NCBI GenBank assembly: GCA_011050655.1
Contig: DRFG01000124.1
Span: forward strand, 1-41,537
DNA from: Roseobacter sp.
GTDB lineage: Bacteria; Pseudomonadota; Alphaproteobacteria; Rhodobacterales; Rhodobacteraceae
Direction of reading: 5' to 3'
Length of the DNA: 41,537 bases
Shown here in pieces: positions 1-41,537 of the stretch. The notes under the pieces are model-generated. The model was not told where the DNA came from. It saw only the letters and a program-made list of their open reading frames with translations, and made no database searches. The position numbers and the translations under genes were made by a program. Within the stretch, counting starts at the first letter, position 1. Each line of letters starts with the position of its first letter.

Positions 1-493
1 CCAGCTTGGCCCGGTCATCAATCGACTGCTTCCATTCTTTCGCAGGCGCGGATGTCTTGGTTTCAAGCCAAGGGTGGATCGACGCGTGCTGCGCGTAGAA
101 GTGAGTTAGGTCAGGGATCAGATCCTTGACCACCGGCATATGCGGCAGGGGGTATATCTTGACCGCGCCCTGTACCTCTTCGATGCCATAGGTACATGCC
201 AGTGTATTGATGCCGTCAATATTCATCGCGCAGGACCCGCAAATGCCTTCGCGGCAGGACCGTCGGAAGGTCAGGGTTGGGTCGATTTCGTTTTTGATCT
301 TGATCAGCGCGTCCAAGATCATCGGGCCGCAGGTGTCAATATCGACAAAATATGTGTCTATGGCCGGGTTCTTATTGTCATCCGGGTTCCAGCGATAAAT
401 CTGGAATTGCTTGATGTTGGTCACCCCTTCGGGCTTGGGCCATGTCTTGCCGGTGGTCATTCGCGAATTCTTGGGGAGCGTGAGTTGAACCAT
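1..493 (-). CDS. sdhB: Succinate dehydrogenase iron-sulfur subunit (partial, 3' end outside window)
   Basis: Iron-sulfur subunit of complex II; it passes electrons from the SdhA flavin through three Fe-S clusters to ubiquinone at the membrane. About 164 of the usual ~259 residues are visible. The plant-type ferredoxin part is complete: the motif [10 protein letters not shown] supplies C80, C85 and C88, and C100 is the fourth [2Fe-2S] ligand. The C-terminal domain carrying the [4Fe-4S] and [3Fe-4S] cysteines lies beyond the window edge. The ATG at 493 has an AGGAG about 8 bases upstream. The gene is the last visible one of the sdhCDA run but is separated from sdhA by a lipoprotein gene and an FkbM methyltransferase. 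Identity is certain from the sequence. Confidence 0.97.
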
Positions 494-546
494 ATCGCTT
501 CTCCTGTTTTGGTGGGCAAGCGCCCAATTAGTTTCTATTCTGGCGC

Positions 547-1359
547 TTATCGTTGTTTGATATAAAGCGCGTTACCTTCGGCTCGCATGGTTTGTCTAAA
601 GCCGCTGTTCAGTATGTTTGAACATAAATCTGTATCCCATTGATCCGAATGGCGCACTTCGACCAACATAGCATCCGGCAGCCAACCACCGACCTTTGCT
701 TGGTCAAGCATCGGGTTCAGCACGACTTCTTCGGCACCTTCTACGTCGATCTTAAGAACAGTGAAATCATGGTGCCGCGCCGCGCTCGTGAAGGCGGACA
801 AGGGTCGCGTGGGTACCAGCGCCCCACCCGCATTCATGCGACCTTTGACCGGTATCAAAGATGCCTGTCCATAGTTGTGACCGCGAAAATTCAACATTGC
901 CTCACCATCCCGGTCCGACAAGGCACAGCCTTCAATGCGAACCTTATGGGTCAAATTATTCAACGCGATGTTATGGCCCAACCTTCCGATCATGGTAGGG
1001 TTTGGTTCAAATGCAACCACCCGCGACCCGTCCCCAGAGGCAAGCCCGAGCGGTACGGAATACACCCCGCAATTGGCACCAATATCCAGAACCAGCGTGT
1101 TCCGATCTTCTACCAATTCGACCAAGGCAACCAACGATTTGATCTCGGGCGGGTGTCCGTCCAACCAAATACATGTCTCGGTGTAGTTGTCGCGCGGATC
1201 TACGACCATGCGAATATCGGCAAATTCAATCTCGACCGGGCCTAGCATCGCCTTGATACGGGCCCGTTCTTCATGATCGCCACGCCGAAATTGTGCGCGC
1301 AAGGTGGCCATGTTCACAACCGATGCATATCCCGCCTGTTCGCCACGCGCATGCTCCAT
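547..1359 (-). CDS. FkbM-family SAM-dependent methyltransferase
   Basis: Class I methyltransferase of the FkbM type, 270 residues from the ATG at 1359. Visible motifs are the SAM-binding [16 protein letters not shown], the acidic end of strand 2 in AFEPNP, and the family motif LKIDVEGAE. Such enzymes usually O-methylate sugars or polyketides; the substrate here cannot be told. The start at 1359 shares its A with the TGA of the upstream lipoprotein gene (TGATG), suggesting translational coupling. A longer reading from 1404 would overlap that gene by 46 bases. It sits inside the sdh operon 53 bases before sdhB, an odd place for a glycan-type enzyme. Family assignment is firm; function is open. 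Confidence 0.85.
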
Positions 1360-1694
1360 CACATGGGTATCCTTGATGTCCCAAACGATGACTGCGAAAG
1401 ACATTGCACTGTCTCAGGGCGTGCCAATACACTTCTGATCGTGGCCACCGTCGTATCGTCGACACCGATAATTGCGGATTTGGCAAAAACCCGCACCTCG
1501 GTCGCGTCGGCATTATCAATGATACAGTTCGTAAATGGGGTGATCAGTTCCTTTGGAACCTGGGGAAAGCGGGTTGCAATTGTTTCAGTGATGACGCCCT
1601 TGGCCCCTTCGCGGGCCATCCCGTCGACCCGTTGCGTTGCTTGTTCGCAAGCCGTCAAAGCGAGAAATATGGACATTGCAATCAGTGGTTTCAT
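1359..1694 (-). CDS. Small putative lipoprotein between sdhA and sdhB
   Basis: Encodes 111 residues. The N-terminus MKPLIAMSIFLALTAC is a lipoprotein signal peptide with the lipobox LTAC, giving lipidated Cys16. The rest is soluble and contains a second pair of cysteines (around FTNCIID and ETVQCLS). I do not recognise a domain. A small lipoprotein at this place in Rhodobacterales sdh operons is familiar to me, but its role is unknown; help in complex II assembly is only a guess. The start at 1694 was preferred over 1742 because it puts the signal peptide at the N-terminus. Its stop overlaps the methyltransferase start. About 135 bases separate it from sdhA. Confidence 0.75.
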   Translation of the reverse strand: MKPLIAMSIFLALTACEQATQRVDGMAREGAKGVITETIATRFPQVPKELITPFTNCIIDNADATEVRVFAKSAIIGVDDTTVATIRSVLARPETVQCLSQSSFGTSRIPM

Positions 1695-1829
1695 GCTGCC
1701 TGCTTTCGACCTAATCCGGTCCTGTAAGTATTGCACCCCCAAGTCTGCCCCGACACCACAAAGCGGTTTCGTCCTTGCGGCCGAGCCTGCTTTATCATCC
1801 GTTGCAATAGGGGTGCCCCAATCATTGTA

Positions 1830-3635
1830 TCAATATACCCGTGCCTTGGGCGCGATTTTTTTCAAATCGATCCCACCTTCATCTTGTGTGGTCAGCGGAT
1901 CCAGGTGAACACCGCGATAGCTTAGCGTCGCTTCGTTCCCGTCGAACCACGCAAGGCTGTGCTTGCGCCAGTTTTCATCATCGCGCTCAGGATAGTCTTC
2001 GTGAGCATGAGCACCGCGGCTTTCTTTGCGAGCCGCCGCTGCCGTGATGGTCGCAACGGCGTTCGGCATGAGGTTGGTTAATTCTAGTGTCTCCATCAGG
2101 TCGGAGTTCCAGAACAACGACTTGTCGGTCACCCTCAGGTCAGAGAGCTTGGCCGCGACTTCGTCCATTTTGACCTTGCCCTCATTCAGGGTCTTGTCTG
2201 TACGGAAAACAGCGGCATCTGCTTGCATTGTCTTTTGCATTTCCAGCCGCAACTCAGCGGTCGGCGTTTGACCATTGGCATAGCGTATCGCGTCAAACCT
2301 TTCGAAAGCCGCCGCAACCGACTTGAGGTTCGGAGCCGGAAGCGGAGTTTTGGGATCAACGACTTCCTTTGCGCGGATCGCAGCGGCGCGGCCAAACACC
2401 ACCAGGTCGATCAGTGAATTCGAACCAAGCCGGTTCGCTCCATGCACCGATGCACAGCCTGCTTCGCCTACGGCCATCAATCCAGGGGCCACATTGTCAG
2501 GGCTGTCTTGCGTAGGAGACAGAACTTCGCCCCAATAGTTGGTAGGAATACCGCCCATATTATAATGCACGGTCGGCAGAACCGGGATCGGTTCTTTTGT
2601 CAGATCGACGCCCGCAAAGATGCGTGCGGATTCAGAAATCCCCGGCAGGCGTAGGTCCAGCGTTTCTTTGGGCAAATGGTTAAGATGCAAATGGATGTGA
2701 TCTTTGGCCGCCCCCACACCGCGCCCTTCGCGGATTTCCATTGTCATACACCGCGACACCACATCGCGGCTGGCAAGATCTTTGTAAGTCGGCGCGTAAC
2801 GCTCCATGAAGCGTTCACCTTCGGAGTTGGTGAGATACCCGCCTTCGCCGCGCGCCCCTTCTGTGATCAAACAACCGGCACCGTAAATACCAGTGGGGTG
2901 GAACTGTACAAATTCCATGTCTTGCAACGGCAACCCGGCACGCGCTGCCATACCGCCCCCGTCACCAGTGCACGTATGGGCGGAAGTCGCCGAAAAATAT
3001 GCCCGACCATAGCCGCCGGTGGCCAGCACCACCATCTTGGCGTTGAACAAATGCATCGTGCCATCATCAAGCTTCCAACACAGCACACCCTGACATACCC
3101 CATCCTCGGACATGATGAGGTCAATGGCGAAATATTCGATATAGAATTCCGCGCTGTGCTTTAGCGACTGCCCATATAGTGTGTGCAAAATGGCATGACC
3201 AGTACGGTCCGCCGCAGCACAGGTACGCTGCACCGGGGGGCCTTCGCCGAATTCGGTTGTATGGCCGCCAAACGGGCGCTGATAGATCTTTCCGGCTTCG
3301 GTACGCGAAAACGGCACGCCGTAATGTTCCAGCTCGTACACCGCTTTTGGGGCTTCGCGAGCAAGGTATTCCATCGCATCGGTATCGCCTAGCCAGTCAG
3401 ACCCCTTGACCGTGTCATACATGTGCCACTGCCAGTTATCGGGGCCCATGTTGGAAAGCGACGCGGCAATGCCACCCTGCGCTGCAACCGTATGGGACCG
3501 TGTCGGGAACACCTTGGTGACGCAGGCGGTTTTCAATCCCTGCTCGGCCATGCCAAGTGTCGCACGCAGGCCAGCACCGCCTGCCCCCACAACTACGACA
3601 TCATAGTCATGCGTTTCATATTCATATGCAGCCAT
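1830..3635 (-). CDS. sdhA: Succinate dehydrogenase flavoprotein subunit
   Basis: Catalytic subunit of complex II, oxidising succinate to fumarate with covalently bound FAD on the cytoplasmic face. The 601 residues match the family length. Seen near the N-terminus are the dinucleotide fold [12 protein letters not shown] and the segment SHTVAAQGG, whose His carries the covalent flavin. Further on are the conserved [11 protein letters not shown] and the substrate-loop segment [10 protein letters not shown]. The C-terminus ends in the usual APKARVY. The start at 3635 has GGAGA about 8 bases upstream; a reading from 3698 would add 21 unrelated residues. It follows sdhD after 31 bases and belongs to the sdhCDA operon. 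Confidence 0.98.
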
Positions 3636-3666
3636 GTCTCGGTCTCCGGTATAGCGTATGCGTGGG

Positions 3667-4038
3667 TTAAAGTGCGATGCGGGCGATGGCAAATACACCT
3701 ATCGCCGCTGCACCGTAACTGATGCAAGTCATCAAGATGATCGCAATTTTCTGCGGTATCCCATAAACGTAATCTTCGATGAGGACCTGTACGCCATCGT
3801 TGAAATGTTTGAATCCCACGACAAGTGTAAGGGCAGCGACAATGGCCGGGAATGGCCGCGAATAATAAGCCAATATCTCTTCGTACGTCCCGCCCAATGC
3901 TGCCCCGAATGTAAAGACGAACAGCGGAATCAAGATTAGCAGCGCAACCGAGCTGATCTTCATAGCCCAAAAATGCCCGGTTCCCGTCTTGGCCGATCCC
4001 ATGCCGATGGCGCGCTTGTGGTCTGTCAAAAATGGCAT
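3667..4038 (-). CDS. sdhD: Succinate dehydrogenase membrane anchor subunit
   Basis: Small hydrophobic anchor subunit of complex II, 123 residues with three predicted membrane helices. The segment [16 protein letters not shown] is the conserved region near the quinone site and heme, ending in the typical EDYV. With SdhC it holds the heme b and the ubiquinone site and fixes SdhAB to the inner membrane. It starts 10 bases after the sdhC stop and precedes sdhA, the canonical order. Confidence 0.95.
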
Positions 4039-4048
4039 GTCAAACCCC

Positions 4049-4432
4049 TCAGATAATGAATGCTGTGATGATGGTCAAAACGACCGAGCCTATCAAAATA
4101 GACCAACCCAACCGCTCTGCCGTCTGAAGGTCCAACGCGTGCCCGGTATCCCATATCAGATGGCGAATGCCGGCCAGCGTGTGGTACCACAGCGCCAGAA
4201 GCGACAGGAACATAACCAAATCGCCGAACCAACTGGTGATCAAACCATTTATAAAATCAAATGCCTCTGCTGACGTCGCCGCGGCGAGAAACCACCACAC
4301 GATTAAAAGCGCTGCGACCAGCATCGCATTACCCGTTATCCTTGTTAGGATCGATGTCATCGATGTCAATTGCGGGCGGTAGATCGTCAGATGGGGTGAC
4401 AACGGGCGATTGCCGCGGTTCACATCAGCCAT
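4049..4432 (-). CDS. sdhC: Succinate dehydrogenase cytochrome b556 subunit
   Basis: Cytochrome b subunit of complex II, 127 residues and three membrane helices. The N-terminal signature NRPLSPHLTIYRPQ is characteristic, and HTLAGIRHLIWDTGH contains the axial heme b His. The start at 4432 has AAGGAA about 7 bases upstream and gives the standard N-terminus MADVNRG; the reading from 4462 adds ten residues without support. It is the first gene of sdhCDA; transcription probably starts in the 4433-4576 gap, where I could not pick out a convincing promoter. Confidence 0.96.
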   Translation of the reverse strand: MADVNRGNRPLSPHLTIYRPQLTSMTSILTRITGNAMLVAALLIVWWFLAAATSAEAFDFINGLITSWFGDLVMFLSLLALWYHTLAGIRHLIWDTGHALDLQTAERLGWSILIGSVVLTIITAFII

Positions 4433-4576
4433 GATGGATTCCTTTTCTCGTCTTCTCGTCAAGATGACCTATAGATAGCGGCATTTTCAGTGCTGTCACG
4501 TACAGAGGACGGTTTTCGTGGTGGTTACTTAGCATAGCGATACATTTTTCACCCAGTTTCGTGAGGACTAGCAAAA

Positions 4577-4611
4577 TTTGTGATCACGGTATTTTGAACC
4601 GTGATCACAAA
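4577..4611 (-). terminator. Perfect 14-bp stem-loop behind the glycosyltransferase gene
   Basis: Two perfectly complementary 14-base arms (4577-4590 and 4598-4611) with a 7-base loop. It begins 12 bases after the stop of the gene at 4624-5388 and on the minus strand is followed by TTTTGC, as expected of an intrinsic terminator for the mdh-glycosyltransferase transcript. Each arm itself contains the palindrome GTGATCAC. A closely related hairpin lies at 10977-11014. Confidence 0.7.
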
Positions 4612-4623
4612 TCCTGAAGCGCG

Positions 4624-5387
4624 TCAGCCGGTCCATTTGTACCAAGCAAATTGAAGCCGGTGCTTGAGAGATTTGATCAGGTACCCTTTAGCTTTCTTGC
4701 GCTTGTTTTCGTCTTTCTTTTCCGTTGGGTTGAACCCGATATGGCGCACATCCCCGGCCGATAGGCTCGCCAACGAAAAACCCTTAAGCTTATGCGCAAA
4801 ACTGATGTCGCGTTCCGGACCTATGTCTGCATAGGGGCCATATGCCTGATAATCAGACATTCTTCGCAGTCCGGGGTTGAACGAAAAGCTACCCCAGCGA
4901 CGGTGTGATTTCGGGTCGGTGCGGTAATAGCCGACGCCGTCGAGATGCTGTTCTTCCACGTCAAAGATTTTGCGCGGCCATTCTTTACGCGTCCGTAACA
5001 TCACAGAGTGAATTTTGGGATAAGCGTCTAGCAAAGCCCGCGATTCGGTCAAAAACAGGCTGGAGGGGAACACCCAGTCTTCTTCGCAGTGAAAAATATA
5101 GGGGGTCTCTACTTCGGCATAAGCTCGATCAACTGATCGAATCTGCCCCAGGTTTTGCGCGTTCTGGAAAAATACATGCGAGGTGTCGGCTAACAGGCGG
5201 GCAACTACATCTTTTGTTTCAGCGCAGTCCGAATCCTCGATAATAACGAATTTATCTATACCCGTCAGATCGCAAGCCAAGATCGAAGTGAGGGCCTGTT
5301 CCAACTCGGCGGGGCGGTTACAGCAGGTGATGACGACGGTTGCGAAACCATTCCGGTCTTCTTGTTCTCCTGCTGTAACCATATTCA

Positions 5388-5388
<1 letters not shown>
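4624..5388 (-). CDS. Glycosyltransferase-like protein (GT2-type N-terminus)
   Basis: Encodes 254 residues. The N-terminal VVITCCNRPAELEQALTSIL and FVIIEDSD resemble the nucleotide-sugar binding start of family 2 glycosyltransferases. HCEEDWVFP looks like the acidic metal-binding (DxD-like) segment. No membrane helix is visible, so a cytoplasmic or membrane-peripheral enzyme is likely; donor and acceptor are unknown. The basic tail (TEKKDENKRKKAKG) may bind membrane. Its ATG shares the A of the mdh TAA (TAATG), so it is translationally coupled to malate dehydrogenase, which is unexpected. Family call is reasonable, not certain. Confidence 0.75.
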
Positions 5389-6509
<1,121 letters not shown>

Positions 6510-6530
6510 CTATCAGGACGGTTAGGAAGC

Positions 6531-7529
6531 TTAGCCTTGATATTCTGGCTGGGCTTTCAACGCGTCTTTGTTGCTGTCGATATAGATGCGGAAGTCATCG
6601 CCATTGGCGCTCTGCATGATCTGCAGCTCATCCCAAGTTACGGCAACGGGCTTTTCACCTAGACCAAGGAAGCCGCCAACGTTGATCACAACCTGCGAAA
6701 CCTGGCCATTATCGCCCATGATCAAGCTGTCGATTTCACCTACGTTTTCATCGTTGGCACCATAGACGGTGGCCCCTTCGAGGTCGTCCGCAGTAAGCTT
6801 GTTCACATTGTTCACGTCAGCATTTGCATAACCTTCGCGCTTTACAGCAGGAGGTGTCAGCATTGGACGATCACTAACAGGCTTGTTTACGTTCGACTGG
6901 TCAGCCTGAGCATCCTTCGCAGGTACGGTGCCGTCCGCCATGGTCGATTTAGCTTGCTCATTCATCGATGTCTTGGCGTGATTGTTATCCATGCTGGCAT
7001 TGTTATCCATGTTGGTTTTCATGGAACCTGCATTCTCGGTCTTGGTGGCTTGGGTAAGATCGGTCGAACCGACAGCATTGGCATTTACGTCCAATGTTTT
7101 ACGATCAAACTCGGGTGCCTGCTCCAAAGCTTGTTTGGTGGTGTTCACAACCAAGAAACGGTCGTTGGAATCACCTTCTTGCCGAACAACTTTGATGGCA
7201 TCCATGCTGACGCTTACGTCGCGCTCACCCATGCCCAAAAAGCCGCCGATGCCAAGAATGACAGCTTTTACATTGCCGTCTGCACCAACTATAATATCAT
7301 TGATTTCGCCGATATCATCCCAATTTTTCTGCCCATCGGCTGCGATGGTAGCATTGGTGTCGATCTGTGCTTCAGAATTATATACCCGCATGCCGATCAA
7401 GTCAGATGCGAAGAAATCTGTGGAGGCCGCTGCTACAGTGCCAAATCCAGCAGTGGTGTGGGACTCTGCATAAGCTGCGCCAGAGAGGCTAATAAGAATC
7501 GCGGTTGTGCTCAAAAAACGTTTCATCAT
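6531..7529 (-). CDS. Secreted protein with two PRC-barrel domains
   Basis: Encodes 332 residues. A Sec signal peptide ends near AAYA-ES (about residue 21). Two PRC-barrel repeats follow, in the N-terminal half (DIGEINDIIVGADGNVKAVILGIGGFLGMGE) and the C-terminal third (VGEIDSLIMGDNGQVSQVVINVGGFLGLGE). They are joined by a low-complexity linker rich in Met, Asn, Lys and Ala. The protein is probably periplasmic; such proteins are common in Rhodobacterales and Rhizobiales and their role is not known. AGGAGT stands just before ATGATG, so the start may be 7529 or 7526. It is the first gene of its unit, with a promoter presumably in 7530-7700. Confidence 0.85.
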   Translation of the reverse strand: MMKRFLSTTAILISLSGAAYAESHTTAGFGTVAAASTDFFASDLIGMRVYNSEAQIDTNATIAADGQKNWDDIGEINDIIVGADGNVKAVILGIGGFLGMGERDVSVSMDAIKVVRQEGDSNDRFLVVNTTKQALEQAPEFDRKTLDVNANAVGSTDLTQATKTENAGSMKTNMDNNASMDNNHAKTSMNEQAKSTMADGTVPAKDAQADQSNVNKPVSDRPMLTPPAVKREGYANADVNNVNKLTADDLEGATVYGANDENVGEIDSLIMGDNGQVSQVVINVGGFLGLGEKPVAVTWDELQIMQSANGDDFRIYIDSNKDALKAQPEYQG

Positions 7530-7798
7530 CGTTACTCCTATTCGGGGTCCGAGTGGCCATCACTCGGTTGTGATATCAACTACGCTCCATGGAATACGTT
7601 CCGCGAAATTTTACTTTTTTCGCTATTTGATTTTTCCAGCTCGACCGAGTTATTCCAAATCGCATTGTTCAGGCCACTGCCGGTAAATTATTTTATACGA
7701 ACGCCCGGCTTGCGACATGATCCAGCAAACGTTGCCTAGTGAGGCGCACGAAATGGCCGGCACGAAAACCTGCCACTTAGGTTAAGCCTGCCGTGCAG

Positions 7799-7924
7799 TT
7801 AGAACAGCACCGCTATGAAATCGGCAGCCCAGCTTTCCCGCGCGACACTGTCCTTGGCCGCGACAAGAGCGGTAGCGGCGGCCGTCAGACCGATCAACTG
7901 GAACAGCTTCTGAGACTTCTGCAT
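7799..7924 (-). CDS. Small hypothetical protein, 41 residues
   Basis: A short frame from ATG 7924 to TAA 7799. A Shine-Dalgarno-like GAGAGG lies about 7 bases before the start. The product has a polar N-terminus (MQKSQKLFQL), a hydrophobic Ala-rich stretch (IGLTAAATALVAA) that could be a short membrane segment, and a hydrophobic end (ADFIAVLF). I do not recognise it. It is the only gene-like element in the 660-base gap 7530-8189, and it is divergent from mcl2. Support is the ribosome site and the amphipathic composition, so it remains tentative. Confidence 0.4.
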   Translation of the reverse strand: MQKSQKLFQLIGLTAAATALVAAKDSVARESWAADFIAVLF

Positions 7925-8189
7925 TGTGACACCTCTCGACATTGTTTCCTGTGCCCTAGATTTTGATCGCAACACGAAAAATCAGAAGGCGGCTTATTTA
8001 CGCATTACCGGGTCCGGCCATTCCAAATTCGCCGGAACACCAACATGTTCCAGAACACCAAAGCTTTCATTAACGCGGGAATTTTCATGTCGAAAGACGC
8101 TGCATGCTGCGGCGCGGCACGTTTGCCCTTGAGGTTTTTGTCTAAAAATGCAGACCTACACGCAACATTATTTCCTGGAGAGTCGTTCG

Positions 8190-9047
8190 ATGTCGAAAAT
8201 CACCCGCCCGTTGCGTTCCGTTCTTTACATTCCGGGCTCAAAGGAACGCGCGCTTGATAAGGCGCGCGGTCTTCCCACAGATGCGATCATTTTCGATCTA
8301 GAGGATGCGGTGATCCCGGATGAAAAAATCAGTGCGCGCGATACTCTGGGACGCGCCCTGCAACAAGGCGGTTATGGTGGCCGCTTAAAGGTAGTTCGAA
8401 TTAACGGACTTGATACCGAATGGGGGCATGATGATGCGTACGCGGCGGCTCGGATGAACTGCGACGCTATATTGCTACCCAAGGTGGAAAGCCCGGCTGA
8501 TCTTGATACCCTCAGCGCAATTGTGGGTGACATCCCCCTTTGGGCCATGATGGAAACACCGCGTGCGATGCTTAATGCCGCCGCGATAGGGTCCCACCCC
8601 ATGTTGCAATGCATGGTTATGGGCACGAATGACCTTAACAAAGACTTACAAACCCGGGTGCGCCCTGACCGGCTGCCGCTAATGACTGGGCTGGGATTGT
8701 GCGTGCTAGCCGCCAAGGCCAATGGCATCGCGATCATTGACGGGGTGTATAACGCCTTCAAGGATGATGAAGGCCACCGTGCCGAATGCGACCAAGGCCG
8801 CGATATGGGGTTTGACGGCAAGTCTTTGATTCATCCGGCGCAACTGGATGTCGCCAACGCCGCCTTCTCTCCGTCCGAAGCCGAAGCGGATTTAGCACGG
8901 CGTCAAATCGCAGCGTTTGACGAAACGCAGGCGACAGGTCAGGGTGTGGCAGTCGTCGATGGACGTATCGTTGAAAATTTGCACGTTGCAACCGCCCGCG
9001 AGACATTGGCAAAACTGGACGCGATTGCGGCCCTTAAAACGGAGTAG
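8190..9047 (+). CDS. mcl2: (3S)-malyl-CoA thioesterase (CitE/HpcH family)
   Basis: A 285-residue protein of the CitE-like TIM-barrel family. Motifs seen are RSVLYIPGSKERAL at the N-terminus, IFDLEDAV (metal and catalytic acidic residues), ILLPKVESP and MGFDGKSLIHPAQ. The family includes malyl-CoA lyases, citryl-CoA lyase and the (3S)-malyl-CoA thioesterase of the ethylmalonyl-CoA pathway. The short length and the nearby mesaconyl-CoA hydratase gene match what I know of mcl2 in Rhodobacter, so thioesterase is the best call: (3S)-malyl-CoA to malate plus CoA. A lyase cannot be excluded. The start at 8190 follows GGAGAG; a reading from 8148 lacks support. Confidence 0.8.
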   Translation: MSKITRPLRSVLYIPGSKERALDKARGLPTDAIIFDLEDAVIPDEKISARDTLGRALQQGGYGGRLKVVRINGLDTEWGHDDAYAAARMNCDAILLPKVESPADLDTLSAIVGDIPLWAMMETPRAMLNAAAIGSHPMLQCMVMGTNDLNKDLQTRVRPDRLPLMTGLGLCVLAAKANGIAIIDGVYNAFKDDEGHRAECDQGRDMGFDGKSLIHPAQLDVANAAFSPSEAEADLARRQIAAFDETQATGQGVAVVDGRIVENLHVATARETLAKLDAIAALKTE

Positions 9048-9052
9048 CCCAC

Positions 9053-9610
9053 ATGATGGCACTTTTGATCCTCGGACTCATCCTTTGGGTCGGGGCCCAC
9101 TATTTCAGACGACTCATGCCGCAACAGCGTGCCGCCCTTGGCAACAAGGGCAAGGGGCTAATCGCGGTCGTTATCGTTGTCGCCTTGGTCATGATCATAA
9201 TCGGCTATCGCGGTGCAGCGTTCATCGACGTCTGGATGCCGCCTGCGTATCTCATCCATCTCAACAACTTGCTGATGGTCCTCGCATTCTGGGTTTACGG
9301 TTCAAGTGCAGCCAAAGGGGCGAAAGCATGGCCTGCCAATAAAACGCGCCACCCTCAACTGCTTGCTGTTAAAATATGGGCGTTCGCGCACTTGCTGGTA
9401 AACGGAGATCTGGCTTCGATCATCCTGTTTGGCAGCATGTTGGCTTGGGCAGTAGGAGCCGTGATCTTGATCAATCGTACCGAGCCGGATTGGACGCCTC
9501 CGCCTCACGCTGGCAAGGCCACCTACATTCGCCTCGCGATCATAACAGTGGTAATGTTGGCGATTGTCATCGCTATTCACACGATGCTCGGCGTGCCGCC
9601 CTTTCCCTGA
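9053..9610 (+). CDS. NnrU-family membrane protein
   Basis: Encodes 185 residues with about five hydrophobic helices. The segments HLNNLLMVLAFWVYGSS, HPQLLAVKIWAFAHLLVNGDLASIILFG and the C-terminal helix are typical of the NnrU family. This family is related to the heme-containing carotene isomerase Z-ISO; in denitrifiers NnrU was linked to nitrite and NO reductase function. The role here is unknown. It starts 5 bases after mcl2 with GGAG upstream, so it is in one operon with mcl2, the DUF1737 gene and mch. Confidence 0.85.
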   Translation: MMALLILGLILWVGAHYFRRLMPQQRAALGNKGKGLIAVVIVVALVMIIIGYRGAAFIDVWMPPAYLIHLNNLLMVLAFWVYGSSAAKGAKAWPANKTRHPQLLAVKIWAFAHLLVNGDLASIILFGSMLAWAVGAVILINRTEPDWTPPPHAGKATYIRLAIITVVMLAIVIAIHTMLGVPPFP

Positions 9611-9628
9611 CCTACTAAGAGAAGTTCC

Positions 9629-9832
9629 ATGAAACTCTACCGTTTCCTGTCCGAAGAGGACACGTCAGCCTTTTGTCACAAGGTCACAGATGCACTTAAC
9701 AAGGGCTGGGAGCTTTACGGCCCCCCTACGCAGACGTGGGATGCATCTGCCAACGTGATGCGTTGTGGTCAGGCCGTTACAAAAGAGGTCGAGGGCACCT
9801 ATTCTCCCGACCTCAAGCTGGGGGCATGCTAA
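9629..9832 (+). CDS. DUF1737 domain protein
   Basis: A 67-residue protein, MKLYRFLSEEDTSAFCHKVTDALNKGWELYGPP and onward. The pattern of a short strand followed by a helix and GWELYGPP is that of DUF1737, a small soluble domain of unknown function. Its TAA overlaps the ATG of mch (TAATG), suggesting coupled translation. It is likely a small accessory protein, but nothing in the sequence says of what. Confidence 0.75.
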   Translation: MKLYRFLSEEDTSAFCHKVTDALNKGWELYGPPTQTWDASANVMRCGQAVTKEVEGTYSPDLKLGAC

Positions 9833-10869
9833 TGTCACACGCAAAGACAAATTCGGGTCGGTTCTTCGAAGATTACGAAGTTGGTCAAACTCTGCACCAC
9901 GCCGTACCCCGAACGGTTACCAATGGCGAACGAGCGCTCTATCATGCACTCTACCCCGCGCGACATGCTCTGTATTCTTCTGATCAATTCGCGAGGGGCT
10001 GCGGTCTGGCTTTTAGCCCCCTAGACGACATGATTACCTTTCACATGGTGTTCGGCAAAACCGTACCTGACGTGTCGCTTAATGCGGTGGCCAATCTGGG
10101 CTATGCTCAAGGCCGCTGGCTCGCTCCGGTCTGGCCCGGCGATACGCTGCGATCTGAATCCCAAGTGATTGGGCTCAAGCAGAACTCAAACGGGAAGACC
10201 GGCGTTGTCTATGTGCGCACCACCGGGTTCAATCAAGACGACACAAAGGTATTGGAATACGTTCGCTGGGTGATGGTACGTAAACGCGATCTGGATGCGG
10301 CAGCTCCGACAACCGTCATCCCCGACCTCGCCCCAGTATTAAGCGTTGAAGAGCTCCACATTCCAGATGGCCTCAATTTTAGCGACTATGACTTCGGCCT
10401 CGCGGGGGAGCCTCACCGGTGGGATGATTATCAAATCGGCGAGATGATAGATCACGTTGACGGCGTCACGATTGAAGAAGCCGAACACATGATGGCAACG
10501 CGCCTGTGGCAAAATACCGCCAAAGTCCATTTTGACACCTCTGCGCGGCCTGATGGGTCGCGGCTGATTTATGGCGGTCATATTATCTCGATGGCGCGGG
10601 CACTTTCCTTTAATGGGCTAGCCAACGCACAGATGATTGTCGGCCTGAATGGCGGTGCCCATGCAAATCCGTGTCTGTCTGGTGATACGGTGCGCGCGTG
10701 GTCCGAGGTGCTGGACAAAGCTGACACCTCCGCCCCCGGCGTCGGGGCCATCCGCCTGCGGCTGGTTGCCACCAAAGGCGGGGACCCTTTCAAGCTAAAA
10801 GGCGAAGATGGCAAGTATCTCGCGGATGTTCTTCTTGACCTCGATTATTGGGCGCTGATGCCGAAATAA
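9832..10869 (+). CDS. mch: Mesaconyl-CoA hydratase (MaoC-like)
   Basis: Encodes 345 residues, close to the roughly 343 of the Rhodobacter enzyme. Two hot-dog (MaoC-like) halves are seen: the first with RFFEDYEVGQTL and RHALYSSDQFARGCG, the second with WDDYQIGEMIDHVDGVTIEEAEHMMATRLWQN and NPCLSGDTVRAWSEV. It hydrates mesaconyl-CoA to beta-methylmalyl-CoA in the ethylmalonyl-CoA pathway of acetyl-CoA assimilation. The start at 9832 sits in a TAATG overlap. Being next to mcl2 supports the specific call over a general MaoC dehydratase. Confidence 0.88.
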   Translation: MSHAKTNSGRFFEDYEVGQTLHHAVPRTVTNGERALYHALYPARHALYSSDQFARGCGLAFSPLDDMITFHMVFGKTVPDVSLNAVANLGYAQGRWLAPVWPGDTLRSESQVIGLKQNSNGKTGVVYVRTTGFNQDDTKVLEYVRWVMVRKRDLDAAAPTTVIPDLAPVLSVEELHIPDGLNFSDYDFGLAGEPHRWDDYQIGEMIDHVDGVTIEEAEHMMATRLWQNTAKVHFDTSARPDGSRLIYGGHIISMARALSFNGLANAQMIVGLNGGAHANPCLSGDTVRAWSEVLDKADTSAPGVGAIRLRLVATKGGDPFKLKGEDGKYLADVLLDLDYWALMPK

Positions 10870-10976
10870 CGGCAGGCGATAAGCCGCAGTTCCAACGTAC
10901 CTTCGCCACTTCAAGCGAATTCGAAAGCTAGGAGCAACGACAAGCAAAATTTTGCTCGCTTTCCGCCTGCCCCATC

Positions 10977-11014
10977 ATTTCGTGATCACACGGCAAATTC
11001 GTGTGATCACAAAT
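10977..11014. repeat. Inverted repeat in the mch-sucC gap, related to the one at 4577
   Basis: Arms GTGATCACACG and CGTGTGATCAC pair perfectly over 11 bp around a 7-base loop, and the flanking A/T bases extend the stem past a single bulged C at 10981. The core TTTGTGATCAC of the right arm's complement is the same as in the 4577-4611 hairpin. It lies 108 bases after mch and about 110 bases before sucC. No T-run follows on the plus strand, so it may be a weak terminator, an operator or a dispersed repeat. Confidence 0.6.
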
Positions 11015-11121
11015 GTCGCTTTTAGCTGGATAAACCTGTTTATCTCCGAAAAACTATTACCGAGTATTAAGACTCGATCGTATAACGCGATCAGACTGGA
11101 ACAAAGACGGGACCGTTTTTT

Positions 11122-12315
11122 ATGAACATCCATGAATATCAGGCGAAAGCCCTTTTGCGCAGCTATGGTGCGCCAGTATCCGACGGTCGCGTCGTGCTGA
11201 AAGCCGAAGACGCGAAAACAGCCGCAGGAGAGATGGACGGGCCGCTTTGGGTCGTCAAAGCTCAGATCCATGCAGGCGGTCGCGGCAAGGGGTCGTTCAA
11301 AGAAGCGGACGCCGGAGACAAGGGCGGCGTTCGCCTGACCAAGTCGGTTGAAGAAGCCGCCGAAGAAGCCAAGAAGATGCTGGGACGCACCTTGGTCACT
11401 CACCAAACTGGCCCCGCTGGAAAACAGGTCAATCGCATCTATATCGAAGACGGCTCCGGCATCGAAACCGAACTGTACCTTGCATTGCTGGTCGATCGTC
11501 AGACATCGCGGATCGGGTTCGTCTGCTCTACCGAAGGCGGCATGGACATCGAAGAGGTCGCAGCGTCGACCCCGGAAAAGATCATCAGCTTTTCAGTAGA
11601 CCCCGCAACGGGCTATCAGGCATTCCACGGTCGTCGCATCGCATTCACGCTGGGCCTTGAGGGCAAGCAAGTGAAACAATGCGTAACCTTGATGGGTCAG
11701 CTTTACAAAGCGTTCGTCGAAAAAGACATGGAGATGCTGGAGATCAACCCGCTGATCGTCACAGACGGTGGGGACCTTAAGGTGTTGGATGCCAAGGTCA
11801 GCTTTGACGGCAACGCCATGTATCGCCACAATGACATTGCAGAACTACGCGACACCACAGAAGAAGATCCCAAAGAGCTTGAAGCCTCCAAATACGACCT
11901 GAACTACATCGCGCTTGATGGTGAGATCGGTTGCATGGTGAACGGTGCGGGCCTCGCGATGGCGACGATGGACATCATCAAGCTCTACGGTGCCGAGCCT
12001 GCCAACTTCCTGGACGTGGGCGGCGGTGCAACCAAGGAAAAGGTGACCGAAGCTTTCAAGATTATCACCTCTGACCCGCAGGTCAAAGGCATCTTGGTCA
12101 ACATCTTTGGCGGCATCATGCGCTGTGATGTTATCGCCGAAGGCGTCGTGGCAGCCGTGAAAGAAGTCGGCCTCAAGGTGCCGCTGGTTGTCCGTCTTGA
12201 AGGCACCAATGTTGAAGAGGGTAAAGCCATCATCAACAACTCTGGCCTTGACGTGATTGCTGCCGACGACCTCAAAGACGGTGCGCAAAAGATCGTCAAA
12301 GCGGTCAAGGGCTAA
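11122..12315 (+). CDS. sucC: Succinyl-CoA synthetase beta subunit
   Basis: ADP/GDP-forming succinate-CoA ligase, beta subunit: succinyl-CoA plus phosphate plus NDP to succinate, CoA and NTP. The 397 residues are standard. The N-terminus [20 protein letters not shown] starts the ATP-grasp fold; [42 protein letters not shown] (metal-binding region) and [14 protein letters not shown] are diagnostic. The C-terminal flavodoxin-like domain ends the protein. Only a weak ribosome site (GGGA) precedes the ATG. It leads a transcript including three small genes and sucD. Confidence 0.98.
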
Positions 12316-12332
12316 GGGCACAGGACAAGCTG

Positions 12333-12626
12333 ATGGAACATTCTCCTCGCACATCCCCTTTACTGGCAGGCATTGCGCTTCTTGGCGCGGGCCTGCTGCT
12401 GTACCAGGTCAAGCCAACAGTTCTGTCCTTACCTGCACCTGACGGCAAATCTCGGCGAGATCGGGGCATCCGCCGCGTTGCACGCAAATCGCGTGATGGC
12501 GTGGCATCGCTGATGCCCAGCAACCTGACGGGATCCATTGGAAGGTCGCTGATCGTCATGGGCCTCGGGCTTGTTACGATCCGCCTGCTAGATCGGTTCG
12601 TCAACGAAGAAGATGCCTTGTACTGA
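12333..12626 (+). CDS. Small hypothetical membrane protein
   Basis: 97 residues with two hydrophobic segments: SPLLAGIALLGAGLLLYQV near the N-terminus and GSIGRSLIVMGLGLVTIRLL near the C-terminus. The connecting loop is strongly basic (KSRRDRGIRRVARKSR). No known family recognised. AGGA lies 7 bases before the ATG, and the stop overlaps the next start (TGATG). Its position between sucC and sucD suggests co-expression with succinyl-CoA synthetase, but no functional link can be read. Confidence 0.7.
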   Translation: MEHSPRTSPLLAGIALLGAGLLLYQVKPTVLSLPAPDGKSRRDRGIRRVARKSRDGVASLMPSNLTGSIGRSLIVMGLGLVTIRLLDRFVNEEDALY

Positions 12627-13123
12627 TGCGACTGATCGCGCCATTTTTAGTCAGCTTGGGGCTATGGATCCCTGCGGTCGCTCACGGGCAGGATGCGGCG
12701 TTGGCCGCATTCAACGCTTGGTGCTTCAAGGCCGGGCAGACAGCCGATGGCATCCGTACCCGGATGGAGCAGGACACGTCGTCACCCTTGCCATTTGACC
12801 TGATATTTTGGGATTTATCTATAGAGCCTACCACCCATGATGTTCCCGCCGGGGTGGAACGCCGCTGCGAAGTTTCGTTTAGTGGCAATCATACCCAACA
12901 AGCGGTTCAGGCCTTACGCAAACAGATGGCAACGCCCCCTGTATTTGGCGCTGTACTCCCGTTGCCCACCACCCATACCGCAGAGCCTGGTACTGTTCTC
13001 ATTGAAGGACGGGAACTGCTGCGCGGTCGCGTGGCGGTCGTTCATGTCGGCCAGCGCAATAATCAAACATTTTTGGCCGTAGATCGTCTTTTTGATGGTC
13101 TGGGACTGCCGAGGGAGGGCTAA
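12626..13123 (+). CDS. Hypothetical secreted protein
   Basis: 165 residues; the N-terminus MRLIAPFLVSLGLWIPAVAHG is a clear Sec signal peptide, cut before QD. The mature part has two cysteines (NAWCFKAG and RRCEVSF) that could form a disulfide, and no motif I recognise. Translationally coupled to the gene before it through TGATG. Likely periplasmic; function unknown. Confidence 0.72.
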   Translation: MRLIAPFLVSLGLWIPAVAHGQDAALAAFNAWCFKAGQTADGIRTRMEQDTSSPLPFDLIFWDLSIEPTTHDVPAGVERRCEVSFSGNHTQQAVQALRKQMATPPVFGAVLPLPTTHTAEPGTVLIEGRELLRGRVAVVHVGQRNNQTFLAVDRLFDGLGLPREG

Positions 13124-13127
13124 CGAG

Positions 13128-13310
13128 ATGATTAACATATCTAAACCTGCAACCGTCGCCAAATGGAGCGTTGCAACCATCGCTACGCTACTGCTTGTGG
13201 CATGCAACAATCCGCACAATGACGGCGTGCGGCACGGCGCTCAGGCCGTTCATCCTTCGGGTTCAGCCCTTTCCTTACGTTTGGCGCAGGCATCGGCGAT
13301 ACCCAACTAA
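13128..13310 (+). CDS. Small putative lipoprotein
   Basis: 60 residues. [15 protein letters not shown] is a lipoprotein signal with lipobox LVAC (lipidated Cys26), followed by a short polar tail ([11 protein letters not shown]). The start at 13128 lies a few bases after the previous stop and is preceded by a purine-rich GAGGG stretch. A start at 13092 would overlap the upstream gene. No family recognised. Confidence 0.55.
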
Positions 13311-13359
13311 CTATTTACGCGCACTCTGGTGCGTCAAAATTGCAAGACAGGAGGCCCAC

Positions 13360-14247
13360 ATGGCCGTACTCGTAGACGAAAATACCAAAGTGATCTGTCA
13401 GGGCCTTACCGGCTCTCAGGGCACTTTTCACACTGAACAGGCCATCGCCTATGGTACCAAAATGGTCGGCGGCGTGACACCGGGCAAGGGCGGCCAGACA
13501 CATTTGGACCTTCCCGTCTTCAATTCCGTCCACGAGGCGCGCCACGTCACCGAAGCCAACGCAACCGTAATTTACGTGCCGCCGCCCTTCGCGGCGGATT
13601 CGATCCTAGAAGCCATCGATGCCGAGATGGAGCTGATCATCTGCATCACCGAAGGTATTCCAGTGCTAGACATGATGCGCGTCAAACGTGCGCTCGACGG
13701 GTCCAAGTCGCGGCTGATCGGGCCAAACTGCCCCGGCGTGATTACGCCTGACGCCTGCAAAATCGGCATTATGCCCGGCCATATTCACCGACGCGGTTCG
13801 TGCGGGGTTGTTTCACGTTCCGGCACACTTACCTACGAAGCTGTGAAACAGACATCCGATCTGGGCCTTGGCCAATCTACCGCCGTGGGTATCGGCGGCG
13901 ATCCCATAAAAGGGACCGAACACATTGATGTGCTCGAGATGTTCCTGGCGGACCCTGAAACACATTCGATTATCATGATTGGCGAAATCGGCGGTTCTGC
14001 CGAAGAAGAAGCCGCCCAGTTCCTTGCCGATGAAAAAAAGAAAGGCCGTTGGAAGCCAACAGCCGGTTTCATCGCAGGTCGTACCGCCCCTCCTGGTCGC
14101 CGCATGGGCCACGCTGGCGCGATTGTTGCCGGTGGCAAAGGTGACGCGGAGTCCAAGATCGAAGCTATGAAAGAAGCAGGCATCGTCGTTGCTGACAGCC
14201 CCGCAACCTTGGGCGAAGCCGTACAGGAAGCCATCGACAGAGGCTAA
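13360..14247 (+). CDS. sucD: Succinyl-CoA synthetase alpha subunit
   Basis: Alpha subunit of succinate-CoA ligase, 295 residues. It carries the CoA-binding Rossmann segment ([14 protein letters not shown]), [10 protein letters not shown], and [16 protein letters not shown], whose His in GHAGA is the phosphorylated active-site residue. The ATG at 13360 follows a strong AGGAGG; longer readings from 13171 run through unrelated sequence. It partners SucC from 11122, from which it is separated by three small genes instead of being directly adjacent. Confidence 0.98.
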
Positions 14248-14327
14248 AACCATCATGGCCGGGCAGGTCTGGACCGCGCCCGGTCAACACCATCGCTAAA
14301 CGTCGCGCGCTCATCAGAGGTATCGCC

Positions 14328-17291
14328 ATGACAAACCAACCGCAAAAAGACCAATTCCACGATACTTCCTTTTTGGAAGGGCAAAACAGTGCATACCTAG
14401 AAGCGATGTATGCACGTTATGCCGATGATCCCGACGCGGTCGACAGTGCATGGAAAGCGTTCTTTCAATCGATGGATGACGAAGGTGCCGACGTGAAAGC
14501 GCAGGCTGCTGGCCCATCGTGGGCGCGTTCCGACTGGCCCCCCATGCCACAGGACGATTTAACATCAGCGTTGACAGGTCAATGGCCCGCCCCTGCGGAA
14601 GCAAAGGCAGCCGGAGACAAGATCGTCGATAAAGCTACTGCCAGAGGTATCGAGCTATCGGATGCGCAGGTCCAGCGCGCCGTGCTAGACAGTATTCGCG
14701 CATTGATGCTGATCCGCGCCTATCGTATTCGCGGCCACCTGGCAGCCGACCTTGACCCGCTTGGCATGCGCGAAAGCGACATCCACCCCGAACTTGACCC
14801 CGCCTCTTATGGGTTTGGCCCGGCGGATATGGATCGCCCGATTTTCATCGACAACGTATTGGGGCTTGAAATTGCAACGATGAAAGAAATCGTTGGGATC
14901 GTCAAAAGCACCTATTGCGGGACCTTCGCGCTGCAATACATGCACATCTCTGATCCAGAACAGGCTGCATGGCTAAAGGAACGGATCGAAGGCTATGGCA
15001 AGGAAATCCAGTTCACCCAAACCGGGCGCAAAGCTATCCTGAAAAAGCTGGTCGAAGCAGAGGGTTTCGAAAAGTTCCTGCACGTCAAATATATGGGCAC
15101 CAAACGCTTTGGTCTGGACGGTGGTGAATCTCTGATCCCCGCGATGGAACAGATCATCAAGCGCGGTGGTCAGCTTGGTATCAAGGACGTGGTTATCGGC
15201 ATGCCCCACCGCGGACGTTTGTCAGTACTTGCGAATGTTATGCAAAAACCTTACCGCGCCATCTTCAACGAATTTCAGGGCGGCAGTTTCAAGCCCGAAG
15301 ATGTCGACGGTTCGGGCGACGTGAAATACCACCTCGGAGCATCCTCGGATCGCGAATTTGACGGCAATACCGTTCACCTCTCACTCACCGCGAACCCATC
15401 ACACCTGGAGGCGGTCAACCCCGTCGTTCTGGGCAAGGTTCGCGCCAAACAAGACCAACTGAACGACAAGCAACGCATTGCCGTTTTACCTGTCCTGCTG
15501 CATGGCGATGCGGCATTTGCCGGTCAGGGCGTCGTGGCAGAGTGTTTTGCGCTTTCGGGGCTGCGCGGGCATCGCACCGGCGGAACCATGCATATCGTGG
15601 TGAACAACCAGATCGGCTTTACCACCGCGCCGCACTTCAGCCGTTCCAGCCCCTACCCCACTGATAATGCGCTGGTGGTCGAGGCCCCGATTTTCCACGT
15701 CAACGGTGACGACCCCGAGGCCGTGGTGCATGCCGCCCGCGTCGCCACTGAGTATCGTCAGAAGTTCCACAAAGACGTCGTGCTGGATCTTATTTGCTAT
15801 CGTCGTTTTGGCCATAACGAAGGTGATGAACCGATGTTCACCAACCCGGTTATGTACAAGAAGATTAAAAAGCAAAAAACAACGCTGACGCTTTATACTG
15901 ATCGTCTGGTTAAAGACGGGCTGATCCCCGAAGGCGAAGTCGAAGACATGAAGGCCGCCTTCCAAGAAAAGCTGAATACCGAGTTTGAGGCCGGAAAAGA
16001 ATACCGCCCCAACAAGGCCGATTGGCTGGATGGCAAATGGTCACATCTGGATCGCGCCAAAGAAAAGAAATACCAGCGCGGCAAAACGGCGATCGCGCCC
16101 GAAACCATGGCCGATGTCGGCAAGGCGCTCAGCACCGCACCAGAAGGATTCCCCTTGCATAAGACGGTGGGCCGTCTGCTTGAGGCCAAGGCCGAAATGT
16201 TCAGTTCAGGCAAAGGCTTTGATTGGGCAACAGCCGAGGCGATGGCCTTTGGGTCATTACTGACCGAAGGGTATAAAGTTCGCCTCTCGGGACAGGATTC
16301 AGCACGCGGGACCTTCTCGCAGCGACACTCAGCTTTGATTAACCAAGAAAACGAAGACCGCTACTATCCTCTGAACCACATTCGCGAAGGACAGGCAGAA
16401 TTCGAGGTCATCGATTCAATGCTGTCCGAGTATGCTGTGCTTGGCTTCGAATACGGTTATTCGCTAGCTGAACCGAACGCACTTACATTGTGGGAAGCAC
16501 AATTCGGCGACTTCGCCAATGGTGCGCAAATCATGTTCGACCAGTTCATAAGTTCGGGTGAATCCAAATGGCTGCGCATGTCCGGCTTGGTGTGCCTCAT
16601 GCCGCATGGCTACGAGGGTCAAGGGCCAGAGCACTCTTCAGCCCGTCTGGAGCGTTTTCTCACCATGTGCGGTGGCGACAATTGGATCGTGGCAAACTGC
16701 ACCACCCCGGCGAACTACTTTCACCTGCTGCGCCGCCAACTGCACCGCAGCTATCGCAAGCCCCTTATGTTGATGACGCCAAAGTCATTGTTGCGCCACA
16801 AGCTGGCAGTCAGCACCGCCGAGGAATTCACAACCGGGTCTTCTTTTCACCGCGTGTTGTGGGATGATGCACAGCATGGAAATTCCGACACCAACCTGGT
16901 TGACGATGACAAGATCAAGCGCGTCGTCATGTGCTCTGGCAAGGTATATTATGACCTTCTCGAAGAGCGTGATGCGCGCGGCATTGACGACGTTTACCTA
17001 CTGCGCTTTGAACAATTCTATCCCTTCCCCGCGCAGTCTGCGGTCAAGGAACTTGAACGGTTCAAGAACGCTGAAATGGTCTGGTGTCAGGAAGAACCCA
17101 AAAACCAAGGTGCGTGGAGCTTTATCGAACCCAATATCGAATGGGTATTGGGTCGGATCAAGGCTACCTATACCCGTCCCGTTTATGCCGGGCGCGCCAC
17201 CTCGGCATCGCCAGCTACGGGTCTCGGCTCGCAACACAAAGCCCAACAAGCAGCGCTTATCGACGAAGCACTGACATTCAAAGGAAAGTAA
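14328..17291 (+). CDS. sucA: 2-oxoglutarate dehydrogenase E1 component
   Basis: Thiamine-diphosphate-dependent E1 of the 2-oxoglutarate dehydrogenase complex, decarboxylating 2-oxoglutarate and transferring succinyl to the lipoyl group of SucB. The 987 residues match. The N-terminal signature NSAYLEAMYARYADDPDAVD is seen, followed by the ThDP-binding part (VVIGMPHRGRLSVLANV, HGDAAFAGQGVVAE, NNQIGFTT), the transketolase-like pyrimidine domain (FSQRHSALINQENEDRYYPL) and the C-terminal domain. The stop is 3 bases before sucB. The gap before sucA (14248-14327) has a possible 6-bp stem (CCGGGC with GCCCGG) that might attenuate between sucD and sucA. Confidence 0.99.
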   Translation: MTNQPQKDQFHDTSFLEGQNSAYLEAMYARYADDPDAVDSAWKAFFQSMDDEGADVKAQAAGPSWARSDWPPMPQDDLTSALTGQWPAPAEAKAAGDKIVDKATARGIELSDAQVQRAVLDSIRALMLIRAYRIRGHLAADLDPLGMRESDIHPELDPASYGFGPADMDRPIFIDNVLGLEIATMKEIVGIVKSTYCGTFALQYMHISDPEQAAWLKERIEGYGKEIQFTQTGRKAILKKLVEAEGFEKFLHVKYMGTKRFGLDGGESLIPAMEQIIKRGGQLGIKDVVIGMPHRGRLSVLANVMQKPYRAIFNEFQGGSFKPEDVDGSGDVKYHLGASSDREFDGNTVHLSLTANPSHLEAVNPVVLGKVRAKQDQLNDKQRIAVLPVLLHGDAAFAGQGVVAECFALSGLRGHRTGGTMHIVVNNQIGFTTAPHFSRSSPYPTDNALVVEAPIFHVNGDDPEAVVHAARVATEYRQKFHKDVVLDLICYRRFGHNEGDEPMFTNPVMYKKIKKQKTTLTLYTDRLVKDGLIPEGEVEDMKAAFQEKLNTEFEAGKEYRPNKADWLDGKWSHLDRAKEKKYQRGKTAIAPETMADVGKALSTAPEGFPLHKTVGRLLEAKAEMFSSGKGFDWATAEAMAFGSLLTEGYKVRLSGQDSARGTFSQRHSALINQENEDRYYPLNHIREGQAEFEVIDSMLSEYAVLGFEYGYSLAEPNALTLWEAQFGDFANGAQIMFDQFISSGESKWLRMSGLVCLMPHGYEGQGPEHSSARLERFLTMCGGDNWIVANCTTPANYFHLLRRQLHRSYRKPLMLMTPKSLLRHKLAVSTAEEFTTGSSFHRVLWDDAQHGNSDTNLVDDDKIKRVVMCSGKVYYDLLEERDARGIDDVYLLRFEQFYPFPAQSAVKELERFKNAEMVWCQEEPKNQGAWSFIEPNIEWVLGRIKATYTRPVYAGRATSASPATGLGSQHKAQQAALIDEALTFKGK

Positions 17292-17294
17292 CCC

Positions 17295-18881
17295 ATGACC
17301 GATGTTCGTGTGCCCACCCTGGGCGAATCAGTGACCGAAGCCACCGTGGCGACATGGTTCAAGCAACCCGGTGATACAGTAGCGGTCGATGAAATGCTCT
17401 GTGAGTTGGAGACAGACAAGGTTACTGTCGAAGTCCCTAGCCCTGTCGCTGGCACCCTGTCCGAAATTGTGGCCGCCGAAGGTGAGACCGTCGGCGTAGA
17501 TGCTTTGTTGGCTAGCATTTCAGAGCAGGATGCCGGGACAAAGAATGCACCGAAGGCCAAGGATGCTGCTACCGACGAAGAAGCTGCGAGCCAGTCCCCG
17601 CGGAATGAGCATCCATCCAAGGCTATTGACGCTGGCCCCGAAGATACCAAAGCGCGTGACACAAGTGAACTCATTGACGTCATGGTGCCGACTTTGGGCG
17701 AATCCGTCACCGAGGCGACCGTCAGCACGTGGTTCAAGAAAGTCGGTGATGTTGTCGCGCAGGATGAAATGCTGTGCGAGCTTGAAACCGATAAGGTCAG
17801 CGTCGAAGTCCCCGCACCTGCGGCTGGCGTGTTAAGCGAGATCATTGCCGAAGAAGGCAGTACAGTCGAAGCCTCTGCCAGAATTGCCGTGATTAGTGCT
17901 GGCGAAGGGGCCGCAGCCGCGTCGACGGCGCAGGAAAATGCGCCCGCACCGGCAGCCGCGCCGCAATTATCCACCAGTGCCGACATCGAAGATGCGCCCT
18001 CGGCCCGCAAAGCGATGGCCGAAGCCAACATCCGCCGCGATCAGGTCACCGGAACCGGACGCGATGGTCGCGTGATGAAAGACGATGTCGCCAAGGCTGT
18101 TGCGGGTGGAAAATCCAGTTCTTCAGCACCTGCGGCGTCTGCTAAGGCGGCACCGCGTGCGCCTTCATCCGCACAGGACGCTGCACGTGAAGAACGTGTC
18201 AAGATGACCCGCCTGCGCCAGACAATCGCCAAGCGCTTGAAGGACAGCCAGAACACGGCGGCAATGCTGACAACCTATAACGAGGTCGACATGACCGAAA
18301 TTATGGCGCTGCGAAACGAATACAAAGATCTGTTCCTCAAGAAGCATGGCGTCAAGCTTGGCTTTATGTCGTTTTTCACCAAGGCCTGCATTCACGCATT
18401 GCACGAAGTGCCCGAAGTGAACGCCGAAATCGATGGCACCGACGTGGTGTACAAAAATTATGTAAATATGGGCATTGCCGCTGGCACTCCTACCGGCCTT
18501 GTCGTGCCGGTGGTCAAAGATGCCCAAGATATGTCCTTTGCCACGATCGAGAAAAAGATCAGCGAAATGGGTGCCAAGGCCCGTGACGGCAAGCTGTCGA
18601 TGGCGGATATGCAAGGTGGTACGTTCACGATTTCCAACGGTGGCGTATATGGCTCATTAATGTCTTCTCCCATCCTGAACCCACCACAATCCGGCATCCT
18701 AGGGATGCATAAGATTCAGGATCGCCCCATGGCGATTAACGGGAAGGTTGAAATTCGGCCAATGATGTATCTGGCTCTTAGCTACGATCACCGTATTGTA
18801 GATGGTAAAGGGGCGGTGACCTTCTTGGTGCGTGTCAAAGAAGCCCTAGAAGACCCGCGACGCCTGCTCATGGATCTCTGA
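17295..18881 (+). CDS. sucB: Dihydrolipoyllysine succinyltransferase (E2 of OGDH), two lipoyl domains
   Basis: E2 core of the 2-oxoglutarate dehydrogenase complex. Of 528 residues the first ~80 and a second stretch around 125-205 are two lipoyl domains, each with the lipoylation motif ELETDKV. Ala/Pro-rich linkers separate them from the E1/E3-binding domain ([13 protein letters not shown], then [13 protein letters not shown]) and the catalytic domain. That domain ends with [16 protein letters not shown], containing the His-Asp active site. Many bacterial SucB proteins have one lipoyl domain and about 400 residues; two are usual in Rhodobacterales. Directly follows sucA. Confidence 0.98.
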
Positions 18882-18920
18882 TAGAAATATTATCACCGCA
18901 CCGCCTCGAAAGGACCTAAG

Positions 18921-19304
18921 ATGACAGAGACAACAATCCTCGCCACCTACGGCCTGCTGATTATGATCACCATCCTGCTTCAGGTTCTTGGCGGTGCGCA
19001 ACAGCTTAGCATAGGTTACCTGCTCTCTTCACGCGACGAGACACGCACTCTCAAAGGCATGACCGCACGTCTTAAACGGGCACTCGACAATTCGATTGTG
19101 GCCATGACGCTGTTTGCTCCGGCCATCTTGATCCTGGTGCTGCTCGACCGCACAAATTCCTCAACGTTGCTAGCTGCGCAGGTCTTTCTGGTTGCCCGCA
19201 TCGTATATGTACCGATGTATGCCTTCGGTATCCCGACCTTGCGCACATTGGCATGGCTTTCGGGGTTTGCGGCGACGGCAGTTCTTTACTTCCTCGCACT
19301 CTGA
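18921..19304 (+). CDS. MAPEG-family membrane protein 1
   Basis: 127 residues, four hydrophobic helices. The pattern LGGAQQLSIGYLLSSRDE, RLKRALDNSIVAMTLFAPAIL and LVARIVYVPMYAFGIPTLRTLAW is that of the bacterial MAPEG family (relatives of microsomal glutathione transferase). AAAGGA lies 8 bases before the ATG. It forms a tandem pair with the next gene between sucB and lpd. Substrate unknown. Confidence 0.85.
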   Translation: MTETTILATYGLLIMITILLQVLGGAQQLSIGYLLSSRDETRTLKGMTARLKRALDNSIVAMTLFAPAILILVLLDRTNSSTLLAAQVFLVARIVYVPMYAFGIPTLRTLAWLSGFAATAVLYFLAL

Positions 19305-19319
19305 CCCGTCCGCATAGCA

Positions 19320-19715
19320 ATGACACCCGAACTCACCGCTCTGACGCTTGCCGCCCTCGTGCAAGTTGTCACCTTCGTCGCCTACGCCATTCCGGCAAAT
19401 CGTGAACTTGGCCGTGGCTATACCATGTCTGCCCGTGACCGCGATCCCACAAAAACCATGACAGACGGCACTGCCCGCCTGGGCCGCGCCATGAATAATA
19501 TGTTCGAGGCGCTTATACTCTTCGGCATTGCGGTTTTGGTGGTCCAGTTGTCAGGTCAGAATACGCGCTACACAGCGATCCTGTCATGGCTGTTTCTGTT
19601 CGCGCGTGTTCTCTACGTCCCGGCTTATTATTATGCGTGGCGGCCGGGCCGTTCAATGATCTGGGTTCTGGGCATGGCGGCCACGGTCCTGTTGCTTCTC
19701 GCGGCCCTCTTTTGA
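19320..19715 (+). CDS. MAPEG-family membrane protein 2
   Basis: 131 residues, four hydrophobic helices, with YTMSARDRDPTKTMTDGTARLGRAMNNMFEALILFGIAVL and FARVLYVPAYYYAWRPGRSMIW. It is a paralogue of the preceding protein: the patterns SxRD, RLxRAxxN and ARxxYVPxY are shared at matching places. A tandem duplication is the simplest explanation. Only 15 bases separate the two genes; no clear ribosome site, so translation may be coupled. Confidence 0.85.
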   Translation: MTPELTALTLAALVQVVTFVAYAIPANRELGRGYTMSARDRDPTKTMTDGTARLGRAMNNMFEALILFGIAVLVVQLSGQNTRYTAILSWLFLFARVLYVPAYYYAWRPGRSMIWVLGMAATVLLLLAALF

Positions 19716-19744
19716 CTTTCCAAATGGATCAAAATCCCGGGGGA

Positions 19745-19773
19745 GTGCGCTTGCGCACGGGGGCAGCGCCCCC
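19745..19773 (+). terminator. Double GC-rich hairpin before lpd
   Basis: Two neighbouring perfect hairpins: GTGCGC-TT-GCGCAC (19745-19758) and GGGGGC-AGC-GCCCCC (19759-19773). They lie in the gap between the second MAPEG gene and lpd. The T-rich stretch after them is short, so this may be a partial terminator, an mRNA-end stabiliser, or a REP-like dispersed element separating lpd from sucAB. Confidence 0.5.
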
Positions 19774-19843
19774 TCGCCCTGACTTTCTTTCATGCCGCTT
19801 CGCCCTATAATTAAGCCTGCCCTGATCTTCCAAGGAGACCCAT

Positions 19844-21232
19844 ATGTCCAACTACGATGTCATCATCATCGGTTCCGGCCCCGGCGGCTACGTATCAGCA
19901 ATCCGCTGTGCCCAATTGGGCCTGAAGACCGCCTGCGTCGAAGGACGCGACACTTTGGGCGGCACCTGCCTGAACGTTGGCTGCATACCATCCAAAGCCT
20001 TGCTGCATGCCACGCATATGTTGCACGAAGCTGAGCATAATTTCGCGGACATGGGTCTGAAGGGCAAAAGCCCGTCAGTCGATTGGAAACAAATGCTGAG
20101 CTACAAGCAAAGCACGATCGACACCAATACCAAAGGTATCGAGTTCCTGTTCAAGAAGAACAAGATCGACTGGCTGAAAGGGTGGGGGACCATTCCGGAG
20201 GCCGGTAAGGTAAAGGTCGGGGAAGAGGTTCACGAAGCCAAAAACATCATTATCGCCACCGGCTCAGAGCCTGCCAGCCTGCCGGGCGTTAAAGTTGACG
20301 AGCAGGTGATCGTGACATCAACCGGTGCCCTGTCGGTCAACAAGGTGCCCAACAAGATGGTCGTCATCGGTGCGGGCGTAATTGGTCTCGAACTCGGGTC
20401 GGTCTACGCCCGGCTCGGTGCCGAGGTGACAGTGATTGAATATCTTGACGCCATCACCCCCGGAATGGATGGCGAAATTCAAAAGAATTTCATGAGAATC
20501 CTCAAAAAGCAGGGGATCAACTTCGTCATGGGGGCCGCGGTACAATCCGCCGAGGCGTCGAAATCCAAAGCCAAGGTATCGTATAAATTGCGCAAAGACG
20601 ACAGCGAGCATCAGCTAGACGCAGATCTGGTTCTGGTCGCGACTGGCCGTAAGCCCTTTCATGACGGATTGGGTCTGGACAATCTTGGCGTCAAAATGAC
20701 CGAGCGTGGCCAGGTCGCCGTGAACGAACAGTGGCAAACCTCGGTCAAGGGCATCTATGCTATCGGTGACGTCATCGAAGGCCCGATGTTGGCCCACAAG
20801 GCCGAAGACGAAGGTATGGCCGCTGCCGAGGTGATCGCGGGCAAACATGGTCACGTAAACTATGGGGTCATTCCCGGTGTAATTTATACCCATCCCGAAG
20901 TGTCGAATGTCGGGGCCACCGAAGAACAGCTCAAGAAGGAAGGCCGCCCCTATAAAGTCGGCAAGTTCAGCTTTATGGGCAATGCGCGCGCCAAGGCGGT
21001 ATTTGCCGGCGAAGGTTTCGTGAAACTCCTTGCAGACAAAGATACGGATCGGATTTTAGGGGCGCACATCATTGGTCCGGGCGCGGGTGATCTTATCCAC
21101 GAAATCTGCGTCGCGATGGAGTTCGGTGCCTCTGCCGAAGATCTCGCCATGACCTGCCACGCCCATCCGACTTATTCCGAAGCGGTGCGCGAGGCTGCAT
21201 TGGCCTGCGGCGACGGCGCTATTCATATGTAG
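19844..21232 (+). CDS. lpd: Dihydrolipoyl dehydrogenase (E3)
   Basis: FAD enzyme that reoxidises dihydrolipoamide on E2 with NAD. 462 residues. Seen are the FAD fold [11 protein letters not shown], the redox-active disulfide Cys42/Cys47 in [16 protein letters not shown], the NAD fold [13 protein letters not shown], the second FAD motif [22 protein letters not shown], and the C-terminal [15 protein letters not shown] with the catalytic His-Glu pair. AAGGAGA precedes the ATG. Placed behind sucAB, it most likely serves the 2-oxoglutarate dehydrogenase complex. Confidence 0.98.
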
Positions 21233-21242
21233 CGACAACAGG

Positions 21243-21263
21243 GGTGGGCATTCCGTGCCCGCC
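21243..21263. terminator. Stem-loop behind lpd
   Basis: An 8-bp stem (GGTGGGCA with TGCCCGCC, one G-T pair) and a 5-base loop lie 10 bases after the lpd stop, in the convergent gap lpd/plsC. No T-run follows, so termination here is uncertain. Confidence 0.45.
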
Positions 21264-21387
21264 TCTATGCTTGGGTGCAGGGTGCATCCGACCAATACGA
21301 AGCTTGCCCATCGGTCACTTGTGTCATCGCAACTATCGGCAGGCGGGGGCATCGTGCCGTTCGCATCGCGCCACCCCTCTCGGGACC

Positions 21388-22113
21388 TTACCGGGGCGCA
21401 CGAAACCCGGCCTCTTCAAGCAAGGCATCGGACCGCGTTTCAACCACACTCTCCAGCTTTTTCATAAATTCTGCTCTACCCAACCCCGGCAGGATCGGAT
21501 CTAAAAATTCCACCACCGCGACGCCCGGTTTGCGATAAAGACCGCGGCGCGGCCAAAAATAGCCCGCGTTGGTGGCGACAGGGACACAGACCTGCCCCAT
21601 CTGTTCATAAAGCGCCGCCGTACCGGTCTTGTACGGCATCGACATACCGGGTGCGACCCGCGTGCCTTGCGAATAGATGACCAACTGCCCCGGCTCTGCT
21701 TCACCGGCTTTCACATCGGAAAGCATCTTTGATATTGCCGCACCACGCTTGCCACGATTGACCGCGACCATTTCCATGCGCTTTGCGTATTGGCCGATAA
21801 CCGGCGTCCATAGTATCTCTTTTTTCATGATGAACTTGGCTTGGGGCAAAGCGTTGAAAATCATCAGGATGTCAAGAAATGACTGATGTTTCGCCGCAAC
21901 CAGAACCGCCCCGTCCGGTACGCTGCCGCGTACTTCACAGCGCATGCCGACGATCTTGTCAGCCATCCACATCGTACCGCGGGCGTAAGCCTTGCACCCA
22001 GCGTATGCCCCTCGCTTGGAAAACATAGCCCATGGTGCGTAAAGCAGCCCCACGACGGGCATGTATACCGTCGCCAGTACGACGAACGCGATCGAGCGTA
22101 TCCACTGCAACAT
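21388..22113 (-). CDS. plsC: 1-acyl-sn-glycerol-3-phosphate acyltransferase
   Basis: Phospholipid-synthesis acyltransferase, 241 residues. An N-terminal membrane helix (SIAFVVLATVYMPVVGLLY) is followed by the acceptor block AKHQSFLDILMIF (HxxxxD catalytic motif) and the block VIYSQGTRVAPG, corresponding to the usual EGTR motif with Gln instead of Glu. Its ATG shares the A of the ftsX TGA (TGATG), so it is coupled to ftsX. An open frame continuing upstream to 22533 is antisense-like noise within ftsX. Makes phosphatidic acid from lysophosphatidic acid at the inner membrane. Confidence 0.93.
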   Translation of the reverse strand: MLQWIRSIAFVVLATVYMPVVGLLYAPWAMFSKRGAYAGCKAYARGTMWMADKIVGMRCEVRGSVPDGAVLVAAKHQSFLDILMIFNALPQAKFIMKKEILWTPVIGQYAKRMEMVAVNRGKRGAAISKMLSDVKAGEAEPGQLVIYSQGTRVAPGMSMPYKTGTAALYEQMGQVCVPVATNAGYFWPRRGLYRKPGVAVVEFLDPILPGLGRAEFMKKLESVVETRSDALLEEAGFRAPR

Positions 22114-23018
22114 CAAGCTAGTCCTTTTAGCGTCCGTCGTGCTGCGGCACCGGTAGCAGCAAAAGCGACCCCACCTGACAGAAACGGAACAATCAAGGGT
22201 ACCAGCCAATGCCAGCCCTGAAAGCCCAAACCGGTCAAAAAAGCCCCCGTATCGGTCGAAGTCGGCAAGAGTAATATCGCCAGCATCCCGACCGCTGTAC
22301 CGCCTGCGGCACCTGTTAGGGCCCGCAGCGTGAAACGCCGGATGAATGCCTGTGCGATATAGCCGTCGGTCGCACCGACAAGGCGCAAAACTGCAATGAC
22401 CTGAGCATTGGCTGACAATGCAGCATGTGCAGCCAGCGTTACCATTGCCGCCAATGAGGCAACGATCAGAACTGTCGACACCCATCCCAACAATCTCAGG
22501 CGTGATGCGGCCTTTACCAGCGGCTCGCGCCAACGGCTGTGATTATCCAGTACTGCGCCGGGCACTTCGGCGGCCAGTCGCAAACGCAACCCGTCCACAT
22601 CCATGCCATTGCTGTCTTCGACAATTTCAATTAACCGCGGCACCGGCAAAGCGTCTATCGCCAGGTCAGCACCAAACCAGGGTGCCAGCAACGCTTGTTG
22701 TTCGGCATCTGTAAGCGCCCTCGCCGATGCCACGCCCTTGGTCGTTTCCAGAATACGCAGCGCGGCAGAAGTCTGTGCTGCCCGCTGATCAATCGGAGCC
22801 ACGACGCGGATCGTCGCGGTACGGGCCAATTGTTGGCCCCAGATATCGGCCAACCGCCCCGAGGCCAGTGAAAGCGCCAACGCAAACACCGCCAGAAATG
22901 CCATGGTAGCGGCAGCAAATAATGTCAGTTGTGCCGTAAAGCCCGAAGGTGGCACCACGCGATCAGCCTGACGGTCCCCGTTCCAGAGCGCCTGCATAGC
23001 TGTGCGGAGCATTCTCAC
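22113..23018 (-). CDS. ftsX: Cell division ABC transporter permease FtsX
   Basis: 301 residues with four membrane helices: one near residues 30-50 and three in the C-terminal half (LGWVSTVLIVASLAAMVTLAAHAAL, GAAGGTAVGMLAILLL, LIVPFLSGGVAFAATGAAA). A periplasmic domain lies between the first and second. This is the FtsX layout. With FtsE it forms the complex that controls cell-wall hydrolases at the septum. It overlaps ftsE by 4 bases (ATGA). The sequence is less conserved than FtsE, as is normal. Confidence 0.9.
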   Translation of the reverse strand: MRMLRTAMQALWNGDRQADRVVPPSGFTAQLTLFAAATMAFLAVFALALSLASGRLADIWGQQLARTATIRVVAPIDQRAAQTSAALRILETTKGVASARALTDAEQQALLAPWFGADLAIDALPVPRLIEIVEDSNGMDVDGLRLRLAAEVPGAVLDNHSRWREPLVKAASRLRLLGWVSTVLIVASLAAMVTLAAHAALSANAQVIAVLRLVGATDGYIAQAFIRRFTLRALTGAAGGTAVGMLAILLLPTSTDTGAFLTGLGFQGWHWLVPLIVPFLSGGVAFAATGAAARRTLKGLA

Positions 23019-23698
23019 AGATCTGCTCCTGCCAATTGGATGCGTCGGTTCGCGATCCGTAACACCCGTGCTTGTACCTGAGCTTTGGTAGCACGGATGA
23101 GACCCAAATCATGGGTGGCGATCAATACGGTTTTTCCCATCTTGTTCAGCTCTACCAACAGCCGCAGCAGGCGTTGTGACATTTCCCAATCTACGTTCCC
23201 TGTCGGTTCGTCGGCAAGCACCACATCGGGCGACATGATGACGGCACGGGCCAAGGCTGCACGTTGCCTCTCGCCGCCTGACAGCTCGGGTGGCAGGGCA
23301 TCCTTACGGTTGCTTAACCCCACCCATGACAGCAGTTCCGATAGATCTTCCCCGCCGGTTTCGGCGTGTCTGCCCGACACGGTCAGTGGTAAACCTATAT
23401 TTTCCACAAGGGGAAGATGGTTCAGAAATTGGCAATCCTGATGCACCACGCCCACGCGCCTGCGCACCATTGCGATTTCGTCACGGTCCATGTTGCGCAC
23501 ATCGTTTCCAAACAGGGACACATGCCCCGCTGTCGGCAGCAACGCGCCATAGCATAGTTTCATCAACGTGGTTTTGCCCGACCCCGACGGGCCGGTCAAG
23601 AAATGGAACGACCCCGGTGCCAGCTTGACCGAAACATCGGACAAAAGCTCGCCTCCGCCATAGCTGTAGGCCACGTTTTCAAACTCGATCACACGCAC
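23015..23698 (-). CDS. ftsE: Cell division ATP-binding protein FtsE
   Basis: ABC-type ATPase, 227 residues. Walker A GPSGSGKTT, signature LSGGERQRAALARA, Walker B VVLADEPTGNVD and the switch His in IATHD are all intact. The typical FtsE start MIEFENV-like (here MRVIEFENVAYSYGGG) is present. Partner of FtsX, with which it overlaps. First gene of ftsE-ftsX-plsC; its promoter should be in the divergent gap 23699-23857. Confidence 0.95.
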   Translation of the reverse strand: MRVIEFENVAYSYGGGELLSDVSVKLAPGSFHFLTGPSGSGKTTLMKLCYGALLPTAGHVSLFGNDVRNMDRDEIAMVRRRVGVVHQDCQFLNHLPLVENIGLPLTVSGRHAETGGEDLSELLSWVGLSNRKDALPPELSGGERQRAALARAVIMSPDVVLADEPTGNVDWEMSQRLLRLLVELNKMGKTVLIATHDLGLIRATKAQVQARVLRIANRRIQLAGADL

Positions 23699-23857
23699 AT
23701 CCTGCTTGGTTTGAACTGTTGTGCCTCAGCACCGCTTGGGTTTCAATGCACCCAAGGCAAGGGTTTGCATGAAGATTGCACTTTTCCTACGGATTTCTAG
23801 GACATAAGGTTGATTTGACGTGAATTTAGCGAGGTTTCTAATGGGCCAGGACACGAC

Positions 23858-24667
23858 ATGCGACTGATCTGCCCAAATTGTGACGCACAATACGAAGTGC
23901 CCGACGAGGTCATTCCAACCTCTGGACGGGATGTGCAATGTTCGAACTGCGGTCAAACATGGTTTCAGCATCACCCCGATAACATGCCGGAAGAAGACAG
24001 CAACTTCCCCGCTGACAGTGATCCTGACGAGAGCTATCAACCGCTTTCGCAACCCTCGCCCGAACCGAACGCTGTTCCTGCTGGCGAACGCAAAAAGCTA
24101 GATCCGTCAGTCGCAGACATACTGCGGCAAGAAGCTGAAGCCGAACAAGAGGCTCGCCGCCGCAGGCAGGCCGCCACGCTGGAAAGCCAACCTGATCTGG
24201 GCCTAGAAGGCGCGGATGAACCGAGCCCGCGAGAACGGGCAGAAAGTGCCAATGCCAAGCTATCGCGACTAAGCGGCGAACAAGAGAGGCAAGCACCACC
24301 GGATGATATCGCGGCCACGGCTATCGGGTCACGGCGTGATTTGCTGCCCGATATCGAAGAGATAAATTCCACTTTGCGTACCGGGAATGAGCGCCGTACG
24401 CTTCCTTCGGCCCATCATGCCAAAAACACCCCTAAAAAAGCCGAGCGTAGTGCTTTTCGGTCAGGTTTTTTGATTGTTGTGATTATTGCGGCGCTCATGG
24501 TTGGGGTATATCTGGCTGCTCCCAATATCGGTACTGCGGTACCGCAGCTGAAACCATATCTTACAGCATATGTCGCGCAGCTTGATTCCGCGCGGTTATG
24601 GCTAGATGCCTCGTTACAAAATGCCCTGCAATGGTTGGATGCCAAGGCGTCGCAGTCGGCCGGATAA
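23858..24667 (+). CDS. Zinc-ribbon (MJ0042-type) membrane protein
   Basis: 269 residues. The N-terminus MRLICPNCDAQYEVPDEVIP followed by VQCSNCGQTWFQ is an MJ0042-type zinc ribbon with two CxxC pairs. A long charged, disordered middle (Glu/Arg-rich) leads to one membrane helix (SGFLIVVIIAALMVGVYLAA) near residue 210 and a short periplasmic tail. This layout is common in alphaproteobacteria next to ftsEX; the function is not established. Divergent from ftsE and convergent with the TIGR02302 gene. Confidence 0.85.
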   Translation: MRLICPNCDAQYEVPDEVIPTSGRDVQCSNCGQTWFQHHPDNMPEEDSNFPADSDPDESYQPLSQPSPEPNAVPAGERKKLDPSVADILRQEAEAEQEARRRRQAATLESQPDLGLEGADEPSPRERAESANAKLSRLSGEQERQAPPDDIAATAIGSRRDLLPDIEEINSTLRTGNERRTLPSAHHAKNTPKKAERSAFRSGFLIVVIIAALMVGVYLAAPNIGTAVPQLKPYLTAYVAQLDSARLWLDASLQNALQWLDAKASQSAG

Positions 24668-24696
24668 GGACCGCGCCACCAAAAGAGTTGTATTGG

Positions 24697-27270
24697 TTAG
24701 AAACGGTCCAGCAAACGGTTCAAATAGTCACGTTCCACCTCAGGCCGTGCTGTCTCTCCCGAGCGACGTCTGATTTCGTCCAGCAGTTCGCGAGCGCGCC
24801 CATAGGCATCATTGTCTAGGGCAAGTTCACCTTCAGACCCTTGCGCACCATTTGCACCTTGCTCGCGGCCAAGCGGATCTTGCCCGTCTGCCTTGCGGCT
24901 GCCTTTCGCAGAACCCTGACCCGGATCACCCGGATTTTGCTCTTTTGCCAGGGCATCGCCAAGCGCTCTCATACCGTCGCGCAAGGCTTCCATGGCTTGC
25001 GACTGGTTGTCAATCGCTTCGGCTAGATCATTCCTGCGCAACGCATCTTCGGCACCATCCATGGCACGGCCTGCACGGTTCAACGCATCCCGGGCGGCAT
25101 CACCCTCTGGGGTCCCACCACCAGGAAGCCGTCCTTGCTGCCGCCGCAACTCATCACGCAAAGCCTCTTGACGATCCGCGATAGAGCCTTGGCCTTGGCC
25201 CGGTTGCGCTTGGCCATTGTTTGGCCCCGCTTCTTGGCCGGGTTGGTTCTGGCCTTGCTGCGGGCTTGCACCGGGCTGTTGACCTTGTTCTTGGCCTTCT
25301 TGCTGGCCCGGTTCGCTATTAGGGTTAAAGCGGTCCTGAAGGTCGCGAAATGCCTGATCGCTCAACCCTTGCTGGTCACGCAAAGTATCCGCCAGCCCTT
25401 CCATCGCCTGCTCGCTTGGGCTTTGGCCCTGTTGACCCGACTGACCCTCGGTGACGCGCATGTTTTCCATCATTTTTTGAAGTTCGCGCAAGGCCTGTTC
25501 GGCCTCAGCCATGCGGCCTTGCTCCATCAGCTCTTGGATACGGTCCATCATGCGTTGCAGGTCGTCCTGCGTCATCTGCATGGATTCACTCTGTTGGCCT
25601 TCTTCTTGCTGCTGATCACCCTCTTGAGCCTGTTGGCGTTGCAATTGGCGCATATAATCGTCGGTCGCGCGGCGCAGCTCGTCCATCAGCTCAGCTATTT
25701 CCTCGTTCGACGCACCATTCTTCATCGCTTCGGAGAGCCGTTCCTGGGCCCTGCGCATACGTTCCAGCGCGTCCGCCAGCACACCTTCTTCCAATTCAAT
25801 CGCCAAATCCCAAAGATCATCAGCAATCTCGGTCTGCACCTCATCCGTCACGCCGTAAGTCGCTCTGATTTCCAAACGCTCGATCTGCTGCCGTAGCCGC
25901 AACGCAGAGGTTTGCGTGCGAAACACATCTTCGGGGCGATATGCAACGGCCTTGAGGATTTGCGCCAACCTTGACGCATTCGACTTGGCCCACAGCAGAT
26001 CGCGCCTTTGTTCGATCACGGCTGCGGCCAATGGGTCGAAAAAACGTCGTCCCGGCAAAATCATATCGACGGGCGGTGTGGCCGCCTGTTGTTCGGACGC
26101 ATCGAGCACGGCCAGGCTCACCTTGACCGGCAAGTTCGCCCATGGGTGTTTCGAAAAATCCTCGATCAGATTCTCTTCAAAACTGCTGCGGTCGCCTGCA
26201 ATCGGCATCGGCAGTGGCACGATGATCTCGGGCCTTGAATCAGGTGCGACTTCCAACCCATAGCGCCGATTTACTGACGCCAGATCAAGGCTGATACGGG
26301 CCTCGCCAGCTTCGACGCCGTAGTCATCACGCGCGGCAAACGGCAGGCGCATCTCACCCAAGGCGGCGACTTCGGGATCAGCGGTAATTTCCACCTCGGG
26401 CTTGGCGTCCGGCAGCAAAACGATGTTCCACGCCCGCCCGTCAGGCCCATCAATGCTGATATCACCGCTTTGGTTGACCTTAAAATCAACCACAACCGTA
26501 GCTTCGGTATCATCCGTCGGGGTGATGCCTGATACGGTTTCGGAAACCGATAATGCCCCGACTTCGCCGTAAAGCCGCAAGGTAACCAATGTCCCTGCGG
26601 GGAGGTACAAGGGGCCTTCCTTGAGGTCAGTCAGATAAAGCGTTGGTTTGCCGGTATAGCGAGGAGGCTCGGCCCAGCCTTCCCACACCGGGCCACTGAC
26701 CACACCGCCGGCTGAGGGTGCCATGCCCACGACTGACCCGACGCGCAACACTGAACCAAATATCAACGCAACGCCAAAGGCTAGAACTGCGACATATCGA
26801 AGTGCATAAGGATCACGTTGTGACACACGCAAATCAGCCGGAACGGGTTGGGCGGTCGCGGCACGTTCAGCCATCCGCGCTCTATGCGCTTGCCAAACAG
26901 CGATAGATCCCGCGTCTGTCGCACCAATCGCCTGCTTATCCATCAACGCTTGAATAGGCCGACCGGGCAGGCTTGCGTCCAGTCTAGTCAAAGCCTCAAT
27001 TCGTGACGGCACCTTGATATGGCGAACCGCATAGATCACTCCGCCAATCGCGCTGAGCAGCACCACGACAGCAGCCGTGTAAACAAAGTCTACGACGACA
27101 ATATCTTGGAGACCCAACATAAGACCCGAAAGCACAAACAACGCCAACGCCAGCAACGGCCATAGCCCCTGCACCAGTTGTTCGGCCCACATCCCCAGCC
27201 ATGTCAGCCTAAGCGGCCAGCGTATGTTGGCCAGCCCGTCTTGCTGGTTGAAATCGGGAAAAAGTTTCAT
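24697..27270 (-). CDS. TIGR02302 (DUF4175) family membrane protein
   Basis: 857 residues from the ATG at 27270; a TTG at 27288 would add six. Two to three N-terminal membrane helices (LVQGLWPLLALALFVLSGLMLGL, FVYTAAVVVLLSAIGGVIYAV, and one near 165-185) precede a large periplasmic part. From about residue 500 it becomes a helical, Gln/Glu-rich coiled-coil-like region. Its repeats of Gly-Gln-Pro (QEGQEQGQQPG and similar) are low-complexity. The family is specific to alphaproteobacteria and uncharacterised; an envelope role is inferred from topology. Last gene of the argH-lysA operon, 42 bases after lysA. Confidence 0.88.
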   Translation of the reverse strand: MKLFPDFNQQDGLANIRWPLRLTWLGMWAEQLVQGLWPLLALALFVLSGLMLGLQDIVVVDFVYTAAVVVLLSAIGGVIYAVRHIKVPSRIEALTRLDASLPGRPIQALMDKQAIGATDAGSIAVWQAHRARMAERAATAQPVPADLRVSQRDPYALRYVAVLAFGVALIFGSVLRVGSVVGMAPSAGGVVSGPVWEGWAEPPRYTGKPTLYLTDLKEGPLYLPAGTLVTLRLYGEVGALSVSETVSGITPTDDTEATVVVDFKVNQSGDISIDGPDGRAWNIVLLPDAKPEVEITADPEVAALGEMRLPFAARDDYGVEAGEARISLDLASVNRRYGLEVAPDSRPEIIVPLPMPIAGDRSSFEENLIEDFSKHPWANLPVKVSLAVLDASEQQAATPPVDMILPGRRFFDPLAAAVIEQRRDLLWAKSNASRLAQILKAVAYRPEDVFRTQTSALRLRQQIERLEIRATYGVTDEVQTEIADDLWDLAIELEEGVLADALERMRRAQERLSEAMKNGASNEEIAELMDELRRATDDYMRQLQRQQAQEGDQQQEEGQQSESMQMTQDDLQRMMDRIQELMEQGRMAEAEQALRELQKMMENMRVTEGQSGQQGQSPSEQAMEGLADTLRDQQGLSDQAFRDLQDRFNPNSEPGQQEGQEQGQQPGASPQQGQNQPGQEAGPNNGQAQPGQGQGSIADRQEALRDELRRQQGRLPGGGTPEGDAARDALNRAGRAMDGAEDALRRNDLAEAIDNQSQAMEALRDGMRALGDALAKEQNPGDPGQGSAKGSRKADGQDPLGREQGANGAQGSEGELALDNDAYGRARELLDEIRRRSGETARPEVERDYLNRLLDRF

Positions 27271-27312
27271 CTGGTGCTGTGCTCCCAAGGGGGTTTCACA
27301 CGCGGCGCGCGG

Positions 27313-28578
27313 TCAAAGCCATTCGGGGATGATATCGCGATTTATCATTTCGTCAAATGTCGGACGTTGGCGGATAACTGCAAATTGATCGCCATTTATC
27401 AGAACTTCGGGGATTAGAGCGCGCGAATTATACTCGCTGCTCATCACCGCACCATAGGCACCGGCACTGCGAAAGGCGACCAGATCACCCGCAGAAAGCT
27501 GGGGCATCATTCGCTGCTTGGCAAAGGTATCGCCAGATTCGCAAACAGGACCAACGACATCATAAGGGCGCTGCTCGCCCCCTACCGCAGGTTCTATAAC
27601 CGGGATTATATCGTGATACGCGTCATACATGGCAGGCCGGATCAGATCATTCATTGCGCCGTCGATGATAAGAAAATCGCGGCCTTCGCCGGATTTGACG
27701 TAGATGACCTCGCTCACCATCAGCCCCGCATTGCCCGCGATCAGGCGGCCTGGCTCAATCTCGATCTCGCAGTCAAGATGTCCCAATGTACGCTGCACCA
27801 TAGCGCCATAATCCGTCGGCAACGGTGGAGCGGCATTGCTGCGCTCGTAGGGAATTCCCAGACCACCGCCCAGATCGAGGCGACGTATGTCGTGACCGTC
27901 TGCACGCAGAAGCTCGGTCAGCTCAGCCACCTTTTGATAGGCCAGCTCGAACGGTGCCAAATCAGTAAGCTGGCTACCGATGTGAACATCTATTCCGATA
28001 ACCTCAAGGCCCGGCATAGAGGCCGCCAGCCGATATACATCCCGGGCCCGCGCGATGGGAATACCAAACTTGTTTTCTGATTTGCCCGTAGCAATCTTGG
28101 CGTGAGTCTTGGCATCGACATCGGGGTTCACCCGGATCGTGATGGGCGCGACCTTGCCCAGAGATTGCGCAATAGCGTCTAGCAACTCCATCTCGGGTTC
28201 GGATTCAACGTTGAATTGTCGAATTCCCCCTTCCAGCGCCAGCCGAATTTCCGACGCCGTTTTGCCCACGCCCGAAAAAACGATTCTGTCGCCCGGTACG
28301 CCTGCGGCCTTGGCGCGCAGATATTCGCCAGCAGACACCACATCCATGCCCGCGCCCGCCTGCGCCAACGTCTTAAGAACCGCTTGGTTCGAATTGGCCT
28401 TCATCGCGTAGCACACCAAATGGTCCATCCCATCCAGCGCGTCATCAAATGCTTTGAAATGCCGTAACAGCGTCGCAGTAGAATACACGTAGAACGGCGT
28501 GCCGACCGCCGCCGCTATTTCGGAAATCGCAACATCTTCGGCAAATAAAGCGCCATCGCGATACAGGAAATGATCCAT
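27313..28578 (-). CDS. lysA: Diaminopimelate decarboxylase
   Basis: PLP enzyme making L-lysine from meso-diaminopimelate, 421 residues. The PLP lysine is in CYAMKANSN, the phosphate-binding glycines in LDLGGGLGIPY, and the dimer-interface catalytic Cys in GPVCESGDTF. C-terminal SAGAYGAVMSSEYNSR is also typical. AGGAG lies about 9 bases before the ATG. Part of the minus-strand operon with argH upstream and TIGR02302 downstream, an arrangement well kept in alphaproteobacteria. Confidence 0.97.
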   Translation of the reverse strand: MDHFLYRDGALFAEDVAISEIAAAVGTPFYVYSTATLLRHFKAFDDALDGMDHLVCYAMKANSNQAVLKTLAQAGAGMDVVSAGEYLRAKAAGVPGDRIVFSGVGKTASEIRLALEGGIRQFNVESEPEMELLDAIAQSLGKVAPITIRVNPDVDAKTHAKIATGKSENKFGIPIARARDVYRLAASMPGLEVIGIDVHIGSQLTDLAPFELAYQKVAELTELLRADGHDIRRLDLGGGLGIPYERSNAAPPLPTDYGAMVQRTLGHLDCEIEIEPGRLIAGNAGLMVSEVIYVKSGEGRDFLIIDGAMNDLIRPAMYDAYHDIIPVIEPAVGGEQRPYDVVGPVCESGDTFAKQRMMPQLSAGDLVAFRSAGAYGAVMSSEYNSRALIPEVLINGDQFAVIRQRPTFDEMINRDIIPEWL

Positions 28579-28619
28579 ATTTTCGGGCTCCTAGCCTATT
28601 CCCGCCGAAGATGCCGGCG

Positions 28620-28943
28620 TTATTTTACGGGGGCGGACCGCAGGAAAAGATACAGCGGCAGGCCACAACTGACCCCAATAGCAAAGGTTGCGGGAATGGC
28701 AATCAGCGCCAGCCAATTCCGTCGCACCGAAACCTCGGCCAACACCCAGATCGTCAGGGCAATAGCCGCGATAGTCAGATCCCAAACCAGACCCGAGGTG
28801 GCTGCATTGGCATGCCAGGCATCGACCATACGCCCCAGATCCACCCCGTTGACCAGAAACCAGGAAACGAAATAATACATCGGATGGACAGCGCCCCAAA
28901 CGGCCAAGGCGAGATAGGTCATTCGCAAAATAGACACGGTCAA
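28620..28943 (-). CDS. DUF2834-like membrane protein
   Basis: 107 residues, three membrane helices (MTYLALAVWGAVHPMYYFVSWFL, LVWDLTIAAIALTIWVLAEV, WLALIAIPATFAIGVSCGLPLYLFLR). The layout and the GLPLYLFLR end match the DUF2834 family. The longest reading starts with TTG at 28943, overlapping the stop of the preceding lipoprotein gene as TTGA; GTG (28937) and ATG (28922) are alternatives. 41 bases before lysA. Function unknown. Confidence 0.75.
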   Translation of the reverse strand: MTVSILRMTYLALAVWGAVHPMYYFVSWFLVNGVDLGRMVDAWHANAATSGLVWDLTIAAIALTIWVLAEVSVRRNWLALIAIPATFAIGVSCGLPLYLFLRSAPVK

Positions 28944-29119
28944 TGCCCTGCCGATATGCCGACGGTGCCCTGACCGGAAACGTGAATCCCTTGTTCAAGG
29001 TTATCGGTCTGTTGCCGCCAATTGGATGCTTGGGTGTTTTCTATCGTGGTGTCGCCAACGCAAGCGGTCAGAAGGGTTGCCGTAAAAATCAGTGCCGCCG
29101 CGCACCTCAAAGCTTCCAT
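28940..29119 (-). CDS. Small putative lipoprotein in the argH-lysA operon
   Basis: A 59-residue frame from ATG 29119 to TGA 28940. The N-terminus [20 protein letters not shown] is a lipoprotein signal with lipobox LTAC (Cys20); the mature part VGDTTIENTQASNWRQQT continues without a known motif. It overlaps the end of the LptM-like gene by 13 bases and the DUF2834 start by 4, so it fits tightly in the operon. I do not recognise a family. It is easily missed because of its size. Confidence 0.6.
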   Translation of the reverse strand: MEALRCAAALIFTATLLTACVGDTTIENTQASNWRQQTDNLEQGIHVSGQGTVGISAGH

Positions 29120-29289
29120 CCTGCCACGCCCACACGCAAAGCCCCGCTTCCCATGCTGACACCTGTCCCAACAGATACGCCCGAATTCGACAACGTGACC
29201 GAACTGTGCACCTTAGGAGGCTGAGGTTCGCCGTCAGCGCCGCACGCGGCGAGCGTTAACAACGAAAGAACGGCGACGAGGCGTTTCAT
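29107..29289 (-). CDS. LptM-like small lipoprotein
   Basis: 60 residues. [16 protein letters not shown] is a lipoprotein signal (Cys16) and the mature start [10 protein letters not shown] resembles the CGxxGPxxxP pattern of LptM/YifL-type lipoproteins. In enterobacteria that gene also sits next to lysA and helps maturation of the LPS translocon LptD. Its ATG shares the A of the argH TGA (TGATG). LptM-like is inferred from position and the short motif; the rest of the protein (Ser/Gly/Val-rich) offers no further support. Confidence 0.6.
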
Positions 29290-30677
29290 CCAACAAGACC
29301 TTTCCAGCGGGCAATCTGCTTGCGCACCTGCTCGGGTGCGGTTCCGCCATAAGACATACGCGAATTCACAGAATTTTCTACGCCCAGAACGTCAAAAACA
29401 TCTACTGTGATCCCATCGTGAGCGGATTTCATCTGTTCTATCGTCAGGTCAGGCAAATCGCAGCCTTGCTTTTCAGCCAACGCAACCAGCGACCCAGTGA
29501 TGTGATGCGCATCCCGAAACGGCAGACCAAGCACACGGACCAGCCAATCGGCAAGATCGGTAGCTGTTGAAAACCCTGACCCGGCCGCGGCGGCCAAGCT
29601 GTCGCAGTTGGCAGACATATCCTTGACCATGCCTTCCATAGCGGCCAACGCCAGCATTAGATTGTCGGCGGCATCAAACACCTGTTCTTTGTCTTCCTGC
29701 ATGTCTTTGGAATAGGCCAGCGGCAATCCCTTCATCACCATCATCAGCGCCACATTGGCCCCCATGATGCGACCGATCTTGGCGCGGATCAGCTCTGCCG
29801 CGTCAGGGTTTTTCTTTTGCGGCATAATGCTGGAACCGGTGGAAAACCGGTCAGATAAGGTCACGAAACGGAACTGCGCTGAGGACCAGATTACCAGCTC
29901 TTCGGCAAAACGGCTCAGGTGCATGGCGCAGATTGACGCTGCTGACAGAAATTCCAAAGCGAAATCCCGGTCACTGACTGCATCCAGCGAATTGGCGGAA
30001 GGACGATCGAAACCAAGCGCCTGCGCGGTCATTTCACGGTCGATCGGAAACGAAGTACCCGCCAGTGCGGCAGCGCCCAAAGGAGATTCGTTCATCCGCG
30101 CCCGTGCATCGCGCATCCGGCTGAGGTCGCGGCCAAACATCTCGACATAGGCCATCATATGATGGCCCCAAGTCACGGGTTGGGCTGTCTGAAGGTGAGT
30201 AAATCCTGGCATTACCCAACCTGCTCCAGCATCGGCCTGACCCAGTAGGGCCTTGATCAATGCCAATAGACCGGTTTCGGCAGCATCAAACTGGTCACGC
30301 ACCCAAAGCTTGAAATCAGTCGCAACTTGGTCGTTGCGTGACCTTCCAGTATGGAGGCGTCCGGCGGGTTCTCCGATGATCTCCTTCAGCCGTGCCTCGA
30401 CGTTCATGTGGATGTCCTCAAGCGCGGTCGAATAGTTGAACGTCCCGCCTTCAATCTCTGACAACACCGTGAGCAGCCCTTCGCGAATAGCGTCCGCATC
30501 ACTATCATTGATGATGTTCTGAGCTGCCAACATGGCAGCGTGTGCCCGTGACCCGGCAATATCCTGAGCAGCCATACGCTGGTCAAACGAGATCGAAGCG
30601 TTGATCGCTTCCATGATCGCATCTGGTCCGGCAGCAAAACGGCCACCCCACATCTTGTTCGAAGTTGTATCGGTCAT
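29286..30677 (-). CDS. argH: Argininosuccinate lyase
   Basis: Last step of arginine synthesis: argininosuccinate to arginine plus fumarate, cytoplasmic tetramer. 463 residues. Seen are MWGGRF at the N-terminus, [34 protein letters not shown] (catalytic His) and the family signature [18 protein letters not shown]. The start at 30677 has AAGGGG about 8 bases upstream; the open frame to 30932 is not homologous. First gene of the argH-lysA operon and divergent from the tlpA remnant. Confidence 0.97.
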
Positions 30678-30700
30678 CAGGCAAACCCCTTGGAGGGAAA

Positions 30701-30856
30701 ATGTAAAAAGTAATGCTCGGGGTCGTTTATACTGCGCTGACGTTCGGTGCAAACCCCGGCTTGGATGAAACCGCCGACTCTGCGTTATTGGGCAAGGGCG
30801 AAAAAAAGCCGATAGTGCATGACCTGACGCTTGCCGACGTCCCACGCCGGTCTTTT
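30701..30856 (+). pseudogene. Remnant of a TlpA-type thioredoxin gene
   Basis: A strong ribosome site (GGAGGG) and ATG at 30701 are followed at once by an in-frame TAA. The same frame then reads [20 protein letters not shown] and [11 protein letters not shown], which resembles the N-terminus of Rhodobacterales TlpA (signal/anchor helix, then an EGxMKKLVxH segment). Nothing like the thioredoxin fold or its WCxPC motif follows, so the body is gone. tlpA divergent from argH is an order I know from alphaproteobacteria, which supports the call. The 30857-30981 stretch up to the Hint gene shows nothing else. Confidence 0.5.
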
Positions 30857-30981
30857 TACTGGCTAACTCGAGCATGCAAACAATGTTGCCGACGCGACCA
30901 CCGTGTTTTGACTTATTATTGCGCCACTTCATCTGCCCTTGCCGAACCGCGAAATGGCTACGTTGCTAAATCGCTGGCACT

Positions 30982-32058
30982 TCAAGCTGCGTGGCTCAGT
31001 ATCGCGGCTTCCGACATGCTCAGATTGCGTCGGGCGTAGCTGCCATACGTGTAGGGGTCAAACCCAATTCGAGGGAATTGCTTGAGCAGACGGGAACGGT
31101 CTGTTGCGTCCAAGGTTTCAAGCGCTGCTGAAGCGGGGTGGAAGCTTTCTGTTTCGAGGCCGTTGGCCCACATCACCTGATGAGAATCGAGCAGAAGGTG
31201 GATATACGTCACTTCGCGCGCATGAGCATCTATCGTCACGCTGGTTCCATTCACAAGATCACGCGCGGTGACCAGCACTTCGGAAGTGTTGAACAGGCTA
31301 CGCGCCACCTCGCCATTGATCAGCACCCGATGGCTGGGCGATACCAGCAAATCTTGGTCAGGCCGGGTCTTGCCCAATGCGTTGGCATGAAATCGAACAG
31401 GTCGCAGCTGAGGCATGGCAAACAGCCGTGCACCGCTCATGCGGCGTTGCCCGATCCAACGGATAGGCTGAACTCCGTTGTCCTTGGTCTGAATTAAGTC
31501 ACCTTCGCGCAAACCTTCAATACGCGACGTCCCTGCCCCGGTTCGGATAATCGTACCAGGCGTAAAACAAATCACACCCGCGCCGCTCTGGTCCAGCCGG
31601 TCCGGTGATATGGTTGCAAGCGTATGATCTACGACCCACAGATCGGTATCGCGCGGCGGCAACTGATCAAGAAACATCAACAACGGCTGACTGCCCCGGC
31701 CCACTTCGATCAAGGTCGCCGTATAGCGCCCCACCCCATCCGTCATGGTAAAGCTGTTATGCATCAAAGGCTCGTACGTGTTGCCATTGTGCGGGTCTCG
31801 CTCGATAGGAGGTTCTTTTTCCAACGCAGCGCCCACGAGTCGTTGAACCTTGCGCGCGGCACGCCGGCGCAGCTGTTCCGCATCATCTGCCCTACCAAGT
31901 CGCAACACGTTATTCGGACCATCGACACAAATTGTATCGCCTCGCCATGACCAAGCCGCTCCCACTTTGAGAGACTGAACTGGCGCGGCCTCTAGCCCGT
32001 CTATTTCTGTTTGCGACCAGCTTATGACAAACGTGCCCAAAAAGCCCGTTTTAACCAC
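30982..32058 (-). CDS. Hint-domain (hedgehog/intein-type) protein
   Basis: 358 residues from a GTG at 32058. A Hint fold occupies roughly residues 165-300: it opens with the nucleophile-like Cys in VICFTPGTIIRTGAG, then IEGLREGDLIQTKDNGVQPIRWIGQRR, SPSHRVLINGE and VTYIHLLLDSHQVMWANGLETESFHP, a string of Hint-2 landmarks. The N-terminal ~165 residues have no known fold. Such proteins are very frequent in Rhodobacteraceae; their self-processing role is unproven. No signal peptide is seen. It stands alone, 160 bases from the LpxR-type gene, in the place where tlpA would be expected to continue. Confidence 0.85.
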   Translation of the reverse strand: MVKTGFLGTFVISWSQTEIDGLEAAPVQSLKVGAAWSWRGDTICVDGPNNVLRLGRADDAEQLRRRAARKVQRLVGAALEKEPPIERDPHNGNTYEPLMHNSFTMTDGVGRYTATLIEVGRGSQPLLMFLDQLPPRDTDLWVVDHTLATISPDRLDQSGAGVICFTPGTIIRTGAGTSRIEGLREGDLIQTKDNGVQPIRWIGQRRMSGARLFAMPQLRPVRFHANALGKTRPDQDLLVSPSHRVLINGEVARSLFNTSEVLVTARDLVNGTSVTIDAHAREVTYIHLLLDSHQVMWANGLETESFHPASAALETLDATDRSRLLKQFPRIGFDPYTYGSYARRNLSMSEAAILSHAA

Positions 32059-32218
32059 TGTTCACCTGCCTCGTTCTTCTTATTGTTATCGACAGGGTAG
32101 CAAAGCAGCGGCTTTGTGGGAAGGTGAAATGTGTGGCGCGTGCGGACCTGTGCCATAACATGCGGACGGATGTGACTTACGTCGGTGCCCGCGCTTGCCG
32201 AACCAGATCGGCCAGGAC

Positions 32219-33136
32219 TCAGAATGCGTAATTTATGCGCACTGATCCTACAATTTGGTCGTCTGGCTGGGTTGAATATTCCTTACCCAACCAAGTCAGC
32301 CCATAGAATGCCGATAGCCGTTCGCTTTGCCAATGAACGCCCATCCGTAACCGCTTTCTTTGGTTGGTCAGTACGTATCCGCGATCACGTGGCAAATAGG
32401 TGCTTGAACTGACATGGGCGATGTCGGCCCCTACGACCCAGCTAAAGCCAGTCACGTCGTCGTTTTTAATCACGCGATAGCGATGACCGGTGGTCGTATC
32501 ACGGACCAGAAGCTCTTGTTGGCCGACACCACCGATGGTGAGATCGAAACCAGCGCGGACCAGATCCTCAATGCCTACCTGCGCTTCGACAAATGGCCGC
32601 AGACTAGTCGTGGCCCCGAAATCGAACCGCCGCCCGGCTTCGATCAATACCGTCGGATAAAATCCATTACCAATTTGTCCGGCAAGGGTGCGATCAGATG
32701 GCGCGGGTGCGCCGATCAGTTGATGAAATTCCTGCTGCAACTCGCCCAGTTGAGTTTGGGGTCCGGTGGCATAGATCGACGCACCCATCGCGAATTCGAT
32801 GCTGTCACGTTCGAAATGCGTATGAACGCCAACCGAAAGCGCACCTGCCCAAGGCCGAGACCCCAGCCTGGGGTTATTCAAGCGATCCGGTGCCAATACC
32901 TCCAACCCGAAGCGCAATTCCACGATGGCACCGGCTGCATGCGGCAGGTTCCCATCCCATTCCCGGCCCCACACCCGCGAGGAAGAGAACGACCCCGTAC
33001 GTTCACGGTCTCTTAAATCACCAAGCAAATCGTTATTGATCAAGCGCCCATACCCCAGCCGGGTAAGCTCAGCCCCGCTGGCGCTGAATGGTACAGTCAT
33101 CAGGCAGATCAGTATGACAGTTAAAGATCGAAACAT
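32219..33136 (-). CDS. LpxR-family (DUF2219) outer-membrane protein
   Basis: 305 residues with a Sec signal peptide (LTVILICLMTVPFSASG-AE). The mature part has the early Asn-Asp pair and DRERTGSF segment, alternating beta-strand patterns, and a C-terminal aromatic end (VGSVRINYAF) typical of an outer-membrane barrel. It resembles the lipid A 3'-O-deacylase family LpxR/DUF2219; LGELQQEFHQLIGAPAP is also familiar from that family. Whether it is an active deacylase cannot be told. Start at 33136: GGAG is 5 bases before this ATG. Divergent from the winged-helix gene. Confidence 0.72.
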   Translation of the reverse strand: MFRSLTVILICLMTVPFSASGAELTRLGYGRLINNDLLGDLRDRERTGSFSSSRVWGREWDGNLPHAAGAIVELRFGLEVLAPDRLNNPRLGSRPWAGALSVGVHTHFERDSIEFAMGASIYATGPQTQLGELQQEFHQLIGAPAPSDRTLAGQIGNGFYPTVLIEAGRRFDFGATTSLRPFVEAQVGIEDLVRAGFDLTIGGVGQQELLVRDTTTGHRYRVIKNDDVTGFSWVVGADIAHVSSSTYLPRDRGYVLTNQRKRLRMGVHWQSERLSAFYGLTWLGKEYSTQPDDQIVGSVRINYAF

Positions 33137-33222
33137 CATTACTCCGAAGATTATGTGGCCGTCCCATGCCATTTGGAGGGAGGCGATCGAGATTCGCTAG
33201 ATCAGTGATGGCAACTTATTGC

Positions 33223-33297
33223 CGCTAACAAAACACTAAGCCCGCGCTAACGCCAAGATACTTTCAAAACGTTGCAATACGCCGACATTACGCTAAC
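33223..33297. repeat. Three direct copies of CGCTAAC in the divergent gap
   Basis: CGCTAAC occurs at 33223-33229, 33245-33251 and 33291-33297, all on the plus strand, between the LpxR-type gene and the winged-helix gene (33137-33335). The first two start 22 bases apart (about two helix turns). The same heptamer is half of the LacI-type palindrome at 36393. They could be binding sites for a regulator. Confidence 0.5.
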
Positions 33298-33335
33298 GTT
33301 ACGACAGCGAAACAGCAAAGTTTGGACCCCCCCCG

Positions 33336-33860
33336 ATGTCAAGCTCAGTACCACCTGCCACTCGTCGCATCGTATCGTCCCGCCATCTGGCCGAAGGTGA
33401 AGGGTGGGAAGCATCCGAATTGGAATACGGAATGATAATCGCCTATAATGCCTTCAGCCGTTGGATAACACGGTGTATGGCAGCCGCGGGCAACCCCGAC
33501 CTGACCTCTCTCGAAATCTTGGTGCTGCACAACACCAACCACCGCGACCGCGAAAAGCGCCTGACGGATATTTGTTTTTTGCTGAACATCGAAGATACAC
33601 ACACGGTCAACTACGCCTTGCGCAAGCTGCTGAAATCCGGCCTGCTAGAGGCCGAAAAACGCGGCAAAGAAGTGTTTTACCGCACATCAAGCAGTGGCAC
33701 TGAGTTGATAGAGGCATACCGTGCGGTACGGAATGCCTGCCTGATCGACAGCATGGGCCACACCGATATCAAAGGTGACGATCTACGCGACATTGCGGCG
33801 CAGTTACGTACGATTTCGGGACAATATGATCAGGCTAGCCGCGCAGCCGCATCGCTTTAG
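33336..33860 (+). CDS. Winged-helix (MarR-like) transcription regulator
   Basis: 174 residues. The middle part, SLEILVLHNTNHRDREKRLTDICFLLNIEDTHTVNYALRKLLKSGLLEAEKRGKEVFYRTSSSG, is a winged helix-turn-helix with recognition helix near NYALRKLL and a wing ending in EVFYRTSSSG, as in the predicted MarR-like regulators of Rhodobacterales. Conserved helices on both sides would form the dimer. Target and ligand unknown. Its end overlaps the end of eda by 4 bases on the opposite strand. Confidence 0.85.
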   Translation: MSSSVPPATRRIVSSRHLAEGEGWEASELEYGMIIAYNAFSRWITRCMAAAGNPDLTSLEILVLHNTNHRDREKRLTDICFLLNIEDTHTVNYALRKLLKSGLLEAEKRGKEVFYRTSSSGTELIEAYRAVRNACLIDSMGHTDIKGDDLRDIAAQLRTISGQYDQASRAAASL

Positions 33861-34504
33861 CTGCCGGCACCTAGATTGCTGGCGGCGCGCGCCAGTTCGG
33901 TAATAGCCTTCCAGTCTCCCTTGCGCACAAGGTTGTCGGGCGCGACCCAACTGCCCCCTGCGCAAACGACATTGGATAGTGACAGGTAACTTTCGGCATT
34001 TGCCGGACTGACCCCGCCCGTCGGGCAAAATCTGATTTGCGGCAACGGTGAAGCCAAGGATTTCAGCGCAGGTGCCCCACCGGATGCTTCGGCGGGAAAG
34101 AACTTGAGCATATTATACCCACGTTCATACAGGCGCATCGCTTCGGTGGCCGTTGCCGCGCCGGGCAGCATGGGCAAGTCCATATCTTCGGCAGCTTGTA
34201 AAAGCTTGTCAGTTGCGCCCGGCGACACGCCGAATTTTGCACCCGCATCAACGGCGCGTTTCACATCATCCGGTGTAATCAACGTACCCGCCCCAACGAT
34301 ACCGCCCTCGACCTTGGCCATCTCGGCGATCACCTCAAGTGCGGCATCGGTACGCAGTGTCACCTCGAGTGCGGGCAGGCCGCCTGCTATCAAGGCCTCG
34401 GCCAGAGGGCGGGCATGAAGCACGTCATGCACAACCAATACTGGAATGATCGGTGCGCGTTTACATATCGCGTAGGCAGCAGCGCTGGCGTCTTGGGGGG
34501 TCAT
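33857..34504 (-). CDS. eda: 2-dehydro-3-deoxy-phosphogluconate aldolase
   Basis: Second Entner-Doudoroff enzyme, splitting KDPG into pyruvate and glyceraldehyde 3-phosphate; class I TIM-barrel aldolase of 215 residues. Seen are ALEVTLRT (catalytic Glu), [36 protein letters not shown] (Schiff-base Lys) and [22 protein letters not shown] lies about 8 bases before the ATG; a reading from 34549 would run into edd. It follows edd after 22 bases, in the same transcript. Confidence 0.97.
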
Positions 34505-34526
34505 ATGGGTTATCCTTCGATCAAAT

Positions 34527-36326
34527 TCAGATACTACTGGCACCGGCATCCGCCGCGCCTACGGTTCTTCGGAAAGTAGCGAAAAGCTCGCGCCCTTGTC
34601 CGTACTCATTGCCAGACAGGTCAGCAACCGCTTCGGGCCGATCCAACGCGCCTTGGGTCAGCACCTCAAGACGTCCTTCATGCGCATCTACCCGTATTAT
34701 GTCTCCGTCCTGTATTCGAGCAATGGGGCCACCGTCCAAGGCTTCGGGACAAACATGGATCGCGCTAAGCACTTTGCCAGATGCCCCAGACATGCGCCCG
34801 TCAGTGACCAACGCCACCTTAAGCCCGCGTGCCTGCAGGTTCGCTAAAATCGGCGTCAGGCTGTGCAATTCGGGCATGCCATTGGCCTTGGGCCCCTGAA
34901 AGCGCACGACCACGACTAAGTCCTCGCTGAATTCACCATTCCTATAGGCGTCCTTGACCGCCTCTTGGTCATGAAACACCCGCGCCGGGGCCTCAACCAC
35001 GTGATGTTCCGGCTTGACGGCAGATACCTTTGTCACAGCGTTACCCAGCGAACCGGACAAACGTTTCAAGCCGCCAGTAGGTTGAAACGGGGCATCGAAC
35101 GGGCGTAAAATTCTGTCGTTTAGGGTATCCTTCGGACCGGCGACCCATTCCACCACACCCTCTTTCAACTTTGGATCCTGAGTATAGCGTTCAAGACCTT
35201 CGCCTGCGATGGTCTTGACGTCATTGTGCAGCAAGTCGCCCGAAAGAAGCTGACCAATCATATAGCCCAGTCCACCGGCCGCGTGGAAATGGTTCACATC
35301 AGCCAATCCGTTTGGGTACACCCGCGCCAACAACGGGGTCACGTCGGCCAGCTCCGAGAAATCCTGCCAGTCAAGCACGATCCCGCCAGCCCGGGCCATT
35401 GCAACAAGATGGATCAAGAGATTGGTAGAACCTCCCGTAGCGTGCAGACCGATGATCCCATTCACATAGGCTTTTTCATCCAATACATCGCATACAGGGG
35501 TGTAACTGCTGCCTAAGTGGCTGATTTCTAGGGCGCGTTGTGCCCCCGATATTGTCAGTGCGTCACGCAGTGGCGTGTTGGGGTTGACGAAAGAAGCGCC
35601 GGGCAAGTGGAGACCCATGAATTCCATCAACATCTGGTTTGTATTGGCTGTACCATAGAAGGTGCAGGTGCCTGGGCCGTGGTATGCCGCCATTTCCGAG
35701 GCCATCAGCTCCTCTCGTGTCGCTTCACCTGCCGCAAAGTTCTGGCGAACAATGGCTTTTTCATCGTTGGAAATTCCCGACGTCATCGGCCCCGCTGGCA
35801 AGAATACAGCCGGGAGATGGCCGAACGCCTGCCCCGCAATTACCAAACCCGGTACGATTTTGTCACACACGCCAAGGAAAACAGCGCTGTCGAACGTGTT
35901 GTGACTTAACCCAACCCCAGCCGCCATCGCGATGATGTCGCGTGAAAAAAGACTAAGTTCCATACCCGGAGTGCCTTGGGTCACGCCATCGCACATAGCG
36001 GGGACGCCACCGGCCACCTGTGCTGTCCCTCCGACTGCGCGCGCTGCTGCGCGGATAATCTCGGGAAAGCGTTCGAACGGTTGGTGGGCAGATAGCATGT
36101 CATTATAGGTCGTTATGATACCGATATTCCCAGCTGATTTGGTTGCCAATGCCATCTGATCAGGGCCAGCCCCCGCATAGGCATGTGCCTGCCCACTACA
36201 AGACAGATGCGCTCGGGCCGGGCCTGCTTCGGCTGCTCGGCGCATCCGCGCCAGATAGGCGTCACGGGTATCAGCGCTTCGTTTGATAATCCGTTCGGTC
36301 ACGCGCAATACGGTATCGTTTGGCAT
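34527..36326 (-). CDS. edd: Phosphogluconate dehydratase
   Basis: First Entner-Doudoroff enzyme: 6-phosphogluconate to KDPG. 599 residues of the IlvD/Edd family with an Fe-S cluster. Visible cluster-region motifs are [38 protein letters not shown] and [13 protein letters not shown]; also [13 protein letters not shown] and [18 protein letters not shown] near the end. Length and motifs favour Edd over dihydroxy-acid dehydratase, as does the adjacent eda. Probably controlled from the operator at 36393, about 67 bases before the start. Confidence 0.97.
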
Positions 36327-36392
36327 TGAATTTCCCTTTGCAATCTAGACCAGCTGGGGGTTGAGGATAATCCGATAGCCCCGCTCGACAAT

Positions 36393-36404
36393 GTTAGCGC
36401 TAAC
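36393..36404. promoter_or_regulatory. LacI/GalR-type operator between edd and the GlcNAc kinase gene
   Basis: The 12-bp perfect palindrome GTTAGCGCTAAC has the central CG and spacing typical of LacI/GalR-family operators. It lies in the divergent promoter gap, 67 bases from edd and 102 bases from the kinase start, so one site could serve both transcripts. The repressor gene is not in the window. Confidence 0.7.
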
Positions 36405-36505
36405 TTATCATTGTACATTGCATTTTGCAAACCCGATGCGCAGCTTGTAACGCCCGAGGTGAAAATTTCCTTTCCCCGCCAAAACAGGTATCCTAAACAC
36501 GCCCA

Positions 36506-37384
36506 ATGACACATAAAGACTTTTCATATCTGATCGGCGTAGACGGCGGCGGAACCGGATGCCGCGTTGCGGTGGCCACCCTTGATGGGCGAATATTGGC
36601 CGAAGCCAAAGGTGCGCGCGCCAATGTCAGTACGGATTGCGCAGAAGCCATCACCAATATCATGCGCGCAACCCATGAGGCAGTGCACAAAGCCGGACTG
36701 AGCATCGCTGATATAGACCGGGCCGTGGCTCATCTTGGATTGGCCGGGTACACTGGTCCGGAAATCAGCAGACTCATCAAGGCTGCCCTTCCGTTTGCCA
36801 AATCCGTAGTGTCCGAAGACACTCATACCACCATTGTCGGGGCAATCGAACAAGAGGACGGCTATGTTATTGCGCTTGGAACAGGCACGATCATTGCACG
36901 TCAGAAAGCCGGGCAGCAAACCTTTATCGGCGGTTGGTGTTATCAGGTGTCTGATCAGGCTTCGGGCGCGTGGCTGGGGCACGGCGCATTGGAACAGACT
37001 TTGTTGGTGGTGGACGGTATCGTCAAGGCCAGCCCGCTGTCGCATCGCATACTCGAGAAATTCGACGGTGCCGCTGGTATCGTCCAGTTCAGCCTGAAGG
37101 CACAGCCCAGAGATTTCGCCACGATAGCCCCCGACGTGATCGAAACCGCATCCGCAGGGGATGCGGTAGGCACATGGCTGATGAAACGCGGTGCCGATTA
37201 TGTCGATAGCGCGCTGCGTGCGCTGGCCCACCAACCCGGAGATATCTTGTGTCTTTCCGGGGGGGTAGGTCCGCATTATGCGCCCTACCTATCGTCAGAC
37301 CATACGCAAAATCTGACCCCTCCCAGAGGCCGGGCGGTCGATGGGGCCATCGCTTTGGCGGTGCAGGCCGCCACGCAGCCTTGA
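36506..37384 (+). CDS. N-acetylglucosamine kinase-like BadF/BadG ATPase
   Basis: 292 residues of the ASKHA ATPase fold in the BadF/BadG/BcrA/BcrD family, which includes GlcNAc kinases. The phosphate-1 motif LIGVDGGGTGCRVAVA, phosphate-2 motif YVIALGTGTIIA and the adenosine segment CLSGGVG are seen, as is GGWCYQVSDQASGAWLGH, typical of the amino-sugar kinases. Its stop overlaps the nagA start (TGATG), which supports a role in phosphorylating GlcNAc or a related amino sugar before NagA. No strong ribosome site is visible. Confidence 0.82.
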   Translation: MTHKDFSYLIGVDGGGTGCRVAVATLDGRILAEAKGARANVSTDCAEAITNIMRATHEAVHKAGLSIADIDRAVAHLGLAGYTGPEISRLIKAALPFAKSVVSEDTHTTIVGAIEQEDGYVIALGTGTIIARQKAGQQTFIGGWCYQVSDQASGAWLGHGALEQTLLVVDGIVKASPLSHRILEKFDGAAGIVQFSLKAQPRDFATIAPDVIETASAGDAVGTWLMKRGADYVDSALRALAHQPGDILCLSGGVGPHYAPYLSSDHTQNLTPPRGRAVDGAIALAVQAATQP

Positions 37385-38511
37385 TGAAACGCCAGCGCGC
37401 TTTTGCCGGTGCTCGTATTTTTGACGGCGCGGCTCTGTGCACAGATCATGCCTTGTTGGTCCAGGAAAACGGCAAGACGCAGGCAGTCCCGATAACTGCA
37501 ATTCCGCAAACCAGTGATATTTATCAACTTGATGGAGGTATCATCACACCGGGTTTTGTCGACCTTCAGGTCAATGGCGGCGGCGGGGTCATGTTCAACA
37601 CCGCACCTGATCTGGAAACCCTGGCCACAATCGCGGCCGCGCACCGCGGCCTTGGCACAGCGGCATTTCTACCGACGCTGATCACGGATACCCGCGACCA
37701 TAGCGTCGCCGCGATCAAGACCGTCGCGCAAGCCATTGATCAGCGCGTTCCAGGTGTGATCGGTCTGCATCTTGAAGGGCCACACCTGTCGGTCAGGCGC
37801 AAGGGTGCGCATGATGGCAATCTGATCCGCCCGATGGAAGATGACGACGTATCACTGTTGCTGGACACATTGCAGGACATCCCCAACCTGTTCGTGACCG
37901 CCGCACCCGAGAACATTACCTTCGCGCAGATTGAGACGCTCAGCACCGCTGGGGTCCTTGTCTCTATCGGGCACAGCGATTGCGATTATGACACCGCGAT
38001 GCGTGCTTTTGATGCGGGTGCCCGCATGGCGACGCATTTGTTCAATGCGATGAGCCAGGCCAGTGCCCGGTCGCCCGGTTTGGTCGGCGCAGCGCTGGAC
38101 CATCCCGATATCGCCCCCGGTCTGATTGCCGATGGCATACATGTACATGCAGCGATGATTCGAGCCGCGCTTGCCGCCAACAGAGGCAAGCATGATATCT
38201 TTCTTGTGACCGATGCCATGGCCCCCGCCGGGTCTGACATCACCAGCTTTACGCTGAACGACCGTGAAATCCTCAGGCGGGGGGGTCGGCTGACGCTTGC
38301 CGACGGCACCTTGGCCGGTGCTGATCTGACCATGCTGCAAGCCATTAGGTTCATGGTGGATCACGTAGGAGAGCCGCTGGAGACGGCGCTCGCCCGTGCG
38401 ACCACGATCCCGGCTGGATTGCTGCAAGATGCACCGGACTTAACGCATGTCGACGCTATGATCTGGTTGGACGATGATCTGGGTACGCCCCGCTGGCTAA
38501 ACGAGCTGTAG
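37384..38511 (+). CDS. nagA: N-acetylglucosamine-6-phosphate deacetylase
   Basis: 375-residue amidohydrolase: GlcNAc-6-phosphate to glucosamine-6-phosphate plus acetate. Visible are GFVDLQVNGGGGVMFN, the metal-binding HLEGPHLS, SIGHSDCDY, MATHLFNAMSQ and FLVTDAMAPAG with the catalytic Asp. The N-terminal HxH-type site is replaced by QVNG, as usual in NagA. Its start in the TGATG overlap gives the expected N-terminus MKRQRAFAGARIFDG. Ends 39 bases before the shared hairpin at 38551. Transport and NagB genes are not in the window. Confidence 0.95.
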   Translation: MKRQRAFAGARIFDGAALCTDHALLVQENGKTQAVPITAIPQTSDIYQLDGGIITPGFVDLQVNGGGGVMFNTAPDLETLATIAAAHRGLGTAAFLPTLITDTRDHSVAAIKTVAQAIDQRVPGVIGLHLEGPHLSVRRKGAHDGNLIRPMEDDDVSLLLDTLQDIPNLFVTAAPENITFAQIETLSTAGVLVSIGHSDCDYDTAMRAFDAGARMATHLFNAMSQASARSPGLVGAALDHPDIAPGLIADGIHVHAAMIRAALAANRGKHDIFLVTDAMAPAGSDITSFTLNDREILRRGGRLTLADGTLAGADLTMLQAIRFMVDHVGEPLETALARATTIPAGLLQDAPDLTHVDAMIWLDDDLGTPRWLNEL

Positions 38512-38550
38512 GTTCTGCCGGGAGACCCGGAGCGTGCGAAAAATGGAAAA

Positions 38551-38579
38551 AGGCGGCGCAGGTTTGGTTTGCGCCGCCT
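38551..38579. terminator. Strong bidirectional terminator
   Basis: A perfect 10-bp stem (AGGCGGCGCA with TGCGCCGCCT) and 9-base loop between the convergent nagA and selenoprotein genes. On the minus strand it is followed by TTTTTCCATTTTT, on the plus strand by TTCTTCGTTTATTTAT, so it can stop transcripts from both sides. Confidence 0.88.
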
Positions 38580-38586
38580 TCTTCGT

Positions 38587-39108
38587 TTATTTATCCCGCA
38601 ACGCGCCGATGATATGGTCGAACGCCTCGCGGGCTTTGACCCGCATTTCTTCGTCCGTGGCATCCTGTATCGGATGCGGCACCAGCACGTAACGTGCCCC
38701 TTCCATGCCTAACGCTTTGCGTTGCGTTTCAGCAGCTTGGCCAAACGCGCTGGACGCGATGGAAACTGATGGGATCCCCTGGATTTCAAACCAGACTGTA
38801 TCGTGCATACTGCACGTGGTACATGATCCTCAGTCCGCCAACCCTTCGACCAGAAAATCGCATTCGTCGCGAATTTGCTGGCGCAGCGTGTCTGGGCAGG
38901 GCTTGGCGAAGGTCGGCTTGGTATAGTGCCGCACTTCAACGCCCGGTGCTTTTTCGGCCAGTAATTTGCCCAGCTCATCTAACAAGATATTGCCGCGCGG
39001 CTTGCTGATATTCAGCAGCCCCACGATACCTTGCACTGCCCCGGACCGTTCACTGATCTGACGCGCGACGGGCACGCGTTCGTCCGTCGGGTCGAGAATT
39101 ATGGTCAT
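38587..39108 (-). CDS. UGSC-family selenoprotein (in-frame TGA = selenocysteine)
   Basis: One 173-residue frame from ATG 39108 to the stop at 38587, broken only by a TGA at 38832-38830. Read as selenocysteine it gives Sec93 in LAD-U-GSCTTCS, the signature UGSC of the UGSC family, with Cys96 forming a UxxC redox pair and Cys99 close by. Both sides of the TGA are in the same frame and are coding in character: VGLLNISKPRGNILLDELG before it, PSVSIASSAFGQAAETQR after it. Read conventionally it would look like two genes of 92 and 73 residues. AGGAGGAG precedes the ATG. It follows the thioredoxin-fusion gene by 27 bases and lies 1.7 kb from tRNA-Sec. Reaction unknown; a thiol-selenol redox role is inferred. 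Confidence 0.9.
38797..38832 (-). promoter_or_regulatory. Bacterial SECIS-like hairpin with its UGA codon
   Basis: On the minus strand, 18 bases after the TGA (38832-38830), comes the 5-base loop AGTAT (38811-38807) on a perfect 5-bp stem CGTGC/GCACG. Below an asymmetric internal loop (CCA opposite A) is a further 4-bp stem TGTA/TACA. The distance and a G in the first two loop positions fit the known rules for bacterial SECIS elements bound by SelB. The element lies within the coding frame, as in bacteria. Confidence 0.75.
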
Positions 39109-39135
39109 TCATCTCCTCCTCTGCTGGTGATGACG

Positions 39136-40725
39136 TTAGCCTAGATAAATCTTTCTGGATACGGAAATTGATCCGGCGGCACCGGTAGACCACCCGTGAA
39201 ACGCTGACGAAAATTTACCTGCCTCGCCCCCCGCCACGACGATATGAATGTACTCCTTACCCGCGAATTTCGGAGCAAGTAGCGCCAGTTTTTCAGGCCC
39301 CATCTTATCGGCATCAGCCACCGATATGCCCGCGCCGGATTGGTCATTCTGGACCATTTCGCTCAATGGGCGCGACGTGACTGCCTGAATCCGGTCCCGC
39401 AGCCGGTCTTTTGAATAGTCGCCATCGCGGGTCATCGTTTTGATATGTTCAGGGCACACGACCAACAGTGCATCCACTGGCAGGTTGTGCAATTTCGGCA
39501 GAAACACAGATTCTAGCCCCTGACCGAGCGACCCGGCAATCTGATCGGGCTTTCGCGATGTTTGGTCGACAAGATGCACCGGGCCACCGGTCATTGCAAA
39601 TATCGTGACCACTGAATCCTCGGGCTCAAAGCCCCGTTCGACATGCAACGGTTCCCACGGTGACACTTCCTCGTTCTCGGCAAAGCACATCGTGAATTTC
39701 ATCGGATTACCCAAGGTGGAGCGTTCGACACCGCCGGTTTTCGCGCCGCCAATGTTTCGAATCACAAGACGCAAGGCACGACCGATGGTGGCATTGGCGC
39801 GATTGCCCGCGCCCATTGCTCCTAGCCCAGCGTTCATCCCTATCTTGTCGCGGATAGGGCCGTTTACGACCATCACAGTCGCCGCCCCCATCGTGGTGGC
39901 CGTGACCCCGTGAATATTGAACTCATCGGTACACACGGCTTCGATGGCCGCAATGACGACAGGCAAATATTCGGGCTTGCACCCTGCCATAACAGCATTG
40001 ATAGCAATTTTTTCTACGGTACCGACACCCATATTCGGCGGAACGACTGCAATCACGTCTTGCGGATCTCGGTGGGTACCTGCCAGCATCCGCATCACCC
40101 GTTCGGGCGTCGGTGGGACCAACGGCAGGCCGTCGGAAAAACCCTGATCAAACATGAACTCGGATACATCATCACCGCTAGCAACCTCGACTTTGCGGGC
40201 GAGCAGCACATCACCGTCAGCAGCGGCACGCAGCTTGTCGTATACCTCGGGGTCAAAATGTTTCGACCCGCAGCCCGGACGCCAGGCCGGCAGACTGTCC
40301 CAGTCGATTTGGGCGACAGGTTGTCCGGTGTCTTGGGCAATCTGATCCGACAGGGCCTTCCAGTCATCCCGCACGAAGCCTTCAAAATGCGTGACAACGG
40401 TGCCGCTATCGTCGATCCAATAAACGGCTGGCACGATTTCGAAATTCCAATCAAACGACGTCTTGCACCCGACGTCATCCAGCACTGGCATGGTCAGACC
40501 GTGGCGCCGCACAAAATCTGCATTTGCATCGCCCGATTGCGCGGGAACCAATACGGAAACCTTGTCGCCATAAGCTTGGGTTAAGGCTTGCAGCACCGGG
40601 GCGGCTATATTGCAGGTTTCGCAGTCCTCTTTGACAAAGCAGATCAAGCTTGGGCCCGTCCCATCGAATTGATGTGCCTCGCCATGCAGATCTTTCAACG
40701 TGAAAGCCGGTCTTGCGTCGGTCAT
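39136..40725 (-). CDS. Thioredoxin-domain fusion protein, partner of the UGSC selenoprotein
   Basis: 529 residues from the ATG at 40725, which has GAGAGG 7 bases upstream (a reading from 40755 adds ten residues). Residues 1-140 form a thioredoxin/peroxiredoxin-like domain with CETC (Cys35, Cys38) and cis-Pro99 in EIVPAVYW. A second short motif GCGSK (Cys152) follows. From about 185 to the end is a large domain I cannot name (SDGLPLVPPTPERVMRMLAG, VEKIAINAVMAGCKPEYLPVV, GMNAGLGAMGAGNRANATIGRALRLV). No signal peptide. Directly upstream of the UGSC gene, so probably its redox partner or the other half of one enzyme. Function unproven. Confidence 0.8.
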   Translation of the reverse strand: MTDARPAFTLKDLHGEAHQFDGTGPSLICFVKEDCETCNIAAPVLQALTQAYGDKVSVLVPAQSGDANADFVRRHGLTMPVLDDVGCKTSFDWNFEIVPAVYWIDDSGTVVTHFEGFVRDDWKALSDQIAQDTGQPVAQIDWDSLPAWRPGCGSKHFDPEVYDKLRAAADGDVLLARKVEVASGDDVSEFMFDQGFSDGLPLVPPTPERVMRMLAGTHRDPQDVIAVVPPNMGVGTVEKIAINAVMAGCKPEYLPVVIAAIEAVCTDEFNIHGVTATTMGAATVMVVNGPIRDKIGMNAGLGAMGAGNRANATIGRALRLVIRNIGGAKTGGVERSTLGNPMKFTMCFAENEEVSPWEPLHVERGFEPEDSVVTIFAMTGGPVHLVDQTSRKPDQIAGSLGQGLESVFLPKLHNLPVDALLVVCPEHIKTMTRDGDYSKDRLRDRIQAVTSRPLSEMVQNDQSGAGISVADADKMGPEKLALLAPKFAGKEYIHIVVAGGEAGKFSSAFHGWSTGAAGSISVSRKIYLG

Positions 40726-40788
40726 CTTTGCGCCTCTCAAATTATGCATTTGCATAGTGTGAGGGATCGCAAGCCATGTCCAGACAGT

Positions 40789-40883
40789 TGGCGGAAGTGG
40801 ATGGGAATCGAACCCACCACACGCCTTATCGACGCGTCCGTGGTTTTGAAGACCAGGGAAGCCACCAGACTCCAGTCACCTCC
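40789..40883 (-). tRNA. selC: Selenocysteine tRNA (anticodon TCA)
   Basis: 95 bases, the unusual length of bacterial tRNA-Sec. The 5' strand GGAGGTG pairs with CACTTCC before G73 and an encoded CCA (40791-40789). Anticodon loop CTTCAAA carries TCA on a TGGT/ACCA stem. There is a long variable arm (GGACGCGTCGATAAGGCGTG region) and a T-arm TGGG-TTCGATT-CCCA. The eighth acceptor pair expected in tRNA-Sec would be A-C here. It lies 41 bases after selB, the usual selB-selC neighbourhood. Confidence 0.95.
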
Positions 40884-40924
40884 GCACCGGCGCAGTCTAA
40901 CCGTGTGCTGCGGCGGGTAAAAGC

Positions 40925-41537
40925 CTAATGCGCCTGTTGCGTCATTTGACGGGTATCGCCGTGGCGTTGTGTCATGCCTTGCGTGTCCAGATGCTCCAAC
41001 AAGGGCACAATGAACTTGCGAGTGGTGGTTAAGGCGTTACGCGCTTGGCTTGTTGTGAACCGTTCCGGTGGTGGAAAGGTGTCGCGCAGATAACGGACCG
41101 CTTGAACCACGCATTCTGCATGAAACAATACGCGCTGGTTCAAAGATACATTGTTCAACGACACCAAAATGCCAGAGGCGACCAATAGCGCAATAAGATC
41201 CGGATCATCGGGATCGGTGAATTGCGCTGTATCAGGCGGCACCATCCCCGCCTTGGTGAACAACGCCCCGATCTCGGCTAAGCGTATGCGTTGCGTTTCG
41301 TTCAGTACCGCATGGGGATCGTGGGCGAATAATGCAACCTGCCCATCCTCGACGCGCAATTCCTCATCGGCGATTAATATCTTTTCCACATATGGAAGCA
41401 GCCCGGGAAACCGACTGCGCTGTTCTATTATCCGACGCGGTGCCAGACGCTTGACTGGGTATGCAGCATGAAAGCTTTGCAGCGCTGTTATGACATCACT
41501 CTTGGCCGCCGACAAATCTGGCGTCTGCGCTATATAC
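40925..41537 (-). CDS. selB: Selenocysteine-specific elongation factor SelB, C-terminal part
   Basis: The frame is open to the right window edge, so only the last ~203 residues are present; the GTPase part is outside. The visible part is the run of winged-helix domains that bind the SECIS. The final one has FTTSQARNALTTTRKFIVPLLEHLDTQGMTQRHGDTRQM, closely matching the SelB pattern (F-x-D/Q-R-x-x-x-x-T-S-RK-x-x-x-P-LLE-x-x-D-x-x-G-x-T-x-R-x-GD-x-R). It delivers Sec-tRNA-Sec to the ribosome at UGA. Followed directly by selC. The TTG at 41515 is not the start. Confidence 0.93.
   Translation of the reverse strand, partial: YIAQTPDLSAAKSDVITALQSFHAAYPVKRLAPRRIIEQRSRFPGLLPYVEKILIADEELRVEDGQVALFAHDPHAVLNETQRIRLAEIGALFTKAGMVPPDTAQFTDPDDPDLIALLVASGILVSLNNVSLNQRVLFHAECVVQAVRYLRDTFPPPERFTTSQARNALTTTRKFIVPLLEHLDTQGMTQRHGDTRQMTQQAH

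Follow-up and report, generated by a model that had tools for sequence, protein, structure and literature searches.

UGSC ranks among the more common selenoprotein families of ocean surveys. According to the passages that concern it, the family had 255 sequences in the 2008 ocean set and made up 8.2% of the selenoprotein genes in the 2021 set. The parts of PMC2398784, PMC13188914, PMC9312934, PMC9402790, PMC5330540, PMC5029168 and PMC7539508 that deal with the family speak of a UGSC-containing or UGSC-motif protein and give no function, and a 2026 review, in its section on such families, calls their functions largely uncharacterised. In its passages on UGSC, the 2008 ocean survey (PMC2398784) suggested a thioredoxin-like fold and described a conserved domain, 'Unknown_1', joined to UGSC as a fusion; apart from this fusion, the UGSC passages of these papers name no partner. 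The second system to be considered here is that of proline and glycine reductase, which is treated in part of PMC1088965; the relevant part of a review describes PrdB as homologous to GrdB and as selenocysteine (Sec)-containing in some bacteria. Among literature titles, mainly of non-subscription papers, none was found on the function of UGSC or on a relation between UGSC and PrdB.

We analysed a stretch of 41,537 nt from Roseobacter sp. (GCA_011050655.1, contig DRFG01000124.1); the whole stretch is referred to below as the window. The UGSC gene in it is a typical and well-supported member of a selenoprotein family known in print since 2008. Like the family described by NF041046 and PF24696, it scores above both curated cut-offs and has Sec or Cys in U-G-S-C, and nothing essential sets it apart. 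What differs is its setting in a block with tRNA-Sec, selB (and selA in relatives) and a partner gene (Table 1).

Table 1. Features of the UGSC block in the window.
Feature	Position	Strand	Evidence
UGSC-family selenoprotein gene	38587..39108	minus	173 codons + TAA; PF24696 E 3.4e-48; NF041046 176.2 bits
TGA codon = Sec93	38830..38832	minus	one TGA in the homologue of 19/36 genus genomes, own included
U-G-S-C motif (UxxC)	38821..38832	minus	no change at U/C93 or C96 across 35 rows, archaeal plasmid homologues among them
SECIS-type hairpin, 5-bp stem, 5-nt loop AGUAU	38802..38816	minus	conserved stem and loop GU
Purine-rich ribosome-binding site 5' of the UGSC start codon	39113..39121	minus	sequence reading
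Partner gene, 539 aa (true start may be the ATG at 40725)	39136..40755	minus	AhpC-TSA E 5.6e-7; thioredoxin-like and conserved C-terminal domain
C-E-T-C redox motif, thioredoxin-like domain of the partner	40612..40623	minus	C-x-T-C in 31/33 partner ORFs > 430 aa
Cys of the P-G-C-G-S motif, between the two partner domains	40270..40272	minus	PGCGS in 31/33 partner ORFs > 430 aa
Partner C-terminal domain, about 375 aa	39139..40263	minus	AlphaFold model, mean pLDDT 86.0
tRNA-Sec gene, anticodon TCA	40789..40883	minus	ARAGORN; Rfam RF01852 72 bits, E 5.5e-13
selB 3' part, cut by the contig end	40925..41515	minus	SelB-wing_3 E 1.2e-14

The UGSC gene and its in-frame TGA

The initial annotation proposed that two in-phase frames split by a single TGA encode one UGSC-family selenoprotein. 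Translation with the TGA read as Sec reproduced the gene boundaries, the length of 173 aa, U93 and the motif U-G-S-C-T-T-C exactly as proposed, and the portion up to the TGA was a 92-aa open reading frame. The family assignment was borne out by profile searches, in which the joined protein reached 176.2 bits on NF041046 (the NCBIfam equivalog for UGSC; residues 29-170, curated cut-off 125) and 164.4 bits on PF24696 (Pfam UGSC; residues 4-170, curated cut-off 25). The 92-aa piece 5' of the TGA scored 57 bits on either profile when searched alone, below the NCBIfam cut-off, so the gain to 164 and 176 bits on joining the pieces is more than chance. The accompanying view that gene calling would yield hypothetical proteins or a truncated gene was overstated: among 11 plasmid records with a UGSC homologue (four of them haloarchaeal), four carried the name 'hypothetical protein' and one was unannotated, but six were named 'UGSC family (seleno)protein'.

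Homologues were counted in a set of 60 related genomes that includes the source genome; 36 of the 60 are from one genus. The UGSC homologue was present in 19 of these 36 genus genomes, each time with exactly one internal TGA, and genome G046 held four homologues, again with exactly one TGA each. One further match, in G040 (22.5 bits, three stops), was taken as spurious and excluded from the counts. In a class sample of 289 genomes, UGSC was found in 28 genomes at 71 places, with up to eight copies per genome; 70 of the places had one in-frame TGA and one had none. Thirty of the 71 places were inspected singly, and the TGA lay at the motif column in 29 of them (L043 and L051 included), with Cys in the remaining one, L050. 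Thus every locus inspected in this way had TGA or Cys at the column of U93. Neither homologues that end at the TGA, nor a column lacking Sec and Cys, nor an erroneous TGA, any of which would have spoken against the proposal, was found. A scan of named genomes gave 27 Cys-type loci, whose titles belonged to Pseudomonadota, Bacteroidota and Actinomycetota; the query carried Cys in place of Sec, so that only Cys-type forms could be found. Some UGSC matches in the class sample sat in open frames of about 500-715 aa. Separately, variant UGSC proteins with the motif C-U-G-S-C-T-P were seen in long open frames adjoining divergent partner copies (L051/L100 and L099:9482-10030).

When the window gene was compared with six relatives, dN/dS ranged from 0.06 to 0.18 in the part preceding the TGA and from 0.04 to 0.17 in the part that follows it (base 48 onwards). 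The single-TGA and Cys homologues, together with a dN far below dS after the TGA, show that the frame is translated through, and a sequencing error is very unlikely given that the identical TGA recurs in 19 genomes of the genus.

The hairpin and the selenocysteine-decoding cassette

In the window, 13 bases separate the UGA from the stem of a SECIS-type hairpin. The complete stem was present in 34 of 36 distinct Sec loci, compared to a mean of 8.9 and a maximum of 16 in 500 trials of a synonymous-codon null, for which the codon usage of five window ORFs was applied to all genomes. Cys loci, too, paired more often than expected from their null: 8 of 26 did so, where the null had a mean of 2.2 and a maximum of 8. 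The loop separated the two types completely, as its second and third bases were GU in 36/36 Sec loci and in 0/26 distinct Cys loci. AGT accounts for 10% of the Ser codons in nine window ORFs, and where the loop of a Sec locus encodes Ser the codon was AGT in 30 of 30 cases; the remaining six encode Cys by TGT. Folding of the window sequence alone was no better than that of shuffles (z -0.4 to -1.2). Covariation was limited to one pair (G-C/G-U/A-U), with a score reached by 27 of 500 shuffles; it is weak because four of the five stem pairs are invariant in the 26 rows. Judged from these sequence comparisons, the predicted SECIS hairpin straight after the UGA is conserved beyond coding need.

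The tRNA-Sec gene and selB were found where the initial annotation had placed them, within 2 kb and on the same strand; about 1.8 kb lie between the selB 3' part and the UGSC gene start. The Sec machinery of the genome itself comprises tRNA-Sec and part of selB in the window, selA on another contig and a selD match. Across the genus, selA (TIGR00474) was present in exactly the 19 genomes that bear UGSC and in none of the other 17. The same 19 genomes had a tRNA-Sec match above 69 bits, and the other 17 had none above 50 bits; some weaker matches in the 17 still pass the Rfam gathering score of 47, and these were taken to be other tRNAs because second matches of the same size occur in genomes with a strong one. 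In 17 of the 19 genomes, selA, tRNA-Sec, the partner gene and UGSC lie on one contig and one strand within at most 6.3 kb, and in the other two, G000 and G016, selA is on a separate contig. In loci L083 and L084, selA, selB, the partner gene and UGSC follow one another on one strand, and L083 has the whole selB. Unlike selA and tRNA-Sec, SelD was found in all 36 genus genomes. The best SelD matches in these genomes lay mostly in open frames of 720-850 aa, including in genomes without Sec machinery, which is consistent with the Ndh-SelD fusions described in part of PMC2398784. No TGA was seen in the genus among the formate dehydrogenase matches listed.

Two other genomes, G042 and G049, had selA and tRNA-Sec and no UGSC. 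In G046, with its four TGA-type UGSC genes (L020, L022, L023 and L024), neither selA nor a tRNA-Sec match above 46 bits was found. This is probably a gap, because the genome is 77% complete; an unusual tRNA-Sec is possible.

Taken together, the sequence evidence indicates that the in-frame UGA, with its 3' hairpin and the tRNA-Sec and SelB encoded upstream, almost certainly inserts Sec93 into a UGSC-family protein. A broken gene, in which the TGA is a genuine stop or results from faulty sequencing, can practically be discarded, since no support for it was found and it is contradicted by the single TGA that the homologues of 19 genus genomes each contain, the purifying selection 3' of the TGA, the SECIS-type hairpin and the co-inheritance of selA with tRNA-Sec.

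The partner protein and a possible relation to PrdB

The gene directly upstream of UGSC encodes a partner protein with a thioredoxin-like and a C-terminal domain. This partner, like the SECIS hairpin and the possible PrdB link, goes beyond the initial annotation. With a profile of its C-terminal domain, the partner was located beside UGSC and in the same orientation at all 57 loci examined, usually upstream and in some cases downstream. These loci were the 27 Cys loci, 19 chosen stretches of Sec-type genomes and the 11 plasmid records; 25 of the 26 rows in the profile came from 23 of the 57 loci and one from the window, with none from the 11 plasmid loci. The partner and UGSC also occurred in the same 28 of 289 class genomes and, with the G040 match excluded, in the same 20 of 60 relatives. 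The thioredoxin domain was missing from some partners of UGSC paralogues. The C-terminal domain of the window copy matched no Pfam or NCBIfam family, its 26 members gave only stray single matches to these collections (E 0.02 or worse), and a comparison with the PDB gave no sequence match and no convincing structure match. By this co-occurrence, UGSC and the partner very probably form a constant two-protein unit. In this respect the pair resembles the UGSC/Unknown_1 fusion, as described in the relevant passage of PMC2398784, where UGSC is likewise tied to a conserved domain of unknown function.

An AlphaFold model of UGSC from 23 sequences (mean pLDDT 91.8) showed strands and helices alternating throughout, with residue 93 directly preceding the helix 94-109. 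Structure searches with the model returned generic alpha/beta folds. The elements of the thioredoxin fold follow the order b-a-b-a-b-b-a, with two adjacent strands. The order in the predicted UGSC model differs, which argues against the thioredoxin fold proposed in print.

Profile comparison pointed to PrdB and GrdB. The E-value was 0.034 for a narrow UGSC alignment against PrdB/GrdB with distant PF07355 sequences, 0.00086 after four annotated plasmid PrdB proteins had been added, and 5.9e-6 (probability 85%, score 44.3) when the UGSC alignment was widened; each value represents one comparison, and the relation was clear only with the widened alignment. In the alignment, U-G-S-C coincided with C-G-T-C of PrdB, where C may stand for Sec, and stretches with G-I-P and H-P-I were also aligned. 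As controls, column shuffles gave a maximum score of 22.2 in 120 trials, the reversed alignment 18.8 and 28 unrelated families a maximum of 24.5; the four Bacillota PrdB proteins alone gave 39.2. PF07355 (GrdB) was found in 0 of 23 UGSC members by a Pfam scan at E up to 1, in which the HMMER filters discard most matches above an E of about 0.1. The partner, compared as a candidate PrdA/GrdE-type proprotein, showed no similarity to a PrdA-type alignment of four sequences (E 0.84). Because PF07355 is absent and the partner is unlike PrdA, the likeness to PrdB is confined to UGSC, and we therefore call UGSC a remote relative and not a member of the PrdB family. The two share aligned active sites, a UxxC motif and, according to part of the literature, Sec in some PrdB proteins; they differ in that UGSC has about 173 aa, no PF07355 match and a partner unrelated to PrdA-type proteins. 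On these alignments UGSC would be a remote relative that may work like PrdB.

Open frames of 312-326 aa with C-P-[VI]-C that match the end of the GrdB profile were also observed (L102-L106; five of 299 phylum genomes), and two plasmid relatives of these frames carry the NCBI name 'glycine/sarcosine/betaine reductase selenoprotein B family protein'.

Gene neighbours and possible functions

A TrxB-like protein was encoded in the flanks of 13 of the 57 loci, a raw count that includes several closely related loci (Methylobacterium); identity was at least 42% in 10 loci, one of which supplied the query, and 32-38% in three. None was found in the genus loci L083-L085. An Arthrobacter plasmid had the order trxB-trxA-partner-UGSC, and trxB was near the UGSC pair on Roseovarius and Variovorax plasmids. 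In five Bacteroidota loci, an amino-acid permease, a 3-hydroxyacyl-CoA-type dehydrogenase and a beta-keto acid cleavage enzyme were beside the pair, with the families named from L059 only. An aconitase-X-type protein, its family again named from L059, was present in four of the five (L059 474-2285; likewise L057, L065 and L068) and resembled cis-3-hydroxy-L-proline dehydratase with 178.6 bits, below the cut-off of 700. Locus L118 (1708-3770) contained genes of the ornithine cyclodeaminase and dihydrodipicolinate synthase families, and the locus also held a semialdehyde dehydrogenase family gene. The aconitase-X and L118 genes give a hint, no more, of proline-like substrates, which would fit a relative of PrdB. 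Plasmid loci encoded tripartite/TRAP carboxylate transporters, CoA transferases and isocitrate lyase/PEP mutase-type enzymes, and stress and metal annotations were few. Phosphosulfolactate synthase was annotated near UGSC on a haloarchaeal plasmid (L108 5488-5955) and on an Arthrobacter plasmid (L117 4582-5370), a possible hint at sulfonated substrates. Elsewhere in the window, at 32219-33172, an LpxR-like outer membrane protein (PF09982, E 1.2e-10) is encoded near the edd/eda sugar-acid genes.

On balance, we favour the view that UGSC and its partner form a thioredoxin-driven Sec reductase. UGSC would be the catalytic half and the partner encoded directly upstream the other half of a two-protein enzyme, so that UGSC would work as PrdB does with a different second subunit of its own. 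NADPH would supply electrons, which thioredoxin reductase would hand on to the partner's thioredoxin-like C-E-T-C domain or, where the partner lacks this domain, to a separate thioredoxin as carrier, and either of these would regenerate the Sec93/Cys96 pair. This electron path is suggested by the thioredoxin-like domain fused to the partner, its C-x-T-C motif, TrxB in the flanks and the gene order trxB-trxA-partner-UGSC. Sec93 would sit where a helix begins in a Rossmann-like alpha/beta domain and would attack or reduce a small organic substrate bound between UGSC and the partner's C-terminal domain. Where one genome carries several paralogous pairs, their substrates would differ, with carboxylates, amino or imino acids and CoA esters as the probable kinds. 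More tentatively, the pair could serve small-acid catabolism, as suggested by its neighbours: carboxylate transporters, CoA transferases, the beta-keto acid cleavage enzyme and the aconitase-X-type dehydratase.

The UxxC motif and the AhpC-TSA similarity of the partner's thioredoxin-like domain may also suggest an antioxidant, i.e. a peroxidase or disulfide reductase whose Sec removes peroxides or repairs thiols, as assumed for many UxxC selenoproteins. A review, in the part concerned, places UGSC among the thioredoxin-like-fold selenoproteins, and the pair has a universal stress protein annotated in its vicinity in L113 and L116, as well as a glutathione S-transferase in L115. We regard this role as unlikely, as the annotated neighbours in 10 annotated plasmid loci were mostly transport, catabolic or regulatory genes, up to eight paralogues per genome fit substrate diversity better, and the element order of the predicted model is unlike the thioredoxin fold. 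Somewhat less likely again is that Sec93 acts as a non-redox nucleophile in a lyase or transferase and that thioredoxin merely rescues oxidised enzyme; the beta-keto acid cleavage enzymes, CoA transferases and lyases among the neighbours and the replacement of Sec by Cys would fit such a role, but the thioredoxin-like fusion and the trxB neighbours suggest that the reductant is used stoichiometrically. Metal or metalloid detoxification with Sec binding the metal, as proposed for several other orphan selenoproteins in part of PMC13188914, is improbable: a zinc ABC transporter substrate-binding protein was annotated near the pair in L109, but the 10 annotated plasmid loci held no further metal-resistance annotation.

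The pair might even represent an unrecognised class of Sec/Cys-dependent, thioredoxin-driven catabolic reductases in bacteria and haloarchaea, in which the catalytic half is common to proline and glycine reductases and the second subunit is different. In the same tentative vein, the genus might keep its Sec-decoding system with, and perhaps only for, the UGSC enzyme. The gene is worth following for its partner, its cassette and its relation to PrdB. Since the gene pair is inherited together with selA and tRNA-Sec within one genus, it is also a good case in which to study gain and loss of the Sec trait along with a client. An orphan family becomes assayable once it has a constant partner, a likely source of electrons, a distant enzyme relative and gene neighbours suggestive of substrates.
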